Below the pieces are notes generated by a model. That model saw only the letters and a list, made by a program, of their open reading frames with translations, had not been told where the DNA came from and did no database searches. A stretch of DNA of 64,000 nucleotides from Lysobacter sp. CFH 32150 (GTDB lineage Bacteria > Pseudomonadota > Gammaproteobacteria > Xanthomonadales > Xanthomonadaceae). The stretch lies in the NCBI RefSeq assembly GCF_022758295.1, contig NZ_JALDWJ010000007.1:212940-276939 (forward strand), written 5' to 3'. Shown piece by piece: positions 1 through 64,000 of the stretch. A program made the translations under genes and the position numbers. Position 1 is the stretch's first letter, and each line of letters starts with the position of its first letter.

Positions 1-264
1 CGCGGCGCGGGCCGCGACGCCGACAAAGTGCAGACAATCGGCCTCATGACCAGGATTCTGGGCCTCCTGCTGATGGCGGGGTGCTTCGGTTATCTGATCG
101 ACTTTTTCGGAAGCGTGCTTGTTACCGGCTACCCGGAAACCGCCATCGCGCGTTTCGTCACGTTGCCTGCCTCCTTGGAAGAGATCGGCACCTGCCTGTG
201 GCTGCTGCTCATGGGCGTTCATGAGCCGAACAGGCTCTTCGTTTCAGCCCGTGACGCGGCCTGA
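1..264 (+). CDS. DUF4386-like membrane protein, C-terminal end (5' end outside window)
   Basis: The reading frame is open from the first base and stops at 264. A GTG at 28 could start a 78-residue product, but the visible part (two hydrophobic helices around GLLLMAGCFGYLIDFFGS and CLWLLLMGV) matches only the C-terminal end of DUF4386-type integral membrane proteins, which are usually above 200 residues. The nine residues before the GTG are charged and do not look like the family, so the gene may be broken just left of the window. It converges with the AraC-type regulator. The function of the family is unknown. Confidence 0.6.
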   Translation, partial: RGAGRDADKVQTIGLMTRILGLLLMAGCFGYLIDFFGSVLVTGYPETAIARFVTLPASLEEIGTCLWLLLMGVHEPNRLFVSARDAA

Positions 265-308
265 ATAATTCATTCGAAGCCGCGCTCCTGCGATCGTCGT
301 GCCTCGCA

Positions 309-1118
309 TCAACCGCCACCGGGATCGTTGCGCGCGTAGTCCCCCGGGGTGCGTCCAACCAACGCCTTGAAGTCGCGGATGAAGTGGGCCTGGTCGAAGT
401 AACCCAGGTCCAGTGCGAGCTGCGGCCAGTCGACAGTAACGCCTGCGGCCAGTCGTTCAACAGCCTCGTGCAGGCGGTAGCGGTTGATCACCCATTTCGG
501 ACTGGCACCGACGTAATCGTTGAACAGTCGTTGCAGGCGGCGTTTGTCGAGATGCCAGCGTTGCACGAGCTGATCGACGGAAATGAGGTCGCGATCATCG
601 GCAATGATGTCGACGATGTCGCCGACCTGGGCGACAACGGGGTCCGAAGGTGGCATGCGCGCCACGAGAAAGCGTTCGGCGATCGCCACCATGGCCCCAT
701 CTTCGGATTGCGACAGCACCTCCGCTTCGAGCGCATCAGCAGCAGGGCCGAAGACATCCTGCAACGACAGCGAGCGATCGCGTAGCGTCGACACCGATCG
801 CTGCAGGAAGGGACGAAAGCCACCCGGCCGGAACTTCACGCCGAACACGCCACCCTGCCCATCGAGTTCACAGGTGAAGCGCCCGGAATGCACGCCGTGG
901 ATGCCGCTGCGTCCCGGCTCCAGCGTCAGGTGCACATTGGGATGCGGCAGCGTCTCGCGCACTTGCGGTGGATGGCCGCGCAGGTCCCACCTCACGATCC
1001 AGTAGTGCTGCACCAGCCATGCCAGCGCCGGCGACGGTGCGATCCGGACATGGCCGAATTCACCTGGTTCCGGTGCATGCCGCAGGATCCCGCGCGCCTT
1101 GCCGACGTCGCGTGTCAC
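309..1118 (-). CDS. AraC-family transcriptional regulator with DUF6597-type N-terminal domain
   Basis: About 269 residues from GTG at 1118. The N-terminal half (PSPALAWLVQHYWIVRWDL through KFRPGGFRPFL) is the DUF6597-like sensor part found in many AraC regulators. The C-terminal hundred residues carry two helix-turn-helix motifs, ending with the signature LGYFDQAHFIRDFKALVGRTP. The frame stays open to 1400, but the extra N-terminal stretch is low-complexity, lies antisense to the DUF3224 gene and has no family similarity, so I chose the internal GTG. The gene diverges from the DUF3224 gene with about 80 bp between starts, so it may regulate that gene and itself. The effector is unknown. Confidence 0.85.
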   Translation of the reverse strand: MTRDVGKARGILRHAPEPGEFGHVRIAPSPALAWLVQHYWIVRWDLRGHPPQVRETLPHPNVHLTLEPGRSGIHGVHSGRFTCELDGQGGVFGVKFRPGGFRPFLQRSVSTLRDRSLSLQDVFGPAADALEAEVLSQSEDGAMVAIAERFLVARMPPSDPVVAQVGDIVDIIADDRDLISVDQLVQRWHLDKRRLQRLFNDYVGASPKWVINRYRLHEAVERLAAGVTVDWPQLALDLGYFDQAHFIRDFKALVGRTPGDYARNDPGGG

Positions 1119-1199
1119 GCGCGGGCCTGTCGCGTTTTTGCAATACCCACGGATGGGCGCGTGCTCGAATGCGCGGCACTCGTCCCATGGAACCACGCC

Positions 1200-1691
1200 A
1201 TGAAGTCCCGCATGCACACCGCCTCCGCCCTCCTCGCCGGCCTGTGGCTCGCCGTCATCGCCACGCCAGCCCCAGCCCAAGGATCGCCCACCATGCACGC
1301 CCAGGGAAGTTTCGACGTCAAAGTGAAGCCGCAGCAGGCCGACAATCCCGAAGCCAAAGCCGCGCAACTCACCCGCCTGTCGATCGACAAGCAGTTCCAC
1401 GGCGCGCTCGAGGCCACCAGCACCGGCGAGATGCTGGCGAGTGGCGACGGAGCCGGGTCCGGCGCCTACGTCGCGCTCGAGAAAGTCACCGGGTCGCTAC
1501 AGGGACGCAAGGGCAGCTTCGTGTTGCTGCACAGCGCAGTGATGACCCAGGGCACGCCGCAGCACTGGAGCGTCACCGTCGTACCCGATTCCGGCACCGA
1601 TCAGCTACGCGGGCTTGCCGGCGCAATGACCATCACCATCATCGATGGCAAGCACGATTACGATTTCGCCTACACCTTGTCCACGCCCTGA
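1200..1691 (+). CDS. Secreted DUF3224 domain protein
   Basis: 163 residues from ATG at 1200. Residues 1-26 form a Sec signal peptide ending near ATPAPAQ. The rest (MHAQGSFDVKVKPQ, then a GALEATSTGEMLASG segment, then GLAGAMTITIIDGKHDYDF) follows the DUF3224 pattern of a small beta-barrel with an avidin-like topology. The molecular role of the family is not established. An upstream in-frame extension to 888 is antisense to the regulator and was rejected. The location opposite an AraC regulator suggests it is the regulated gene. Confidence 0.8.
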   Translation: MKSRMHTASALLAGLWLAVIATPAPAQGSPTMHAQGSFDVKVKPQQADNPEAKAAQLTRLSIDKQFHGALEATSTGEMLASGDGAGSGAYVALEKVTGSLQGRKGSFVLLHSAVMTQGTPQHWSVTVVPDSGTDQLRGLAGAMTITIIDGKHDYDFAYTLSTP

Positions 1692-1722
1692 TTCCATTGC
1701 GTGGCATCGCAGTACGCCGCGC

Positions 1723-2841
1723 TTAATCTTCGCCCACCTGCGGCAAGGCGACCACGCGATTGCGGCCGCCGGCCTTGGCCGCGTAGAGCGCGCGGTCGGC
1801 GGCCGAGATCAACCGTTCCGGCGCATGCAGCGCACCCGGTTGCATCGCGCTGACGCCGACGCTGATCGTCACGTGCGGCGCGACGGCTGAGTTCGGATGC
1901 GGCATCGCCTGCGCTTCGACGCATTGTCGCAGGCGCTCGGCGATTTCACATGCCGCCCGCATTCCGCGGCCCGGCAAAAGCAGCACCAGTTCCTCGCCGC
2001 CGAAACGCGCCACCAGGTCCTCCGCGCCGTCGGCGAATTGCGCGCAGATGCGCGCCAGCTCGCGCAGGCATTCATCGCCATGGAGATGCCCGCAGGCATC
2101 GTTGAGCGGCTTGAAGCAGTCGGCGTCGACGAGCAGCAACGCCAGCGGCCGGCCTTCGCACGCCAGCCGCGTCCAGTCCGCGGCGATGCGTGCGTCGAAA
2201 CAACGGCGATTGGCGATGCCGGTCAGGCCGTCGAGCATCGACAGCTGTTCGAGCTTGCGGTTGGCGGCTTCCAGCTCACCCGCAACGCGCGCAAGGTGGA
2301 TGGCGCCGGCGATCTGGTCGGCGATGGCATCGAACACCGCGCGTGCCTCCGCGGTGAAGAAGTCCGCACGCGTGCTTTCGATATTGAGCACGCCATGCAT
2401 GCGCTCGCGATGGCGGATCGGCACCAGATACTCCGAGCGCACGGCGCTGTTGCCTGCCACGTAATCCGGATCGCTGTCGACATCGACGATCAGCTGCGCC
2501 TGCCCGGTACGCGCACAACGTCCCGCTGCACCCATCGTCACCGGCCAGCCGGTTGCGAGCGCTGGTTCCTGCAGGTCCAGTTCGCCCGCCCAGACTTCCT
2601 GCACGAAATGCGTGCCGTCCTCCTCAAGCAGGATGATGCTGGCGATCGCCACCGGCAGGCGTTGCACCAGGCAGTCCACGATCCTGCGCAGCACTGCTTC
2701 CAGCCCTTCGCCCTGCAGGGCCTCACGCGATACCTGCGCCAGGATTTCGGTCAGCATCGCGCCGCGGCCGGCCGCATCCTGGTCGCCCCAGGGCACGCCC
2801 GGCGCATGGAGAACCGTCTTGCGCGCAGCCGGATCCGACAT
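1723..2841 (-). CDS. GAF-GGDEF diguanylate cyclase
   Basis: 372 residues. A GAF domain occupies roughly residues 30-185 and a GGDEF domain roughly 200-365. The active-site motif is GGEEL, near residue 286, after a LLVDADCFKPLND metal-binding segment, so it probably makes cyclic di-GMP. The usual RxxD inhibitory site five residues before the motif is replaced by GAED, so product feedback is probably lost. There is no membrane segment, so the enzyme is cytoplasmic and sensing would be through the GAF ligand. It lies beside a PilZ protein on the same strand, a plausible receptor. Confidence 0.9.
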   Translation of the reverse strand: MSDPAARKTVLHAPGVPWGDQDAAGRGAMLTEILAQVSREALQGEGLEAVLRRIVDCLVQRLPVAIASIILLEEDGTHFVQEVWAGELDLQEPALATGWPVTMGAAGRCARTGQAQLIVDVDSDPDYVAGNSAVRSEYLVPIRHRERMHGVLNIESTRADFFTAEARAVFDAIADQIAGAIHLARVAGELEAANRKLEQLSMLDGLTGIANRRCFDARIAADWTRLACEGRPLALLLVDADCFKPLNDACGHLHGDECLRELARICAQFADGAEDLVARFGGEELVLLLPGRGMRAACEIAERLRQCVEAQAMPHPNSAVAPHVTISVGVSAMQPGALHAPERLISAADRALYAAKAGGRNRVVALPQVGED

Positions 2842-2954
2842 CCTTCCCCCGCCCTGCCTGCCGAGAGTCTACTCCCGCGCACCAGCGCGAGCCGCTGGCG
2901 GCATGGCTCCAACACGCCAACCTCGGGCAAGCCATGTGAACCGCAACGTCCGGG

Positions 2955-3275
2955 CTATTGCGGAATGGCGGCGACGTCCAGCAGATGCCGGATGCGGTCT
3001 TCCTGTGCGGGATCGAACTCCAGCCCCATGTGGTCGATGGCGACCCGTGCGACGTGGCTCTCCAGCATGATTTCCTGGTAGCCATCGAACACGAAGAACA
3101 CTTTGATTGCCGCGCCGTCGCTCGGGGACCAGTCGTCGTGCGGCAGATCGACGCGCACGCCGCCCTCGGACAGGTCCAGCACCCGTGCGTCGTGCTGGTT
3201 GCCGTTGGGCGCGATCATGACCGCACCTACGATCTCCCGGCGCCGATGACGACGCTTTTCGGTAGTCGTGTCCAT
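2955..3275 (-). CDS. PilZ domain protein
   Basis: 106 residues, a single PilZ domain. Both cyclic di-GMP-binding motifs are present: an arginine-rich RRHRRRE near residues 8-14 and DLSEGGVRV near residues 34-42. The spacing and length fit a stand-alone PilZ receptor. It lies upstream of the GAF-GGDEF gene on the same strand with about 110 bp between them. A second PilZ protein of similar size is at 38455-38760; both share a VAVDHxGxxFxP(A/E)Q ending, so they belong to the same subfamily. Confidence 0.88.
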   Translation of the reverse strand: MDTTTEKRRHRRREIVGAVMIAPNGNQHDARVLDLSEGGVRVDLPHDDWSPSDGAAIKVFFVFDGYQEIMLESHVARVAIDHMGLEFDPAQEDRIRHLLDVAAIPQ

Positions 3276-3365
3276 GCGCCGATGCTGCGCCGATCAGTGT
3301 GCCCGCGATGCCTGTTGCCCCGGATTTCCGACGAACGGACAAAGCGCGGCGACACGCTGCGGGCG

Positions 3366-4106
3366 ATGCATGAATCGTGCCCGTGCCATCATCTCCAGGT
3401 GCTTTCCTTCATCGTCCCGGCCCACGACGAAGCGCCGCTGATCGGCGCGACGCTCGATGCGTTGCATGCGGCGGCGCGCAACCTGGGGCTGGATTACGAG
3501 ATCGTCGTGGTCGACGATGCTTCCACCGACAGCACCGCGGCAGTCGCGGAACAACACGGTGCTCGTGTCGTACCGGTTGCGTACCGGCACATCGCGGCGA
3601 CGCGCAATGCCGGCGCCCGTACGGCGCGTGGCGAGCGCCTCGTCTTCGTCGATGCCGACACGCTGATCGATGCCACCGTGCTCGACGCCGCGATGCAGGC
3701 GCTGGCCGCTGGCGTGTCCGGTGGCGGCTGCACGGTGCGCATGCTCGGCGCGCTGCGCTGGTACGAACGCCTGGCGATGGCGCTGGTCGTCCCCGCGTTC
3801 CGGATCATCCGCATTGCGCCAGGCTGCTTCCAGTTCTGCACACGCAGCGCGTTCGAGGCAGTGGGCGGTTACGACGAGTCGTATTTCGCCGCCGAGGACA
3901 TCGTAATGAGCCGCGCACTGGCCCGGCACGGACGCTTCGTCATCCTGCGCGAATCGGTCGCGACCTCCGACCGCAAGCTGCGTACGCACGCGATGGCCGA
4001 CCACCTGCGCCTGGCCCTGCGCTTCGCCTGGCGTGGCCGTCACGTGCTGCGCTCGCGCGAGGATCTGGCGCTGTGGTACGGCAAGCGACGGCACGGACCA
4101 CATTGA
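3366..4106 (+). CDS. Family 2 glycosyltransferase
   Basis: 246 residues from ATG at 3366. The GT-A fold is clear: LSFIVPAHDEAPLIGATLDAL, then IVVVDDASTDST, the DxD motif in LVFVDADTLI, and a later GGYDESYFAAEDI acceptor-site acidic segment. The cytoplasmic enzyme would transfer a nucleotide-activated sugar, but substrate and acceptor cannot be told. No membrane segment is evident beyond one moderately hydrophobic stretch (MALVVPAFRIIRI). An open extension upstream to 2958 overlaps the PilZ gene antisense and was rejected. Confidence 0.85.
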   Translation: MHESCPCHHLQVLSFIVPAHDEAPLIGATLDALHAAARNLGLDYEIVVVDDASTDSTAAVAEQHGARVVPVAYRHIAATRNAGARTARGERLVFVDADTLIDATVLDAAMQALAAGVSGGGCTVRMLGALRWYERLAMALVVPAFRIIRIAPGCFQFCTRSAFEAVGGYDESYFAAEDIVMSRALARHGRFVILRESVATSDRKLRTHAMADHLRLALRFAWRGRHVLRSREDLALWYGKRRHGPH

Positions 4107-4159
4107 ATCGAAGTAGTGCCCGTTGTTGCCGGCACTGAATCAGAACATTTCGACCTGCT

Positions 4160-4396
4160 TCAAAGTTCGTAGGCATCCTCTTCTGCATTGAAGATGGACG
4201 CGTCGTACGCAGCCATGCTGAGTGCACGCGCGCTGCGGATGCAGTCGTGCTTGTCGTGGTAACCGTGCGCGCTGCGGGCGACCTTGCGGGAGTTGGCGGC
4301 GCTCAGGGTCCAGTGCCACTCCCCGCGCTCACGATAGATGATGAAATGCTTGACGTGTCCGGTTGCGGGCACTGCCTTCAACGATGCAGTTGGCAT
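4160..4396 (-). CDS. DUF1508 (YegP-like) protein
   Basis: 78 residues from ATG at 4396. One DUF1508 repeat is visible: HFIIYRERGEWHWTLSAANS followed by HGYHDKHDCIRSARAL. YegP of E. coli has two such repeats; this copy has one and an acidic tail (NAEEDAYEL). Function is unknown. The open frame reaches 4561, but the additional N-terminal residues overlap the start region of pilU and look non-coding. The gene is divergent from pilU. Confidence 0.75.
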   Translation of the reverse strand: MPTASLKAVPATGHVKHFIIYRERGEWHWTLSAANSRKVARSAHGYHDKHDCIRSARALSMAAYDASIFNAEEDAYEL

Positions 4397-4559
4397 GGGC
4401 GTGCTCCAGTCACCTTGGTGACGGCCATCCTCACATGGCATGCGCGAACGCCAGGTCAACACGGACTGGCGGCACCGATCCAGGACATTGCTGTGTTGAC
4501 CCGCGTTTGACGGCGCCGCAGGCACCATGGAGGGATCGCAGGCTTCCCGCGAGCCAATC

Positions 4560-5816
4560 ATGTCAGCCCTGACCCCAGAACAAGCCCGTGACTACACGTA
4601 CAAACTGCTCGCCTCGATGGTGAAGGCGGGAGGCTCCGACTTGTTCGTCGCCCACGACTTCCCGCCGAGCATGAAGGCGCACGGCCAGATGACGCCGATG
4701 ACCGAGCAGAAGCTCAACGGCACGGTCACGGCGAAGCTGGCCGACGCGCTGATGAACGACAAGCAGCGCGCGGAGTTCGCCAAGGAAATGGAGTGCAACT
4801 TCGCGATCGTGGTGCCGGGCGTGTCCCGTTTCCGCGTCAACGTGTTCGTGCAGCAGGGCCAGGTCGGCCTGGTGCTGCGCACGATCGCCGCGGAAATCCC
4901 CAATTTCGAGAAGCTGCGCCTGCCGCCGATCCTAAAGGACGTGGTGATGGACAAGCGCGGCCTGGTGCTGGTCGTGGGCGGCACCGGCTCGGGCAAGTCA
5001 ACGTCGCTGGCGGCGATGATCGACCATCGCAACACGACTTCGGCCGGCCATATCATCACCGTCGAGGATCCGGTCGAGTACGCGCACGTCTCGCGCAAGT
5101 CGCTGGTGACCCACCGCGAGGTCGGCGTCGACACCCACAGCTGGCACCACGCATTGAAGAATGCGCTGCGGCAGGCGCCGGATGTGATCCTGGTCGGCGA
5201 GATCCGCGATGCCGAGACGATGGAGCAGGCGATTTCCTTCGCCGAGACCGGCCACCTGTGCCTGAGCACGCTGCATGCCAACAGCGCCAGCCAGACGATC
5301 GAGCGGATCATCAACTTCTTCCCGGAAGAGCGCCGCACACAACTGCTGATGGACCTGTCGGCCAACCTGCGCGCGATCGTCTCGCAACGGCTGGTGCGCA
5401 CCGAGGACGGCAAGGGCCGCGTGGCGGCGATCGAGATCCTGCTCAACACACCGACCATCGCCGAGAAGATCTTCAAGGGCGAGTTCAACGAGCTGAAGGG
5501 CATCATGACCAAGTCGCGCGAGCTGGGCATGCGCACGTTCGACTGGGCCTTGTTCGAGCTCTACAACGACGGCCTGATTTCTTATGAGGAAGCCATCCGC
5601 AACGCCGATTCCGCCAACGAACTGCGCCTGAACATCAAGCTCAAGAGCCGCCGTGGCGAACCGGCTTCCGCGTTGGCGACGGCGCTGTCACTGCACGAGG
5701 AGCCGAGCCCCGAAGAAGTCGAAGCCATCCGTGGCGAGGAATTGCGCAGGCAACAGGAAAAGCGCGACCAGCTGGAACTGGAACGTATGCAGGCGGCGAA
5801 GCAGCAGGCGATGTAG
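4560..5816 (+). CDS. pilU: PilU, type IV pilus retraction ATPase
   Basis: 418 residues from ATG at 4560. This is a PilT/PilU-family secretion ATPase: Walker A GGTGSGKST at residues 140-148, Walker B region DVILVGEIRD at 208-217, a following His-box (STLHANSA), and the C-terminal block FNELKGIMTKSRELGMRTFDW then YEEAIRNADSANELRLNIKL, which marks PilU rather than PilT. It works with PilT to depolymerise pili during twitching. A charged tail of some 45 residues after the core is longer than in Pseudomonas PilU. An in-frame ATG at 4527 is less likely as start. pilT is not adjacent, unlike in many relatives; no pilT is seen in the window. Confidence 0.93.
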   Translation: MSALTPEQARDYTYKLLASMVKAGGSDLFVAHDFPPSMKAHGQMTPMTEQKLNGTVTAKLADALMNDKQRAEFAKEMECNFAIVVPGVSRFRVNVFVQQGQVGLVLRTIAAEIPNFEKLRLPPILKDVVMDKRGLVLVVGGTGSGKSTSLAAMIDHRNTTSAGHIITVEDPVEYAHVSRKSLVTHREVGVDTHSWHHALKNALRQAPDVILVGEIRDAETMEQAISFAETGHLCLSTLHANSASQTIERIINFFPEERRTQLLMDLSANLRAIVSQRLVRTEDGKGRVAAIEILLNTPTIAEKIFKGEFNELKGIMTKSRELGMRTFDWALFELYNDGLISYEEAIRNADSANELRLNIKLKSRRGEPASALATALSLHEEPSPEEVEAIRGEELRRQQEKRDQLELERMQAAKQQAM

Positions 5817-5821
5817 CCCCG

Positions 5822-6256
5822 CTACGGCGTCGGCACTTGCACCGGAACGCCGGACTTCAGTTCGTCCAGGGTAATGCTCTCGTCGTCGTTGACGTCGATG
5901 ACCTCGAATTGCTCCTCGACCGATGCCTGGTACTCGTCGAGGGACAGCACACTGTCATCGTTTTCGTCGCGCAGTGCGATCTTCTGCGCCGACGACATCT
6001 CGCCGTCGGCCTGCGGGTCCGCTGCGTCCATCTCCTCGACGGTGATGCTGCGGTTGTGGTCGGTGTCCATCGCATCGAACTCCGCTCGCGCCTCGGCGGC
6101 ATATTCGTCCAGCGACAGCGCATTGTTGTTGTCACGGTCCAAGGCGGCGAATCTGGCCTCGGCAGGGGACACGGCCTGGCCGCCGTAGGCGTGGGCCTGC
6201 GTGCCCACCAGGGCGGCGACGGCGACTACCAAGACATTGGCTTGGAGGGTGTTCAT
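5822..6256 (-). CDS. Secreted EF-hand protein with four calcium-binding loops
   Basis: 144 residues from ATG at 6256. A signal peptide (NVLVVAVAALVGTQAHA) is followed by four EF-hand loops: DRDNNNALSLDE, DTDHNRSITVEE, DENDDSVLSLDE and DVNDDESITLDE, each with acidic residues at loop positions 1, 3 or 5, and 12. The mature protein is strongly acidic and probably binds calcium in the periplasm. It is convergent with pilU, with 5 bp between stops. The role is unknown; similar small EF-hand proteins are common in Xanthomonadales. Confidence 0.85.
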   Translation of the reverse strand: MNTLQANVLVVAVAALVGTQAHAYGGQAVSPAEARFAALDRDNNNALSLDEYAAEARAEFDAMDTDHNRSITVEEMDAADPQADGEMSSAQKIALRDENDDSVLSLDEYQASVEEQFEVIDVNDDESITLDELKSGVPVQVPTP

Positions 6257-6485
6257 GGCAAGGCTCCGGTCTGCACCCATGCGGATGTGGCTGCAGCCTG
6301 CCTCGCGGCCGGTGATGTACCGATCAAGGCGATCCGACTTTGCCCACCAGCTGGGTTCGAAGGCGCCCTGGCTTCGCCTGCGGGGCCAAAGTGCCACCCG
6401 CTTCCCGAAGTGCGTCACGACCACTAGCGGAGTGGCGCACGCAAGCGATATATCTTTCGCTACGAATTTCATCCCGGACTCAACG

Positions 6486-6704
6486 ATGACCCGCTTCAAC
6501 GGACTGATCCACCGTTACCGACATACGCTCGTCATCGTGTCGATCCTGCTCCCACTGGCCGTCGCCGTGCTGCAGAGCACGCGGTTGCACTACCTGGAAC
6601 AGCGCCATCACCGCATGCTGCAGGATTTCTCCACCAAGCAGTTGCGGATGCAGATGCAGAATGCCGAACTGATACAGCAGGCCGCCACGTGCAAGGCAGA
6701 GTGA
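6486..6704 (+). CDS. Small single-pass membrane protein, unknown function
   Basis: 72 residues from ATG at 6486. Residues 14-30 (TLVIVSILLPLAVAVLQ) form one transmembrane segment, followed by a Gln/His-rich amphipathic helix (LEQRHHRMLQDF through MQMQNAELIQQAAT) that may coil with itself. I do not recognise the family. The upstream 230 bp back to the EF-hand gene hold no other gene. The product is probably real because the hydrophobic-then-helical layout is coherent, but it rests on composition only. Confidence 0.5.
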   Translation: MTRFNGLIHRYRHTLVIVSILLPLAVAVLQSTRLHYLEQRHHRMLQDFSTKQLRMQMQNAELIQQAATCKAE

Positions 6705-6742
6705 GCCGCCATACTCTCGCCCTGCTTTGCCTTTGACCGGCT

Positions 6743-7123
6743 TTACCCGTCGCGCTTGAGCAACGTCTTGAGATTGGCGAACGGATTGCCGGTGGCCGCT
6801 GCGGGTGCATCCTCCGCGGCGGTCGCGCTGACGCCGGTATGGTCGATGTAGCGCGAGTGCTCGTTGTCGTGGCAGTACACGCACAGCAATTCCCAGTTGC
6901 TGCCATCGGCCGGGTTGTCGTCGTGATCGTGGTTGCGGTGGTGCACCGTCAGCTCGTGCAGGTTCGCCCGGGTGAACTCGCGGGAACAGCGTCCGCAGAC
7001 CCACGGGTACATCTTCAGCGCACGCTCCCGGTAACCCTTCTCGCGCTGCTCGGCATTGCGCCGGGCCTCGGCCACGATGCGGTCGAGCTTGGCGTGGTCC
7101 GGCGTCGGCTTGCGCGTGGGCAT
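6743..7123 (-). CDS. yajD: YajD-family HNH nuclease
   Basis: 126 residues from ATG at 7123. The HNH domain is complete: a first zinc knuckle CGRC at 43-46, the HH pair at 61-62 in LTVHHRNHDHDDNP, the Asn in DGSNWELLC, and the second knuckle CVYCHDNEHS at 81-90. This matches E. coli YajD, a small uncharacterised HNH protein. The tail of about 30 residues (ending in LKTLLKRDG) is lineage-specific. Binding of zinc is expected from the four cysteines. The gene lies divergent from the membrane protein at 7208. Confidence 0.82.
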   Translation of the reverse strand: MPTRKPTPDHAKLDRIVAEARRNAEQREKGYRERALKMYPWVCGRCSREFTRANLHELTVHHRNHDHDDNPADGSNWELLCVYCHDNEHSRYIDHTGVSATAAEDAPAAATGNPFANLKTLLKRDG

Positions 7124-7207
7124 CAGGTATTCCGTCGTCTTCGACGGAACCAAGGATACGACCCTGCTCTTGCGTGGGAAACCTGACGCCGTTTTCCGCC
7201 CGCCGCT

Positions 7208-7930
7208 ATGCTCGCGTGGTCCCCGCCAAGCCAGCACTGGATGCGCCTGCCATCGTCATTACGCTTGTGGACCCTGCTCGCAGCCGTGTTGTTCTGGCTT
7301 TGGGCGAGTTCGGTGTTCACGCCATGGGCGGAAGACCGGGCACCGCGACTGTGGTTGTACGACCTGCTGTTTTACCTGCGCTTCGTTCTGCTGTTCTGGG
7401 CCGCGGCCGAAGGCCTGCGCCTGGCATGGCGACGCGAATCGCGCACATCGATGCGACCAGCATTGCCGCTGGCGGCCATCGTGGCCGTCGTCCTGGCTGC
7501 GTGGGCCTACGAACGTACCGGGACGGGCCTGCGCTGGAAGGTCTCGTCCAGTCGCGACGCATTGCTCGCAGTGGCGCGCGACGGCTATGGCGACCGGCGC
7601 CGCCGTGCTGGTCACTTCCTTGTGGATACCACGCGCACGCCGTGCGGCGATGCGCAGCCCTGGTTATGGCTCGGACGACCGCACGGCAGCGGTACGGGCA
7701 TCCAGCTGGCGCTGGTGCGAAGCGGCGACAGCATTCCCGCGACGCCTGAGCCAGAAGCGTTCGCGTTCGCGCCGGTGGCGGACGGCTGGTGGATGGCGTA
7801 CCAGCATGCGGGCCGCTATCACCGTGCCCTGCAACAGCGTCGCGACTCTTCCGCCACTGCGGCATGCGTCGTAGGCACTGTCGTGACGCATCGCCAGGGA
7901 TTGGCCTTCACCAAAGCCTCGTCGCCCTAG
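7208..7930 (+). CDS. Uncharacterised membrane protein
   Basis: 240 residues. Three N-terminal transmembrane segments are visible: LWTLLAAVLFWLWASSVF (about 20-37), LWLYDLLFYLRFVLLFWAA (about 48-66) and LPLAAIVAVVLAAWAY (about 86-101). The remaining 140 residues are soluble and probably periplasmic. I recognise no domain. The gene stands alone between yajD (divergent) and the chitinase. Confidence 0.6.
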   Translation: MLAWSPPSQHWMRLPSSLRLWTLLAAVLFWLWASSVFTPWAEDRAPRLWLYDLLFYLRFVLLFWAAAEGLRLAWRRESRTSMRPALPLAAIVAVVLAAWAYERTGTGLRWKVSSSRDALLAVARDGYGDRRRRAGHFLVDTTRTPCGDAQPWLWLGRPHGSGTGIQLALVRSGDSIPATPEPEAFAFAPVADGWWMAYQHAGRYHRALQQRRDSSATAACVVGTVVTHRQGLAFTKASSP

Positions 7931-7973
7931 TCCCTTTGCGGTGCAGGCCCGGTCGTCGCTTCCTGAATAGCGG

Positions 7974-8014
7974 GGTTTTTGCCCGTTAGTCACGACTTTT
8001 CCGCGGCAAAAACC
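7974..8014. other. Inverted repeat upstream of the chitinase gene
   Basis: Perfect 10-bp arms GGTTTTTGCC (7974-7983) and GGCAAAAACC (8005-8014) with a 21-bp loop, about 45 bp after the stop of the membrane protein and 150 bp before the chitinase start. It could be a weak terminator or part of the chitinase 5' leader. I see no known riboswitch core in the 230-bp gap. Confidence 0.35.
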
Positions 8015-8163
8015 ACGCTCCGGACCAAGCCACATGTTAGGGCGAGCGGATGTGTGATCCAGGGCCCAACACGGCCCATGTGCAGCACGGACACTGCGCG
8101 CGCTTCGCCGCCTTGGAGGGGACTCCACGGTCGCCACGCCCTCCCCGCAGCAGGCAACACACC

Positions 8164-10101
8164 GTGTCCGAACACTCCCAGGCCCAGGCTTTCCAGACGA
8201 CTTTCTGCCCCGCGCAACGTGCACCGCGCCGCACGCGACGTGCATGGCTGCTCTCCGCCGCGCTGCTCGTGCTGCTGCTGGCCTGGGTCGTGCAGGCCGC
8301 GGTCCGCACCCCGAACGTCGCGCCCAGCGTCGCGATCACGGCGCCCACCGCGGGCGCCAGCTTCACCAGTGGCGCTGCGATCACGATCGCCGCCAATGCA
8401 AGCGACAGCGATGGCAGCATCGCGCGCGTCGACTTCTACGCCGGCAGCACGTTGCTCGGCCGCGACACCACCGCGCCCTATGCAGTCGCATGGCAGGTTG
8501 CACCGGTCGGCACGCATGCGTTGAAGGCGGTCGCGGTCGACAATCGCAAGGCCAGCACCGCTTCGAGCCTCGTCAGCATCACCGTGAGAACCAGCAGCGA
8601 CAGCATCGCGCCGAGCACGCCCGCCGGGCTCGCCTCGACCGCGCAAACCAGCAGCAGCATCGCGCTGGCCTGGAATGCGTCGACCGACAACATCGGCGGC
8701 AGCGGCATCGCCGGCTACGACGTGTTCCGCAATGGCACGCTCGTCGGTTCCACCACTGCCACCAGTTACACCAACGGCGGCCTGCAAGCGGCCACCGGTT
8801 ACAGCTACACGGTGCGTGCTCGCGACGTCGCTGGCAACGCTTCCATGCAGAGCGCGGCCCTGGTCGTCGCCACCGCGCCGGCCGGCACCGGCAGCAAGCG
8901 CGTGGTCGGCTATTTCACGCAGTGGGGCATCTACAACCAGAAGTATTTCGTGCGCACGCTGGACGCCAACGGTTCGGCCGCCAAACTCACGCACCTGACC
9001 TACGCCTTCGGCAACGTCCGCAACAACCGCTGCGAAGTCGGCGTGCTGAAAGCCAACACCAGCACCGGCGAAGGCGGCGATGCGTATGCCGATTACTCGC
9101 GTACCTTCACCGCGGCCGAAAGCGTCGACGGCGTCGCCGACGTCTGGGGCCAGTCGCTGCGCGGCAACTGGAACCAGCTGAAGAAGCTGAAGAAGAAATA
9201 TCCCGGACTGAAGGTGCTGATCTCGCTCGGCGGCTGGAACTGGTCGGGCGGCTTCGCCAGCGCGGCACGTCCGGAAAACCGCGCGGCCTTCGTCGCCTCC
9301 TGCATCGATGCCTACATCAAAGGCAATCTGCCGGCATTCGACGCCGCGGGCGGCAGCGGCGCAGCGGCGGGCGTGTTCGACGGTTTCGACATCGACTGGG
9401 AATATCCCGCAGCTTGCGGCGTCACCTGCGGCGGCAGCGAAGACACCGACAACTTCACCGCACTACTCGCCGAATTCCGTCGTCAGCTCGATGCGCAGCG
9501 CCCGGGCCTGGTGCTCAGCGCCGCGGTGGGCGCCGGCATCGACAAGATCCGCGTGACCCGTCCCGACCTGTACCACCCGTACGTCGATTACCTCAACGTG
9601 ATGAGCTACGACTTCCACGGTGGATGGGAGAACAAGACCAACTTCCATACCGCGCTGTTCAATTCGCCGAACGATCCGTCCACCGGCGATGCGCGCTACT
9701 ACAACACCCACGATGGCATCCAGGCGTTGCTCGACCGCGGCGTGCCGACGGCGAAGATCAACCTCGGCATGGCCTCGTACGGCCGTGGCTGGACCCAGGT
9801 CGGCAGCACCAACCACGGCCTGTACCAGGGCGGCACGACCGCGAGCGGCAGCCTGGAACCCGGCATCGAGTCCTACCGCGTGTTGAAGGCGCTCGGCTGG
9901 CCGCAATACGTCGACAACGACGCCAAGTCGCGCTGGATCTACAACGGCACCACCTTCTGGAACTTCGACGACCCCGCGGCCATCGCCGACAAGATGGCCT
10001 ACGCCAAGGTGCAGAACCTCGGCGGCGCGTTCCTGTGGGATTTCAGTGGCGACGACGCGCAGGGTTCGCTGTTGGCGGCGATCAGCAGCGGCCTGCAGTA
10101 A
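8164..10101 (+). CDS. Secreted GH18 chitinase with Ig-like and fibronectin type III domains
   Basis: 645 residues from GTG at 8164. Order: a long N-region with a signal or anchor helix (RTRRAWLLSAALLVLLLAWVV, about 20-42), a bacterial Ig-like domain (PSVAITAPTAGASFTSGAAI, about 52-143), a fibronectin type III domain (about 148-238) and a GH18 catalytic domain (about 244-645). The catalytic motif DGFDIDWE lies at 406-413, with Glu413 as general acid. SLGGWNWSG and MSYDFHGGW are further GH18 blocks. It should cleave chitin outside the cell. The open frame continues upstream to 8050, but the GTG directly precedes a plausible signal sequence. Expected role: nutrient release or attack on fungi. 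Confidence 0.92.
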   Translation: MSEHSQAQAFQTTFCPAQRAPRRTRRAWLLSAALLVLLLAWVVQAAVRTPNVAPSVAITAPTAGASFTSGAAITIAANASDSDGSIARVDFYAGSTLLGRDTTAPYAVAWQVAPVGTHALKAVAVDNRKASTASSLVSITVRTSSDSIAPSTPAGLASTAQTSSSIALAWNASTDNIGGSGIAGYDVFRNGTLVGSTTATSYTNGGLQAATGYSYTVRARDVAGNASMQSAALVVATAPAGTGSKRVVGYFTQWGIYNQKYFVRTLDANGSAAKLTHLTYAFGNVRNNRCEVGVLKANTSTGEGGDAYADYSRTFTAAESVDGVADVWGQSLRGNWNQLKKLKKKYPGLKVLISLGGWNWSGGFASAARPENRAAFVASCIDAYIKGNLPAFDAAGGSGAAAGVFDGFDIDWEYPAACGVTCGGSEDTDNFTALLAEFRRQLDAQRPGLVLSAAVGAGIDKIRVTRPDLYHPYVDYLNVMSYDFHGGWENKTNFHTALFNSPNDPSTGDARYYNTHDGIQALLDRGVPTAKINLGMASYGRGWTQVGSTNHGLYQGGTTASGSLEPGIESYRVLKALGWPQYVDNDAKSRWIYNGTTFWNFDDPAAIADKMAYAKVQNLGGAFLWDFSGDDAQGSLLAAISSGLQ

Positions 10102-10125
10102 AAGCCATCTTCGCCCCGCGATGCC

Positions 10126-10707
10126 TCACGGCACTTCCTGCGAATCCCCGAAGGCGCAGTAGTCGCTTACCGCATCCATCGGTGGGTCGCGATGACCGCG
10201 GATGACCAGGTCCTGGCGCAGCTGGGGCCAGGTCATGTTCCCGTAGCCTCCCCGGCGCGGGTTGAAACGGGGCAGGCCATTCATGCGATCGGTACGATTC
10301 GCGTTCCACGCGCTTTCCCCGCCCAGCCGCACGCCCCTGAAAACGGCTCGACGCGTGAACCAGCCCACATCGCTTTCCTTCATCGCGATCACCAGCAGGT
10401 TGTCGGCCTGCTCGCGTGTGCAGCGTTGTGTCCAATACAGATAGTCGTGGATGACGGCAGCCCGGGTGTACTGGCCGTTCTTCGGAAGGAAGCTCCACAG
10501 CGCGCGCGGAATGCTCGCCTTGTCGTGCACGAAGTTTTCCGGAACCGTGATGAGCACGCCGGACGACCCGATTGACCAGGTCATCGGCTCGGTCAGCGTC
10601 CATGCGTTCCCGTCGGCGAACTCCCGCTCGGAGGCCGGCTCCGGCGCTTGCTGCGCCCAGACGGCACCAGTAACAAGCAAGGCCGCCGCTACCAGTGTCC
10701 TGATCAT
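10126..10707 (-). CDS. Secreted DUF1353 protein
   Basis: 193 residues from ATG at 10707. A signal peptide (MIRTLVAAALLVTGAVWA) is followed by a DUF1353 domain: ITVPENFVHDKASIPRALW and the conserved AAVIHDYLYWTQ block, with Asp and His residues that suggest a metal or hydrolytic site. DUF1353 also occurs in phage proteins, but the export signal and context here are chromosomal. It is convergent with the chitinase, with 24 bp between stops. Function is unknown. Confidence 0.78.
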   Translation of the reverse strand: MIRTLVAAALLVTGAVWAQQAPEPASEREFADGNAWTLTEPMTWSIGSSGVLITVPENFVHDKASIPRALWSFLPKNGQYTRAAVIHDYLYWTQRCTREQADNLLVIAMKESDVGWFTRRAVFRGVRLGGESAWNANRTDRMNGLPRFNPRRGGYGNMTWPQLRQDLVIRGHRDPPMDAVSDYCAFGDSQEVP

Positions 10708-10955
10708 GGCACTCTCCCGAGGAATCCCTGCTCTGGAAACGGCCGACGCCGGTGCGTGCGGACAGAGGTGAATCCGGGTAGCACTCCTATGGATCGCGCG
10801 TCCACTCTGCAAAATCGGTCGGGTGCTCGGCGGGAAGATGCCAGCCTCGTGGAAACTTGCCGTTTCCATATGGCTGGTGAACAAGAACCCGGGGGCCTTT
10901 GCGGTAGCGCGCGGACAGGCAGAAAATCTAACTGTCCCCTCCATCGGAGCCTGTC

Positions 10956-11516
10956 ATGAACCGCCGGCTCACGTTTTTCACCACACTGTTGATCCTTGCG
11001 ACGGCGACAGGTGTCGCTTCCGCCAGGATTCGCAACGTCACCGATCCGGACGCCCCACGCAGCGTGCCTGTGCAGGGCACGGTGAGCGTGCGCTGGAACG
11101 ATCCGGCGCAATTCACCGAGATCAAATACAGCCACAACCGATGGGAAGCCCGTCGCGGCAACTGGGTCGAACAACTGGCGATTTATTTGCGCGATCGGGC
11201 GCAGAAGCGACTGCCGGCAGGCGAGCGGCTGGACGTCGACATCCTCGACGTGCAGCGCGCCGGCAACTATGAGCCGTGGCGCGGCATCGCATTCAACGAT
11301 GTCCGTGTCATCCGCGACATCTATCCGCCACGCATCACCCTGAGCTTCAAGCGTATCGGCGCGAATGGCCAGGTCATCGCCCAAGGCGAACGCAAACTCA
11401 GCGACATGGGTTTCCTGACCGGCTCGACTACAGTCTGGAACAGCGATCCGCTGCGCTACGAAAAGACCATGATCGACCGCTGGCTTGTGCGCGAACTCGC
11501 CGCATCTGGCGCGTAA
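10956..11516 (+). CDS. Secreted DUF3016 protein
   Basis: 186 residues with a cleavable signal peptide (RRLTFFTTLLILATATGVASA). The mature part matches DUF3016: an early VRWNDPAQFTEIKYS segment, a middle LPAGERLDVDILDVQRAGNYEPW and a late YPPRITLSFKRIGANGQVI. The family consists of periplasmic proteins of unknown role, common in gammaproteobacteria. It has its own start region and is divergent from the DUF1353 gene, with 248 bp between starts that hold no other gene. Confidence 0.8.
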   Translation: MNRRLTFFTTLLILATATGVASARIRNVTDPDAPRSVPVQGTVSVRWNDPAQFTEIKYSHNRWEARRGNWVEQLAIYLRDRAQKRLPAGERLDVDILDVQRAGNYEPWRGIAFNDVRVIRDIYPPRITLSFKRIGANGQVIAQGERKLSDMGFLTGSTTVWNSDPLRYEKTMIDRWLVRELAASGA

Positions 11517-11755
11517 CGCAACATTGCGAGCCGTAGCGACCGCATCCGGGGACATGTTCCACATGTCGAATGGGTTTGGCTGCGCCCAACCGTCCTGCGG
11601 TGCTTATGGCTCCTTCGCTTTGTTATCGCTCACACGCCCATCACTTATTTCGCACACCCGTTAGTCCGTGTTCATCGTACGGCGTCCGGATTCACGACGG
11701 CTGGAAGATCTGCAGCATAGGGTGCCAGTGTCGCGAATCGTAGGAGAATCGTTCG

Positions 11756-12220
11756 ATGCGCAAGGCATTTCTCATGCTCGCCATCGCAACCTGCGCAGCC
11801 TCGCCACTTGCCTTGGCCCAAAGCCGCGACATTTCCACAGACAGCCCATCCACTGCAGTCGCAACTCCTGTGCAAACGCAGGCTGCAGAGGCCACCTCGG
11901 AGCGCGCAATCACGCCAAAAAAGCCGAAGAGCGCGTTCGGACAAGTCATGGCGGTGCTGACGCACCTGCTGCAGGAAGCCGCCACCAAGCAAGCAACGGG
12001 CGCGCAGCCCGACACGAGTCTTCCCGGTACGCCGTCCGATCATTCGGCGCTGACCATTACCGTCACGCCGATCGCTGGCCAGACCACGTTCACCCCGGTA
12101 GAGAACACCGCCGACAACGAGGCGATACCCGCGTCGGTGGATGCTGACGCTGCGGTCGGTGTGCCGGCTGGAAAGAACGCCCAGCTTGCGGTGCAGGCCG
12201 AGGAGGACGGCGCGGGCTGA
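11756..12220 (+). CDS. Hypothetical secreted protein
   Basis: 154 residues. A clear signal peptide (MRKAFLMLAIATCAASPLALAQ) precedes a Thr/Ala-rich low-complexity segment, a short helix (SAFGQVMAVLTHLLQEAATKQ) and an acidic tail. No known domain is recognised. A possible Shine-Dalgarno sequence (AGGAG) lies 12 bp before the ATG. The 238 bp before the gene hold no recognisable feature. Confidence 0.55.
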   Translation: MRKAFLMLAIATCAASPLALAQSRDISTDSPSTAVATPVQTQAAEATSERAITPKKPKSAFGQVMAVLTHLLQEAATKQATGAQPDTSLPGTPSDHSALTITVTPIAGQTTFTPVENTADNEAIPASVDADAAVGVPAGKNAQLAVQAEEDGAG

Positions 12221-12232
12221 ACCGGGCTCCCT

Positions 12233-12949
12233 TCACGGGTTGCCTTTTGCGCCTGGCGCCAGCTTCCTGTGCAGGAGATAGACGGCCAACAAGCTGACGC
12301 TGGCGCCGATCACGGCCAGAGTCAGCAGCCAGCCGCCCTCGCGCTGGATGACGCTTTCGCCCAGCAGCACCGTACCGACAGCGAAAGGCGCTTCCACCAA
12401 GGCCAGCACGGCGAGGTAGAGACCGAATCGCACGCGCAAGGTGCCGAACAGATAGCCAGGAATCTCCGAAGGCATTGCCAGCTGGATCAACAGCGCGATC
12501 GGGAAATCGATCTGCGCAGGCAACCGCTTGAGATAGAAGTCGCTGGTCCGCGCGGACGCCAGGCTCCGCACCAGTGGCCTGCCAAAGAACCGCCCCACCG
12601 TATACGCGCAGATGCCGCCCAGCAACCAACCCAGCCAGAGGAGCAGCATCGTCGCCGGCCGCCCCCAGCTGTACACCGCGACCGGCACCAGCAAGGCGCT
12701 GGAAAAGAACGCGAGCATCGCCGACAACCCCGATAGCGCCACGAACAGCAGGCTTCCCGAAATCGGGTGCGCGGCGATCACCGGCTCCGCAGCGACCAGC
12801 AATTGCTGCAGCAGCGCGTACAGGGAATCGATCGACAACAACACGACCAGCAGCGCGCAGACCAGCAACACGCCCAGCGCGCGTCGCCAGTGATGGACAA
12901 GTTGGGTCGCATGCAGCCTGGACAGCAACGCTTTCATGGGCGTGGACAT
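12233..12949 (-). CDS. TVP38/TMEM64-family (VTT domain) membrane protein
   Basis: 238 residues from ATG at 12949. About five hydrophobic segments are present: LGVLLVCALLVVLLSIDSLY, a SGSLLFVALSGLSAMLAFFSS segment, MLLLWLGWLLGGICAYTVG, a re-entrant region (IALLIQLAMPSEIPGYLFG), and a last helix VIGASVSLLAVYLLH. The GR.FGRP and EIPGY.FG elements are typical of DedA/VTT proteins, some of which act as lipid scramblases or carrier-lipid flippases. The substrate here is unknown. The open frame extends to 13033 but overlaps the upstream neighbourhood without family similarity. Confidence 0.72.
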   Translation of the reverse strand: MSTPMKALLSRLHATQLVHHWRRALGVLLVCALLVVLLSIDSLYALLQQLLVAAEPVIAAHPISGSLLFVALSGLSAMLAFFSSALLVPVAVYSWGRPATMLLLWLGWLLGGICAYTVGRFFGRPLVRSLASARTSDFYLKRLPAQIDFPIALLIQLAMPSEIPGYLFGTLRVRFGLYLAVLALVEAPFAVGTVLLGESVIQREGGWLLTLAVIGASVSLLAVYLLHRKLAPGAKGNP

Positions 12950-13033
12950 AAGTGCCGGCGGGACGAAGGTGATTCTGTCACCTAATGCCCGGGTGCCCTC
13001 GACTCGTCGGTGCCCAATGAGGCCCATCCGCAC

Positions 13034-13804
13034 TCAAGTTCGATTCACGGATACGCCTCCATCCACCAACAATGCCGCACCGGTGACGAAGCTCGATGCA
13101 CCTGACGCGAGATACAGCACTGATTGCGCGATCTCTTCGGGCTTGGCCATCCGCTTCATTGCGTGCAGGCCCTCGACGAAGGCCAGGACTTCCGCCGTCG
13201 CTCCCGGCGCATTGGTGATGCTCGCTGGCGTATCGGTGCCGCCGGGAAGGATGGCATTCGCGCGGATGCCCTTCGCACCCAGTTCTGTCGCAAGGACCTG
13301 CGTCAGACCGATCAAACCTGCCTTGCTCGCGGCATACGCCGCCATGCCCGGCATGCCGACCGTGTGGCCGACGAAAGAGGACGTGAAGATCAGCGATCCC
13401 GAGCCACGCTCGATCATCGCGGGCACCTGGTACTTCGCGCCGAGGAACGCACCCGTCAGATTGGTGTCGAGCGTGTCGCGCCATCCGTCCAGCGACATGT
13501 CCGCAACCGGCGCCATCTCGCCCGTGCCACCGGCATTGTTGAACGCGATGTCCAACCCGCCGAAGCGCGTCACCGCGATGTCGACCAGCGCTTTGGCCAA
13601 GCCCTCGTCCTTCACGTCGCCGGCCACCGCGACAGCTTGTCCTCCCATCGCCTCGATCTGCGCGACGAGCGCATCGAGTTCGCGCTGACGTCGTGCGCTC
13701 ACGACGATCTTGGCGCCTTCCCGCGCGAACAGCAGTGCCGTCGCGTAGCCGATCCCGGAACTCGCGCCGGTGACGATGGCGACTTTGTTGACGAGTGCGT
13801 GCAT
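13034..13804 (-). CDS. Short-chain dehydrogenase/reductase (SDR)
   Basis: 256 residues from ATG at 13804, which has a GGAG six bases upstream. This is a classical SDR: cofactor motif TGASSGIG at residues 12-19, NNAG at 89-92, catalytic Ser around 142, and YAASK with Tyr157 and Lys161. Arg39 in SARRQ after the second strand favours NADP(H). The C-terminal VTGAALLVDGG block is typical. The substrate cannot be predicted. It lies divergent from the MASE1 cyclase gene. Confidence 0.88.
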   Translation of the reverse strand: MHALVNKVAIVTGASSGIGYATALLFAREGAKIVVSARRQRELDALVAQIEAMGGQAVAVAGDVKDEGLAKALVDIAVTRFGGLDIAFNNAGGTGEMAPVADMSLDGWRDTLDTNLTGAFLGAKYQVPAMIERGSGSLIFTSSFVGHTVGMPGMAAYAASKAGLIGLTQVLATELGAKGIRANAILPGGTDTPASITNAPGATAEVLAFVEGLHAMKRMAKPEEIAQSVLYLASGASSFVTGAALLVDGGVSVNRT

Positions 13805-13967
13805 GTCCAACTCCTTGCCTGTGGTGTTGGAGAATTTGCGCGCCTTGTCGGCTGCCAGCTATCCGGATATTGCTTTTCATGCCCTGGGTCGGCGGATGGG
13901 AAGGGTTGCGCTTCGAATCACACCCGCTCCTATAAGATCGGCGGGCTTCCAGGATGGGAGATGCGCT

Positions 13968-15812
13968 TTGAACAGATCGTTCATAACGCCGCAACGACCC
14001 TGGCTTGATCGAATGGTCATGGCGATCCTGATCGGCGTCTCGGCATGGCTGTCCCTCACGCTCGCCCGTGGCCCCGGCGAACTCTCCGCGGTCTGGATCG
14101 GCAACGGCATCTTCGCCGGTTGGCTGCTGTCACGGCCGACGCATCTCTGGCCGGGCTATCTGGCCATGGGCTTCGCCGCCGAATTGACGGCACGCCTGGT
14201 ACCGGGCGACCCGGTGCTGCAGGCCGTCGCGCTCAGCGCGTGCGACCTCATCGAGGTACTGATCATCGCGATAGCGATCCGGCGTCGGGTACCCGACGTG
14301 GGCGAGCCCGGGCACTGGCTCACCCTGGGCGGCATCGCGACGGCGAGCACACTCGTGGCCTGTGCCGTGTCCGGCCTGCTCGCGGCCACGGTCATTGCAG
14401 CCATGCATGCTGGCCGTTTCTTCACCAACTTCATCACCTGGTATTCCGCGCACGTCGTCGGCATGGTGTTCGTCGGGACCACTACCCTGGTCGCGCAGCG
14501 CGAAGGTTTGCGTCTGGTCATCGCACCCGGACGACGCTGGAGTTTTGCCCGCAGCATGCTGCTGATCGCCTTGGTCGGCATCGGCGCCTTCTATTTCCCC
14601 TATCCGGTGGGGTTCCTGGTCTATCCGCCACTGCTGATGGCTGCCTTCCAGCACCGGTTCGCGGGGGTCGCCGCAGGCGTGACGCTGCTCGCCATCATCG
14701 GCAGCGTCGCCACCGTACTGGGCCGGGGGCCTTTCTGGCTGGTGGAAGACATCGGCACGGCCGGGCGCATCGCGCTGTTGCAGATCTACATCGCCGGCGG
14801 TTGCCTGATGACCATTCCGGTCGCGCTGACGATGGCCGAGCGCAAGCGGCTGGCCGCCCGGGTGCGCGACAGCGAGCAGCGTTATCGCATGCTCGCCGAC
14901 TATTCGAACGACGTGGTGGTACGCATGCGCGCCGACGGCGAGCGGCTGTACGTCTCGCCGTCGGCGCGGGACATCCTCGGCTGGGAGCCGGCGGAAATGC
15001 TCGGCTCGCGCTGGGAACTGGTGCATCCCGATGACCGCGCTGCGCAGGTGGAGGCGATGGCCGACGTGATCGCCACGGGGAAACCGCATACCGAGGTCTA
15101 CCGCATGCGCCACAAGGCCGGACACTACGTCTGGGTCGAGGTCGTCACGCGACCGATGCCGAGCGCTGACGTGAAAGGCGCGATGGACATCATCTATGCC
15201 GGTCGCGACATCAGTCGGCGCGTGGCCGCCGAACAGGCACTGGAGGCAAGCCGGCTGGAGCTCGAGAAACTTGCGCGCGTCGACACCCTCACCGGTCTTG
15301 CCAACCGGCGCCAGTTCGACGAGCGGTTGTCACTCGCGCTGCTCCGCCTACGCCGACACGGCCTGCCGGTCGCGCTGATGTACCTGGACGTCGACCACTT
15401 CAAGCGCATCAACGACAACTTCGGTCACGCCGCCGGCGATGCGGTCCTGCGCACGTTCGCCCAGCGCCTGCTCGACTGCACGCGTGCCAGCGACCTCGTC
15501 GCGCGCCAAGGCGGCGATGAGTTCGTGGTGCTGATCGAGGACGCAGAACTGCCCGCCGCCGCGGAAGTCATCGCACGCAAACTGATCGCGACGATGGGTG
15601 CCGACATCACCGTCGAAGGTACGACGCTGCAGGTCACGACCAGCATCGGCATCGCGTATGCCAGTCAACCGACGGAAGCTGCGACACTGATGTCTGGCGC
15701 GGACGCGGCCTTGTACGCTGCCAAGAAAGCCGGCCGCAATACCTGCCGCATGCAGTGCGTGGACGACGCGGAAACAGGCGGGCTCAAAACCGATGCGCGC
15801 AAGGGGTTATGA
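13968..15812 (+). CDS. MASE1-PAS-GGDEF membrane diguanylate cyclase
   Basis: 614 residues if it starts at TTG 13968, which has GGGAG eight bases upstream; ATG at 14013 is the alternative. A MASE1 sensory domain of about eight transmembrane helices (residues 15-285) is followed by a PAS domain (about 295-410, with YSNDVVVRMRADGERLYVSPS) and a GGDEF domain. The motif is GGDEF at 515-519, and an intact RxxD inhibitory site (RASD, 506-509) lies five residues before it, so the enzyme should be active and product-inhibited. The stimulus sensed by MASE1 is unknown. Confidence 0.9.
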   Translation: MNRSFITPQRPWLDRMVMAILIGVSAWLSLTLARGPGELSAVWIGNGIFAGWLLSRPTHLWPGYLAMGFAAELTARLVPGDPVLQAVALSACDLIEVLIIAIAIRRRVPDVGEPGHWLTLGGIATASTLVACAVSGLLAATVIAAMHAGRFFTNFITWYSAHVVGMVFVGTTTLVAQREGLRLVIAPGRRWSFARSMLLIALVGIGAFYFPYPVGFLVYPPLLMAAFQHRFAGVAAGVTLLAIIGSVATVLGRGPFWLVEDIGTAGRIALLQIYIAGGCLMTIPVALTMAERKRLAARVRDSEQRYRMLADYSNDVVVRMRADGERLYVSPSARDILGWEPAEMLGSRWELVHPDDRAAQVEAMADVIATGKPHTEVYRMRHKAGHYVWVEVVTRPMPSADVKGAMDIIYAGRDISRRVAAEQALEASRLELEKLARVDTLTGLANRRQFDERLSLALLRLRRHGLPVALMYLDVDHFKRINDNFGHAAGDAVLRTFAQRLLDCTRASDLVARQGGDEFVVLIEDAELPAAAEVIARKLIATMGADITVEGTTLQVTTSIGIAYASQPTEAATLMSGADAALYAAKKAGRNTCRMQCVDDAETGGLKTDARKGL

Positions 15813-15834
15813 ACCCACCATGTTTCAGCCCTCG

Positions 15835-16620
15835 TCATAACCGAGGATGGCTCCCATAAGCCACGGCACCGGTCTTTGATTCGGCGTGCCGGCGCTTCGA
15901 CCAGGGCAACAACATCGGCACCTGGCGCTGGTAAGCGCGATAGGTGTCGCCGTACTGCGCGACCAGATCGCGTTCTTCGAGGAACTTCACCGCGACCAGG
16001 ATGTAGCCCGTGGTCACCAGCGCGAACAGCAGGTGGCCTGCACTCATCGTCGGGGTGGCCCAGAACGCGATCAGGAAGCCCAGCATCAGCGGATGCCGCA
16101 CGATGCGGTAGAAGGCGCGGGTGACGAAGGGTTCGTCGACGGCCTGGCGCTTGCGCGCATAGAACCAGACCTGGCGCAGGCCGAACAGGTCGAAGTGGTT
16201 GATGACGAAAGTACCCGTCAGCACCAGCAGCCAACCCATTGCCGACAGTGCGTACAACGCCCATCGCGCGATGCCGTCGTCGACACTCCAGATGAGCTGC
16301 GGCAGCGGACGCCATTGCCAGAACAGCAGGACCAGCACGAGACTGCTGGCCAGCACGAACGTACTGCGCTCGATCGGCGCAGGCACGAATTTCGTCCACC
16401 AGCGTTTGAACGCGGGCCGTGCCATGCCGCTGTGCTGGACGGCGAACAGACTCAGCAAGGCCAAGTCGATGCCGAGCGCCACAAGGAAGGGTGCGGTAAC
16501 GCCATTGTCGATGTGCTTGGGCACGCCGACGCCGGCGACGAAGGCGATGGCGTACAGGAACGTCGCCAGGAACAGCGCATAGCACGCAGCGCCGTAAAGC
16601 AGGGCAAGTAAGCGGAACAT
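15835..16620 (-). CDS. mddA: MddA-like methanethiol S-methyltransferase (NnrU/isoprenylcysteine methyltransferase superfamily)
   Basis: 261 residues from ATG at 16620. Five or six membrane segments are visible (RLLALLYGAACYALFLATFL, APFLVALGIDLALLSLF, STFVLASSLVLVLLFW, WALYALSAMGWLLVLTG, AGHLLFALVTTGYILVAV). Conserved blocks AVQHSGMARPAFKRWWT, FVINHFDLFGLRQVW and YRIVRHPLMLGFLIAFWATP match MddA, which methylates methanethiol to dimethyl sulfide with S-adenosylmethionine. The call depends on remembered family similarity; a less specific NnrU-like methyltransferase is the alternative. It is convergent with the MASE1 cyclase. Confidence 0.7.
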   Translation of the reverse strand: MFRLLALLYGAACYALFLATFLYAIAFVAGVGVPKHIDNGVTAPFLVALGIDLALLSLFAVQHSGMARPAFKRWWTKFVPAPIERSTFVLASSLVLVLLFWQWRPLPQLIWSVDDGIARWALYALSAMGWLLVLTGTFVINHFDLFGLRQVWFYARKRQAVDEPFVTRAFYRIVRHPLMLGFLIAFWATPTMSAGHLLFALVTTGYILVAVKFLEERDLVAQYGDTYRAYQRQVPMLLPWSKRRHAESKTGAVAYGSHPRL

Positions 16621-16792
16621 GATGTGGACCTCGAAAGACGGTGATCTCGGGGGAATCGCTACGACCACCGGTGCGTTTCGCGGAGCGGTGATTGTGCAAG
16701 CGCGATTCTGCGAAGCCGGTGCTTCTTCGCCATGGGAACCTTGTCCCGATCGCGTCCCCACGCAAGTCCCCGTATGGGACAAATGTCCCGGG

Positions 16793-17860
16793 TTAACCCG
16801 TTGAATGTGGGGGTGGCTGCCGCTGGGCCCGCACGATGGCTTCTGCGCGGCTGCGCACGCCCAGCTTGCGGTAGAGATTCGAGAAGTGATTGCGCACGGT
16901 CTTCTCGGCGATCCCGAGCTGCCAGGCGATCTGTGCGTTGCTGTGGCCCTCGCACAGCAGGCCCAGCATCACGCGTTCGCGTTGGGTCAGCGTGTCCCCG
17001 ATCGCACCTTCAGCCACGGCGTGTTGTCCGGTGAACTCCAGGACCGCTTTTTTGAACGCGTGCCAGGCTGGTTCGTTCTCCAGCAATATATGGTTGTACG
17101 AATCCAGCTCGACGAACGTCGCGCCAGGAATCTGCCCCGCCAGCACCTTGCCCTGCGACAACGGCGCGATCTGGTCGTGGCTGGCATGCAGCACCAGCGT
17201 GGGCGTGCGCACGCGAGGCAGGTACTCACGCACGTCGATCTCACCGCGCGCCACGAGCAACGCGCTCGCATTCGTGACCGAAGTGGTGCGTCGGCACAGT
17301 TCGTTGAACCAGTCGATCTGAGCCTGAGTCCCTTGCGGAACGAAGCGCGAGGTGAACAGCTGACGGAAGGCCGGGTTGTCGCTGCCCCAACCCAGGCGAA
17401 CGACGTCCATCACCGCCTTGTACAACTCACGCCGCTCGGGGTTGTCGCTCTTGTTGCCGCCAACGGCGTAGCCGCCGTAGAGGATCAGGTGCGACACGCG
17501 GTCCGGATGGCGCACGGCATACCTGATTGCCGTGGCCGCGCCCTGGCTGATGCCGAGCAACGCGAAGGGCCGATCGATCCCGGCAGCATCGACCACGCTT
17601 TCGAGATCGTCGACCCATTGCGGCAACGCGAGGTCCTGCACCTTCCAGTCCGACATCCCGCAGCCGCGTTCGTCATGGCGGATGTAACGGAAATGCTCGC
17701 CGAAGAAGCGGATCCAGTGCGACCAGATCGGACTCTCCAGATCGTATTGCAGGTGCGTGAGCCACGTCGCCGCCTTCACCAGCGGCATGCCGTGCCCGAT
17801 CTCGGTCCACGCCAGGTTGATCTGGTCGGCGGTTGCGACGTAGCGGATGGTCTGCTTCAT
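16793..17860 (-). CDS. Alpha/beta-hydrolase fused to a LuxR-type DNA-binding domain
   Basis: 355 residues. Residues 1-275 form an alpha/beta-hydrolase domain with a nucleophile elbow GISQG (Ser105), an acid in HASHDQIAPL (Asp229) and His257 in SYNHIL, so the triad is intact. Residues 288-350 are a LuxR/FixJ helix-turn-helix (LTQRERVMLGLLCEGHSNAQIAWQLGIAEKTVRNH). A hydrolase module acting as ligand sensor, or destroying a signal, joined to a DNA-binding output is a known but poorly characterised arrangement. An oxyanion-type HG element is weakly conserved. Targets are unknown. Confidence 0.85.
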   Translation of the reverse strand: MKQTIRYVATADQINLAWTEIGHGMPLVKAATWLTHLQYDLESPIWSHWIRFFGEHFRYIRHDERGCGMSDWKVQDLALPQWVDDLESVVDAAGIDRPFALLGISQGAATAIRYAVRHPDRVSHLILYGGYAVGGNKSDNPERRELYKAVMDVVRLGWGSDNPAFRQLFTSRFVPQGTQAQIDWFNELCRRTTSVTNASALLVARGEIDVREYLPRVRTPTLVLHASHDQIAPLSQGKVLAGQIPGATFVELDSYNHILLENEPAWHAFKKAVLEFTGQHAVAEGAIGDTLTQRERVMLGLLCEGHSNAQIAWQLGIAEKTVRNHFSNLYRKLGVRSRAEAIVRAQRQPPPHSTG

Positions 17861-17926
17861 CGAACGCTTGGCCGGAGTGGCGTCCGCGGGAGGATAGCGC
17901 TTCTGCGAGGCGCGTCGACGACGATC

Positions 17927-18139
17927 CTAGTCGGACTCGTCCACCCCAAAGTGCAGCCAACGCTGGGCCACGCCTTCGTCGGAGAATGCGCGCGCGTCGA
18001 GGCCTGCTTCGCGCGCGTACGTTCCGGCTGCGACGCTTGCGGGCGCACATGGGATCGCATGGCCCGGAGCATATGCCAAACAGCCTTCGCAGCGTTCAGG
18101 CGAGGTGATGCCCAGCACAAGGGTGAATGCAGGCCTCAT
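17927..18139 (-). CDS. Small Cys-containing hypothetical protein
   Basis: 70 residues from ATG at 18139. It has a CEGC pair near residues 17-20 and a third cysteine in HAIPCAPAS. No family is recognised and no strong ribosome-binding site is visible. The amino-acid pattern looks more protein-like than the other frames here, and the gene would lie 66 bp upstream of the hydrolase-LuxR gene on the same strand. It may equally be a chance open frame. Confidence 0.35.
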   Translation of the reverse strand: MRPAFTLVLGITSPERCEGCLAYAPGHAIPCAPASVAAGTYAREAGLDARAFSDEGVAQRWLHFGVDESD

Positions 18140-18290
18140 CGAGCGCAGCTGGTGCAGGCGTTCATGGTTTTCGATCTTCGTGCGCGCGCCGAAAGGAGTT
18201 ATCCATCGGGCGGACGGCGGGCCGCTTTACTCGCGCGTAACACAGCCACCACCACGGCACTGCATAGTCCGCGCCAAACGGAGACCTGCC

Positions 18291-18509
18291 ATGACCATCG
18301 CGATGCTCGCCCTTGTTGTTGGTGTCGTCCTGATCCTCGTAGTGCTGATCGCCGCGCGTCGGCACCTGCCCGCGTCGCGCAGCCGCCGCGGCGCTGTCGC
18401 CGGGGAGGCCGGCACGACCACCTTCGTCTACCTCGGCAGCGACGCCAGCAGCTGCAGCAGCGGCTCGGATGGTGGTGGTTGCGATGGCGGTGGTGGCGGT
18501 GGCGACTAA
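18291..18509 (+). CDS. Small membrane protein with a Gly/Ser/Cys-rich tail
   Basis: 72 residues from ATG at 18291. Residues 4-23 (AMLALVVGVVLILVVLIAAR) are a transmembrane helix. A basic stretch (RRHLPASRSRRG) follows, and the last 25 residues contain two cysteines in a Gly/Ser/Asp-rich tail (SSCSSGSDGGGCDGGGGGGD). Such tails occur on several small envelope proteins of unknown function. GGAGA lies 9 bp before the start. No known family can be assigned. Confidence 0.55.
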   Translation: MTIAMLALVVGVVLILVVLIAARRHLPASRSRRGAVAGEAGTTTFVYLGSDASSCSSGSDGGGCDGGGGGGD

Positions 18510-18664
18510 CTGCCGGGTTGGGATGCCGACATCGCCGCCGTGACGGCGGCGTTTCCGCTTTAGGCTGCGCGGCGCAAAATCGATGCCCCGCTTGGGCACT
18601 TTTGGGCGAAAGCGCCCATCGCCATGACGCTTTTTGACAGCAGATCGCAGCGCGCAATTGCGCT

Positions 18665-19828
18665 ATGGTCGAGCGGATGAACCATGTGCAATCGCGCCGG
18701 CTTACGCAGGAAGCAGGGGACACCTATCAACGCGCGTTGACCGGCGGGGTGTTCTACGTGCTGGCGTGGCTCGTGGTCGGGTTTTATGGCGGTGCTTTTA
18801 CGCGCGCGCCCCTGACCAGCTGGCTCCTGGTAATGGTCTTCGTTGGCCTGACGATCGCGCGTTTCGCCCATCGCCTGATCCCCGGTGTCGATGACGCCGG
18901 CCACCTGCGCTGGTTGCGATGGCACTGGGGCATCGTCGTCCTCACGACGACGGTGTGGGGCGGCGTGTTCTGCTGGGCCTTGCTCGACCCCGGGTTCGGT
19001 GGCGCGCGCACCGCGGCGCTGCTCAGCACGCTGGGGCTCGCCACCGCCGCCGCCCATGCCTTCAGCATGCGCCGTGGCTTTGCCCTGTCCAGCATCAGCG
19101 TGCTGTACCTGCCGGGCCTGTTCGTGCTCTGGACCGACCCCGCCGACCGCGCGATCGCGCTGGTCATGTCGATCTACCTCGTCTATGTGCTCATCTCGCT
19201 GGTGCGCAGCCATGCCGAATACCAGCAGCGCCTGGACCTCGACCAGGAACTGCGCGATCAGCGCGACCTGTTCGCGCAGCAAAGCAAGATCGATCCGCTG
19301 ACCGAACTCGCCAACCGCCGGTATTTCTCGCATGTGCTGGCCGAGGCAACCACGCATGCCACCCGCACCGGCGAGCCGCTGACGCTGCTGGTGCTCGATC
19401 TCGATCATTTCAAGAAGATCAACGATACCCACGGCCACGCCGTCGGCGACGCATGCCTCGTGGCCATCGCAGGACGACTGCGTAGCGTCTTCAGTGACGA
19501 GGGCGACCTGGCCGCACGGCTCGGTGGCGAGGAGTTCGGTGTCGTGCTCAGCGGACAGGACCTGGCGACGGCTTCAGGCCGTGCAGAACGCTTCCGCGAG
19601 AATCTCGCCCAGCATCCCATCGCACTCAACAACGGTGCTCCGGAAGGCCTTGTGCTGGCCATCACGGCGAGCATCGGGATCGCCGAGTTCGACAAGGCGA
19701 TCCATCGCGACGTCGATGAGCTCTACAGTGCGGCCGACAGCGCGGTCTATCGAGCCAAGGCCACCGGCCGCAATCGGGTCTGTCGCGACGACGAGTCAAC
19801 GCTGGCTGCCGCCGAAAGCATCCCCTGA
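18665..19828 (+). CDS. Membrane GGDEF diguanylate cyclase
   Basis: 387 residues from ATG at 18665 (ATG at 18677 is equally possible). About six transmembrane helices fill residues 25-175 (from GGVFYVLAWLVVGFYGG to ALVMSIYLVYVLISLV), then a short coiled segment, then a GGDEF domain with GGEEF at 287-291 and the metal-binding block LLVLDLDHFKKINDTHGH. The position of the RxxD inhibitory site holds DEGD, so product inhibition is probably absent, as in the GAF-GGDEF protein at 1723-2841 and unlike the MASE1 enzyme at 13968-15812. The signal sensed by the membrane part is unknown. Confidence 0.88.
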   Translation: MVERMNHVQSRRLTQEAGDTYQRALTGGVFYVLAWLVVGFYGGAFTRAPLTSWLLVMVFVGLTIARFAHRLIPGVDDAGHLRWLRWHWGIVVLTTTVWGGVFCWALLDPGFGGARTAALLSTLGLATAAAHAFSMRRGFALSSISVLYLPGLFVLWTDPADRAIALVMSIYLVYVLISLVRSHAEYQQRLDLDQELRDQRDLFAQQSKIDPLTELANRRYFSHVLAEATTHATRTGEPLTLLVLDLDHFKKINDTHGHAVGDACLVAIAGRLRSVFSDEGDLAARLGGEEFGVVLSGQDLATASGRAERFRENLAQHPIALNNGAPEGLVLAITASIGIAEFDKAIHRDVDELYSAADSAVYRAKATGRNRVCRDDESTLAAAESIP

Positions 19829-19832
19829 TTTC

Positions 19833-19865
19833 ATTCGCGTGATTTTATTCGCGTGATTCCATTCG
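19833..19865. repeat. 14-bp tandem repeat, 2.4 units
   Basis: Two units, ATTCGCGTGATTTT (19833-19846) and ATTCGCGTGATTCC (19847-19860), and a third partial ATTCG lie between the convergent cyclase and SRPBCC genes. It is probably a small slippage duplication. Confidence 0.7.
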
Positions 19866-19881
19866 CCCGGGATCAACCCAG

Positions 19882-20292
19882 CTATGCGGCCGCCGCCGCG
19901 CTTTGTTCCAGCGTCCGCTTCATCGCAGCCATGCCCTGGTCGATCATGCCGCCGATCTGCGTTTCCAGTTCGTCAGGCAACAAATCGGCGATCCAGACCA
20001 GGCGGGTGCGATCGGTGCCATCGTCGAAGGCCTGCACCGAAGCGTTATGGTGGGTGAACGGCGCGCCCACCACCGACCAGACCACGCGGCGTTGTGCGTC
20101 ATCGATGTCGACGATCCGTTCGCGCACCGTCATGCCGTTGCCGAAGGTGACCACCCGCGTATCCCCATCGAGATGACAGTCGGTCACGAACCCCCGCACC
20201 AGTCGCTCATGGATCCGGCCGACATCACGCAACGCGTCCCACACGAGACCGGGCGTAGCGGCCACGTGGATTTCCCTGCGGATCGATGCCAT
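19882..20292 (-). CDS. SRPBCC-family (START-like) protein
   Basis: 136 residues from ATG at 20292. The opening ASIRREIHVAATPGLVWDALRDVGRIHERLV is typical of polyketide cyclase/dehydrase-like SRPBCC proteins, which form a hydrophobic ligand pocket under a long C-terminal helix (here LETQIGGMIDQGMAAMKRTLEQ). The ligand and reaction are unknown. A longer open frame upstream (to 20655) lacks family similarity. The 256 bp from 20293 to the cupin start hold no other recognisable gene. Confidence 0.75.
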   Translation of the reverse strand: MASIRREIHVAATPGLVWDALRDVGRIHERLVRGFVTDCHLDGDTRVVTFGNGMTVRERIVDIDDAQRRVVWSVVGAPFTHHNASVQAFDDGTDRTRLVWIADLLPDELETQIGGMIDQGMAAMKRTLEQSAAAAA

Positions 20293-20549
20293 GCGGATGC
20301 TCCCAGGCCACCGGAACTGGCCGACGCGCAGCGAAACAGATGGAAGGCGAAACGTGCGTGAACCTGCTTCGCAGGAGCGCGGCGCAAGTCCACGTGCATT
20401 GCAACGCGCACTTGTCCTTCGCAGATGTTCGCACCGACTTAACAAGCGCAGGGAGAAGAATGCGCAGTGCCGCGTCGTAGCCGATTCCGGCACAGGCCCG
20501 CTGCCGCTCCGGCAGCCGCGATCGACTGCCCCCCGTGGAGACGTCGCCG

Positions 20550-21068
20550 ATGAAACTTCCGACTTTTTTCCTGTTGTCCCTGCTGCCCTGCGCGCTGGCC
20601 GCGGCGCCACCGCAGGACCCCGCCGCGCCCGCGGCGGATGCACCCGTATCGACACACGTGATGGTCAAGGCTTCCGAGGTGAAATGGGGCGATCCCCCAC
20701 CCGCGCTCGAACGCGGTGCACAGGCGGCGGTGATGTCCGGTAATCCCGCAGAGGCCGGGGTGTTCGTGCTCCGGCTCAAGACCCCGGCCGGCTACCGCAT
20801 CGCACGCCACTGGCACCCGACCGACGAACACGTGACCGTGATCGAAGGCGACCTGACGCTGGAGATGGGCGAAGGCGCGCAGATGCACTCGGCCACCTTC
20901 GGCCCGGGCGACTACGTGCTGCTGCCGGCGAAGATGCAACACGCCGGTTCGACCTCGGGTGGCGTGGTGGTGCAGGTGCAAGGCGCCGGCCCGTTCGAAC
21001 TCATCTATGTCGACCCCAAGGACGATCCGCGCAAGCGCGCGCCTGCAGCCGAGGCGAAAAGCAAGTAG
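20550..21068 (+). CDS. Periplasmic cupin-domain protein
   Basis: 172 residues from ATG at 20550, with GGAG 11 bp upstream. A signal peptide (KLPTFFLLSLLPCALAA) precedes a single cupin barrel. Motif 1 is HWHPTDEHVTVIEGDLTL, with His, His and Glu metal ligands; motif 2 is FGPGDYVLLPAKMQHAGST. It probably binds a metal in the periplasm. Other exported cupins of this type are annotated only as cupin-domain proteins. The C-terminus is Lys/Arg-rich. Confidence 0.8.
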   Translation: MKLPTFFLLSLLPCALAAAPPQDPAAPAADAPVSTHVMVKASEVKWGDPPPALERGAQAAVMSGNPAEAGVFVLRLKTPAGYRIARHWHPTDEHVTVIEGDLTLEMGEGAQMHSATFGPGDYVLLPAKMQHAGSTSGGVVVQVQGAGPFELIYVDPKDDPRKRAPAAEAKSK

Positions 21069-21101
21069 CAAGGCACGCTGCGGAAAGCACGGATGCGAGC
21101 A

Positions 21102-21130
21102 AAAGGGCGGGTTCGTTGAAGCCGCCCTTT
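21102..21130 (+). terminator. Rho-independent terminator after the cupin gene
   Basis: Arms AAAGGGCGG (21102-21110) and CCGCCCTTT (21122-21130), with an 11-base loop, lie 33 bp after the cupin stop. The final Ts form only a short tract. Confidence 0.6.
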
Positions 21131-21199
21131 CAGCAATGGCCTGCTCGGGCGTTGAACGAGGCGATACTCCCTACCCTCGATTCCAACGCCGGAGCTCCG

Positions 21200-22078
21200 A
21201 TGACCGAGGTCGCCATCCTCACGCCCGATCCTGCAGACGCTTCCTATTCGAGTCTCTGGTCAGGCGTGCTCGATCGCCTGCGCATCGCCCTCGCGAGTGC
21301 CGGCGTCACGGCAACGCCGACGCCCTGGACGGCACACGTCGAAGACTGCGACGAACTCAAGCACTTTGCACTGGTGTTGCCATTGCTCGTCTGGGGCTAC
21401 CACCACGACCACGAACGCTGGCTGCAGGCTTGCCGGGCCTGGGACGCGGCTGCGTTGCCGTTGGCCAATCCCGCCGCGGTGCTGGCGTGGAATTCGGACA
21501 AGCGCTACCTGGAACAGTTGGGTCAACGCGGCGTGGCGATTCCACCGACCACCTGGACAGACCGCGTGACGCAGCGCCAGCTCGATGAAGTCTTCGCGGC
21601 CACCGGCGCGGAGCAGCTGATCGTCAAACCGGCCGTATCCGGCGGCGCCTGGAAAACGCAGCGCCTGCGCCGAGGCGATGTCCTCGACGATGCGCCTGCC
21701 GGGGCGGCGATGATCCAACCCTACCTGCCGACGATCGAGACCGAAGGCGAGACCTCGATGTTGTTCTTTGGGGGACGCCTCAGCCACGTGGTCAACAAGC
21801 AGCCCCTGCCGGGTGAGTTCCGCGTCCAGGTGCAGTACGGCGGTGTCTACACCCTGCTACCGGCACCGCCCGCCGGCGCACTGGCACTGGCCGAACAGAC
21901 CCTGGCCGCGATCGATGCGCCGCTGCTCTACGCGCGCATCGATGCGGTTCCCGACGCTGATGGCCGCTGGTTGCTGATGGAGGCGGAACTGATCGAGCCT
22001 GACTTCTATCTCGGCGCCGATCGCGAGGGAGGCGCCGGATTCGGTCGAGCGGTGCGGGATCTGCTTGAGGTGGCCTGA
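21200..22078 (+). CDS. ATP-grasp-fold protein
   Basis: 292 residues from ATG at 21200, with GGAG five bases upstream. The pattern NSDKRYLEQLGQRGVAIPPTTW, then EQLIVKPAVSGGAWKTQRL (ATP-binding Lys), GAAMIQPYLPTIETEGETSMLFFGG and the end block DGRWLLMEAELIEPDFYL (metal-binding Glu residues) fits the ATP-grasp superfamily near the RimK/glutathione-synthetase type. It would activate a carboxylate as acyl phosphate for ligation to an amine; the substrates are unknown. It stands alone between a terminator and the small HMA-like gene. Confidence 0.78.
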   Translation: MTEVAILTPDPADASYSSLWSGVLDRLRIALASAGVTATPTPWTAHVEDCDELKHFALVLPLLVWGYHHDHERWLQACRAWDAAALPLANPAAVLAWNSDKRYLEQLGQRGVAIPPTTWTDRVTQRQLDEVFAATGAEQLIVKPAVSGGAWKTQRLRRGDVLDDAPAGAAMIQPYLPTIETEGETSMLFFGGRLSHVVNKQPLPGEFRVQVQYGGVYTLLPAPPAGALALAEQTLAAIDAPLLYARIDAVPDADGRWLLMEAELIEPDFYLGADREGGAGFGRAVRDLLEVA

Positions 22079-22135
22079 ACGGCGCAGCACGCGGTTCAGC
22101 ACCCTTACTGCCTTGTTCGTACCCCGACTCTCGAT

Positions 22136-22390
22136 CTAGAACGCGAGAACTTCGCGACGTTCTGACCGGAACACGGCGTCCACGACCGTGCTGTCGACGA
22201 TTGAGACGACCTGGAATCCGCACCGCTCGATCGCGGCAGTCGCATCGCTCAACGTCAAACGACCTTCGACGCGCACCAAGTGTGCCTGGAGGTTGAAGTT
22301 GATGCGGGCGCCAAGATCCACCTCGAGCAGCGCGTTGGTGATGCTACGAACGTAGTCTCCGCCACGAATACCATTGACGAGCAGTTTCAT
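22136..22390 (-). CDS. Heavy-metal-associated-like protein lacking the CxxC metal site
   Basis: 84 residues from ATG at 22390. The fold pattern MKLLVNGIRGGDYVRSITNALLEVD... VRVEGRLTLSDATAAIERCGFQVVSI resembles HMA/copper-chaperone domains, with the first helix and the gly-phe (CGF) near the end. The usual GMTCxxC loop is replaced by GIRGGDYV, so metal binding as in CopZ is not expected. It may be a ferredoxin-like regulatory or structural relative. A loosely similar ACT-like fold is the alternative. No partner ATPase is nearby. Confidence 0.55.
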   Translation of the reverse strand: MKLLVNGIRGGDYVRSITNALLEVDLGARINFNLQAHLVRVEGRLTLSDATAAIERCGFQVVSIVDSTVVDAVFRSERREVLAF

Positions 22391-22484
22391 TGCTTCTCCA
22401 CCTTGATGAGCCAGGGCGCGCGTACCGCGCTGTTCACCTTCAGACAGGCCGTTGGCCGGGACTTGGGCATCAAAGATCCTGGTC

Positions 22485-23684
22485 CTATGGCGCGCTCTGC
22501 TCGGGCACATAGCCCGGCAATGAAGCCAGCCCGACTTCGGCATCCGCCTCACGCCACCACGGCGTCGCCGCATGCGGCGCCGACAGGTCCAGGCGTTCGC
22601 CCATGCGTGGCGTGGTCAGCGCGATGTTGCGCTCGCTGGTCAACGCGACCACGCGCTCGAACGGCTCCTGCCAGCCATGCAGGGCCAGGTCGAAGGTGCC
22701 GTTGTGCACCGGCAGCAGCCAGCGCCCGCGCAAGTCCTGGTGTGCCTGCACGGTCTGTTCGGGCTGCATGTGCACGTACGGCCATTGCGGATCGTAGGCG
22801 CCGGTTTCCAGCATGGTCACGTCGAACGGGCCGAAGCGGCGGCCGATCTCCTTGAAGCCGTCGAAGTAGCCGGTGTCGCCGCTGAAGAAGAGCCGCAGCG
22901 TGCCTGCATCCGTACCTGCCTCCTTCGCGCCGTCGACGATCACCCACGACGCCCACAATGTCTTGTTGCCGTCGAATAGACCGCGTCCGGAGAAGTGCTG
23001 CGCCGGCGTGGCGGTGAACTGCACGCCATCGACGCTCGTGCCCTGCCACCAGTCGAACTGCCGCACCTTGTCCGCATCCACGCCCCAGTCGATGAGCCGA
23101 TCACCGACACCGAGCGGCGTGAGGAACACGCCGGTCGTCTTCGCCAGCTGCACGATGGTGGCGCGATCGAGATGGTCGTAGTGGTCGTGCGAGAGGATCA
23201 CGCCGCGCAGCGGCGGCAGGTCCTCCAGCGCGATAGGAGGGGCGTGGAAGCGCTTCGGCCCCATCCATTGCACCGGCGAGGCGCGTTCGGCGAACACCGG
23301 ATCGGTGATCCAGAAACCACCGCGCAGCTTGATCAGCATCGTCGAGTGCCCGAGCCGGAACAGGCTGCGATCCGGCGCGGCCTCCAATTGCGCGCGGGTC
23401 AGCGTGGCAATGGGCAGCGACGCCTTCGGCATGGTGTTGGCCGGCTTGTTGAAGAAGAAGTTCCACAGGATCCCCAGCGTCTTGGCGACGCCCTCGTCGG
23501 GCTTGGGGACGGGATTGCGGAAGCGTCCATCGGCGGATTGCGGCGACTCGGGGTAACCGCCGACGGGAAGGTTGGTCTTGGCGGCGGACAGCAGGCAGGC
23601 ACTCACGATCAGGACTCCTAGCAGCAGGACGGCCCGGCACAGGCGGCGGAAACGGGGGCGTGGCGGGCCGGGGCGTCGGTTCAT
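22485..23684 (-). CDS. Lipoprotein-like metallo-beta-lactamase-fold hydrolase (NAPE-PLD/RomA type)
   Basis: 399 residues from ATG at 23684. The N-terminus has basic residues, a hydrophobic segment and a lipobox VSAC (Cys30). The MBL core has LGHSTMLIKLRGGFWITDPVF at 111-131, the metal motif SHDHYDHLD with His166, His168, Asp170 and His171, and later FSGDTGYFDGF and VHNGTFDLALHGW. The arrangement fits the family of N-acyl-phosphatidylethanolamine phospholipase D and E. coli RomA/UlaG-type proteins. The true substrate is unknown. It diverges from the TetR regulator across an operator-like region. Confidence 0.82.
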   Translation of the reverse strand: MNRRPGPPRPRFRRLCRAVLLLGVLIVSACLLSAAKTNLPVGGYPESPQSADGRFRNPVPKPDEGVAKTLGILWNFFFNKPANTMPKASLPIATLTRAQLEAAPDRSLFRLGHSTMLIKLRGGFWITDPVFAERASPVQWMGPKRFHAPPIALEDLPPLRGVILSHDHYDHLDRATIVQLAKTTGVFLTPLGVGDRLIDWGVDADKVRQFDWWQGTSVDGVQFTATPAQHFSGRGLFDGNKTLWASWVIVDGAKEAGTDAGTLRLFFSGDTGYFDGFKEIGRRFGPFDVTMLETGAYDPQWPYVHMQPEQTVQAHQDLRGRWLLPVHNGTFDLALHGWQEPFERVVALTSERNIALTTPRMGERLDLSAPHAATPWWREADAEVGLASLPGYVPEQSAP

Positions 23685-23702
23685 AGCGGGTTTCGGAAGA
23701 AG

Positions 23703-23745
23703 TACACGACACAGTGTAGTTTCCGTTTTTGGAAAAGTAAACTAC
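23703..23745. promoter_or_regulatory. Operator-like inverted repeats between the MBL and TetR genes
   Basis: Two overlapping palindromes occur in the 79-bp divergent gap: TACAC (23703-23707) and GTGTA (23714-23718) with a 6-bp spacer, and GTAGTTT (23716-23722) and AAACTAC (23739-23745). A further half-site AGTGTAAAC begins at 23748. This is a likely binding site for the adjacent TetR protein, controlling both genes. This is inferred from position and symmetry only. Confidence 0.55.
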
Positions 23746-23763
23746 CAAGTGTAAACTTCCCCC

Positions 23764-24378
23764 ATGTCCAGCCAGCCCGCCCCTGCCCGCCTGACCGACC
23801 GCAAGCGCGCGGCGATCCTCGACGCGGCCGTGGCCGAGTTCCGCCAGTCCGGTTACGAGGCCACCAGCATGGATCGCATCGCTGCCAGCGCCGGCGTGTC
23901 CAAGCGCACCGTGTACAACCACTTCCCCAGCAAGGAAGCGCTGTTCGCGCAGATCCTTAAGCAGTTGTGGGAGCGCAGCGTGGAAGGCCTCGACCTCGCC
24001 TACCGCAGCGATCGCCCGCTGCGCACGCAATTGCTCGAGCTGGTGAAGCAGAAGCTGCGCCTGCTGCACGACGGCAACTTCGTCGACCTCGCACGTGTCG
24101 CGATCGCCGCCACCATCCACTCGCCCGAACGCGCGCAGGACATGGTTGCGCGCATGGGCGACCGCGAAGAAGGCCTCACGCTGTGGATCCGCGCCGCTGC
24201 CGCCGACGGCCGCCTGAAGACCAAGGATCCGCTGTTCGCCTCGATGCAGCTGCAGGGCCTGGTGAAGGGTTTCGCGTTCTGGCCGCAGATCACGCTGGGC
24301 CAGCCGCCGCTGACCGCCGCACAGCAGCAGCAGGTGGCCGAATCGGCCGTGGACATGTTCCTCGCCTACTACGGTTGA
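23764..24378 (+). CDS. TetR/AcrR-family transcriptional regulator
   Basis: 204 residues. The N-terminal HTH (KRAAILDAAVAEFRQSGYEATSMDRIAASAGVSKRTVYNHFPSKEALF) is a canonical TetR domain. The C-terminal part resembles the AefR-like tetracyclin-repressor-type ligand domain, including a FAFWPQITLGQPPL segment. It probably represses the divergent lipoprotein-like hydrolase and itself. The ligand is unknown. It converges with the cysteine synthase-glutaredoxin gene. Confidence 0.9.
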   Translation: MSSQPAPARLTDRKRAAILDAAVAEFRQSGYEATSMDRIAASAGVSKRTVYNHFPSKEALFAQILKQLWERSVEGLDLAYRSDRPLRTQLLELVKQKLRLLHDGNFVDLARVAIAATIHSPERAQDMVARMGDREEGLTLWIRAAAADGRLKTKDPLFASMQLQGLVKGFAFWPQITLGQPPLTAAQQQQVAESAVDMFLAYYG

Positions 24379-24380
24379 GG

Positions 24381-24398
24381 CCCTGCGGTCACGCAGGG
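24381..24398. terminator. Small hairpin between convergent genes
   Basis: Arms CCCTGCG (24381-24387) and CGCAGGG (24392-24398) with a 4-base loop lie just after the TetR stop and before the stop of the convergent fusion gene. No T-tract follows, so it is a weak terminator candidate. Confidence 0.4.
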
Positions 24399-24415
24399 AA
24401 TCCGATGCGCAACGA

Positions 24416-25939
24416 TCAACGCGGATGCAACCACGTTGGCAGCAACGTGTAGGGATCGATGCGAACGCTTTCGTCGTAAGTGACGCCGTTCGCACTGAGT
24501 AGAGTCTGCAAGCGACCGTCCTTGAACATGTCGAGCGTTTCCGTGCAGCCGCCGATGAACTCGCCGCCGACGAAAACCTGCGGGATGGTCTTGCTGCCAG
24601 TGCGTGATGTGAGGACGGCGCGGATCTGTCCGCCGCGGTCATCGCGCTGGTACGCGGTCGAGTCCAGGTCGACAGAGCGATACGGGATGCTGCATCTGGC
24701 GAACAGCTTGCGCAGCGACCAGCAGAACTCGCACCACTCCAGCGCGAACAACACCAGCGGCTGTTCGCGATCGGCGAGCACCTGCGCGACGAAGGCTTCC
24801 ACTTCGTCAGAAACCACAGGAGCAGCGACCGGACTTTCTGATTTCGGTGCGGCGGTCGTGGGTGGCGCCGGCGGCGGCGCGTCGAACCGGCAGCCCGGCG
24901 TCGAGCGCGAAATCTCCAGTTCCTCGGCGGACATTTCCGCACTGACCCCTTCGAACAATGGCGTGCTGAGGTAACGCTCGCCGGTGTCCGGCAGCATGCA
25001 CAGCACCGTCGCGCCGCCCGGTGCCGAGTCGCACACCTGCAATGCCCCTGCCAGCGTGGCGCCCGCGCTGATGCCGACGAAGATGCCTTCGCGTTGGGCG
25101 AGTTCGCGCGACAGGCGGACCGCATCGGCGCCGTTGATCGGCAGGATCTGATCAATCAGTTTCAACGCGATCGCATCCTCGGTCAGCTTGGGAATGAAAT
25201 CGGGCGACCAGCCCTGCATCAGGTGCGGACGGAAACTCGGATGGCTCTCTCTCGGCGTGCCGTCCGGATCGCGTGCCTGCGCGATGCCACTGCCGAGGAT
25301 CGGCGAGTTGTCCGGCTCGCAGACGACGATGCGTGTGTCCGGGCGCTGCGCTTTCAGCACGCGCGCGACACCTTTCAGCGTGCCGCCGGTGCCGTAACCG
25401 GTAACGAAGTAGTCAAGTCGCTCGCCTTCGAAGGCGGCGAGGATTTCCGGCGCCGTGGTGCGCGAGTGCATGTCGGCATTGGCTTCATTCTCGAACTGCC
25501 GACACAGGAACCAACCGTGTGCCTTCGCCAGTTCCACCGCCTTCGCCAACATGCCGCTACCTTTCTGCGCGGCCGGCGTCAGCACCACCTTGGCGCCGAG
25601 GAAACGCATCATCTTGCGCCGCTCGACGCTGAAGTTTTCCGCCATGGTGACCACCAGCGGATAACCCTTCACCGCGCACACCATCGCCAGCCCGATACCG
25701 GTATTGCCGCTGGTCGCCTCGATCACCGTCTGCCCCGGCGACAACGTGCCGCGGCGCTCCGCGTCCTCGATGATGCCGAGCGCGAGCCGGTCCTTGACCG
25801 AGCCCATCGGATTGAACGCCTCGACCTTCACGAACAGGTTCACGTGTGGCGGCGCCAGTTTGGTCAGCCGCACGATCGGCGTATGTCCGACCGTTCCGAG
25901 GATGTTCTCGAACTTCAGGTTTCCGAAGTTGCCTTGCAT
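24416..25939 (-). CDS. Cysteine synthase-glutaredoxin fusion
   Basis: 507 residues from ATG at 25939. Residues 1-345 are a fold-type-II PLP enzyme of the O-acetylserine sulfhydrylase family: Schiff-base Lys49 in NPMGSVKD, TSGNTGIG at 76-83 (substrate loop), GYGTGGTLKG at 181-190 (phosphate loop) and FVGISAGA near 287. An Ala/Pro-rich linker (351-376) leads to a glutaredoxin domain (about 377-507) with EWCEFCWSL (Cys403, Cys406) and the cis-Pro motif TIPQVFVGG. It should make cysteine from O-acetylserine and sulfide; the glutaredoxin may regulate it, or reduce a sulfur donor. The fused layout is uncommon. Confidence 0.87.
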   Translation of the reverse strand: MQGNFGNLKFENILGTVGHTPIVRLTKLAPPHVNLFVKVEAFNPMGSVKDRLALGIIEDAERRGTLSPGQTVIEATSGNTGIGLAMVCAVKGYPLVVTMAENFSVERRKMMRFLGAKVVLTPAAQKGSGMLAKAVELAKAHGWFLCRQFENEANADMHSRTTAPEILAAFEGERLDYFVTGYGTGGTLKGVARVLKAQRPDTRIVVCEPDNSPILGSGIAQARDPDGTPRESHPSFRPHLMQGWSPDFIPKLTEDAIALKLIDQILPINGADAVRLSRELAQREGIFVGISAGATLAGALQVCDSAPGGATVLCMLPDTGERYLSTPLFEGVSAEMSAEELEISRSTPGCRFDAPPPAPPTTAAPKSESPVAAPVVSDEVEAFVAQVLADREQPLVLFALEWCEFCWSLRKLFARCSIPYRSVDLDSTAYQRDDRGGQIRAVLTSRTGSKTIPQVFVGGEFIGGCTETLDMFKDGRLQTLLSANGVTYDESVRIDPYTLLPTWLHPR

Positions 25940-26142
25940 GGAAGTTGTCCTCCGCGATCGGCAGGCGCGGGGCTGGATCACGGCACCGCAGCTGCACACT
26001 CTGCCCAGCGATGCGCGCTGTCAACGTCGCAAGGCCGAGCCCACCACCCCTATCGGTAGTGTGGGAGCGACGTACCAGTTCCACACTTCTTCTGGCGAAA
26101 CGGCACACTGGGCGCTCAATCAAGGCGGTTACGGGAAATCCA

Positions 26143-27060
26143 ATGCATATCAAGACGCTGGCCGTCGCTGTCCTCCTGTCCGTCATGCCGATGGCGCACG
26201 CCTGCATCAATACAGTGGGTACCGACCACCAGGGGCGTCGCTTCTCGCCGGACGACTACGTCGGAAAAGATCTGGTCGACGGATTCACCAAGCCCCACGC
26301 CCAGCGCTATTGGCTGAAACAGGCGTCTTACGTGATCAAGCAGGCCCGTAACAAACCCGACTTCAAGAACCTGACCGACCTCGGCATCGTCCTCGTCTAT
26401 CAAGGGCAGTACGACCTGGCCGTACGTCACTTCCTCAAGCTCGAACGCCTCTTCCCTGGTCACCACGAAACGGCCGCCAATCTTGGCACCGCACTCGAAC
26501 TGGCCGGCCACGACGCGGTCGCCCTCAAATGGATCGGCATCGGCATCCAGCGCAATCGGCAGGAGCATTTCGGCTCCGAATGGCTGCATGCGCGGATACT
26601 CGAAACCAAGATTGCACTGGCCAGGGACCCGCGTTACCTGGAAGGACGGTCCATCACCGGTGTCGTGTTCGAACGGACGCTCGTGCCCGCCCTTCCAATC
26701 GCGATGCCACCGGGCAACGACGGCAGACCAGTCAAGCCATGGGAACTCAATTCGGCGCTTGCCTACCAGTTGCACGAGCGCACCGGATTCGTTCGCCCAA
26801 CCGACCCGATCGTCGCCAACCTCCTGCTCGACTGGGCCACCCTGAACCTCGCGGGCGGTCCCATCGAAACGGCCGACGTGCTCTATGACTTCGCTGTCAC
26901 CTACGGTGCCGAGCGCGATGCGTTGATGCGCAATCGACAGAGCTATATCCAGCGGGTACTGGCGCAAGCCGGGAAGGCAAAGGCGAATGGTGGCGAATGC
27001 GGGATCTGTCCGCCGATGCCACCGCCTCCGCCGCCACCACCGAAACAGTCACGGGCATAA
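26143..27060 (+). CDS. Secreted TPR-containing protein
   Basis: 305 residues from ATG at 26143. A signal peptide (IKTLAVAVLLSVMPMAHA) precedes TPR-like helices around DLGIVLVYQGQYDLAVRHFLKLERLFPGHHETAANLGTALELAGH. The C-terminus is Cys- and Pro-rich (GGECGICPPMPPPPPPPPK). An adapter or binding role in the periplasm is likely. It ends 15 bp before the frameshifted protease gene, so the two are probably co-transcribed. I do not recognise a specific family. Confidence 0.7.
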   Translation: MHIKTLAVAVLLSVMPMAHACINTVGTDHQGRRFSPDDYVGKDLVDGFTKPHAQRYWLKQASYVIKQARNKPDFKNLTDLGIVLVYQGQYDLAVRHFLKLERLFPGHHETAANLGTALELAGHDAVALKWIGIGIQRNRQEHFGSEWLHARILETKIALARDPRYLEGRSITGVVFERTLVPALPIAMPPGNDGRPVKPWELNSALAYQLHERTGFVRPTDPIVANLLLDWATLNLAGGPIETADVLYDFAVTYGAERDALMRNRQSYIQRVLAQAGKAKANGGECGICPPMPPPPPPPPKQSRA

Positions 27061-27075
27061 CGCATACACCGAGCC

Positions 27076-28006
27076 ATGAAGACCAAGGCGGCCATTGTGT
27101 TGGTCCTCATGGCCCTGGCGGCATCTGCCGGCCGCCACTACTGGCTGAATGCGCATGGCCATCGGGCTGGTGCCGAACAACCAGTGGCCACCAGGCCTGC
27201 CGAACCCGCACGGTTCACAGCCACGCTCGAAACCGCGCATTACGCGATCGCATCCACCGCAGCGCCATCGCAGACCGCGCTGGTGTCGGACGCTGTCGAG
27301 AGTTTGCATGGCGCCTACACCACGTTCTGGCGACTCACTGAAAATCGATGTCGATCGGCCCAAGTTGAAACTGGTCCTCTACAAGGATCGGCAGGAATTC
27401 AAGGCGCATAACCGCAGCAGCCCGTGGGCCGAGGCGTTCTACCTGGCGCCGCTGTGCCATGCGTATTACGGCGACGGCCCAAACCCGTACCACTGGATGC
27501 TCCACGAGGCGACGCACCAGCTCAACCACGAAGTGGCCAGGCGCCCGCGCGTCACCTGGATCGAGGAGGGGATTGCGAGTTATTTCGGCGCCAGCCGGAT
27601 CCAGGACAAAAAGCTCAAGCCAGGGACCATCGATATCGGCGCCTATCCCATCTGGTGGCTACCCACTGTCGCGTTGAGCGGGAACCGGCAGGACGACATC
27701 CGCAGGGGCCGGATCATTTCGCTGCGCGCGCTGATCAACAGCGGTCGCGACGACATCGGCAGGAACGTCAACCTGTACTACATCGGCTACTGGAGCCTGA
27801 CCCACTTCCTGTTCCATTACGACAACGGACGCTACGCCGGCAGCTACCGCAAGCTGATGACGAGTGGCGGCTCGCTGGAAAACTTCGAAAGACTGCTTGG
27901 CCCGGTCGAACGCATTGAAGGCCAGTGGTATCGGTACCTGCAGCAGCGGATCGACGAGGTTGCGGAACCTGAAACGGCCTCCGAACCTGTTTTCATTGAT
28001 CCCTGA
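27076..28006 (+). pseudogene. Frameshifted HExxH metalloprotease-like gene
   Basis: Two adjacent frames join into one protein. Frame 1 (27076 to about 27340) gives a signal sequence and TLETAHYAIASTAAPSQTA... LHGAYTTFWRL. Frame 2 (about 27335 to 28006) continues LKIDVDRPKLKLVLYKDR, LHEATHQLNHEVARRP and WIEEGIASYFG. HEATH is a zincin motif with a downstream Glu third ligand, as in gluzincins of the DUF1570/peptidase MA type. The break is near 27335-27345 (about +1). It follows the TPR gene by 15 bp and precedes the 28042 gene by 35 bp, so the three look like one operon. It may be a real pseudogene or a sequencing error. Confidence 0.7.
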
Positions 28007-28041
28007 AAGCGCCAACCCCTCTCCTGAAACGGACGTCGACC

Positions 28042-28575
28042 ATGCCCGCTATCCAGCCCTGCGAACTTCCAGAGGGCGCACTGCTCCACAAGTACCGTGA
28101 CAGTGGCGCTTACACGGACTGCTACGTCACCGAAGTCGCATGGCCCGTTTCCCAGGCCGAGTATGTGGAGGCCTTCTACACCACGACCGTATTCAAACTG
28201 GAACGGCAGCTACTCACCTGGTTCGCTTCCAGGCCATCGACCGACATCGAAGCCGGGCAACTCGCGGCCGGTGCACTCAGCTCGTTCGCTGCGTGGAGTG
28301 TGGAAGGGCAAACTTCCCATCAATTGCTGCTGTGCGATTTTGCGGGCCGCACCCGGTCCTGGCTGATGGCAGTGCCGGTCGAGGACGCCGATCCCTGTGA
28401 TCGCACGCGTTTGTACTTCGGTTCCGCCGTTGTTCCGATGACCAGCGCTGGTTCCGGGAAAAAGACGCTCGGTTTTGCATTCCGTTCGCTGCTCGGCTTC
28501 CACAAGCTTTACTCCCGGGTCCTCCTTCACGCAGCCAAAGCCCGCCTGGCGCGCCAGCGGCCCAAGGTGCGGTGA
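28042..28575 (+). CDS. Hypothetical DUF2867-like protein
   Basis: 177 residues. The sequence EVAWPVSQAEYVEAFYTTTVFKLERQLLTWFASRPST, AGALSSFAAWSVEGQTSHQLLLCDFAGRTRSWLMAVPV, and LGFAFRSLLGFHKLYSRVLLHAAKARLA has no signal peptide and matches, from memory, conserved proteins of unknown function in Xanthomonadales. Several aromatic residues suggest a small ligand-binding fold. It follows the frameshifted protease and may belong to the same transcript. Confidence 0.6.
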   Translation: MPAIQPCELPEGALLHKYRDSGAYTDCYVTEVAWPVSQAEYVEAFYTTTVFKLERQLLTWFASRPSTDIEAGQLAAGALSSFAAWSVEGQTSHQLLLCDFAGRTRSWLMAVPVEDADPCDRTRLYFGSAVVPMTSAGSGKKTLGFAFRSLLGFHKLYSRVLLHAAKARLARQRPKVR

Positions 28576-28725
28576 GCATTAGCGCACATGGACAGCCGTG
28601 GTGAGCAAAAGAAGACCAGCTTGGCCTACTCCCGACGATTCAAGCGTAGGACATCTTGTGAGCGTGTTTCACGCCCGCCAGACGGTGCGCCTTGGAGAAT
28701 CCGCGGGGCGTAACAGGAGAAGTTT

Positions 28726-29037
28726 ATGCCTGAGTCAAGCGCGTGGAAATTTTCTTACAAGCGTCGTGATGAACTCGATGCGCTGATCGACAAATTCGAA
28801 GAAGAGTTGTCGTATCGCCTTAGCGACCTGCAGGCCCACTACAGCGCGTATGCCGACACCATCTTGTCGATGACGGGCGCTCACGATGACCAGTACGTCT
28901 CCGAGCGCATCAACACGATACTGAAGTCGCGCGGCCTGTTGAGCGATACGTCGGCCAACAGTGATCCTGCGGTTTCATCCGAGCGGCACGCAGCGCCTGC
29001 CCATACTGACGGCGATCAAGGCGCGTCAGTGGATTGA
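28726..29037 (+). CDS. Hypothetical acidic protein
   Basis: 103 residues with a strong ribosome-binding site (AGGAGA) 8 bp upstream of the ATG. The N-terminal half is helical (RRDELDALIDKFEEELSYRLSDLQ), and the tail is a hydrophilic Ser/Ala/Asp-rich segment. No family is recognised. The A/T share is higher than in the surrounding genes, suggesting accessory DNA. Its 3' end overlaps the antisense gene at 29016. Confidence 0.55.
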   Translation: MPESSAWKFSYKRRDELDALIDKFEEELSYRLSDLQAHYSAYADTILSMTGAHDDQYVSERINTILKSRGLLSDTSANSDPAVSSERHAAPAHTDGDQGASVD

Positions 29038-29225
29038 GCCTCGGTATCCATCACTGAGATAACCCGATGCCCCACCACGTTGCGTTCGATCGTGGCGTAG
29101 GCGGCGTCGAGGATTTCTGCGATCACCACGAACCAGTCGATCCCTTCCACGTCATGGTCGGTTTCTACGGCACCTTGGAAGTGGAGTTGGCCATAGCGGT
29201 GCTCTGCTTCCATCGGCGGTCGCAT
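29016..29225 (-). CDS. Small hypothetical protein
   Basis: 69 residues from ATG at 29225. The core (GQLHFQGAVETDHDVEGIDWFVVIAEILDAAYATIERNVVG) has an alternating pattern that looks coding, but no family is recognised. It overlaps the 3' end of the 28726 gene by 22 bp on the opposite strand, an awkward arrangement that lowers confidence. The frame is open further upstream to 29282. Confidence 0.4.
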   Translation of the reverse strand: MRPPMEAEHRYGQLHFQGAVETDHDVEGIDWFVVIAEILDAAYATIERNVVGHRVISVMDTEAQSTDAP

Positions 29226-29743
29226 GCACAACGCAACCAGCACCAACGGCCTCGAGCCCGTCGGGTCGGGAATACACGCCAAGTTTCATGGACCCCCAGC
29301 CCTTCGCGGAGAGAACACCCGGAGCCCCACGCCCTACGCCCTTTGGAACGCATCTGCGTGAGCAGGAAGAGGCCCTGCTGAATGGTTTAGGCCCGGAGCG
29401 TGAGCCCGCGTTTCAAGCGCAACTTCATTCTGATCCTTTGGGCCTATAGAACCGACGCCGGGGCCAGATACTGATCGGGCGAACGCCTTCGTACCGATCG
29501 CAGTCCGCTCGAACGGCTTGCTGATACTTCCGACCGCATGGCCCCCAGAGTCCGCTGCATCCGGCGCACTCCGCTTTCGGCGGATGCGCCTAGGACCTGT
29601 TCCCACAGCTGACGCCAGTTCTCCACGAGACCAACGATCTCCATTTCACCGCGCGATTCACGCCGACGCGGTTGCGACGTTCCAACAAGGGAGAGCGCGA
29701 CGACTACTCGTCTCGCCCATCGGGAACGCAACGGGAGAACGAC
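29226..29743. other. Gap of about 500 bp without a convincing gene
   Basis: Only short frames occur. The least unlikely is a 66-residue frame on the minus strand (29447-29644) beginning MEIVGLVENWRQLWEQVLGA, which has no clear ribosome-binding site. An imperfect hairpin is present around 29560-29592 (GGCGCACTCCGC and GCGGATGCGCC). A Shine-Dalgarno sequence for the next gene lies at 29731-29737. Confidence 0.4.
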
Positions 29744-30439
29744 ATGATCCGTTTGAACCAGATCGCGCTGCGATCGCTGTGGTTGCTGGGGCTGTGGGCG
29801 TGTGCCTTGACTGCTTTGGGCTGGAGCGACCGGGTCGAGGCGCAATGCCCCAACGGCGATCCCTGCGAAACCATTTATGTCTATCGACTGCAATCGAGGA
29901 TGCCGGTTTCCCAGCCGCCGATCACCACGGATGCCGCCGGACGGCCACTGGTGTCGCTGCAGGAGGCCAATGCCAGCGACGCAACCGCATTCCGCGGCCT
30001 GCTGAGTGCAACAGCCTCCACCAAGCTGGCGATCCGCTTCCAGGTGACCCGCATCGCGATCCCACCCAACGATTACTGCAACTGCAATCTCGAGCATGCG
30101 GGTAAGGGCTGCCACGACGGAACGCCCCTGCAGACGCTGCAACAGTGCGTGCGCATCTGTCGCTACAACAACGCCGTTTGCAAGGTGGCCGGCTTCGACC
30201 AGAAGTCCGATAGCGGCGGTCGCTGGTACGCGTTTCCGGCGGCTACCCAGTGCGGTGGTGCCCGCAACAACTGGCAGAAACAGGCCTTTCGTTTCAATGC
30301 CACGGATTGCGACTGGCGCGAGGACGCACGCGTCATCAAAGGGGCCGGTTGCCTGGCGGGCGTGCTGAGCCATGCGCCACAGACATCGCTCGATGTCCTG
30401 TTCGGTCCCAACTCCCCGTGCCCCGACGAGCAGCTGTAA
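29744..30439 (+). CDS. Secreted cysteine-rich protein, unknown function
   Basis: 231 residues from ATG at 29744, preceded by ACGGGAG seven bases upstream of the start. A signal peptide (RSLWLLGLWACALTALGWS) precedes about a dozen cysteines, such as CPNGDPC, NDYCNCNLEHAGKGC, QQCVRICRYNNAVC and CLAG, which implies a disulfide-bonded extracellular domain. No known domain is recognised. It is the first gene of the accessory run 29.7-34.7 kb and lies 104 bp before the ECF sigma factor gene, so it may be its target or an anti-sigma-linked secreted product. Confidence 0.6.
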   Translation: MIRLNQIALRSLWLLGLWACALTALGWSDRVEAQCPNGDPCETIYVYRLQSRMPVSQPPITTDAAGRPLVSLQEANASDATAFRGLLSATASTKLAIRFQVTRIAIPPNDYCNCNLEHAGKGCHDGTPLQTLQQCVRICRYNNAVCKVAGFDQKSDSGGRWYAFPAATQCGGARNNWQKQAFRFNATDCDWREDARVIKGAGCLAGVLSHAPQTSLDVLFGPNSPCPDEQL

Positions 30440-30543
30440 CTGCGGCTCGCAAGTGGGAGTTAAAGCGCCTTCGAGTCGGGCCATGCATGGCGCGCTGACC
30501 GACGGAAGTTGTTTCGCGGAGCAACACGACAGGGATAGTTGCC

Positions 30544-31500
30544 TTGGACGTTCCCACGTACCCAGCACAAGAGGGGCCGCCCGCCGGTAGTTGCGGCGTG
30601 GCGGCCGACAGGGCGCAGGCGGACCAGTTGTTCGAACGCACTTGGCGCGCAGCGTATCCGGCCCTGCGCAGTCGTGCGCGACACCTCGCCGGCGGCCAGC
30701 CGGACCAGGCCGATGACCTGCTCGCGGGCGTCGCCATCAAGGCATTGCAGTTCATGCGCCGCTCGCTGGAGAAGGTGACCGATCCCGAGGTCTTCCTGTT
30801 CGTGGTGTTGCGGCATGTCTTCCTCGACAGCGTCCGTCGACGTGTACGCGACCACAGGCTGTTCGACGTCTCGGTCGAAATCGACGATGACCTCGGCGTT
30901 GCCGAAGCAGGTGGCGACCACATGACCGTGCAATGGAACGAGCGCCGCGAGCAGCTACGGATCGTCGCCACGACCATGCAGGCGATGCCTCGCGAGCAGC
31001 AGCGGTTGTTCGTCCTGCGCTTCCTCGACGACCTGCCGTACTCGGCGATCGCCGAACGCATGGGCATCAACGAGCCGCTGGCGCGCAAGCGTGTGCAGTT
31101 GCTGCGCGCGCGCCTGATCGACGCAATCGAGCATGACGCTTTTCACACTCCGACGGTTGCGACGTTCGAACAAGAGCGTCACCCAACCCACACGCAAGAC
31201 GTCACCACCCACAAAGGAGCAAGCCATGATCAATTGGAACGCACAATTCACCCAGATGATCCGCAAGACCAACCAGGCCTACTGGGGCAACTGGTCGTTG
31301 AGCAGCGAGATCACACCGGGCGCAGTCGGCATCGTCGACCCGGCCACCGGCCTCTTCAAGCTGATCTCGTCCACGATTCCGGGCGTCAGCGAGGGCAACT
31401 TCCTGCGCAACCATGTCAGCTCGGATTGGAACGCGATGACCAGCGATGTCTCGCGCACCGAAACCGACATCGACCTGAAGGGCGAGGTCACCGACCCTGA
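30544..31500 (+). CDS. ECF-type RNA polymerase sigma factor (C-terminal part overlaps the next gene)
   Basis: From TTG at 30544. Sigma-70 region 2 is seen in RAAYPALRSRARHLAGGQPDQADDLLAGVAI... and FLFVVLRHVFLDSVRRRVRDH, and region 4 in MPREQQRLFVLRFLDDLPYSAIAERMGINEPLARKRVQLLRARLIDAI. The sigma-like part ends near 31135; the frame then runs to 31500, antipodal in composition (His/Arg/Gln-rich) and overlapping the next gene by 275 bp in another frame, so this tail is probably not normal protein. A frameshift or lost stop after region 4 would explain it. No anti-sigma gene is adjacent. Confidence 0.7.
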   Translation: MDVPTYPAQEGPPAGSCGVAADRAQADQLFERTWRAAYPALRSRARHLAGGQPDQADDLLAGVAIKALQFMRRSLEKVTDPEVFLFVVLRHVFLDSVRRRVRDHRLFDVSVEIDDDLGVAEAGGDHMTVQWNERREQLRIVATTMQAMPREQQRLFVLRFLDDLPYSAIAERMGINEPLARKRVQLLRARLIDAIEHDAFHTPTVATFEQERHPTHTQDVTTHKGASHDQLERTIHPDDPQDQPGLLGQLVVEQRDHTGRSRHRRPGHRPLQADLVHDSGRQRGQLPAQPCQLGLERDDQRCLAHRNRHRPEGRGHRP

Positions 31501-32305
31501 CACCGGGATCACCACCAAGGCCGGAGTGCAGGTGCAATGGAAGTTCGGCACCGAGGGCTCGATGGTCTCGAAGTGCGCGCTGGATGCGGAGACCGTGCTC
31601 AACAATCCAGATGCCGTGCTCGGTAAAAACATCGACTGGCTGGTCGAGCGCGCGGGCCAGTCCGGCATGGGTGCGGACGGCCGCATCGCGCAGGGGTTCG
31701 GTGTCGTCACCAGCGTGCTGTACGCGCGCAGCGGACTCAACGTCGGCTCAATGGCGGCCGACAATACGTTCTCGCTGACCGGCACCGCATCGGGCGTGCA
31801 GAAGCTGCTCGGCGAGGCCAGCGGCAAGGGCTCGTTCACTTCCACGAGCGAGAGCAAGAGCGTCGACAAGCACCTGTGGCCGAGTGAAGCCGGCGTGGTG
31901 CCCACTGGTTCGGTGCCGCTGGCATTCACCTTCGCTTCGTTCGACGGTCGCCTGCTGCTGCCGCGCTGGATCACCCACATCAGCGCCTACCAGTTGGTGA
32001 TCCGCAACACCCACGGCGGCACCTACAAAGTTGACGTCAAACTCACGTACGACACGCCGCGCGGTGCCAAGACGAATACCACGTACGTGACCGGCGGCCT
32101 GACCGCGACGATCGCCGACATTCCGCTGGATGCGAGCAACCTCAAGCTCGAGTTGATCTTCCGTGGCGTGAGAACGGATGAGACCCACACCTTGCAATGG
32201 AACAGCCCGCGCGGGCAGTGGGTCAACGGCGTGCGTCATATCGACCTGTACGGCGTGTGGCCGGGCCAGACGCGTGCAGTCGATGCCGAGGCGGGCCTGG
32301 AGTAG
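31226..32305 (+). CDS. Unrecognised two-part protein with a beta-rich C-terminal half
   Basis: 359 residues from ATG at 31226, with a strong AAAGGAG site. The N-terminal half (about 1-230) opens NWNAQFTQMIRKTNQAYWGNWSLSSEITPGAVGIVDPATGLF and alternates strands with amphipathic helices around NIDWLVERAGQSGMGADGRIAQGF. The C-terminal part (about 255-350; HISAYQLVIRNTHGGTYKVD ... THTLQWNSPRG) reads like a beta-sandwich. There is no signal peptide or transmembrane helix. I do not recognise it; a pore-forming or lipid-binding role is speculation from the pattern only. The gene sits between the sigma factor and the muramidase. Confidence 0.65.
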   Translation: MINWNAQFTQMIRKTNQAYWGNWSLSSEITPGAVGIVDPATGLFKLISSTIPGVSEGNFLRNHVSSDWNAMTSDVSRTETDIDLKGEVTDPDTGITTKAGVQVQWKFGTEGSMVSKCALDAETVLNNPDAVLGKNIDWLVERAGQSGMGADGRIAQGFGVVTSVLYARSGLNVGSMAADNTFSLTGTASGVQKLLGEASGKGSFTSTSESKSVDKHLWPSEAGVVPTGSVPLAFTFASFDGRLLLPRWITHISAYQLVIRNTHGGTYKVDVKLTYDTPRGAKTNTTYVTGGLTATIADIPLDASNLKLELIFRGVRTDETHTLQWNSPRGQWVNGVRHIDLYGVWPGQTRAVDAEAGLE

Positions 32306-32423
32306 GCGCTTGCCCGCTATGCGTTTTACCCCTACGGGCCGCAATCAGCGGCCCGGCAGGACTCTCATCCTGAATTTAACCGCACTGACTCCCCGGCCGG
32401 GAGCGTGATTAGAGGAGTACGAA

Positions 32424-32855
32424 ATGCCTTACTTATTCGATCGAGAAATTGAAGCGGCCATCAACAAGAACGTCCACGACGCTACAGAACTACGAACGAC
32501 ATGCGATAACGCAACGACGCACCTCCTGCCACTTCATCCCAACCCTCACACCTACGCTGCCAACGACGCGACCGCCGAACAGCTCGCAATAAGCATGGGA
32601 AGCAAGTCCCGGAAAGATCGAGACGTCCCCGCGACCAACCCTCACGCGCTGGACTACGTCAGCGGTTGGACAGCACTCAGTGACAACGCCCAGCACATCG
32701 TTGGCATGGTGTGTGGCGAACTGCCGCACGCATATCAACTTGGACTCGACATCAGATCCCACGTCGTCATCGGAACGATCTACAAACTTGCCGTGAAAGT
32801 CTGGTCGACGATCGGGCAGTACACAGGGCCGGCCCAGGACGAAGGTCGACGCTAG
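32424..32855 (+). CDS. Hypothetical protein
   Basis: 143 residues with GAGGAG ahead of the ATG. Its codon use is richer in A/T than the core genes here, consistent with acquired DNA. The C-terminal segment (SGWTALSDNAQHIVGMVCGELPHAYQLGLDIRS) is helical. No domain is recognised and there is no signal peptide. It lies 118 bp after the preceding gene and 96 bp before the next, on the same strand. Confidence 0.55.
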   Translation: MPYLFDREIEAAINKNVHDATELRTTCDNATTHLLPLHPNPHTYAANDATAEQLAISMGSKSRKDRDVPATNPHALDYVSGWTALSDNAQHIVGMVCGELPHAYQLGLDIRSHVVIGTIYKLAVKVWSTIGQYTGPAQDEGRR

Positions 32856-32951
32856 GGTTTGAATGAAGCCCTACCCCTTACCCCTACCCCATACCCAACA
32901 CGCCGCGGCTGCCAGTCGTCTTCGGCAGCCGCGTCAGTGGGAGGAGAACCC

Positions 32952-34007
32952 ATGCGCATCATCAATAGATCGAATTGGCTGAACCTCGAGACCGCCACCA
33001 CGGCTCGACTAACTGTCTTTCGCAACGCGTCCATAGGCGTCGATACGCTCGTCAACGCGGCGGAGAATGCGGCCCCCACCAATATCACCGGGGAAATCCG
33101 GGATACGGTCGGAGGCACGGGAGCTCACTACGACATCGGTGACAGAAAGATCTACCTGGGAGCGAACGACATTGTCTTCAATCCCCCCCGCCACTACGGG
33201 ATCGGTCACGCAACGGCCGCCGCCAACTTGCCCGCCTTGGCCATCTCCGAATGTGCCGAGGCGGTGGTGTACGAGCTGCTCAACTGGGAGGCTCAGGCGG
33301 ATTACCGACTCTATGATCAGAGGTTGAACGACACCACCATGAGGCCCTGGGAAAGGGGATTGGCCTACTCCGATCGGGAGGCGAAAGTCACCTACGACCA
33401 TGCCGTGTTCATGCAGGGCCTGATCAACGCCGGTGAAGTCTTGTCCGATTTTTCGACCCGGAACATTGCTTCGACCAATGCCTATATCGGAAACCTCCCC
33501 GGGTACAAGGCCCTGATTGCGAATGGCCCGCACTCCGCCCCGCCCGGTGGCCATGTCACCGAAGCAGCGCATCTGCCAACCAAACAGATGTACTACTACG
33601 AAACCTTTGCCACGTTCAGCAACTCGAGCGCGCTCGGGAAACAACTGAAAGGGCTGCTGCAGCTGAAGAAGAGCCCGCATTTGGCCGAAGCCGAAGAGAA
33701 GATCGGCCTGGAGGCGGTGAACAACTGGCTCAAGAAGTCGGAATTTTCCGATGACCTTGGCAGGACAACATTCCCGCATTTCTGGGCCGTCATGGTGAGC
33801 GTCGTCAAGACCATTGCCCAGCGCAAGCCCAATGCGTTCAAGTTGCAGAGTCCCGATGCGGAGTTCTCGGCGGACATGTGGCGGCTGGCCAAGAGCAACC
33901 CAGTTCCGACTCGAAGACTCGAGCTAATCGAGGCCGAGCTGAAGAAGCTTGCGAGCCAGCTGAGGATTGGTACCCCGATCAAGATAACGAGCGACGGGGC
34001 CGCATAA
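32952..34007 (+). CDS. Unrecognised accessory protein
   Basis: 351 residues from ATG at 32952, with a strong GGGAGGAG site. A beta-rich start (TARLTVFRNASIGVDTLVNAA ... YDIGDRKIYLGANDIV) is followed by helices (AISECAEAVVYELLNWEAQADYRLYDQRLND) and a C-terminal helical region with LAEAEEKIGLEAVNNWLKK and RRLELIEAELKKLASQLR. The layout recalls secreted effector-type proteins with a helix ahead of an active site, but no HExxH or other catalytic motif is visible. No signal peptide. Its function is unknown. Confidence 0.6.
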   Translation: MRIINRSNWLNLETATTARLTVFRNASIGVDTLVNAAENAAPTNITGEIRDTVGGTGAHYDIGDRKIYLGANDIVFNPPRHYGIGHATAAANLPALAISECAEAVVYELLNWEAQADYRLYDQRLNDTTMRPWERGLAYSDREAKVTYDHAVFMQGLINAGEVLSDFSTRNIASTNAYIGNLPGYKALIANGPHSAPPGGHVTEAAHLPTKQMYYYETFATFSNSSALGKQLKGLLQLKKSPHLAEAEEKIGLEAVNNWLKKSEFSDDLGRTTFPHFWAVMVSVVKTIAQRKPNAFKLQSPDAEFSADMWRLAKSNPVPTRRLELIEAELKKLASQLRIGTPIKITSDGAA

Positions 34008-34096
34008 GAGACGCCGCACGTGGTCAGCACTTCGTGCGGGTCAAACGGGGTTTCGTTCGACAGGATCGAATGATCCAGCGTCCTTGGAGGCTGAAA

Positions 34097-34690
34097 ATGA
34101 ACCGCAATATCTCAGCGCAAGCCTGGACAACGCTTGCGCGTAAACTGCGTGTAGACGAAGCGTGCTTGCGCGCAGTTGCGATTGTCGAGTCCTCCGGCAG
34201 AGGGTTCCTTCCGTCACCTTCAGTTCTTCCGAAGGTCCTTTTTGAAGGGCATGTGTTCCACCGCCTGACCCAAGGCCACTTCGATGTGGGTTCTCCCGGA
34301 TTGAGCTATCCGCACTGGGATCGGTCGAAGTACTCCGGCACGCTCGCTGGAGAGTGGAAGCGGCTTGACGCCGCCTGTGCGTTGGACCAGGACGCCGCCC
34401 TGCAGTCCGCGAGTTGGGGCGCGTTCCAACTCATGGGTTTCAACTATCGCCTCTGTGGCTTTGACGACGTCGATGCCTTCGTAGCTGCGCACAAGACCGG
34501 CGCAGACGAGCAGCTTGCCGCGTTTGCGCGCTTCATTGCACGCCGGCCGTTCCTCGGCGCGCTACGGGCCAAGGACTGGAAACGCTTCGCGTATGCGTAC
34601 AACGGACCGAGCTACGCGAAAAATCGTTACGACAGCAGGCTGGCCGCCACATATGCCAGGTACTGCGGCGATGACGCTTTGGTCCGGTGA
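34097..34690 (+). CDS. N-acetylmuramidase (DUF3380 type)
   Basis: 197 residues from ATG at 34097, with TTGGAGG upstream. It matches the N-acetylmuramidase family found in phage endolysins and secreted effectors: catalytic Glu31 in AIVESSGRGFL, then VLFEGHVFHRLT, SYPHWDRSKYSGT, SASWGAFQLMGFNYRLCGF, FARFIARRPFLGALRAKDW and FAYAYNGPSYAKNRYDSRL. It should hydrolyse peptidoglycan between MurNAc and GlcNAc. There is no signal peptide, so release would require lysis, a holin, or a secretion system; none is visible. It is the last gene of the accessory run. Confidence 0.85.
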   Translation: MNRNISAQAWTTLARKLRVDEACLRAVAIVESSGRGFLPSPSVLPKVLFEGHVFHRLTQGHFDVGSPGLSYPHWDRSKYSGTLAGEWKRLDAACALDQDAALQSASWGAFQLMGFNYRLCGFDDVDAFVAAHKTGADEQLAAFARFIARRPFLGALRAKDWKRFAYAYNGPSYAKNRYDSRLAATYARYCGDDALVR

Positions 34691-34715
34691 TGCGTTGATG
34701 CCGCCAAGTACAAAT

Positions 34716-34778
34716 AAGTTAAACGGTGCCAGAAGTTAAACGGTGCCAGGGATAGTTACCGAAGTGACTCTGGCACCG
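34716..34778. repeat. Tandem 17-bp repeat with inverted repeat (GTGCCAG family)
   Basis: Two tandem copies of AAGTTAAACGGTGCCAG (34716-34732 and 34733-34749). The second copy's CGGTGCCAG (34741-34749) pairs with CTGGCACCG (34770-34778). It lies between the muramidase and the convergent M64 peptidase gene and may end transcription from either side. It looks like a member of a dispersed palindrome family. Confidence 0.7.
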
Positions 34779-34786
34779 CTCTTGCC

Positions 34787-36214
34787 CTACTCCCCGCTGT
34801 ACAGATCGATGATGTCTTCGATCGCGTGCTGGCACACCGAACAGAACGCGTCGGCGCGGGTGAACATCAGGCATTGCATCTGCGAGCGGTAATAGCCGGT
34901 GGCGGCGTAGTTCGCGCCCTCGAAAGCGCCCACGGCATTGCGATGCGGATGGCCGGCGAACAGCGCCTCGACGTGCGCTTGCTCCTCGCGGAACAACGCG
35001 CTCATTTCCGCTTCCGGGCGCTTGTCCGCGCGCAACTGTTTGCGGCGTGCCTGGACATCGCGCTCATAGGTCTCGAATTCGGCCTTGGGCCACGGCGTCG
35101 GCAACGGCGTCACCGGGCTCACCTGGTCTTTCCACTTCAAGTTTCCAGGCTGCAGCAGCGCGGTGACATTGGGCTCCCACGGCTCGACCCGATGCGCGTC
35201 GGCGGCAGCGTAAGCCACCGGCGAGGTGTAGTACTCGTCAGCCAAGGCGGCAAGGTGATGGCCGAACTCGTGCACGAACAGATAGTTCGCCCACTCGTTG
35301 CCGCCCGCCACGGTGCTGAACTGGCCAAAGATGCCGCCGCCGCCATAAGTCTCGCTGTTGAACACGATCTCGACCGCGTCGTAGGGCGCGTACTGGGCCA
35401 ACTCGCGGAAGGCACGGTTGTCCAGGGTCAGCGCGTAGCGCTCGCTGCCGAAGATGTCGTAGCGGATGCCGACAGAACTGGCACGGTGGATGTCGGTGGA
35501 CGGACGACTGACCCCGGACACCGGTACCGGCACGGCCAGCGCCCACACATTGAAGTCGGCGGCGCGCTCCTTGAACGGCGACACGCTGAAGAGATGGTCG
35601 GCCAGCGCGCGCGCCTGCGCCTCGAACTTGTCCATCTCGTCCGCCGCGTACCCGTCGCCCAGCAACAACAGGTCGAGCTTGCGCGACGGGTCGCCGTTGT
35701 TGCGGATCGCAATGACCTTGCCCGGTGCCGGTCGGCTGGTGCGCTCGACGTCGAGTGCCTGCGGATCCACGCGCTGCGACCACACCGGCACGAAAGCATT
35801 GGCCGCGTCACGCGCATACACCTTGAGTTGCACCGGCTTCTCCGGCATCGGGAAGCGCAGCGACTCCTGGAAGCTGCGCTGCGTCGCCTTCGCCTCCTCA
35901 GTGGTGCGCCACTCGCCGAAAATGGTGGCGTAGCCGCGTGAATACAGCACCCGCCCGCTATCCGGGTCGACCACCTCGAACTTCTGGCTGCCACGGTTGG
36001 TGGTGTCCAGCGGCTGCGCCGGATTGCCGGGCCACGGCAACGGCTCGAGCACGACGCGCTCGAGCGCGTAGTGCTCGGACTTGGCGTCGCCACCGTGCTG
36101 GATGTCGACGCGGAGCGTGGCAGGCGCGGTCTTTGCCGACGCGGTTGGCGTTTGCGCGCCGGCCGTGGCGTTGCACAGAAAGAGGGCAGCGATGAAAAGG
36201 AGCAAATGGCGCAT
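34787..36214 (-). CDS. Secreted M64-family (IgA peptidase-like) metallopeptidase
   Basis: 475 residues from ATG at 36214. A signal peptide (RHLLLFIAALFLCNATAGA) precedes an N-terminal region and then the M64 catalytic domain: KLDLLLLGDGYAADEMDKF, VEIVFNSETYGGGG, and the zinc site VHEFGHHLAALADEYY with His315, Glu316, His319 and Asp326. The late QCLMFTRADAFCSVCQ block closes the family pattern. It is expected to cleave proteins in the periplasm or outside. The open frame upstream reaches 36325 but the signal peptide supports ATG 36214. Confidence 0.86.
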   Translation of the reverse strand: MRHLLLFIAALFLCNATAGAQTPTASAKTAPATLRVDIQHGGDAKSEHYALERVVLEPLPWPGNPAQPLDTTNRGSQKFEVVDPDSGRVLYSRGYATIFGEWRTTEEAKATQRSFQESLRFPMPEKPVQLKVYARDAANAFVPVWSQRVDPQALDVERTSRPAPGKVIAIRNNGDPSRKLDLLLLGDGYAADEMDKFEAQARALADHLFSVSPFKERAADFNVWALAVPVPVSGVSRPSTDIHRASSVGIRYDIFGSERYALTLDNRAFRELAQYAPYDAVEIVFNSETYGGGGIFGQFSTVAGGNEWANYLFVHEFGHHLAALADEYYTSPVAYAAADAHRVEPWEPNVTALLQPGNLKWKDQVSPVTPLPTPWPKAEFETYERDVQARRKQLRADKRPEAEMSALFREEQAHVEALFAGHPHRNAVGAFEGANYAATGYYRSQMQCLMFTRADAFCSVCQHAIEDIIDLYSGE

Positions 36215-36298
36215 CAGGCTTTCCCCAGGAGGGCTCTGGCCGCCATCAGAACAGTCCCAGCACCGGCTGCGCAAGGGACCACGGGCGGGGAAAAGTGC

Positions 36299-36334
36299 CC
36301 AGGGTGAATCGCGTTGCAAGCGCAATCACCCTGG
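36299..36334. terminator. Hairpin between the SDR and M64 genes
   Basis: Arms CCAGGGTGA (36299-36307) and TCACCCTGG (36326-36334) with an 18-base loop lie just downstream of the SDR stop on the minus strand. CTTTT follows on the plus side and ACTTTTCC on the minus side, so it may act for both directions. Confidence 0.5.
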
Positions 36335-36351
36335 CCTCTTTTCCTACGCCG

Positions 36352-37098
36352 TCATCGCAGGCCACCACCCGCAAGCAGTTGCTCGCCGGTCAGCCAGTAC
36401 GAATCGTTCGAGGCCAGGAACACGGCGATCGAGGCGATGTCGTCCGGCTGGCCGATGCGACCCAGCGGCGTTTGTGCGACGACGCCGGTTTCGAACTCGG
36501 AACCGATGAAACCGGCCGTATGCGTGCCTTCGGTTTCGATCATGCCGGGATTCACGGTGTTGACGCGGATCTTGCGCGGGCCGAGTTCGCGCGACAGCAC
36601 GCCGGTAATCGCATCCACCGCGCCCTTGGTGCCGGTGTAGACCGCGCTGTGCGGAGGCGTGATCCGGGTGACGACAGAGCTGATGTTGATGATGCTGGAG
36701 CCTTCGCCAAGATGTTTGACCGCCGCCTGCGTGGTCAGCAGCAGGCCGAGCACGTTGACGTTGAAGTGTTTGTGGAAGTGGTCTTCGGTGACGTCTTCGA
36801 TGGATGCGAACTCGTAGACACCCGAGTTGTTGACGAGGATGTCCAGTCGACCGAACTGCTCGATGGCTGCGTCGACGATGGCCTGTGCGTCGGCCTGCTT
36901 CGAGACGTCGCCGCGCACGGCAACCGCCTTGCCTCCGGCCGCGTTGATCTTGGCGACGACCGCATCGGCGCCCGCCTGGCTGGACGCGTAATTGACGACG
37001 ACGGACGCGCCTTCGGCGGCCAGCGACGTGGCGATGGCCGCGCCAATGCCTTTGGATGCGCCCGTGACGAGGGCGACTTTACCTGTGAGCTTGCTCAT
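36352..37098 (-). CDS. Short-chain dehydrogenase/reductase (FabG-like)
   Basis: 248 residues. Classical SDR motifs: TGASKGIG at 12-19, NNSG at 90-93, catalytic Ser140-141, YTGTK with Tyr154 and Lys158, and PGMIETEGTH. It is close to 3-oxoacyl-reductase-like SDRs, but the substrate is not predictable and fatty-acid genes are absent nearby. It is distinct from the SDR at 13034. It lies 100 bp downstream of the outer-membrane barrel gene, on the same strand. Confidence 0.88.
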   Translation of the reverse strand: MSKLTGKVALVTGASKGIGAAIATSLAAEGASVVVNYASSQAGADAVVAKINAAGGKAVAVRGDVSKQADAQAIVDAAIEQFGRLDILVNNSGVYEFASIEDVTEDHFHKHFNVNVLGLLLTTQAAVKHLGEGSSIINISSVVTRITPPHSAVYTGTKGAVDAITGVLSRELGPRKIRVNTVNPGMIETEGTHTAGFIGSEFETGVVAQTPLGRIGQPDDIASIAVFLASNDSYWLTGEQLLAGGGLR

Positions 37099-37198
37099 GA
37101 CGTTTCCTGTGGGGTGTTGGCGAGCGTGCGTCGGTTGAAACCGCCGGTGTAAACCGGCGGCCTGTACTGCCCGATCGCAATCTCAGAAAGGGAACCGG

Positions 37199-37735
37199 TC
37201 AGAAATCGAACCGCACCTGCAACTGCGCGAGATCGAGATCGAGGTCTTCCGCTTCGAAGCGGCTGTACTCGCCGCGCAAGGCGACGCTGTCGGTGAAGCG
37301 GTACTGCAGGCCGACGCCGTAGGTCGGATCGGTGCCGCTGTCATCGGACGTTCCGATCACGCCTGCGATCGGCGTGTCCAGGTCCCAGCTGTGGAAGCCG
37401 GCCTTCGCGTAGCCGGAGAACTTGTCGGTGAACGGCACGGTGCCGACGACGGTTAGCGCGGCCGAATCAGCTTCGACCGCCTGGCCGGCGCCTTCCGGCT
37501 CCAGCTTGCCGAAATCGTTGTAGCTGGCTTCGATCGCGAAATAGCGGTTGAACTGGTAACCGCCGAACACCGAGAACGCGGTGTCTTCGTCGTCATACAC
37601 GCCTTCGTCGACGAAGGACTGGCCAGCGCCAACGCCGACATACAACCCTGTGTCTTCTGCCGCCTGCGCGCCGAAAGCGGCGGCGCCGATCAGTACGGCA
37701 AGCAGGGTGCGGGACAACATCTTGTTCTTGCTCAT
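37199..37735 (-). CDS. Outer-membrane beta-barrel protein
   Basis: 178 residues from ATG at 37735. A signal peptide (SRTLLAVLIGAAAFGAQA) is followed by an eight-stranded barrel pattern: GLYVGVGAGQSF, FSVFGGYQFNRYFAIEASYNDFG, LTVVGTVPFTDKFSGYAKAGF, YGVGLQYRFTDSVALRGEYSRF, ending with LDLAQLQVRFDF, whose final Phe fits recognition by the Bam machinery. It resembles OmpA-like/Ail-type small barrels. The promoter would lie in the 330-bp upstream gap. Confidence 0.82.
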   Translation of the reverse strand: MSKNKMLSRTLLAVLIGAAAFGAQAAEDTGLYVGVGAGQSFVDEGVYDDEDTAFSVFGGYQFNRYFAIEASYNDFGKLEPEGAGQAVEADSAALTVVGTVPFTDKFSGYAKAGFHSWDLDTPIAGVIGTSDDSGTDPTYGVGLQYRFTDSVALRGEYSRFEAEDLDLDLAQLQVRFDF

Positions 37736-38069
37736 TGCATTTGGACTCCTGCAACGGAGATCGCGCCTAGGGGAGGGAGCGTCGATTTCCGTGCGATGGG
37801 CCCCGGCGGAATGCCTGGACAGCCATCGATGCCCAGAAGAAGTGGATGCAATGTGGCTGCGCAAAAGAGCGGAAAAGAGGGATGAAATGTCCCGCAGATG
37901 GGATGGCTGCAAACTGCAAGGAAAACTCGTAGGGTGGGCCTTGTTGGCGAAAGCGGTGGGCTGAAGCCCACCCTACGGTCCTAATTGCCTCCGCCCCCTT
38001 GCTCCCCGTTGCCGCCCCTTTTCTCTAGCGCCTGGCTTGATGCCGAATCCTTTTATCGAGGAGCCTCCA
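37736..38069. other. Intergenic stretch with a palindromic repeat
   Basis: No gene is seen. The only marked structure is the 50-bp palindrome at 37928-37977. A ribosome-binding GAGGAG lies before the cupin start at 38070. Confidence 0.6.
37928..37977. repeat. GTAGGGTGGGC palindromic repeat, copy 1
   Basis: Arms CGTAGGGTGGGC (37928-37939) and GCCCACCCTACG (37966-37977) are perfect 12-bp inverted repeats. The same ends occur at 44458-44523, so it is a dispersed element. Confidence 0.8.
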
Positions 38070-38441
38070 ATGACTCGCTCCGCTTCACCCAAGCAGATCG
38101 CCGCCTCGCTCACGGAACTCTGGTCGCCCCGCGTCATCGCCGAAGTGGATGACGCTTACGTAAAAGTGGCCAAGGTACAAGGCACCTTAGGCTGGCATGC
38201 CCATGCAGATGAAGACGAACTGTTTCTCGTCCTGAAGGGCGTGTTGCGCATCGAAATGGAGCAAGGGGCGGTAGAGCTCGCCGAAGGCGAGCTATTCGTC
38301 GTGCCCAAGGGGGTGCGTCACAATCCGGTCGCGCAGGACGAATGCCACGTGATGCTCATCGAGCGCAAATCAACGCTGCATACCGGCGACGTGGTCAACG
38401 AGAGGACGCGTTCGCTGGTGGAGCAGCTACGCCCGGTGTAG
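38070..38441 (+). CDS. Cupin-domain protein
   Basis: 123 residues from ATG at 38070 with GAGGAG upstream. Motif 1 is GWHAHADEDELFLVLKGVLRIEM and motif 2 EGELFVVPKGVRHNPVAQD, giving the usual His, His, Glu, His metal ligands. No signal peptide, so it is cytoplasmic, unlike the cupin at 20550. The reaction is unknown. It converges with the second PilZ gene. Confidence 0.8.
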   Translation: MTRSASPKQIAASLTELWSPRVIAEVDDAYVKVAKVQGTLGWHAHADEDELFLVLKGVLRIEMEQGAVELAEGELFVVPKGVRHNPVAQDECHVMLIERKSTLHTGDVVNERTRSLVEQLRPV

Positions 38442-38454
38442 GGATACGGTCGAA

Positions 38455-38760
38455 CTAGTGCAGCGCGAGCGCAAGCAAGCGCCGGATGCCTTCGTCCTGC
38501 TCAGGCTCGAACGCCATGCCGACATGATCGACGGCAACCCGCGTCACCCGGCACATAAGCTGGATCGCCTGGTCGGTATCGGACAGAAAGGACACCGGCA
38601 GTACGCTGCCGCAGGATGGCCGCCACTCGTCAAGCAGCCCAACGCGCGCGCCGCCCGCCGACAGATCGAGGGCCATGGCGTTGTGCTCATCCGAAGCAAA
38701 CATGACCGCGCTGAATACTTCTTCGCGGGGGTGTTGGCGCAGTTCTACGAGCGTGTCCAT
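38455..38760 (-). CDS. PilZ domain protein
   Basis: 101 residues. The expected N-terminal arginines appear only as RQHPREE rather than the usual RxxxR spacing, followed by ALDLSAGGARVGL. The ending VAVDHVGMAFEPEQD resembles the PilZ protein at 2955-3275. Cyclic di-GMP binding is therefore likely but less certain than for that copy. Alone here; no cyclase gene is adjacent. Confidence 0.82.
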   Translation of the reverse strand: MDTLVELRQHPREEVFSAVMFASDEHNAMALDLSAGGARVGLLDEWRPSCGSVLPVSFLSDTDQAIQLMCRVTRVAVDHVGMAFEPEQDEGIRRLLALALH

Positions 38761-38877
38761 ATGCTGATCCTATGCGCGAGTGAAGTGGTCGGCATCTATG
38801 AGGCGACGATCGGTAGCCACGGGGCGACGGGTATCGCTGCGCTCAACCCATCCCACGGGCCTTTTTGGCGGCCAAGC

Positions 38878-39720
38878 TCATTCGGCCGCTTCTGGAAATA
38901 CGGGCAACCTCGCGACGTCATTTTCCTCGTGCTGGATGATCAACGTCGCGTCCAGGTTCCGCGCAAGCTTGGCGAAACGGTCCATTGAGGACAACGACTG
39001 CGCGCGGTCGGTGTTGAACGATGGCACGCCCGCCGATTCCAGATTTTCGCGGAAATGCACCACATCGCCGGACAGCAGCACTGCGCCGCGCTTCGGCAGC
39101 TGCACCAGCAGGCCATGATGGCCCGGTGTGTGCCCGGGCAGATCGAGCATCACCACGCTGCCATCTCCGAACACGTCGTAGTCGCCGGTGACCTTTTCGA
39201 CGTTGGCATCTTTCTGCAGCCAAGGCGAAAAGAACTTCGCGCGCGCTTCGTGACCCGGCTGGCTCAACACCGCGAAGTCCCCTTTGCCGATCAGCAGCTT
39301 CGCCTGCGGAAAATCCGCTGCCTGGCCGATGTGGTCTAGGTGGTAATGACTGATGCCGATCATCGATACCTGTGCCGGCTTGACGCCGATCTTCGCGAGC
39401 TGGTCGACCACCGTCGTCGCGAGCGATGTGGAATCCGCATCGCCCTGGGTGAACGGCTTGTTCAAATATTCCTTGGACAGGCCCGTATCCCAGAGCAGAT
39501 AAGCGTCGCCGTGCCGGATCAGGTAGCAGCTCCCCACGAAATTCTTGCTCTGGCCGACATAGGCGCGCGTATCGGATAACTCGTCCAGGTTGTAAGTCCA
39601 GAGCGAGCCGCAATCCAGGCGCCACAGTCGGACATCGGGTTTCGCTGCCGGGGTCGCTGCGGCAAGCGACAAGGGCAATGCAAGCAACGCGGCGGCGATG
39701 TGGCGAAGGCGTATGTTCAC
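38878..39720 (-). CDS. Secreted metallo-beta-lactamase-fold hydrolase (lactonase-like)
   Basis: 280 residues from GTG at 39720, whose start overlaps the upstream stop by four bases (GTGA), implying translational coupling. A signal peptide (HIAAALLALPLSLAAATPA) precedes the MBL core with SHYHLDH (His125, His127, Asp129, His130), LLIGKGDF and LPGHTPGHHGLLV, then SGDVVHF. It is similar to N-acyl homoserine lactonase-like enzymes, but an exported form may act on another ester. The quorum-quenching call is tentative. Confidence 0.8.
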   Translation of the reverse strand: MNIRLRHIAAALLALPLSLAAATPAAKPDVRLWRLDCGSLWTYNLDELSDTRAYVGQSKNFVGSCYLIRHGDAYLLWDTGLSKEYLNKPFTQGDADSTSLATTVVDQLAKIGVKPAQVSMIGISHYHLDHIGQAADFPQAKLLIGKGDFAVLSQPGHEARAKFFSPWLQKDANVEKVTGDYDVFGDGSVVMLDLPGHTPGHHGLLVQLPKRGAVLLSGDVVHFRENLESAGVPSFNTDRAQSLSSMDRFAKLARNLDATLIIQHEENDVARLPVFPEAAE

Positions 39721-41417
39721 AAGCGCGACGCCGTGAGCTTGATGTCGGCGTTTTGCCACGCCTTCGCGAAGCGACCTTCTACTTCTGTTGCCTCGGCATC
39801 GCGCTTCTGCGCGCGCAGGCTTTGCGCCAGGCCGAACAGCGACCAGCCGTTGTCGGGATTGCGTCGAAGTTCGTCGCGATACACGGCTTCCGCGTCGGCG
39901 GGCTTGCCGTCGTCGAGTAGCAGCACACCCAGCGTTTGCCGCGTCGGCGCATGCCAGCCGGGCGGTTCGTCGTAGGGAATCTTGTCTTCGATCACCGTAG
40001 CTTCGCGCAGCGCCGCGATGCCTGCCGCGCGATCGCCGCGCGCGGTGGCGAGTTCGCCCGCCAGGGTGCGTTCGGCGATATGGGCCGCGTGCGCCAACGG
40101 ATAGCGATCCCAGACGGTGAGTGTTTCCATCACCGGGTCGGCCGCGCGTTTCGCGAGTTCCTTGAGGTGTTGATCGGCATCGTCCAGTCGCTTCTGCCGC
40201 ACGGCAGCCATGCCTTGCGCGTAGTGCCAGATCGCAGTGACGTAAGGGAGATCCGGCGCCGGGTTCGGTGCGCCGACGATCTCGTCCCAACGGCCGAAGC
40301 GCACGCGTTCAAACCACGGCGTAAGCCAGTACTGCTGCAAGCCAGCGAATCCCGGTTGGCGCATCAGCTCGGGCAAGTTGGTCCGGTTCGCGGTCTGCTC
40401 GGCAGCGGATTTCGCCATCGCGCCGCTGCCTTCCATGCTGGCTGCAAACCACAGGAAGTGATGGTTGTGCGGCACGTAACCGAGCGGATAGATGCCCTTG
40501 GTATTGCCGCGGCAGATGGCGAGATAGGCGTCGTCGGCCTTGATCGCCACCTGGTTGGCGAGCACGGCGTCATGCCAGCGACCGACGCGCGAATAGATAT
40601 GCGCCGGCATGTGCACCAGGTGGCCGGAACCGGGAATCAGCGTGCGCAGATGATCGGCCGCCGCGGCGCCGCGTTCCGGATCGGCCGAGGCTTCCACTGC
40701 ATGCACGTACAGATGCAGCGCACCGGCGTGGTCGGGGTTGCGCTTCATGACCGATTCCAGTGTCGACACGATCGCCGCGGTATGGCCCTTGGGCTGCAGG
40801 TCCGCGTCGTAGTAGTCCCACGGCTGCGTGTCCATCATCGCCTCGGCATGGAACGTGGCGGCGTCGAGGTCGTCCGGGAATTCCGCGGTGAGTTTGCCGG
40901 TGGCGTCGACGTAAGCGGCGTCGAGCGGCTTGCGATCCTCCGGTGGAGTTTCGGCGTAGCGCGCAGACAACGCGCGGATGAAGCCCTGCTCGCGTGGCGT
41001 GGCCTTGGGCGCCAGCGCGATCGCCTTCTGCAGCCGCGTCCAGGCGGCGGCGTTGTTGGCCGGGTCCATGGCCGCGTTGACGTGCGGACCCAGCACGAGT
41101 GCCGCGCCCCACCAGCACATGGCGCAGTCGGGATCGAGCTCGGTCGCGCGCAGGAACGAACGCTCGGCGGCATCGTGGTTGAAACCGTAGGTGAGCATCA
41201 GGGCCTGGTCGAACCAGCGCTGCACTTCAGGCTTGGAAGTGGTGATGGCGAAGTGGTAATTGCCAAGACCTTCCAGCAGGGTGGCGCCGACGATGCCTGG
41301 CACCACGGGCGCAGATGCGGTGGAAGGTCCGGAACGTTCTTCCCGATGCTTGCGCACGTAGAACACACCCGCCAAAGCGACGGCGACGATCAGCGCGACG
41401 GCCAATAGACGTTTCAT
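39717..41417 (-). CDS. Exported TPR protein
   Basis: 566 residues. An N-terminal anchor or signal (KRLLAVALIVAVALAGVFYV) is followed by TPR-like repeats (GFNHDAAERSFLRATELDPDC, AAAWTRLQKAIALAPKATP and later QGMAAVRQKRLDDADQHLKEL). The sequence SGHLVHMPAHIYSRVGRWHDAV is typical of tetratricopeptide proteins annotated in Xanthomonadales. It is the upstream partner of the overlapping MBL gene. Its role is probably protein interaction in the periplasm. Confidence 0.75.
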   Translation of the reverse strand: MKRLLAVALIVAVALAGVFYVRKHREERSGPSTASAPVVPGIVGATLLEGLGNYHFAITTSKPEVQRWFDQALMLTYGFNHDAAERSFLRATELDPDCAMCWWGAALVLGPHVNAAMDPANNAAAWTRLQKAIALAPKATPREQGFIRALSARYAETPPEDRKPLDAAYVDATGKLTAEFPDDLDAATFHAEAMMDTQPWDYYDADLQPKGHTAAIVSTLESVMKRNPDHAGALHLYVHAVEASADPERGAAAADHLRTLIPGSGHLVHMPAHIYSRVGRWHDAVLANQVAIKADDAYLAICRGNTKGIYPLGYVPHNHHFLWFAASMEGSGAMAKSAAEQTANRTNLPELMRQPGFAGLQQYWLTPWFERVRFGRWDEIVGAPNPAPDLPYVTAIWHYAQGMAAVRQKRLDDADQHLKELAKRAADPVMETLTVWDRYPLAHAAHIAERTLAGELATARGDRAAGIAALREATVIEDKIPYDEPPGWHAPTRQTLGVLLLDDGKPADAEAVYRDELRRNPDNGWSLFGLAQSLRAQKRDAEATEVEGRFAKAWQNADIKLTASRL

Positions 41418-41490
41418 GGGAGACCCCTTGCCTTCGGGGCCTTCGTTCTACGCCGCCAGGGATCGCGAATCAAATTGGGGCGGGCAGAAC

Positions 41491-41520
41491 CCGTAGGAAG
41501 CATTAGCCAAAGGCGTGGGA
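41491..41520. repeat. Degenerate copy of a GCATTAGCCAA repeat
   Basis: CGTAGGAAGCATTAGCCAAA then GGCGT matches the left half of the palindrome at 59260-59286, with the right arm lost. Confidence 0.4.
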
Positions 41521-41553
41521 TCCGATCCCTTTTGGTCTCGACGTGGCGGCTGT

Positions 41554-42933
41554 TCACCCGGAACGCGGGCGGATGTTCTGGTTGTGGTGGAAGACGTTGT
41601 CGGGGTCGTACTTGGTTTTGATGTCCACCAGCCGGTCGTAGACGCCGGGGCCGTAGGCCTCGCGGATACGGCCGGGACCTTCGTCGGCGCTGAGGAAGTT
41701 GACGTAGACGCTCTCGGCGCGGTGCGGTTCGAGCGCACGAAGGAAGCCCCGCGCCCACTCTGTCTCGGCCGCGCCGATCTCGTCGGCCTGCTCGGGGAGC
41801 CACGCGCCGTGGATGATGATGTTGTGGGGGACGGCGTCGCGCCCGGCGTAGGCTGTGGCGTCATTGGGGACACGGGCGACGGCGCCCTCGAAGTGGAACA
41901 TTGCCGCGTACGTTCGCGGCGAGTTGGCCCTGTACGCGTGATCGGCGATGACGCTGATCACGTCGTCGGAGAGGCCGGCGAGGTTCGTGGACTTCCAGTA
42001 GTAGTGCCACCCGTGGGGAACGGTGTCGTCGAGGGCGCACTGGTGGGCGACGTACGGCTTGGGTGCGATCAGGTCGATGAGCGGCGACCCGAACCCGCGG
42101 AGTGCTTCGACCGCCCGCTCGCCCTCCTCGATGCCACCGGCGTAGCACGAACCCACGGCGATGGCCGGCCGCCAGTGCAGATCCTCGGGAATCACCGGCA
42201 GCGGAGGGACGGTGCAGAGCTTGACGATGTTGCCGAGCTCGTCGGGCGCATCGGCAGCGAAGTCCCGGTAGAAGCGCAGCACCTCGGCGGCGTCTTCGGC
42301 CGCCCAGAAGACGGGTCCGGCGACGACGGTCGGGCCCACGGGATGCAGCGCGAACCTGAACGAGGTAACGACGCCGAAGTTGCCGCCGCCGCCGCGCAGC
42401 GCCCAGAACAGGTCGGGGTGCTCGTCGGCGGACGCATGGACGACGCTGCCTTCGGCGGTGACCATCTCGGCGGCGAGCAGGTTGTCGATCGTGAGCCCGT
42501 GCTTGCGCATGAGCCAGCCGATGCCACCGCCGAGGGTGAGTCCAGCGACGCCGGTGTGGCCCACGATACCGCCGGTGGTGGCGAGGCCGTGAGCCTGGGT
42601 CTGCTGGTCGACGTCGCCCCACAGGGCGCCCCCCTGCACTTGGGCGGTGCGGCGGGCAGGGTCGACGCGGACGGCCCGCTTCGCCGAGAGGTCGATGACG
42701 ATCCCGTCGTCGCACACCGCGGAGCCGGCCACGCCGTGGCCGCCGCCGCGTACCGCGATTTCGAGGTCGTGTTCGCGGGCGAAACGCACGGCAGCGACCA
42801 CGTCGGCGGTCCCGCTGCATCGCGCGATCAGTCGCGGATGGCGGTCGATGGCGCCGTTCCACACGGCTCGGGCAGTGTCGTATTCGGCGTGGCCAGCCGT
42901 GATCCGCTGGCCCTGGAATTCGTTGATCTCCAT
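41554..42933 (-). CDS. FAD-dependent oxidoreductase (BBE type, covalent flavin)
   Basis: 459 residues from ATG at 42933. The FAD_binding_4 domain contains IAVRGGGHGVAGSAVCDDG, where His66 is the expected covalent flavin attachment site, and the pattern GGALWGDVDQQTQAHGLATT with GVAGLTLGGGIGWLMRKHGL. The C-terminal BBE element is YDPDNVFHHNQNI. It would oxidise an alcohol or sugar-like substrate with oxygen. It is divergent from an HxlR regulator across an operator-like repeat. Sequence style resembles actinobacterial homologs, suggesting transfer. Confidence 0.85.
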   Translation of the reverse strand: MEINEFQGQRITAGHAEYDTARAVWNGAIDRHPRLIARCSGTADVVAAVRFAREHDLEIAVRGGGHGVAGSAVCDDGIVIDLSAKRAVRVDPARRTAQVQGGALWGDVDQQTQAHGLATTGGIVGHTGVAGLTLGGGIGWLMRKHGLTIDNLLAAEMVTAEGSVVHASADEHPDLFWALRGGGGNFGVVTSFRFALHPVGPTVVAGPVFWAAEDAAEVLRFYRDFAADAPDELGNIVKLCTVPPLPVIPEDLHWRPAIAVGSCYAGGIEEGERAVEALRGFGSPLIDLIAPKPYVAHQCALDDTVPHGWHYYWKSTNLAGLSDDVISVIADHAYRANSPRTYAAMFHFEGAVARVPNDATAYAGRDAVPHNIIIHGAWLPEQADEIGAAETEWARGFLRALEPHRAESVYVNFLSADEGPGRIREAYGPGVYDRLVDIKTKYDPDNVFHHNQNIRPRSG

Positions 42934-43019
42934 GGTCGTCGCCTCCGCTCTCAGGTGGCCGACTGGTGTCGGTGTCGTCCCACCGACGACTTCCATCGCA
43001 CCACGGTGGGCGTCGGCTG

Positions 43020-43042
43020 TGAAGTCAAAAATCTGGACTTCA
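43020..43042. promoter_or_regulatory. Operator-like inverted repeat between oxidoreductase and HxlR genes
   Basis: TGAAGTC (43020-43026) and GACTTCA (43036-43042) are separated by nine A/T-rich bases, 31 bp before the HxlR start. It is a plausible HxlR site controlling both divergent genes, inferred from position and symmetry. Confidence 0.5.
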
Positions 43043-43073
43043 AAACCGGCCGCAAGAGGGGGACCATGGCGCC

Positions 43074-43769
43074 ATGCGGACCTACGGCCAGTACTGTCCC
43101 ATTGCCCGTGGTGCGGAGATCTTTGCCGAGCGCTGGACACCGGTGATCGTCCGCAACCTGTCCGTGGGCTGCGGAAATTTCACCGAGATCCTGGCGGGTG
43201 CGCCGGGTCTGTCCCGCACCCTGCTCTCGCATCGCCTCAAGCAGCTGGAACGGCTCGGCATCGTTGCGTCCACATCCAAACCAGGCGGACGCGGGCGCTG
43301 CTACGAGCTCACGCCCGCCGGCCATGACCTGTTCAAGGTCTGCGTGTCGCTCGGCGAGTGGGGAGCACGCTGGCTCGACATCGCTCCGGAGAACCTCGAT
43401 CCATTCGTGGCGCTGTGGTCGATGTGCAATGCGCTGCGCCGAGACCGGCTCCCGGATCGACGCGTCGTCATTCGGTTCGATTTCACCGGTCGCCAGTCCC
43501 TCGAGCGGTACTGGCTGCTGATCGAGTTCGGCGACACCGAAATCTGCAAAACGTACCCGGGCCTGGACGAAGACCTGTACATCACCGCGGACGCCGAAGC
43601 CTTCGTCAAATGGCACGCCGGCCAGCTCAGTTGGGCCACAGCCATCCGGGACCGCCGCATCAAGCTCTACGGTCCGTCATCGCTCGTCCGAGCCTTCCCC
43701 ACGTGGAATGCCCGGAGCATGTTCGCTCACATCAAGCCGGTCACGAGTGCAGCGAGCTCTGCAGGCTGA
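43074..43769 (+). CDS. HxlR-family transcriptional regulator
   Basis: 231 residues. A winged-helix HxlR domain occupies residues 1-100 (YCPIARGAEIFAERWTPVIVRNLSVGCGNFTEIL, SRTLLSHRLKQLERLGIV). The remaining 130 residues form an SCP2-like C-terminal domain (VVIRFDFTGRQSLERYWLLI, ITADAEAFVKWHAG), a combination known from actinobacterial and other regulators. Cys8 in the N-terminal segment is the usual redox or aldehyde sensing position. It probably controls the divergent FAD oxidoreductase. Confidence 0.85.
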   Translation: MRTYGQYCPIARGAEIFAERWTPVIVRNLSVGCGNFTEILAGAPGLSRTLLSHRLKQLERLGIVASTSKPGGRGRCYELTPAGHDLFKVCVSLGEWGARWLDIAPENLDPFVALWSMCNALRRDRLPDRRVVIRFDFTGRQSLERYWLLIEFGDTEICKTYPGLDEDLYITADAEAFVKWHAGQLSWATAIRDRRIKLYGPSSLVRAFPTWNARSMFAHIKPVTSAASSAG

Positions 43770-43790
43770 AACATCGTCGACCCCTTTACC

Positions 43791-44408
43791 TCAACCCAGG
43801 CAATTCTCCCTGGTCATAGCCTCCAGCAATGGCTGTTGCCCGGTGTCCGCCAAGCCGGCCAGGATGTCCGCGCGCACGTCGCTACGCTCGTCCTGACCCA
43901 GCTTGAACTTCATATGGACCGCGGTGACGTGGGCGCGGAACGCCACAACGGCCCCAGCCAGCTTGGCGTAGCGCGGGCCCATGTCCGCGATCGACCAGGC
44001 GTTGGGGCGCCCGTGTTCCATGTGCTCGACCAGTCGCGCAAGCGCCGCTTCGGTGGCATCGGTGCTGTCGTCGAACTCGACGTTGATCTCGAGTTGCGCG
44101 GTTTCGTAGTTCCAGGTCGGTGCCTGGGTGCGATCGGCAAGCCATGACGGCGAGATGTAGCCGTGCGAGCCCATGAAGACGACAAGCGCGCGTGGATCCC
44201 GGCGCAATAGCTCCGTGTGCGGGTGGGTGCGGGGAAAGTGGCCGATCAATGTTGCCGTGCCATCGCTGCTGCGCTCCAGCAGCAGCGGCAGCGGCGTGGC
44301 GAGTGGCATGTCACCGTTTGCGCTGATCACCAATGCAAAAGGATGCGCGGCAACCAAGTGGTCGATGGCATCCGGCGAACTTGGGGCGAACTTGGTATTG
44401 GTCCTCAT
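43791..44408 (-). CDS. paiB: PaiB-family FMN-binding regulator
   Basis: 205 residues from ATG at 44408. The flavin-reductase-like split barrel is visible in AHPFALVISANGDMPLATPLPLLL, GHFPRTHPHTELL, VVFMGSHGYISPSWLADRTQAPTWNYETAQLEI, and the later MGPRYAKLAGAVVAFRAHVTAVHMKFKLGQDE. This is Bacillus PaiB-like (transcriptional regulator of proteases) by family. The DNA-binding function has been questioned in some homologs. The preceding 245 bp hold a repeat element. Confidence 0.82.
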   Translation of the reverse strand: MRTNTKFAPSSPDAIDHLVAAHPFALVISANGDMPLATPLPLLLERSSDGTATLIGHFPRTHPHTELLRRDPRALVVFMGSHGYISPSWLADRTQAPTWNYETAQLEINVEFDDSTDATEAALARLVEHMEHGRPNAWSIADMGPRYAKLAGAVVAFRAHVTAVHMKFKLGQDERSDVRADILAGLADTGQQPLLEAMTRENCLG

Positions 44409-44457
44409 GCACGACTCCGTAACAGATGGTGCACAAGTTACTTCATCGCGGCTGCGT

Positions 44458-44523
44458 CGTAGGGTGGGCTTTAGCCCACCGTTGCCATGTTGGCTAAAGC
44501 GGTGGGCTAAAGCCCACCCTACG
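44458..44523. repeat. GTAGGGTGGGC palindromic repeat, copy 2
   Basis: CGTAGGGTGGGC (44458-44469) and GCCCACCCTACG (44512-44523) match the ends of the 37928 element. The inside adds TTTAGCCCACC and GTGGGCTAAA, giving a nested palindrome of 66 bp. Confidence 0.8.
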
Positions 44524-44653
44524 GAGCTGAGGCGCAGCTGATCAATTGCACAATCGCGCCAACTGAACCGTTGCCGCAGGTTCATCGCAATCTGCCCCGG
44601 GCTTCACCCGTGCCTGCCTATGGTGCATGCACCTATGGCACGAGGAGGACGAC

Positions 44654-45004
44654 ATGAACAAGCACACGCTGATCGCCGCCGCCCTGACCGCGTTCGTGTT
44701 CAGCGCCTCGCCAGCGCTGGGCGGCAACGCGCAAGACGGGCCGCCGGGGCACGCGAAGTCGAAGGCACACAAGACCGAGGGCCGCCACGACCAGGGCCTG
44801 CACCTGGGCTGGTACAAGCAGCAATGGAAGCGTGGCGACCGCATCGTGTGGGCCGATGTCGATCCGCGCTATTACGTCGTTGACTACCACGTCTACAACC
44901 TGAGCCCGCCGCCGACAGGCTACCGCTGGGTGCGTCCGATGGACGACCGCTACCTGCTGGTGGAAGTGGCGACCGGCTTGATCGCGCAGGCGTTGGGTTA
45001 CTGA
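44654..45004 (+). CDS. RcnB-like periplasmic protein
   Basis: 116 residues from ATG at 44654, with GAGGAGGA upstream. A signal peptide (HTLIAAALTAFVFSASPALG) precedes a basic, His-rich segment and the RcnB-like end: WKRGDRIVWADVDPRYYVVDYHVYNLSPPPTGYRWVRPMDDRYLLVEVATGLIAQAL. RcnB is a nickel/cobalt homeostasis protein in E. coli, but most homologs of this type are uncharacterised. A terminator follows. Confidence 0.82.
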   Translation: MNKHTLIAAALTAFVFSASPALGGNAQDGPPGHAKSKAHKTEGRHDQGLHLGWYKQQWKRGDRIVWADVDPRYYVVDYHVYNLSPPPTGYRWVRPMDDRYLLVEVATGLIAQALGY

Positions 45005-45030
45005 TCACCACGCTGTGTAACACCGGAACC

Positions 45031-45055
45031 GAAGGCCCCGCGATGCGGGGCCTTC
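45031..45055 (+). terminator. Rho-independent terminator after the RcnB-like gene
   Basis: GAAGGCCCCGC (45031-45041) and GCGGGGCCTTC (45045-45055) form an 11-bp stem with a 3-base loop, 27 bp after the stop codon. No long T-tract follows. Confidence 0.7.
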
Positions 45056-45122
45056 GTGACTAAAATGCCCGCCAAGTGTCGGCGCCTCTTGTCGTTGGCG
45101 CATCGAATGTGGGGGAGTCGTC

Positions 45123-45788
45123 GTGGCACTGAAAGTGATAGGCGCTGGTTTTAGTCGGACGGGTACGCTCAGCACAAAATCGGCATTGGAACGACTTGGA
45201 TTTGCGCCCTGCTATCACATGGCCGAGGCTGTTCTTCCGCGCCCTGGCTTCAACGATGAGCATCTGGACGCCTGGTATGACTACTACGTTGGCGGAAGGG
45301 AGATGGACTGGCAGTGGCTGCTGAAAGGCTATCAAGCATCGGTCGACACTCCCAACTGCCTGCACTACCGCGAGTTGATGCAGGCTTTCCCCGAGGCGGT
45401 GGTCGTCCTGACCACGCGTGATCCCGACGAATGGTTCGATTCCTGGCAGGCGCTTTGGTCAGCGTTCGAGGAGGCGCGAGAGCCACGCAAGGTGGTTCGG
45501 TATCACAAGTTTTTGCCGGTGATGGACGCAATCCTCGATCGGCACTTTGGTGGGAAGATCGAGCGGGATTCCAACATCAGGGTTTTCAATGCCCATAACG
45601 AATCCGTCAGGCGAGACGTGCCCGCGCACAAGCTGTTGGAGTTCAAAGTCACCGATGGTTGGGAACCGCTTTGTGGGTTCCTGGACGTTGACGTCCCGGA
45701 CGCTCCCTTCCCGCGTCTCAACGACAGAGAGAGCACGCGCGGCATACTCCAGGGCGCATTGTGGACTCACGAGCCAATGCAACTCTGA
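45123..45788 (+). CDS. Sulfotransferase-family protein
   Basis: 221 residues from GTG at 45123, with GGGGGAG ahead. The PAPS-binding loop VIGAGFSRTGTLSTKSALERLGF begins at residue 5, and the DTPNCLHYRELMQAFPEAVVVLTTRDPDEWFDSW block gives the second 3'-phosphate-binding element (the TRDPxEW motif). It would move a sulfuryl group from PAPS to an unknown acceptor. It is the Sulfotransfer_4 subfamily by pattern. Isolated gene with its own start. Confidence 0.82.
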   Translation: MALKVIGAGFSRTGTLSTKSALERLGFAPCYHMAEAVLPRPGFNDEHLDAWYDYYVGGREMDWQWLLKGYQASVDTPNCLHYRELMQAFPEAVVVLTTRDPDEWFDSWQALWSAFEEAREPRKVVRYHKFLPVMDAILDRHFGGKIERDSNIRVFNAHNESVRRDVPAHKLLEFKVTDGWEPLCGFLDVDVPDAPFPRLNDRESTRGILQGALWTHEPMQL

Positions 45789-45912
45789 TCAGTGGAAACT
45801 TGGAATGTCGGGCAGGCAACCTGGCCGTGGCAAAGTTTTCATCAGCACGGACCTTTAGCTTGCCCTCGGTCCGTGTTCTCCATTAGCGTCGGCCGACCTT
45901 GCCAGATGGACG

Positions 45913-47361
45913 GTGCCAGTGAAGTTTTCCATCGCCTATCGCCTTTTCGTGGCCGTACTGCTGTCTGTCATGGCGGTGGCGGCCGTCGGCCTGGAAGTGG
46001 TGCGCTGGCAATTGTTCGACAGCAGTGGCGCATTTGCAGACTCCGGGAAAACCGAAAGCGTCGACCGCGAGCGCCTTCACGATCTGGGTGATGCGTTGTC
46101 CGCGCAGTTCCGGACCCACCACGATTGGTCGTTCCTGCCGCCCAATGCCACGCGCCGCCAGACGTGGTTGCGCGAGACGCTGCTGGGCGTACCAACCGCG
46201 CGACAAGCTGCACAGGGCGATCGGTGGTTTTCGTCGAACCTGGGCGACCGCATCGGCTTGCTCGATCACGACAAGCACTATCTGGCGGGTGCGGTGGCGA
46301 ACCGGCTGGTGATTGCGTTCGCTTCGATCGATACGATCCAACAGCGACTCGTCGTCGACGGCCGGACGGTGGGATATCTCGTCATGGCCAAGACGCAGAG
46401 CCCCGCGGACGAGCTCGCGGTGGCCTTCCTGCTCCAACAGCAACACAACCTGATGGTGGTCGTGGGTATCGGCGTGCTGTTGAGCGCCTTGGCGGCGGCT
46501 GTGCTGGCTGCGCATTTCCGCAGACCCATCGCGCGCCTCGTCGCCGGTGCACGACGGCTCGAAGCGGGTCGCTTCGACACGCGCCTGGGCATCCACCGCA
46601 GCGACGAACTGGGCGAGCTGGCGGACACCTTCGATCATCTGGCAGCGCGACTGGCCAACACCGAACGTTCGCGCCGGCAGTGGGTTGCGGATACATCGCA
46701 CGAATTGCGTACCCCGCTGTCCGTATTGCGCGGACAACTGGAAGCATTGCAAGACGGCGTCAGAACCGCCACGCCGGAAAACGTCGCGATGATGCTACGG
46801 CAGGTCCTGTCGCTGGGCCGACGCGTCGACGAGCTCTACGAACTGGCACGCGCGGATGCCGGCCAAATGCATTACGACCAGACCCCGAATGCCATCTGGC
46901 CACTGGTGGTCGACACCGCGGCGAGCTTTGCCGAGAAGTTTCGCGTGGCCGGGTTGGTCGCGTCGGTCGGACCGCCGCCGCTGCGTTCGCTAGTGCGTTG
47001 CGATGCCGAACGCATCCGCCAGGTGGTGACGAACCTGCTCGAGAACTGCGTGCGCTATACCGCGGCTGGCGGTCGCATCGATCTTCACGGGAAAGTCGTC
47101 GGCGACACCCTGCACGTGACGATCGATGATTCGGCACCGGGCGTTCCCGAGTCGGCGATGGGGCGCCTCGGCGAACGGTTCTTTCGCGCCGATTCGCCGC
47201 GCAGCGATGCGCTCGGCGGTGCCGGGTTGGGGCTGGCGCTTTGCCGACAGATTCTCGACGCCCATGGCGGGCGCCTGGAGTTCGGCGCGTCCCCTCTTGG
47301 CGGCCTGCGAGCCCGGATCGTCCTTACGCTGGAAGACACGCTGCTAGAAGCGCCGCCATGA
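45913..47361 (+). CDS. Sensor histidine kinase, BaeS-like
   Basis: 482 residues from GTG 45913 (GTG 45919 is possible). TM1 is at about 9-31 and TM2 at about 180-201, enclosing a periplasmic sensor domain. A HAMP segment (about 202-255) and dimerisation domain ADTSHELRTPLSVLR (His263) precede the ATPase domain with NLLENCVRYT, DDSAPGVP and GGAGLGLALC. Together with the downstream regulator it resembles BaeSR, an envelope-stress system. The stop overlaps the regulator start by four bases (ATGA), implying co-translation. Confidence 0.87.
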   Translation: MPVKFSIAYRLFVAVLLSVMAVAAVGLEVVRWQLFDSSGAFADSGKTESVDRERLHDLGDALSAQFRTHHDWSFLPPNATRRQTWLRETLLGVPTARQAAQGDRWFSSNLGDRIGLLDHDKHYLAGAVANRLVIAFASIDTIQQRLVVDGRTVGYLVMAKTQSPADELAVAFLLQQQHNLMVVVGIGVLLSALAAAVLAAHFRRPIARLVAGARRLEAGRFDTRLGIHRSDELGELADTFDHLAARLANTERSRRQWVADTSHELRTPLSVLRGQLEALQDGVRTATPENVAMMLRQVLSLGRRVDELYELARADAGQMHYDQTPNAIWPLVVDTAASFAEKFRVAGLVASVGPPPLRSLVRCDAERIRQVVTNLLENCVRYTAAGGRIDLHGKVVGDTLHVTIDDSAPGVPESAMGRLGERFFRADSPRSDALGGAGLGLALCRQILDAHGGRLEFGASPLGGLRARIVLTLEDTLLEAPP

Positions 47362-48023
47362 CCGAAGCCATTCTGATCGTCGAAGACGAAGCCGACCAAG
47401 CCGCCATCGTTGCCGACTACGTCACCGCAGCGGGTTTCATAGCGACGGTCATACGCGATGGCGGCGAGGCGCTGGCAAGCGTGCGTCGAACCGTGCCCGA
47501 CCTCATCGTGCTCGACCTAACGCTGCCGGGTCTGGACGGCATTGCGCTTTGCCAGGCCGTGCGCGCGTTTTCCGATGTCCCGATCATCATGACCACTGCG
47601 CGGGTCGAGGAAATCGATCGACTGTTGGGCCTGGAAGTCGGTGCCGACGACTACCTCTGCAAACCCTTGAGCCCGCGCGAACTGGTCGCGCGCATCAAAG
47701 CCATCCTGCGTCGGCAACGCAAGCCGGACGATGGCACACGACTGATCGAGATCGACGAGGCGACGCGAACGGTGCGCCTGCGCGGTCGGCCACTGGAGCT
47801 GACGCCGACCGAGTACGACCTGTTCGTCGCCATGGCCAGGCGGCCCGGAACGATTTATTCGCGGGCACAGCTGCTCGACCTGGCGCGGCGAGACAGCCTC
47901 GATGTCAACGACCGGGCGATCGACAGCCATATCAAGAACCTGCGCCGGAAAATCTCGACGGTGATGTCGGACACCGAAGTCATCCATTCCATCTACGGCC
48001 TGGGTTATCGCGTCGACGTGTAG
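47358..48023 (+). CDS. OmpR-family response regulator, BaeR-like
   Basis: 221 residues from ATG at 47358. The receiver domain has Asp9-Asp11 (VEDE), phosphorylation site Asp53 in LIVLDLTLPG, a Thr-switch region (IIMTTARVEE), and Lys102 in CKPLSPREL. The C-terminal winged helix (LELTPTEYDLFVAMARRPGTIYSRAQLLDLARR, HIKNLRRKI) is of the OmpR/PhoB type. Its likely partner is the overlapping kinase. The downstream S41 peptidase may be a target. Confidence 0.88.
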   Translation: MTEAILIVEDEADQAAIVADYVTAAGFIATVIRDGGEALASVRRTVPDLIVLDLTLPGLDGIALCQAVRAFSDVPIIMTTARVEEIDRLLGLEVGADDYLCKPLSPRELVARIKAILRRQRKPDDGTRLIEIDEATRTVRLRGRPLELTPTEYDLFVAMARRPGTIYSRAQLLDLARRDSLDVNDRAIDSHIKNLRRKISTVMSDTEVIHSIYGLGYRVDV

Positions 48024-48136
48024 CGGTCCCCAGTGCACCCCGCGACCTGAAACCACCCACACACTTTCTCCATATTGCTTGGCCACGCTGGCCTCGTCGG
48101 TTACCGACGAATTCCGCCAGCCAGTGAGGACGAGTG

Positions 48137-49231
48137 ATGAACATCAGCAAGAAGAAGAAAGTGAGCGCAGTGGCCGCCGCCAGCGCCGGTGCGTTGGGCC
48201 TGTTGGGGTTCGCGCTGTTCGGACTGCCCGGTCATGCCCAATCGGGGCCGCCGCAGAACGACATGCGTATCGATAAGGCGGTACGCGAAGAAGTCATCGC
48301 GAGCGTGATCGCCAATATCGACCAGCACTACGTCTTTCCCGACAAAGCGACTGTGCTCAGCAAACAATTGCGCGCCAGGATGCAGCACGGCGACTACGAC
48401 ACCGTGACCAGCGCCGAGAAGCTGGCCGCGGCCTTGACCGCCGACCTGCAGCGCGACAGCCACGACAAGCATCTGGAAATCCAGTACTTCGAAAAGACAG
48501 TCCCCCTGCCCTCACCCAAGCAGGAGGCAGACGACCAGGCCGAGGAATTCGCCAATGCGCAGCGCTTCAATTTTGGTTACGAGAGCGTCCAACGCATGCG
48601 TGGCAACATCGGTTATCTGAACCTGCATTCGTTCTCGCGGCCGAATGGCGCGACCGAACGGATCGCGGCCGCGATGACGCTGCTCAGGGATACCGGAGCC
48701 CTGGTCATCGACCTGCGCGACTGCGGGGGCGGCGATCCGGAAACGGTGATGTTGTTCGCAAGCTATCTGTTCGACCAGCCCACCCATCTCAATGACATCT
48801 ATTGGCGCGACGAAAACCGGACCGAACAGCGGTGGACCACGGCAGCCGTACCGGGCAAGAAGTACGGCGGCACGCGAAAGATTTATCTGCTCACCAGCCG
48901 CGACACGTTTTCCGGCTGCGAGGACTTTGCGTATGCGTTGAAGAACGCCGGTCGCGCCACCGTGATTGGTGAGACCACCGGCGGTGGCGCGCATGGGGGC
49001 AGTCCGCATCGCCTGGACGACCACTTCATGATGTTCGTCCCGTCGGGTCGTCCGATCAATCCGGTGACGCACACCGACTGGGAAGGCGTGGGCGTCAAAC
49101 CCGACATCGCTTCGCCGGCAAAGAAGGCACTCGACGTTGCCGAGGTATTGGCACTGAAGGATGTGATCGCGAACGCAACCGATCCAGAGTGGAAGCAACG
49201 CTTGCAGCACCGGCTCGACGATCTCGAGTAA
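48137..49231 (+). CDS. Exported S41-family peptidase (IRBP-like)
   Basis: 364 residues from ATG at 48137. A signal-type hydrophobic segment (KVSAVAAASAGALGLLGFALF) precedes an IRBP-like N-terminal helical domain and the S41 core: GNIGYLNLHSFSRPN, DLRDCGGGDPETVMLFASYLF, and the catalytic block LLTSRDTFSGCEDFAYALKN with Ser259 and Lys269 as the expected Ser-Lys dyad. The GC after the serine, instead of the usual AG or AE, is unusual. It is likely to cut peptides in the periplasm. It follows the BaeSR-like pair, on the same strand. Confidence 0.82.
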   Translation: MNISKKKKVSAVAAASAGALGLLGFALFGLPGHAQSGPPQNDMRIDKAVREEVIASVIANIDQHYVFPDKATVLSKQLRARMQHGDYDTVTSAEKLAAALTADLQRDSHDKHLEIQYFEKTVPLPSPKQEADDQAEEFANAQRFNFGYESVQRMRGNIGYLNLHSFSRPNGATERIAAAMTLLRDTGALVIDLRDCGGGDPETVMLFASYLFDQPTHLNDIYWRDENRTEQRWTTAAVPGKKYGGTRKIYLLTSRDTFSGCEDFAYALKNAGRATVIGETTGGGAHGGSPHRLDDHFMMFVPSGRPINPVTHTDWEGVGVKPDIASPAKKALDVAEVLALKDVIANATDPEWKQRLQHRLDDLE

Positions 49232-49260
49232 GGCTGGAGCACGCCACGGAAACACGAAGA

Positions 49261-49300
49261 ACGGCGTCAGAGACCGTTTTGAAAGTGGCTCTGACTCCGT
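49261..49300. repeat. GTCAGAG-type inverted repeat (variant)
   Basis: ACGGCGTCAGAG (49261-49272) and CTCTGACTCCGT (49289-49300) pair with one mismatch. It is a diverged relative of the GGGGTCAGAGT family. Confidence 0.6.
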
Positions 49301-49396
49301 TTCATTGGCGCCACGATTCATGCATGACCATCGGCGCATCCCTCCTAAGACACACCCCTCTATGCTCGGACCAGACACCCTGCTTCCGGAGCTCCG

Positions 49397-49945
49397 ATGC
49401 GTCGCTTGACCCTACTGTTGTGCCTTGCCTTGCCTTCGATCGTGCTTGCCCAGACTCCGCGGGTGAGCACCGACCAACCGGTGCAGATGTCGGTGCCCGC
49501 CGCCGCGCCGGCGGATGTCGAAAGCATCGACGCCATCGTCGACGCGCTGTACGACGTGATCTCCGGTCCGCCGGGACAAGCGCGCGACTGGGCCCGCTTC
49601 CGCTCCCTGTTCGTCCCCACCGCGCGCGTGATCCCGACTGGTCCGCGTGCTGATGGACAGTTCGGCCTGCGCCTGATGACCCCGAACGACTACATCGCCA
49701 CCTCAGGTCCGCTGCTGCTCGAAAAAGGCTTCCACGAACGCGAACTCGCGCGCCGCGTCGAACAGTTCGGCCACATCGCGCAGGTGTTCAGCACCTACGA
49801 AGGCCGCATCGAGAAGGACAACCACACGCTGCGTGGCATCAACAGCATCCAGCTGATGAACGACGGCAAGCGTTGGTGGATCGTGTCGCTAATGTGGGAA
49901 GCGGAGAGCGAGAAGGTCAAGTTGCCGGAGCAGTACTTGAAGTAG
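49397..49945 (+). CDS. Secreted NTF2-like (SnoaL-fold) protein
   Basis: 182 residues. A signal peptide (RRLTLLLCLALPSIVLA) precedes an NTF2-like fold pattern: AIVDALYDVISGPPGQARDWARFRSLFVPTARV, FHERELARRVEQFGHIAQVFSTYEGR and INSIQLMNDGKRWWIVSLMWE. Such proteins bind small ligands or act as isomerases, often periplasmic. No catalytic residues are identifiable. It is followed 60 bp later by the HExxH gene on the same strand. Confidence 0.75.
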   Translation: MRRLTLLLCLALPSIVLAQTPRVSTDQPVQMSVPAAAPADVESIDAIVDALYDVISGPPGQARDWARFRSLFVPTARVIPTGPRADGQFGLRLMTPNDYIATSGPLLLEKGFHERELARRVEQFGHIAQVFSTYEGRIEKDNHTLRGINSIQLMNDGKRWWIVSLMWEAESEKVKLPEQYLK

Positions 49946-50006
49946 GGGCCGCGGGTCTGCTCCACCCTTTTTTGCCCAATCCTCCAACTGTCCCTCGGAA
50001 CGCACC

Positions 50007-51200
50007 ATGGCGATATCGAAATGGCTGTCCCTGCTGGTGCTCGTGCCGGCGGCCCCGCTCGCGGCGGACATGGCCGCGCCACCGGCACTCAGCGATTACG
50101 TCGCGCATTGCGAAGCTGCGGGGCGCAAGGTCTGGAACGTGTCGTTGTGCGCGCCGGTGGTCGTCGTAGCGCAGGACGGCACAATCGCCTGGACGAGTAC
50201 CACGCCGCCATCGACGCCGCTGCCTTCGACGCGCGCCAACACCTCCATCGACTGGGGCGGCCGCAAGTGGGTGATGCTGCTCGCGCCGCTGCCGGACGGA
50301 GACGGCGCGCTGCGGCGGCTCGTGTACCACGAGTCCTTCCATGTACACCAGGCGTCGCTCGACCTACCCGCCAACATGGCGGTTGCCGCGCACCTCGAGT
50401 CCGAACAGGCGCGTGTCTTGCTGCGCCTGGAATGGCAGGCGCTCGAACGCGCGCTCGCAACTAGCGGGGCCGAACGCAAGCGCCACATCGAGCAAGCCCT
50501 CGCCTTCCGACAGCAACGACTCGCCGACGCCACCGCGCGCAGCGACGAACGCGCGCAGATGCGCCACGAAGGCCTCGCGGAATACACGGGCACGGTGTTG
50601 TCGAACGAGGCGATACCGCTCGCCATCGACAGCCTGCAGCACGGCAACGACCGCCCGTCGTTCGCACGCAGCTTCGCTTACATCAGTGGCCCTGCATGGG
50701 GCTTGCTGCTCGACGACCTCGCGCCGAAGTGGAAGACGACGATCGTGCAGCAGGTCGATGCCGACCTCCATGACCTGATCCCACTGAGACCCGCGAGCAA
50801 GCCTGCGCCCGCGCAGTACAACGGCGAAACGATCGCGCGCGAAGAAGCCGACCGCGCCACGCGCCGCAAGCAGATGATCGACGACGCCACGCAGCGTACG
50901 TCGGAGGCCAACGGTCTCCACCTCCCGCTCGCGAAGATCCAGCTCGACTTCGACCCTAACCGCGTGACGCCGATGCCCGACGGCTCGCAGGTCTACGACA
51001 AGATCACGCTGACGAGCGATTGGGGCACGATCGCGGTCGACGGCGCGCCGCTGCGCATCGCGAAGGAATGGAACGCGGCGCATGTGCCGTGGCCATTGCC
51101 GGACAAGATGACGCTGACGCTGGCCGAAGGGTGGTCGGCGCGACGCAACGCCGAGGGACGGATGGAAGTCAGGAAGACCTCGGCGGCTTCAGCCAGATAG
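50007..51200 (+). CDS. Secreted HExxH-containing protein, possibly a metallopeptidase
   Basis: 397 residues. A signal peptide (KWLSLLVLVPAAPLAA) is followed by an N-terminal region and YHESFHVHQ, an HExxH motif at His108-Glu109-His112, with a downstream RHEGLAEYTG (Glu188 or Glu192) that can act as a third zinc ligand. The rest includes PAWGLLLDDLAPKWKTT and a C-terminal beta-rich domain. This matches uncharacterised exported proteins of the same layout, so a zinc peptidase function is likely but unproved. Confidence 0.65.
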   Translation: MAISKWLSLLVLVPAAPLAADMAAPPALSDYVAHCEAAGRKVWNVSLCAPVVVVAQDGTIAWTSTTPPSTPLPSTRANTSIDWGGRKWVMLLAPLPDGDGALRRLVYHESFHVHQASLDLPANMAVAAHLESEQARVLLRLEWQALERALATSGAERKRHIEQALAFRQQRLADATARSDERAQMRHEGLAEYTGTVLSNEAIPLAIDSLQHGNDRPSFARSFAYISGPAWGLLLDDLAPKWKTTIVQQVDADLHDLIPLRPASKPAPAQYNGETIAREEADRATRRKQMIDDATQRTSEANGLHLPLAKIQLDFDPNRVTPMPDGSQVYDKITLTSDWGTIAVDGAPLRIAKEWNAAHVPWPLPDKMTLTLAEGWSARRNAEGRMEVRKTSAASAR

Positions 51201-51373
51201 AGCTTTTCTATGCGGGGCTTTCGTGGGGGGGTTGGCGAGCTTGGCTTAGACAACACTTGCCTCTGGCTATCCCCCAAACGGGGGAATGACAGCGCGCTTT
51301 CGAGCCTCCGCAATAAGACCAGCGCACCGTGGCCTCCGGCCCTGCGCGCTGCAATGATTCAGCGAGGTGTCCC

Positions 51374-51640
51374 ATGAACCTCATCTACTCGCGTAGCTAT
51401 GCCACTGCCCGCATCTTCGCCCTGCAGCACGAGTTCATGCCGGGCGACTGGCAATGGCTCCAGGATGCCAACACCATCCGGAGGAATCCGCGTGCCGACG
51501 TCTTCAAGGCACCGCACTGGGATGCCAATCCGCACCGTGCCCAGATCGATGAGGCACTGGAGCGCGCCCGGAAAACCCATCGGCTCGGCTCTTTGAACGA
51601 TGTCGATTCCGGCGGCACGCTCGGCGTTTCAAGCTGGTAA
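51374..51640 (+). CDS. Small hypothetical protein
   Basis: 88 residues from ATG at 51374. The opening MNLIYSRSYATARIFALQHEFMPGDWQWLQDANTIRRNPRADVFKA is aromatic-rich and soluble. No domain is recognised. It may bind a nucleic acid or be a small regulator; nothing in the surrounding genes decides. The 173 bp before it hold nothing I recognise. Confidence 0.55.
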   Translation: MNLIYSRSYATARIFALQHEFMPGDWQWLQDANTIRRNPRADVFKAPHWDANPHRAQIDEALERARKTHRLGSLNDVDSGGTLGVSSW

Positions 51641-51703
51641 GGGTGGGCACATCATCGGCGCTGGCATTGCGCCATCGTCCGCAACGACTGCCCCGAAAAA
51701 TAC

Positions 51704-51741
51704 GGGTCAGAGTACGTTTTTTGGAATTCGTACTCTGACCC
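51704..51741. repeat. GGGTCAGAGTACG palindromic repeat
   Basis: GGGTCAGAGTACG (51704-51716) and CGTACTCTGACCC (51729-51741) form perfect 13-bp arms with a 12-bp loop. It is the clearest copy of the GGGGTCAGAGT family. Confidence 0.8.
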
Positions 51742-51818
51742 CTATTTTGCCGCATGGACTATCGCGGATTCGAGTGCGATCGCGGCCGCTGTCGCCTGGT
51801 GTACTTCGTTGTCAGCGA

Positions 51819-52670
51819 CTAGGTTGCAGCTTTGGACCTGCGCGAGGTTCTGCCGCCCAGCCTCTTACGCAAGGCGGGTGCGAGTAGATCGGCGAATCCC
51901 GGATCGCTCTTGCCGACGAACATGCGCAGTTCTACGCGCGGCAGTGCGGGCAGCTTGCGCGGGATGGGCAGGTCGGTCGCGCTCAGCCCGACGCCCACCG
52001 GACCGACCGCCAGCCGAGCACGCGCCGCGGCTTCGACCACGGTGACGGCGGAGGCGCTGATGGCGATCTCCCATGGGACGCCGGCCGCGTCGAGCGCTGC
52101 CAGTGCCTGCCCGCGCATCACGCAGCCTTCCGGATACAGCGCAAGCGGCACCGCGCCACGCCCGCTCCAGTCCCCCGCCCAGCGCAGCGGCAGCGAAGAC
52201 AACGCCTGACCGGAAACATTGCCCGGCAAGGCGATACCCAGCACCACGTCATGCCGCGTAGCCAGCAGCGGCAGCAGCTCACGTGTGCTGCCAGTGGTGA
52301 TCTCGAACGCGAGATCCGGTCGCTGCGCGCGCAGCTCCGCAAGCACGGGCATCAGTACATATGCGGCGATGTCGTCGGGGGCGCCGATTCGCACCAGTGT
52401 CCGCGATTGCCCGCGCGCCGCCGCGGCGGCTTCCTCGCTCAGGCTCAACAGCCGGTGGGCGTATACAAGGAAGCGCTCTCCGCCCGGGCTGAGCCTCACC
52501 TCGCGGCTGCTGCGCACCAGCAGGGTTTCGCCCAGCTGCGCTTCCAGCCGCTGGATCTGCTGGCTGACGGCGGCTTGGCTACGCCACACACGTGCGGCCG
52601 CCGCGTTGAACGAGCCGCGCTCGGCCACCGCCACGAAGGTCCGCACCAAATCGAGATCGAGCGTGGACAT
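51819..52670 (-). CDS. LysR-family transcriptional regulator
   Basis: 283 residues from ATG at 52670. The N-terminal HTH (DLDLVRTFVAVAERGSFNAAAARVWRSQAAVSQQIQRLEAQLGETLL) is typical. The periplasmic-binding-like effector domain starts near VRIGAPDDIAAYVLMPVL. It diverges from the cyclase-family gene across a LysR-type box. It probably controls that gene; the inducer is unknown. Confidence 0.88.
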   Translation of the reverse strand: MSTLDLDLVRTFVAVAERGSFNAAAARVWRSQAAVSQQIQRLEAQLGETLLVRSSREVRLSPGGERFLVYAHRLLSLSEEAAAAARGQSRTLVRIGAPDDIAAYVLMPVLAELRAQRPDLAFEITTGSTRELLPLLATRHDVVLGIALPGNVSGQALSSLPLRWAGDWSGRGAVPLALYPEGCVMRGQALAALDAAGVPWEIAISASAVTVVEAAARARLAVGPVGVGLSATDLPIPRKLPALPRVELRMFVGKSDPGFADLLAPALRKRLGGRTSRRSKAAT

Positions 52671-52683
52671 CGCTCTGCTCCAT

Positions 52684-52700
52684 CTTATAGATGCGATAAG
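52684..52700. promoter_or_regulatory. LysR-type binding box
   Basis: CTTAT (52684-52688) and ATAAG (52696-52700) around a 7-bp spacer give the T-N11-A pattern expected of LysR sites, in the 98-bp divergent region between the regulator and the hydrolase gene. Confidence 0.55.
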
Positions 52701-52768
52701 TTTAATTAGATTTTCTTGATGCTGTCGCCCGCCTATAGTTTTTCCATCAACCGGATTGGAGAACAGAC

Positions 52769-53704
52769 GTGGTCGCAGTGCAGGTGGTGGAGGATCGGAG
52801 AGTGTGCTTCGACTTCGAAGTCGACTTCTCCAATGGCGGTGGCATCCAGGGCCAGGGCTTCCGGCTGGACATCGACGGCGAGGAGATTTCCGACCAGGCA
52901 CTGGCGGACTACATCGTCCGCGATCTGCGCCTGCTCATGGTCGGCGAGGTGCGGATCCTCAACAAGCAGTTCATCAGCGAACGCCACAAGCGCAAGGCAA
53001 AAGTCGCGACGGAGGCCGTCGCAGAAACCAGGCATGGCGACCTGATCGACCTCAGCCACGTCGTACGCGACGGCGAGGTGGTGTTCCCCGGCCTGCCGGC
53101 ACCGCGGGTCACCGAGCACATGAGTCACGAGGACAGCCGCGACCGCTACGCGGACGGCGTCAGCTTCCAGATCGGACGCGTCGACATGGTTGCCAACACC
53201 GGCACCAGCATCGATGCGCCTTACCACCGTTACCCGGGGGCCATCGACATCGCCGACCTGCCGCTGGCGTCCATCGCGGACCTGGACGCGGTCGTGGTGC
53301 GGCTGTCGGGGATGCAGGGCCGCGCGATCACGCGCGAAGCCCTCGCGGCGACGGAAGTGCGCGGCCGCGCGGTGTTGCTGGACACGAGCCGTGCGCTGCA
53401 GTGGGGCGCGCCGGAGTACGTGGTGGATCCACCGTTCCTGGCGCGCGATGCGGCGGAATTCCTGCGGGACGAAGGCGCGCTGTTGGTGGGTATCGACGCC
53501 ATCAACATCGACGATACCGGCGATCCGCGCCGTCCGGCGCACTCCATCCTGCTCGAGGCGGGCATCCCCATCGTGGAGAACTTGGCGCGCCTGGACGCGC
53601 TGCCCATCGAGGGCTTCCGGTTTTCAGCAACCCCCATGCGGATTGCCGGCATCGGTGCTTTCCCGGTGCGTGCCTGGGCAAGGGTGCTGTCCGGAACAAC
53701 GTGA
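52769..53704 (+). CDS. Cyclase-family (kynurenine formamidase-like) hydrolase with an N-terminal extra domain
   Basis: 311 residues from GTG at 52769, with TTGGAG eight bases upstream. Residues 1-90 (FDFEVDFSNGGGIQGQGFRLDIDGEEISDQALADYIV) are a small extra domain. Then the cyclase core: DLIDLSHVVRDGEVVFPGLPAP, ANTGTSIDAPYHRYPG and later VGIDAINIDDTGDPRRPAHSILL. In KynB-like enzymes the metal motif is HxGTHxDxPxH; the first His here is Ser (GTSIDAPYH), a subfamily variant that keeps the Asp and final His. The substrate is unknown. The stop lies at the border of a long palindrome. Confidence 0.8.
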   Translation: MVAVQVVEDRRVCFDFEVDFSNGGGIQGQGFRLDIDGEEISDQALADYIVRDLRLLMVGEVRILNKQFISERHKRKAKVATEAVAETRHGDLIDLSHVVRDGEVVFPGLPAPRVTEHMSHEDSRDRYADGVSFQIGRVDMVANTGTSIDAPYHRYPGAIDIADLPLASIADLDAVVVRLSGMQGRAITREALAATEVRGRAVLLDTSRALQWGAPEYVVDPPFLARDAAEFLRDEGALLVGIDAINIDDTGDPRRPAHSILLEAGIPIVENLARLDALPIEGFRFSATPMRIAGIGAFPVRAWARVLSGTT

Positions 53705-53757
53705 TCAAAGGGGACGGAGGTAATTAAGCGCGCTTAATTACCTCCGTCCCCTTTGAT
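53704..53757. repeat. Perfect 54-bp palindrome (GGGGACGGAGG family)
   Basis: Two 27-bp arms meet at 53730/53731. Each arm begins ATCAAAGGGGACGGAGGTAA and ends TTAAGCG. The cyclase stop codon (53702-53704) and the stop of the convergent small gene (53738) both touch or lie inside it. A partial extra copy of the outer arm follows at 53758-53772. The perfect symmetry suggests a mobile hairpin element that inserted between the two genes. Confidence 0.9.
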
Positions 53758-54115
53758 TCGTCCCCTTTGATTGGTAACTGCCCGCGCACGTGACGCGCCC
53801 GGGCTCAATCTGCAAGGTGTTCATGCGCAGGCTCTTCTCCAGCGCGAAGAACACATCGCGCGAGAAGAAGCCCATCACCGCGTAAGTGCCCGGCGCCAGA
53901 TTGGCCGAATAGAACTCGCCGTTCTGGAACGTGACCGTCTTCTTCTCGCCACTGCTGCCCATGTACATCTTGGCCGGCTTGATCCGCATCAGGACCACAT
54001 GCGTCACGCCGACATCGGAATCGGTGGTGTCGAACGATCCGAATGCCAGCCCAGTTCCGGGCTCCGCGTTGTCGCCCGCGAGCGCCACGCCCGATACCAG
54101 CATGCGACCAGCCAT
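53738..54115 (-). CDS. Hypothetical secreted protein, probably truncated at both ends
   Basis: 125 residues from ATG at 54115. A remnant of a signal peptide (RMLVSGVALAGDNAEPG) and then THVVLMRIKPAKMYMGSSG, VTFQNGEFYSANLAPGTYAVMGFFSRD, and LRMNTLQIEPGRVTCAGSYQ follow. The final residues (SKGTNQRGRR) are coded by the 53704 palindrome and its partial copy, so the original C-terminus was replaced. The 5' side is next to another repeat-like segment. It may therefore be a decayed gene. The function is unknown. Confidence 0.5.
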   Translation of the reverse strand: MAGRMLVSGVALAGDNAEPGTGLAFGSFDTTDSDVGVTHVVLMRIKPAKMYMGSSGEKKTVTFQNGEFYSANLAPGTYAVMGFFSRDVFFALEKSLRMNTLQIEPGRVTCAGSYQSKGTNQRGRR

Positions 54116-54192
54116 GTGCGAAAGGATCCGACCCCTTTGTTGCAGCTCTCTTGGCATCCGTTGCACTGCCCCGCTTCGCCGACTACCGTGGC

Positions 54193-54252
54193 GCATCACT
54201 ACTCGTTCAAGCCGAAGCTGCTTCGCCGCTCGGCTTGACCCAGGCGTTAGGC
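54193..54252 (+). repeat. attC-like site 1 (plus orientation)
   Basis: The right core GTTAGGC lies at 54246-54252. The inner arms TCAAGCCG (54207-54214) and CGGCTTGA (54231-54238) are perfect and have the spacing of an integron attC site of the Xanthomonas type. The left core (GCATCAC, 54193-54199) is degenerate against the RYYYAAC consensus. The serine hydrolase gene starts 19 bp later, as expected for the next cassette. Confidence 0.65.
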
Positions 54253-54271
54253 GGCACTGACAGGTGAGCCC

Positions 54272-55369
54272 ATGAAAGGCGTGATGGCCTTCCTTCTTGC
54301 ATCGATGGCATGCGCCGACGTGTCGGCGGAGCAGAATCAACGTCATGCGGGCGCAGCATCACCAGATATTCCCGCCTTTGTCGCACACCTGGACGTCCTC
54401 CGCAAAGCTTCGAACATCCCGGGTTTGTCTGTCGCTGTCGTGAAGGATCAAGCGATCGTTCTCGCATTGGGCTTGGGCTACGCAGACGCCGAACACCGCA
54501 TTCCTGCTACTGCCGAGACGCCCTACGACATTGCGTCGGTCGCCAAACCGCTCTCGGCTGTCGTTGCTCTCCGGCTTGTCGAGGAAGGAGTGCTGGACCT
54601 CGACCGACCGATGGCGGACTACAGCGAATGGGGAGAGTTCTGCACCGAGTTCAGTCAGCAACCGTCGATATTTGCTAAAGAGCTCCGCTGCCAGCCCCAG
54701 GGCCACACGCTCCGGCACTTACTCTCTCACACGGCCACATCGACGCCCGGCAACCACTTCTCCTACAACCCCGTGCTGTACTCCTGGGCGTCGCGGCCCA
54801 TCATGGCGGCCGCTGACACACCCTTCTCGACTCTGGTCGAACGGTATGTCTTCGTGCCTGCCGGCATGACGCGATCGGCGCGGAAACATCGGGATTTGCC
54901 CGTGCGAGAGGACCTCGCAAAGCGCCTTGCACCGCCGCATCGAGTCGCGGCATCTGGTGCCATCGAACGCGCTCCAGCGCTGTCAGCCCAGGGAGACGGC
55001 GCCGCGGGCGGCGTCATCACGACGGTCCTCGACCTTGCCAGGTTCGACGTCGCACTGGACCAGGGGAAACTGATATCGGCGCAGTCACGAGAAACGATGA
55101 TGGCGCCGGCGCGATCGGGCAACGGCGACGCGCTCCCGTATGGCCTTGGTTGGTTTGTGCAGGAATACCAGGGACATGCCCTCGTCTGGCACTCGGGATG
55201 GTGGGACGATGCGTACTCCGCGCTGTATTTGAAGATCCCAGCCCTGGACCTCAGCTTCATCGTGTTGGCCAACAGTGAAGGTGTCTGGTGGGATAACCCA
55301 CTCGACCAAGCGGAGGTCCAGCGCTCTGAGTTCGCGCAGGCGTTTATTCGGGCATTCGTAGATGACTGA
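54272..55369 (+). CDS. Serine hydrolase of the beta-lactamase/penicillin-binding class C type, in a probable gene cassette
   Basis: 365 residues. A signal peptide (MKGVMAFLLASMACADVSA) is followed by the class C/esterase-EstB fold. Ser89-x-x-Lys92 (IASVAKPLS) is the catalytic pair, Tyr165-Asn166 (FSYNPVLY) the second motif, and HSG at 307-309 (VWHSGWW) replaces the usual KTG. It resembles serine hydrolases (PF00144), which include esterases and D-aminopeptidases; resistance is not implied. It sits between attC-like sites 1 and 2 and so is probably a mobile cassette. Confidence 0.85.
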   Translation: MKGVMAFLLASMACADVSAEQNQRHAGAASPDIPAFVAHLDVLRKASNIPGLSVAVVKDQAIVLALGLGYADAEHRIPATAETPYDIASVAKPLSAVVALRLVEEGVLDLDRPMADYSEWGEFCTEFSQQPSIFAKELRCQPQGHTLRHLLSHTATSTPGNHFSYNPVLYSWASRPIMAAADTPFSTLVERYVFVPAGMTRSARKHRDLPVREDLAKRLAPPHRVAASGAIERAPALSAQGDGAAGGVITTVLDLARFDVALDQGKLISAQSRETMMAPARSGNGDALPYGLGWFVQEYQGHALVWHSGWWDDAYSALYLKIPALDLSFIVLANSEGVWWDNPLDQAEVQRSEFAQAFIRAFVDD

Positions 55370-55387
55370 CCACACTTTGTGGCCGCC

Positions 55388-55447
55388 GCCTCGCGCCTGA
55401 ATTAAGCCGAGCCGCGAAACGGCTTCGGCTTGAATGAATTGTTAGCA
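55388..55447 (-). repeat. attC-like site 2 (minus orientation)
   Basis: Read on the minus strand it begins TGCTAAC (55447-55441), continues AATTCATTCAAGCCGA, and ends near GCGAGGC (55394-55388), where the expected GTTAGGC is mutated. The inner arms AAGCCGA (55404-55410) and TCGGCTT (55425-55431) match. Its orientation is opposite to site 1. The TAA of the adjacent minus-strand gene lies inside TGCTAAC, as in normal cassettes. Confidence 0.65.
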
Positions 55448-55801
55448 CTCGTCCGATGGACGAATCACTGCGTCTTTACCAGGCCGACACGCAAGCTCGT
55501 AATGATGGCCGCCAACGAAGTTGAAGGTAATACGCGAACCCTCCTTCATCTGCGGATCGTTGGGACAGGAGTACCACACGGTCTTGAGGCCAGCCGTGAC
55601 GTTGGCGGAGAGACGTTGGCCAAAAGCGCGTGGCTGTGAATCAATGGCATCAATGCCATAGGCAATGCCGACGAGCGTTTGGTCCTCCGAGACAAAGGTG
55701 ATGGAGGCAGGCTCGGCAGACTGGTGTGGTTGGACTGGCAGGGCTTGGCCGTCTGCTGCAGCCAAAGCGGACACGACAAGCAGGCTAGATACGCTACCCA
55801 T
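55442..55801 (-). CDS. Small secreted protein in an inverted cassette
   Basis: 119 residues from ATG at 55801, with GAGGTG upstream. A signal peptide (GSVSSLLVVSALAAADG) precedes a soluble domain: SITFVSEDQTLVGIAYGIDAI, AGLKTVWYSCPNDPQMKEGSRITFNFVGGHHYELACRPG. Two cysteines probably form a disulfide. No family is recognised. Its stop codon TAA is the TAA of the attC-like site 2, so gene and attC form a cassette read on the minus strand. Confidence 0.6.
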   Translation of the reverse strand: MGSVSSLLVVSALAAADGQALPVQPHQSAEPASITFVSEDQTLVGIAYGIDAIDSQPRAFGQRLSANVTAGLKTVWYSCPNDPQMKEGSRITFNFVGGHHYELACRPGKDAVIRPSDEC

Positions 55802-55921
55802 GATGATCACCTCGTTGTGGCCCAAGAGGACAGTGCGACAGATCAGTTCTGCAGTGGTTCGGCGGTGTGGGTGCCGGGGCGCCTAGCGGTCGGTGAAAGG
55901 CGACGAAAGGTAGGTGATGAG

Positions 55922-55950
55922 TGCTAACAATCCATTCAAGCCGAAGCCCC
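55922..55950 (+). repeat. attC-like site 3, truncated
   Basis: TGCTAACAATCCATTCAAGC and CGAAGCC match the left half of site 2 read in the plus direction. The right half is missing; a GGACGGAGG-family element begins at 55957. Sites 2 and 3 are inverted copies of each other around the small secreted gene. Confidence 0.6.
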
Positions 55951-55956
55951 CTCGGG

Positions 55957-55978
55957 TTAATTGCCTCCGTCCCCTTTT
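55957..55978. repeat. Half copy of the GGGGACGGAGG family
   Basis: TTAATTGCCTCCGTCCCC followed by TTTT matches the right arm of the 53704 palindrome, with C for T in the A/T part. It directly follows the truncated attC site, so it may have cut that site. Confidence 0.65.
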
Positions 55979-56063
55979 GTTGCCGCGATCATCGCTGCCC
56001 TCTCAGCATCCGCCGGCGCCGCACCGCTGGCCTTTGGTGTATAGATTTTGGACTCAACGCCAA

Positions 56064-56654
56064 CTAGGGCTTGGCCAGGATGGCGATACGTTCCGCCAAC
56101 GCCGCGTTGCCCTGCTGCTGAGCCAACGTCTGCGCATTGACTCCACTGGCGTCGGTCGCGCTGAAATCCGCGCCACGTTCGGCCAAACGGTCGATCAACG
56201 ACTCGCGCCCGAATAATGCCGCGAACATCGCAGCGGTCTGACGCATTGTGTTTCGCACGTTGACATCGGTTCGCGTCTCGCGCAGTAGCCGCTCGGCAAC
56301 TGCCGTTTCGCCTTTGAACAACGCCCCCATCAACGCCGTGTTGCCGCGTGCGTCGGCCGCATTGGGATCGGCGCCTGCCTCGAGCAGCACGTCCACGATC
56401 CCGAGTCGACCGTAATAGGCAGCAAGTATCAGCGGAGTGGAACCGCGCTCATCCCGCGACTCGACATCGACGCCTTTCGCGATCAGGTCACGCAGCAAGG
56501 GGGCATCATCGGCGCGCACGGCATCGAAGACATAGGCGTTCAGCGTCTGCGGACGCAGATCCCTCGGTTCGGTGATATCCGCCGCGACTGCCACGAACGG
56601 AATCGCCATTGCGATGGAGAGGAGACTGCTCAGTAGCCAGGTGTTCATAAGCAT
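56064..56654 (-). CDS. ankB: Ankyrin-repeat protein next to catalase (AnkB-like)
   Basis: 196 residues. A signal or anchor segment (LLSSLLSIAMAIPFVAVAAD) is followed by about four ankyrin repeats (DDAPLLRDLIAKGVDVESRDERGSTPLILAAYYGRLGIVDVLLEAGADPNAADARGNTALMGAL). The location 98 bp after the catalase gene on the same strand recalls Pseudomonas katB-ankB, where AnkB supports catalase activity in the periplasm. The same partnership is likely here. Confidence 0.78.
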   Translation of the reverse strand: MLMNTWLLSSLLSIAMAIPFVAVAADITEPRDLRPQTLNAYVFDAVRADDAPLLRDLIAKGVDVESRDERGSTPLILAAYYGRLGIVDVLLEAGADPNAADARGNTALMGALFKGETAVAERLLRETRTDVNVRNTMRQTAAMFAALFGRESLIDRLAERGADFSATDASGVNAQTLAQQQGNAALAERIAILAKP

Positions 56655-56752
56655 CCGTTGTGGTTGTCACGGCACGGGGGAAAAGGATGCCCGGAGCGGT
56701 GCTCCGTCTTGGGAGAGCGGCGCATTGCGCCGCCCCGGGCGTGAACTGTGGT

Positions 56753-58276
56753 TTATTCGCTCAAGGTCGCGGATTGCTGCCGCACTTTGTCCAGATCGGC
56801 CTTCAATACCTGCACCAGACGGCTTCCGTAGTCGGCGTCGGCTTTGAAGAAGTAGGCGAGCATCGTGTAGCGGGTGTCCTCGTCCTTGACCTGCCCGAGG
56901 TCGCCAGCCAGGTTGCCGATGAGGTTCTTGCGCTCGGATGCGGACAACGATCGGTAGAACTCGCCGGCCTGACGGAAGTTGAGCGTACGGCCGATGCGAG
57001 CCTGCTGCGTGCTGCCCGACAGCGGCAGACGGCTGTACTGATCCCGACTGTTCTGTGGCTTGGGCGCGAGCCGCGAGGGCTCGTAGTTGACGGTGCCGGT
57101 TCGGCCGCCGTAGTTGAGCTGTCCGTCCTGATTGTTGTTATTGACCGCAACCTTCGGCGCGTTGATCGGCAACTGCATCACGTTGGTACCGATGCGATGC
57201 AGCTGGGTGTCCGCATAGGAAAACACCCGCCCCTGCAGCAGACGGTCTTCCGAGGGCTCGATACCCTGGACCAGATTCGCAGGGGCGAACGCGCTCTGTT
57301 CGGTCTCCTGGAACACGTTGCCCGGATTGCGGTTGAGCGTCATCGTGCCGACTTTCACCTCCGGCACACCGGTCCAGATCTTGGTCGGATCGAGCGGATC
57401 AAAATCGAACTTGCCCAGCTCGTCCGGTTGCAGGATCTGCACGTAGAGATCCCACTTGGGAAAATCCCCGCGCGCGACGGCTTCCATCAAGTCGCGCGAG
57501 GCGTGATTGAAGTCTGTGCCCTGCACCAGCCGGGCCTCGGCGGTACTCAGGTTCTTCTCGCCCTGCAGGCTGTTCCAGTGGAACTTGACGTAGACGTACT
57601 TACCGTCTGCATCGACCAGCTTGTAGGCATGCACCCCATTGCCGTCCATCTGCCGATAGTTGCTGGGTGTGCCGTAGTCCGAATAGACCCGCGAGAGCAT
57701 GTGCGTGGCTTCGGGCACATGGGAGAAGAAGTCGAATACGCGATTGGGATCCTGCAAATTGGTGTCCGGCCCGGGCTTGAGCGAGTGCACCATGTCCGGG
57801 AACTTGATTGCATCGCGGATGAAGAACACCGGCAGGTTGTTTCCGACCAGGTCCCAGTTGCCCTCGCTTGTGTAGAACTTGGTTGCGAAACCACGTGGAT
57901 CGCGCAGCGTTTCCGGCGAATGAGTCCCGTGAATGACGGTCGAGAAGCGAACGAAGACCGGCGTGATGGTGCCCGGTACGAACACCTTGGCCCGCGTGTA
58001 CCGGGAGATGTCCCCGGTCACGACGAATTCGCCGTGCGCCCCGGTACCACGAGCGTGGACGACGCGCTCGGGAACGCGCTCCCGGTCGAATCGCTGCAGC
58101 TTTTGAATCAGCTGTACGTCCTGGAGCAATACCGGTCCATCAGGACCCGCGGTTTGCGAATTCTGGTTGTCCCCGACCACTGCGCCGTTGTCGCGGGTCA
58201 AGGCTGTCTGTGCCATGGCCGAGCCGCTGACAACGACAGCGAGCGCGACCAACAAAGCTGGATTCTTGTACTGCAT
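56753..58276 (-). CDS. katB: Periplasmic monofunctional catalase (KatB type)
   Basis: 507 residues from ATG at 58276. A signal peptide (MQYKNPALLVALAVVVSGSAMA) precedes the catalase fold. The distal heme residues are His74 (RVVHARGTGAHG) and Asn147 (GNNLPVFFIRD), and the proximal ligand is Tyr354 in RVFSYADTQLHRIG. It converts hydrogen peroxide to water and oxygen. The length fits the small-subunit clade. It is transcribed with the ankyrin gene and probably by a peroxide-responsive regulator. Confidence 0.93.
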   Translation of the reverse strand: MQYKNPALLVALAVVVSGSAMAQTALTRDNGAVVGDNQNSQTAGPDGPVLLQDVQLIQKLQRFDRERVPERVVHARGTGAHGEFVVTGDISRYTRAKVFVPGTITPVFVRFSTVIHGTHSPETLRDPRGFATKFYTSEGNWDLVGNNLPVFFIRDAIKFPDMVHSLKPGPDTNLQDPNRVFDFFSHVPEATHMLSRVYSDYGTPSNYRQMDGNGVHAYKLVDADGKYVYVKFHWNSLQGEKNLSTAEARLVQGTDFNHASRDLMEAVARGDFPKWDLYVQILQPDELGKFDFDPLDPTKIWTGVPEVKVGTMTLNRNPGNVFQETEQSAFAPANLVQGIEPSEDRLLQGRVFSYADTQLHRIGTNVMQLPINAPKVAVNNNNQDGQLNYGGRTGTVNYEPSRLAPKPQNSRDQYSRLPLSGSTQQARIGRTLNFRQAGEFYRSLSASERKNLIGNLAGDLGQVKDEDTRYTMLAYFFKADADYGSRLVQVLKADLDKVRQQSATLSE

Positions 58277-58341
58277 CGGCAATCCTTGAAAGAGGTTTGC
58301 CGCTCTCCCACACGCAGGATCGAGGGAAGTTAGCTATCTGT

Positions 58342-58353
58342 AAAATCGATTTT
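58342..58353. promoter_or_regulatory. 12-bp palindrome upstream of catalase
   Basis: AAAATCGATTTT is perfectly symmetric and lies about 65 bp before the catalase start. It may be part of the promoter or a regulator site. I could not fit a full OxyR-type four-part motif. Confidence 0.35.
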
Positions 58354-58403
58354 CTGGATGAACCGAATAGGCTCTGCCTATCGAATTGCGGCCAACACCG
58401 AAT

Positions 58404-58486
58404 TGGGGACAGAGGCAATTAGTCCTCCTTAATTGCCTCCAAAACAGGGGTCAGAGTAGGTTTTCTTGAATTAGTACTCTGACCCC
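58404..58486. repeat. Two adjacent palindromic repeats of both families
   Basis: First: GAGGCAATTA (58412-58421) and TAATTGCCTC (58430-58439), preceded by TGGGGACA. Second: GGGGTCAGAGTA (58447-58458) and TACTCTGACCCC (58475-58486). The two families sit eight bases apart between the catalase and isochorismatase genes. Confidence 0.75.
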
Positions 58487-58556
58487 TTTTTCAGTTAGGA
58501 CTGCGGCTCTTGAACATGCAGGCCTAGAATTGACCTTCCTCCGAAGGAGCGCTGCC

Positions 58557-59183
58557 ATGTCCGATGTCACGCCCGTCCGCGATCCTCGCAACGATGCGTT
58601 GATCACGCCACAGAACGCCGTTCTCGCCCTGATCGACTACCAGCCGGAACAGTACGCAGGCGTCACGTCGATGCCGCACGACGAGCTGCTCGCCAACGTC
58701 ACGCTGCTGGGCGAAGTGGCCACCGCCTTCGCGCTGCCGGTCGTGCTGAGCACGGTGTACGTGCGCCATGGCATGGGCGCGACGAATCCCGAACTGCGCG
58801 CCGCGCTGCCGGGCGTGGAAGAAATCGATCGCACCACCATGAATTCGTGGGAAGACCCCGAGTTCCGCGACGCGGTCACCGCGACAGGTCGCCGCAAGCT
58901 GATCATCGCGGGCCTGTGGACCGAGGTCTGCGTCGCCTTCCCTACACTCGACGCCCTGCGTGAGGGCTTCGAGGTCTACTTCGTCGTCGATGCCATCGGC
59001 GGTGTCAGCACGACGGCGCACGAGGCCGCAGTGCAACGCATGATCCAGGCGGGCGCGACACCGATCACCGTACTTGCGCTGGCATGCGAACTGCAGCGCG
59101 ACTGGGGCCGCCCTGGCGCCGACCGCCTGCGCAGCGCGATGCGGGGATATTTCGTGGCACGACGCGGGCGACGTACGGGGTGA
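58557..59183 (+). CDS. Isochorismatase-family cysteine hydrolase
   Basis: 208 residues from ATG at 58557, with AAGGAG ahead. The catalytic triad is Asp27 (LALIDYQPEQ), Lys114 (GRRKLIIAGLWTE) and Cys125 (EVCVAF), as in nicotinamidase/YcaC-type hydrolases. The nearby sequence TTMNSWEDPEF resembles the YcaC group. The substrate is unknown. It ends 34 bp before a terminator and is separated from the catalase by repeats. Confidence 0.86.
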   Translation: MSDVTPVRDPRNDALITPQNAVLALIDYQPEQYAGVTSMPHDELLANVTLLGEVATAFALPVVLSTVYVRHGMGATNPELRAALPGVEEIDRTTMNSWEDPEFRDAVTATGRRKLIIAGLWTEVCVAFPTLDALREGFEVYFVVDAIGGVSTTAHEAAVQRMIQAGATPITVLALACELQRDWGRPGADRLRSAMRGYFVARRGRRTG

Positions 59184-59217
59184 AGCCGGTCGCTGCCACT
59201 ACCAAACCCCGTGTCAT

Positions 59218-59244
59218 GCGAAGGCCCCGGTGTGGGGCCTTCGC
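59218..59244 (+). terminator. Rho-independent terminator after the isochorismatase gene
   Basis: GCGAAGGCCCC (59218-59228) and GGGGCCTTCGC (59234-59244) form an 11-bp stem followed by TTT. Confidence 0.75.
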
Positions 59245-59259
59245 TTTCAGCGACTCGTA

Positions 59260-59286
59260 GGCGCATTAGCCAAGGCGTAATGCGCC
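59260..59286. repeat. GGCGCATTA palindrome
   Basis: GGCGCATTA (59260-59268) and TAATGCGCC (59278-59286) are perfect. A decayed relative is seen at 41491. The 59184-59494 gap holds only this, the terminator and the next repeat; no gene. Confidence 0.7.
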
Positions 59287-59400
59287 GAATGCCGAATGAT
59301 GGCTACTTCGCTTCCGCCAGCCGCGCTCGAATCGCCGGCGCCCACGCGCTGGACGCGAGTTCCTTCTCCAGCCGCGCAGCAGATTGGCCTCCACCTCAGG

Positions 59401-59440
59401 CCGGAACAAACGGGAACAAACGGGACGGAGGCAATTAAGC
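59401..59440. repeat. CGGGAACAAA tandem units joined to a GGGACGGAGG half element
   Basis: Two near-identical 10-bp units (CCGGAACAAA and CGGGAACAAA) run into CGGGACGGAGGCAATTAAGC, the half arm of the 53704 family. Confidence 0.6.
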
Positions 59441-59494
59441 AGAACTATTTGCATCGCGATCAACCGGCTGCTTTCAGCCAGAAGCGGACATCGC

Positions 59495-60271
59495 CTAATT
59501 CGCCCCGGGCACGGCGTATGGATCGAGATCTGCCAATGCCATCGTCGCGGCCATCTTTTCGGGCGAAATCAGCAACCGTTGGCTGGCAAACTTGCGCGCG
59601 CAACGTGCGGCCAAGACCGAAAAGGCGTGGCGCAGCGTTCGACCACCGTCGGATTCCAGCGCAGCGAACAGCGGCGCCTCCTTGCGAGGCGGCAGTATCT
59701 TGTCGACAACGGTGTCGCAGCGCATCCACGCATCGGTATGGCGCGTGGCGACGTTGATCAATTGAAATTCCAGGGCAAGGTGCGGTTGTCCCTGTTTCCT
59801 CATCGCGTAAACGTGCTGCCATGCCAGCGTGCGGACGTCCAGGATGAAGTCGACGTCTGGGTGCAGCGCGGCGATACGTTTCGGGCGCGTTTCGTCCGTC
59901 TGCGTGGTATCGACCGCGCGCGGCTGCAGTCCGTAGGCGTCGCGCAGTGCGGTGGCCAGCAAATCACGTGCGACGACGCTGGGGTCCGTCAGTTCGTTGC
60001 TCGTCTTGAATCCCTCGTCCTTCACTTTCGCCAGGGCGGGGTGCACCAGGACACCGGCCCACACCGCGCCGCGATCCGTTCGGATGTAAGGCGTTGGCGC
60101 ATGCAGCGTGATCGCCATCGTCTTGCCTTGCATCGAAAGAATGTCGATCGCCGTCAGGTGCGTGCGGTCCTGGATGCGCGCGGCGGGCGCCGGGAACGCG
60201 AGCGCGACAATCGAGAGCGCGCATGCCATCGAAAGCATTGGACGCCGAGTCCGGATATTCGTCGAGTCCAC
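59495..60271 (-). CDS. Hypothetical exported protein
   Basis: 258 residues from GTG at 60271 (GGGGAA nine bases upstream); ATG at 60238 is the alternative. A signal peptide (MLSMACALSIVALAFPAPAA) precedes a soluble domain with TLHAPTPYIRTDRGAVWAGVLVHPALAKV, DFILDVRTLAWQHVYAM and HTDAWMRCDTVVDKILPP. I do not recognise a family by name. Isolated gene. Confidence 0.65.
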   Translation of the reverse strand: MDSTNIRTRRPMLSMACALSIVALAFPAPAARIQDRTHLTAIDILSMQGKTMAITLHAPTPYIRTDRGAVWAGVLVHPALAKVKDEGFKTSNELTDPSVVARDLLATALRDAYGLQPRAVDTTQTDETRPKRIAALHPDVDFILDVRTLAWQHVYAMRKQGQPHLALEFQLINVATRHTDAWMRCDTVVDKILPPRKEAPLFAALESDGGRTLRHAFSVLAARCARKFASQRLLISPEKMAATMALADLDPYAVPGAN

Positions 60272-60322
60272 GCGCAAGTTCCCCAAACTGCTCAGTGATG
60301 CGCCAAGTTTACCAAGGCCCTG

Positions 60323-61033
60323 TTATCCGACCCCGAGAAACCGCCACGGATTCACATCGTAGACCGGCCGATGCAGTGCGATCAGCATGAACCAGAGCAG
60401 CACGCCGATGGCGATGCGCCATAGCCCGATCTCGGCGAAGGCGAAGTGGTTGCGGCCCTGGCGGATCGCCGCGAACGGCAGGATCGAAGTGACGCGGGCG
60501 AACGCGGCCCATTGCCCGGGCGCGCGCCTGGCGTACTTGGCGTCGAGGCTGAACATGCCGGCGACGGCCACGGCGAGAAAGGCGCCGGTGAAGATCGCGC
60601 CACCCAGCGTGCCAATGACGATCATGTGCGCGGCCGCCCACAGCGCGAACGACCACAGCATCGGATAGCGCGTCACGCGCAGGATGCCGATCGCCGGCGT
60701 CTCGGACATCAGCGCGCGGGCACCTGCGACCGACGTGGGATTGGGCACCGTCAACGCACTGACCAGCAGCACGGTGGCCGGGATCAACAGCAGGATGCAC
60801 AGCACCACCAGCCAACCCGGCGCCTGCCACAGGACGCGCACCGGCCCGGCCGCGCCCCAGGCCAGCCCGAGCCAGACGATATTGGCGACGGAGACCAGCG
60901 AGAACGCGCCGCGGAAACCGCGTTCGCCCAACACCTGGACGAATCGTTCGCGCAGCGTGGTGCCGGCGATCCCGATATGCACGAAGACCCACACGACTGC
61001 GGCAGCGATGAGCGAGGCGAGTTCCGGTGTCAT
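60323..61033 (-). CDS. NnrU-family membrane protein
   Basis: 236 residues from ATG at 61033. Six hydrophobic segments are visible (LIAAAVVWVFVHIGIAG, FSLVSVANIVWLGLAWG, WLVVLCILLLIPATVLLVSAL, WSFALWAAAHMIVIGTLGG, FTGAFLAVAVAGMFSL and RIAIGVLLWFMLIAL). ILRVTRYPMLWSFALWAAAH and RAPGQWAAFARVTSILPFAA are the conserved NnrU family blocks. NnrU was linked to denitrification, but most homologs are orphan proteins, as here; no nitrite genes are near. It relates to the MddA superfamily. Confidence 0.78.
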   Translation of the reverse strand: MTPELASLIAAAVVWVFVHIGIAGTTLRERFVQVLGERGFRGAFSLVSVANIVWLGLAWGAAGPVRVLWQAPGWLVVLCILLLIPATVLLVSALTVPNPTSVAGARALMSETPAIGILRVTRYPMLWSFALWAAAHMIVIGTLGGAIFTGAFLAVAVAGMFSLDAKYARRAPGQWAAFARVTSILPFAAIRQGRNHFAFAEIGLWRIAIGVLLWFMLIALHRPVYDVNPWRFLGVG

Positions 61034-61101
61034 GGGCGGAGTCCTTCTGGACGTGGCGGGGTCACCTGTCCGCGATCTTAGGCCGCTTTGTGGACGAAGG
61101 A

Positions 61102-61136
61102 ACGGAGGGAAATGGCCCCCGCTTAATGACCTCCGT
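61102..61136. repeat. Imperfect GGACGGAGG-family repeat
   Basis: ACGGAGG (61102-61108) and CCTCCGT (61130-61136) are the outer arms of the 53704 family around a diverged middle (AAATGGCCCCCGCTTAATGA). CCCCTTTGTTTATG repeats follow at once (CCTTTGTTTATG twice). Confidence 0.6.
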
Positions 61137-61254
61137 CCCCTTTGTTTATGCCCTTTGTTTATGCGCTTGGGTCTACGGGCGAGCAGGCGGAACGCCGGTC
61201 GCGATCCGCGCATGCGAAACTCGGCCGCAGATCCGGACACGAAGGGTAGGCGCC

Positions 61255-61814
61255 ATGGAAGAGGCCCCGCACGCGGTCCCCGTCACTCAATGGCTGGCCC
61301 GCGCCCGAGCAGGTGAGGCCGGCGCGCTCGATGCCGCCTACGCGGCGGTCTATGACGAACTGAAGCGCGCCGCGCGGTTGCAGCTGCGGCGCATGCGCGA
61401 CGCCTTCGAGACCACCGCGCTGGTGCACGAGGCCTACCTCAAGCTGGCCGGCGGCGCACAACTGGCGGCGCTCGACCGCGACCACCTGCTGGCGCTGTCC
61501 GCTCGCGCCATGCGACAGGTATTGGTGGACGACGCGCGCGTGCGTAAGGCGGACAAACGCGGCGGCGGGCAGCAAGCGTTGACGCTGACCGAACGACTGG
61601 ACGCAGGCGAGCGCGCGGTGGTCGAAGTGCTGGCGCTGGATGAACTGCTGCAGGCGCTGCACCGGGCCGACGAACGCGCCGCGCAGATCGTCGAGCTGCG
61701 CTACTTCGGCGGCTACTCGGAAACCGAGATCGCACAGATGTTGGGCATTAGCGACCGCACCCTGCGCCGCGACTGGCGCAGGGCCCGGGCCTTCCTGCTC
61801 GCGGAGATGGGCAG

Positions 61815-61818
<4 letters not shown>
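61255..61818 (+). CDS. ECF-like sigma factor (PF07638 type)
   Basis: 187 residues from ATG at 61255. Region 2 is in YAAVYDELKRAARLQLRRMRDAFETTALVHEAYLKL and region 4 in ERAAQIVELRYFGGYSETEIAQMLGISDRTLRRDWRRARAFLLAEM. It belongs to the ECF-like group first described in planctomycetes. The stop overlaps the downstream kinase start by four bases, and such sigma factors with Ser/Thr kinases are common, so the kinase probably controls it or acts in the same pathway. Confidence 0.88.

Positions 61819-64000
<2,182 letters not shown>

Follow-up and report, generated by a model that had tools for sequence, protein, structure and literature searches.

attC sites and genes of the window

A serine hydrolase gene and a small gene on the opposite strand lie among three attC-like sites, with REP-like repeats on both sides, in a 64,000 nt stretch (the whole of which we call the window) of Lysobacter sp. 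CFH 32150 (GCF_022758295.1). The window corresponds to C13:212940-276939 (contig NZ_JALDWJ010000007.1) of a genome of 3.51 Mb in 17 contigs. Its features are listed below, with a slash at cut points.

53704..53772, no strand: REP-like palindrome with TTAATTACCTCCGTCCCCTTT, on the upstream side of the satellite
54193..54252, plus: attC site 1; covariance model 59.8 bits, E 5.3e-14; 50/60 to the genome attC consensus
54247..55393, plus: cassette A; starts G/TTAGGCGGC, ends GCCGCCT-CG (GCCGCCT-AA expected)
54272..55369, plus: serine hydrolase gene, 365 aa, Beta-lactamase family of Pfam (PF00144, E 8.7e-50)
55388..55447, minus: attC site 2, the attC of reversed cassette B; covariance model 66.8 bits, E 4.8e-16; 55/60 to the consensus
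55394..55927, minus: cassette B, a complete integron cassette of 534 bp, placed by start/end complementarity
55442..55825, minus: small gene within cassette B, TTG start, 127 aa; TAA stop within the attC core; no Pfam family
55928..55950, plus: site 3, half attC (L'' side); 20/21 to the 5' half of the consensus; first base the C of TAA/C
55957..55977, plus: REP-like repeat that abuts the half attC and cuts site 3 off

To score the sites we used an attC covariance model of 21 pairs, trained on 32 attC from outside the window, taken from this genome and its family, whose structure is accompanied by covariation (24 double-change cells vs 6.3 in shuffles). The search space was the window and 40 kb of flank. 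In this check, which had been set in advance, sites 1 and 2 scored as listed, at exactly the coordinates and in the orientations given by a previous sequence-only reading of this DNA. Each of them fits the model, bulges (extrahelical bases) included, in a single orientation, and the two orientations are opposite and clear, as identity to the consensus in the other direction is 33/60 for site 1 and 32/60 for site 2. Single-strand folding compared with shuffles gave modest support (z -1.8 to -2.6 for sites 1 and 2). A search for the boxes (RYYYAAC / GTTRRRY) found R' only in site 1 (GTTAGGC, with R'' decayed to GCATCAC), R'' only in site 2 (TGCTAAC, with the crossover G/TT decayed to G/CG) and the R'' side only in site 3. 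Site 1 would be the attC of an upstream cassette that was lost.

Site 3 had been called a truncated attC. Its identity of 20/21 to the consensus, where the best stretch outside the three sites reaches 15/21 (104 kb, both strands), agrees with half an attC; on its own it scores only 14.8 bits (E 0.63), forms no palindrome with bulges and folds no better than shuffles, so that neither covariance score nor folding proves it.

No Rfam match at gathering score was found in the window. This is compatible with hairpins of a repeat family other than attC; such an origin is extremely improbable, being contradicted by the attC model scores, by the array that lies beside intI and by the complementarity of the cassette ends. 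The REP-like repeat has 20 matches in the genome at up to 1 mismatch, and on contig C8 a Y1 (IS200-like) transposase gene (L094:617-1309) has copies of it on either side.

Pairing of cassette ends

In the cassettes of the main array of this genome, the bases after G/TT complement those before AA/C of the same cassette, with a mean of 10.2/14 against 7.9 for mispaired ends. The set consisted of 76 of 78 main-array cassettes (2 of at least 1200 bases were left out; the strict pattern caught 82 sites). Owing to this complementarity it can be asked which ends belong together.

The start of cassette B (TTAGCACTCATCAC) matches the reverse complement of its end (TTAGCACTCGTCCG) at 11/14, a value reached by 0/76 other ends and 0/76 other starts, which indicates that both borders of B are in place, the right one at 55927. 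The base directly after it (55928) is the C of a plus-orientation attC core. B has what defines a cassette, namely a gene with an attC, complementary ends and a TAA in the core, with G/CG instead of G/TT at one end. As had been noticed, the small gene ends in a TAA within the attC core; the gene also has an in-frame ATG at 55801, and its signal peptide was judged by eye only. Searched against 397 genomes of the order, its protein gave, besides itself, one match at 32%.

Cassette A has a canonical start, and its end adjoins reversed cassette B. The attC of B is preceded on its left by GCCGCCTCG, which is the end of A as predicted, except that AA is CG; the 7-mer of the end matches, and A's own attC is split or lost. 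Bases 3-9 (AGGCGGC) are common to the start and end of A, an agreement seen in 51/76 true pairs and 242/5700 mispairs, and AGGCGGC itself occurs in 7/76 starts and 5/76 ends. The 14-base score of A (8/14) is not significant alone, being equalled by 56/76 other ends and 14/76 other starts.

Both junctions, 55393/55394 (AA now CG) and 55927/55928, fit the product of a reversed insertion at R'' (AA/C). Site 3 had been taken for an inverted copy of site 2, and it was overlooked that its first base is the exact integrase cut point; it is best read as the rest of cassette A's own attC, and not as belonging to a third cassette. The previous statement that the cassette was inverted or rebuilt by recombination holds as far as B is reversed, and can be sharpened to insertion at the R'' point TAA/C.

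Group IIC-attC introns insert in attC opposite to cassettes, at TTGT/T (PMC7923331), and the target region and reversed orientation of B are the same. That B is such an intron is nevertheless barely credible, since it has its own attC and complementary cassette ends within 534 bp, its junction (TTG/TT) is one base off, and no reverse transcriptase is seen, its gene being without a Pfam match.

The integron integrase and the main array

A search for intI elsewhere in the genome, which had been proposed, found it on C8. Its open frame of 390 aa matches TIGR02249 with 481.8 bits (cut-off 265); matches to this model are confined to C8, C9 and C10, and the one on C8 alone exceeds the cut-off. The best solved relative is 2a3v (318 bits, over residues 4-314 of 314), IntI4 by name and from Vibrio cholerae. 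Arginine, histidine and tyrosine motifs are visible in the alignment of intI with 2a3v, and the gene on C8 is apparently intact, judging by its sequence.

The whole-genome scan, in which 150 candidates were scored, gave 125 attC matches at E up to 1. Most prominent is a large array spread over C8, C3, C4 and C15, with a single orientation on each contig as judged by eye. Small satellites lie on C7, on C13 (the window) and perhaps on C9 (two weak sites), and there are a few isolated weak matches besides. The main array also contains six attC variants in which a near-perfect hairpin and a common following sequence are repeated (L040 about 1879, 2732, 7970, 15596; L041 371; L044 743).

Two attC 1.2 kb apart with no intI nearby make the locus a CALIN by definition and not a complete integron, as intI and its array sit on C8. 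The former remark that no integrase is present is thus true near the window, but not of the genome, and the term CALIN-like remnant is right as to class and misleading as to origin: as other contigs carry an apparently intact intI and a large attC array, the window holds a satellite and not the remnant of a lost integron. The region is best explained as a satellite of this genome's chromosomal integron that has decayed.

The breaks in the main array between C3, C4, C8 and C15 are those that near-identical attC repeats would cause, and the same repeats could have been misjoined at the satellite by short-read assembly. We consider such an artefact very unlikely, because the satellite sites are diverged: their longest exact matches to other attC loci are 21, 27 and 16 bases (sites 1, 2 and 3), short for misleading an assembler.

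A second case of reversed cassettes on C7

The satellite on C7 (L045) is a minus-strand array that holds two plus attC sites inside. These belong to two cassettes, C1 and C2, placed by complementarity of their ends:

L045:4981-6017 (C7:464980-466016): cassettes C1 and C2, reversed in the host attC

One of their genes encodes an unknown protein of about 100 aa, the other a protein of 100 aa with a GyrI-like match under the Pfam cut-off. The host cassette, V (glyoxalase-like), ends in GGTCTAA at 6018, and half a minus-strand attC (CAGTTCATTCAAGCCGAAGCCG) runs from 4980 downward, to which the model gives only 16.7 bits (E 0.025). Both junctions, 4980/4981 and 6017/6018, are at the R'' cut. Complementarity is 12/14 for C2 (as good in 0/76 ends and 0/76 starts), 11/14 for V (0 ends and 4 starts of 76) and 10/14 for C1 (1 end and 6 starts of 76). 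Two more satellite cassettes, D1 and D4, gave 9/14 (as good in 22/76 ends and 31/76 starts) and 11/14 (5/76 ends and 5/76 starts). When the seven satellite cassettes were permuted, the true pairing was matched or beaten by 2/5040 permutations, itself included. C7 is a second case with the geometry seen in the window, with cassettes reversed within a split host attC.

Nearby, at L045:4459-4517, the R' (G/ATTAGC) of a decayed attC and the stop codon of a HAD-family gene overlap. The C7 satellite may have been founded here, by insertion at a chromosomal attG-like site.

Orientation of attC sites and host loci in relatives

The orientation of attC sites was compared with that in 20 relatives of the family, with 150 candidates scored per genome and clusters defined by neighbours within 4 kb. 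None of the 58 clusters was of mixed orientation (342 neighbouring pairs) among 428 of 522 matches listed, that is, the best 150 of 203 at E up to 1e-3, 128/128 at 1e-4 and the best 150 of 191 at 1e-5; the 94 weaker matches lie outside this count. A pattern search covered 9 of these 20 relatives, with its results assessed by eye. The genome studied here has two mixed clusters, the window and C7, and the earlier view that an inverted cassette is unusual agrees with the 0/58 among the listed matches. Separately, one relative (G011:C1:413737-446066) shows mostly low-scoring attC runs away from its main array, minus and then plus, 13 kb apart, which may be old satellites.

For the C7 case a relative of another genus (G002) carries the host cassette uninterrupted. 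Its V is 92% identical, the match ends at the junction (L045:6017), and V is followed by an attC of the same orientation (33.7 bits, E 6.5e-8) with nothing inserted; a longer local alignment of V (414/453 identical) takes in a few poorly matching bases beyond the junction. The attC of G002 is decayed and unlike the half left on C7, and therefore this locus shows the uninterrupted state and not the exact ancestor. V loci were inspected for attC in 3 of the 25 relatives with a V match: besides G002, G353 (V at 76%) has by eye a very decayed attC-like stretch after V, on which the model makes no call, and G481 has no attC match by V.

Cassette A with an intact attC was found in neither of the two genomes, out of 395 of the family, that besides the one studied here have an A homologue, where the best hairpin reaches 13.2 bits (E 0.14; L103), nor at eight further A-homologue loci searched for attC, the best of which gave 16.4 bits (E 0.15; L066). 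An empty site was sought with the whole locus in 60 relatives, none of them marked as belonging to the same genus, and the flanks adjoin in none of the matches listed. In one relative (L102:1301-1402, minus), the gene after the serine hydrolase homologue has, by eye, a start similar to that of the GyrI-like gene on C7.

Proposed origin of the reversed cassettes

The best reading of these data, which we regard as likely, is a natural backward insertion of cassette B by the integrase into the R'' box of A's attC. The ancestral order on the plus strand would have been site 1, cassette A with its serine hydrolase gene, and the attC of A. At the R'' box (TAA/C) of this attC, instead of at R', the integrase would then have joined the canonical G/TT point of B in its circular form. 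As joining takes place at R'' and not at R', B would enter backwards and split A's attC, with R'' staying with A (55393) and the L'' half moved 534 bp downstream (55928, site 3). Later mutation would have changed AA to CG in the end of A and in the G/TT core of B, and a REP element would have removed the rest of A's attC. With its core now G/CG, B is probably locked in. The junctions match the prediction for an R'' crossover; the integrase as the agent, the partner strand used and the order of events are inferred. Candidate targets are the folded top strand, an attG-like double-stranded site and an already broken half attC.

Two other rearrangements were worked out by hand, one that simply inverts B between two R' points and one that inverts the attC of A together with B. 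Both predict another order of the attC halves and were rejected.

Both host attC are without their 3' half and both cases come from a single genome; with that half missing, the former wholeness of the host attC cannot be seen. Decay may thus have come first, in which event the host attC would already have been without its L'-R' half and the R''-L'' half would have acted as an attI- or attG-like double-stranded landing site of opposite direction. This order, in favour of which speak the R''-L'' half left alone in 2/2 cases, the attI-like arrangement of two tandem cassettes behind one half site on C7 and the reported attG insertion of cassettes into genomes (cited in PMC12444791 and PMC12901181), is possible, although we think it rather unlikely. 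The sequence leaves no record of the order of events and later truncation is equally possible, other satellite sites are decayed too, and there are two cases only. It is a variant of the best explanation, and its odds therefore overlap with those of backward insertion as a whole.

A different origin would be the joining of an unrelated plus array (A) and minus array (B) by rearrangement, homologous recombination or REP transposition, with the match to the cut point due to chance. REP elements do lie on both sides of the satellite, and attC copies are repeats able to recombine, but the first base of the half site is the cut base next to the complete end of B, and likewise on C7. Moreover, a homologous crossover in attC should give a hybrid whole attC and no TAA/C split, and the longest exact repeat in common with other attC loci is 27 bases. 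We judge this origin quite improbable.

Returning to backward insertion, we consider a further extension of it doubtful, namely that a broken attC (the R''-L'' half) serves as a landing site like a small reversed attI, from which satellite arrays grow backwards. The pattern it would leave is present as one reversed cassette in the window and two in tandem on C7. Satellites, and half attC sites especially, can now be tested as backward capture points.

Comparison with known systems

Cassettes are held to enter in a single direction because of the strand that the integrase chooses. With two apparent fossils at the R'' cut point in one genome, the disfavoured reaction seems to yield products that persist outside the main array. 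Tools that group attC sites by strand, probably IntegronFinder among them, may miss cases of mixed orientation.

Recombination of the bottom strand proceeds at about 1000 times the rate of the top strand (PMC8946536), and crossover normally takes place in the bottom strand, at R'; inverting the extrahelical bases shifts it to R'' of the top strand (PMC2727003). Inverted attC pairs showed no clear rise with integrase, and eight sequenced events changed only past the AAC point (PMC4792948), and on a plasmid, inversions have been seen that bear marks of integrase acting at secondary sites (PMC10127599). Natural cassettes reversed at R'' were not met with in the literature searched, most subscription papers being outside its reach. 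The R'' crossover is known from laboratory attC mutants; a reaction rarely obtained there may here have taken place in nature.

CALIN satellites outside the ilvD locus are known in Xanthomonas (PMC12444791), and are like the window in that attC sites and cassettes, few in number, lie at a distance from intI; the window differs in its mixed orientation, its reversed cassette at the R'' cut and the intact-looking intI elsewhere in the genome. The group IIC-attC introns (PMC7923331) share the reversed insert in attC, but the inserts here are cassettes with their own attC. The attG insertion of Loot et al. 2024, as cited by others, is alike in that the integrase places a cassette elsewhere than in attI or at the customary R' box of attC, whereas in the window an existing attC would be the target, on its R'' side. 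Laboratory recombination of the attC top strand, or of attC with inverted extrahelical bases (PMC2727003, PMC4792948, PMC9892861), shares the R'' crossover itself; those experiments used laboratory substrates, mostly with attI1, whereas the products described here would be natural, between attC and attC, and kept in a genome.
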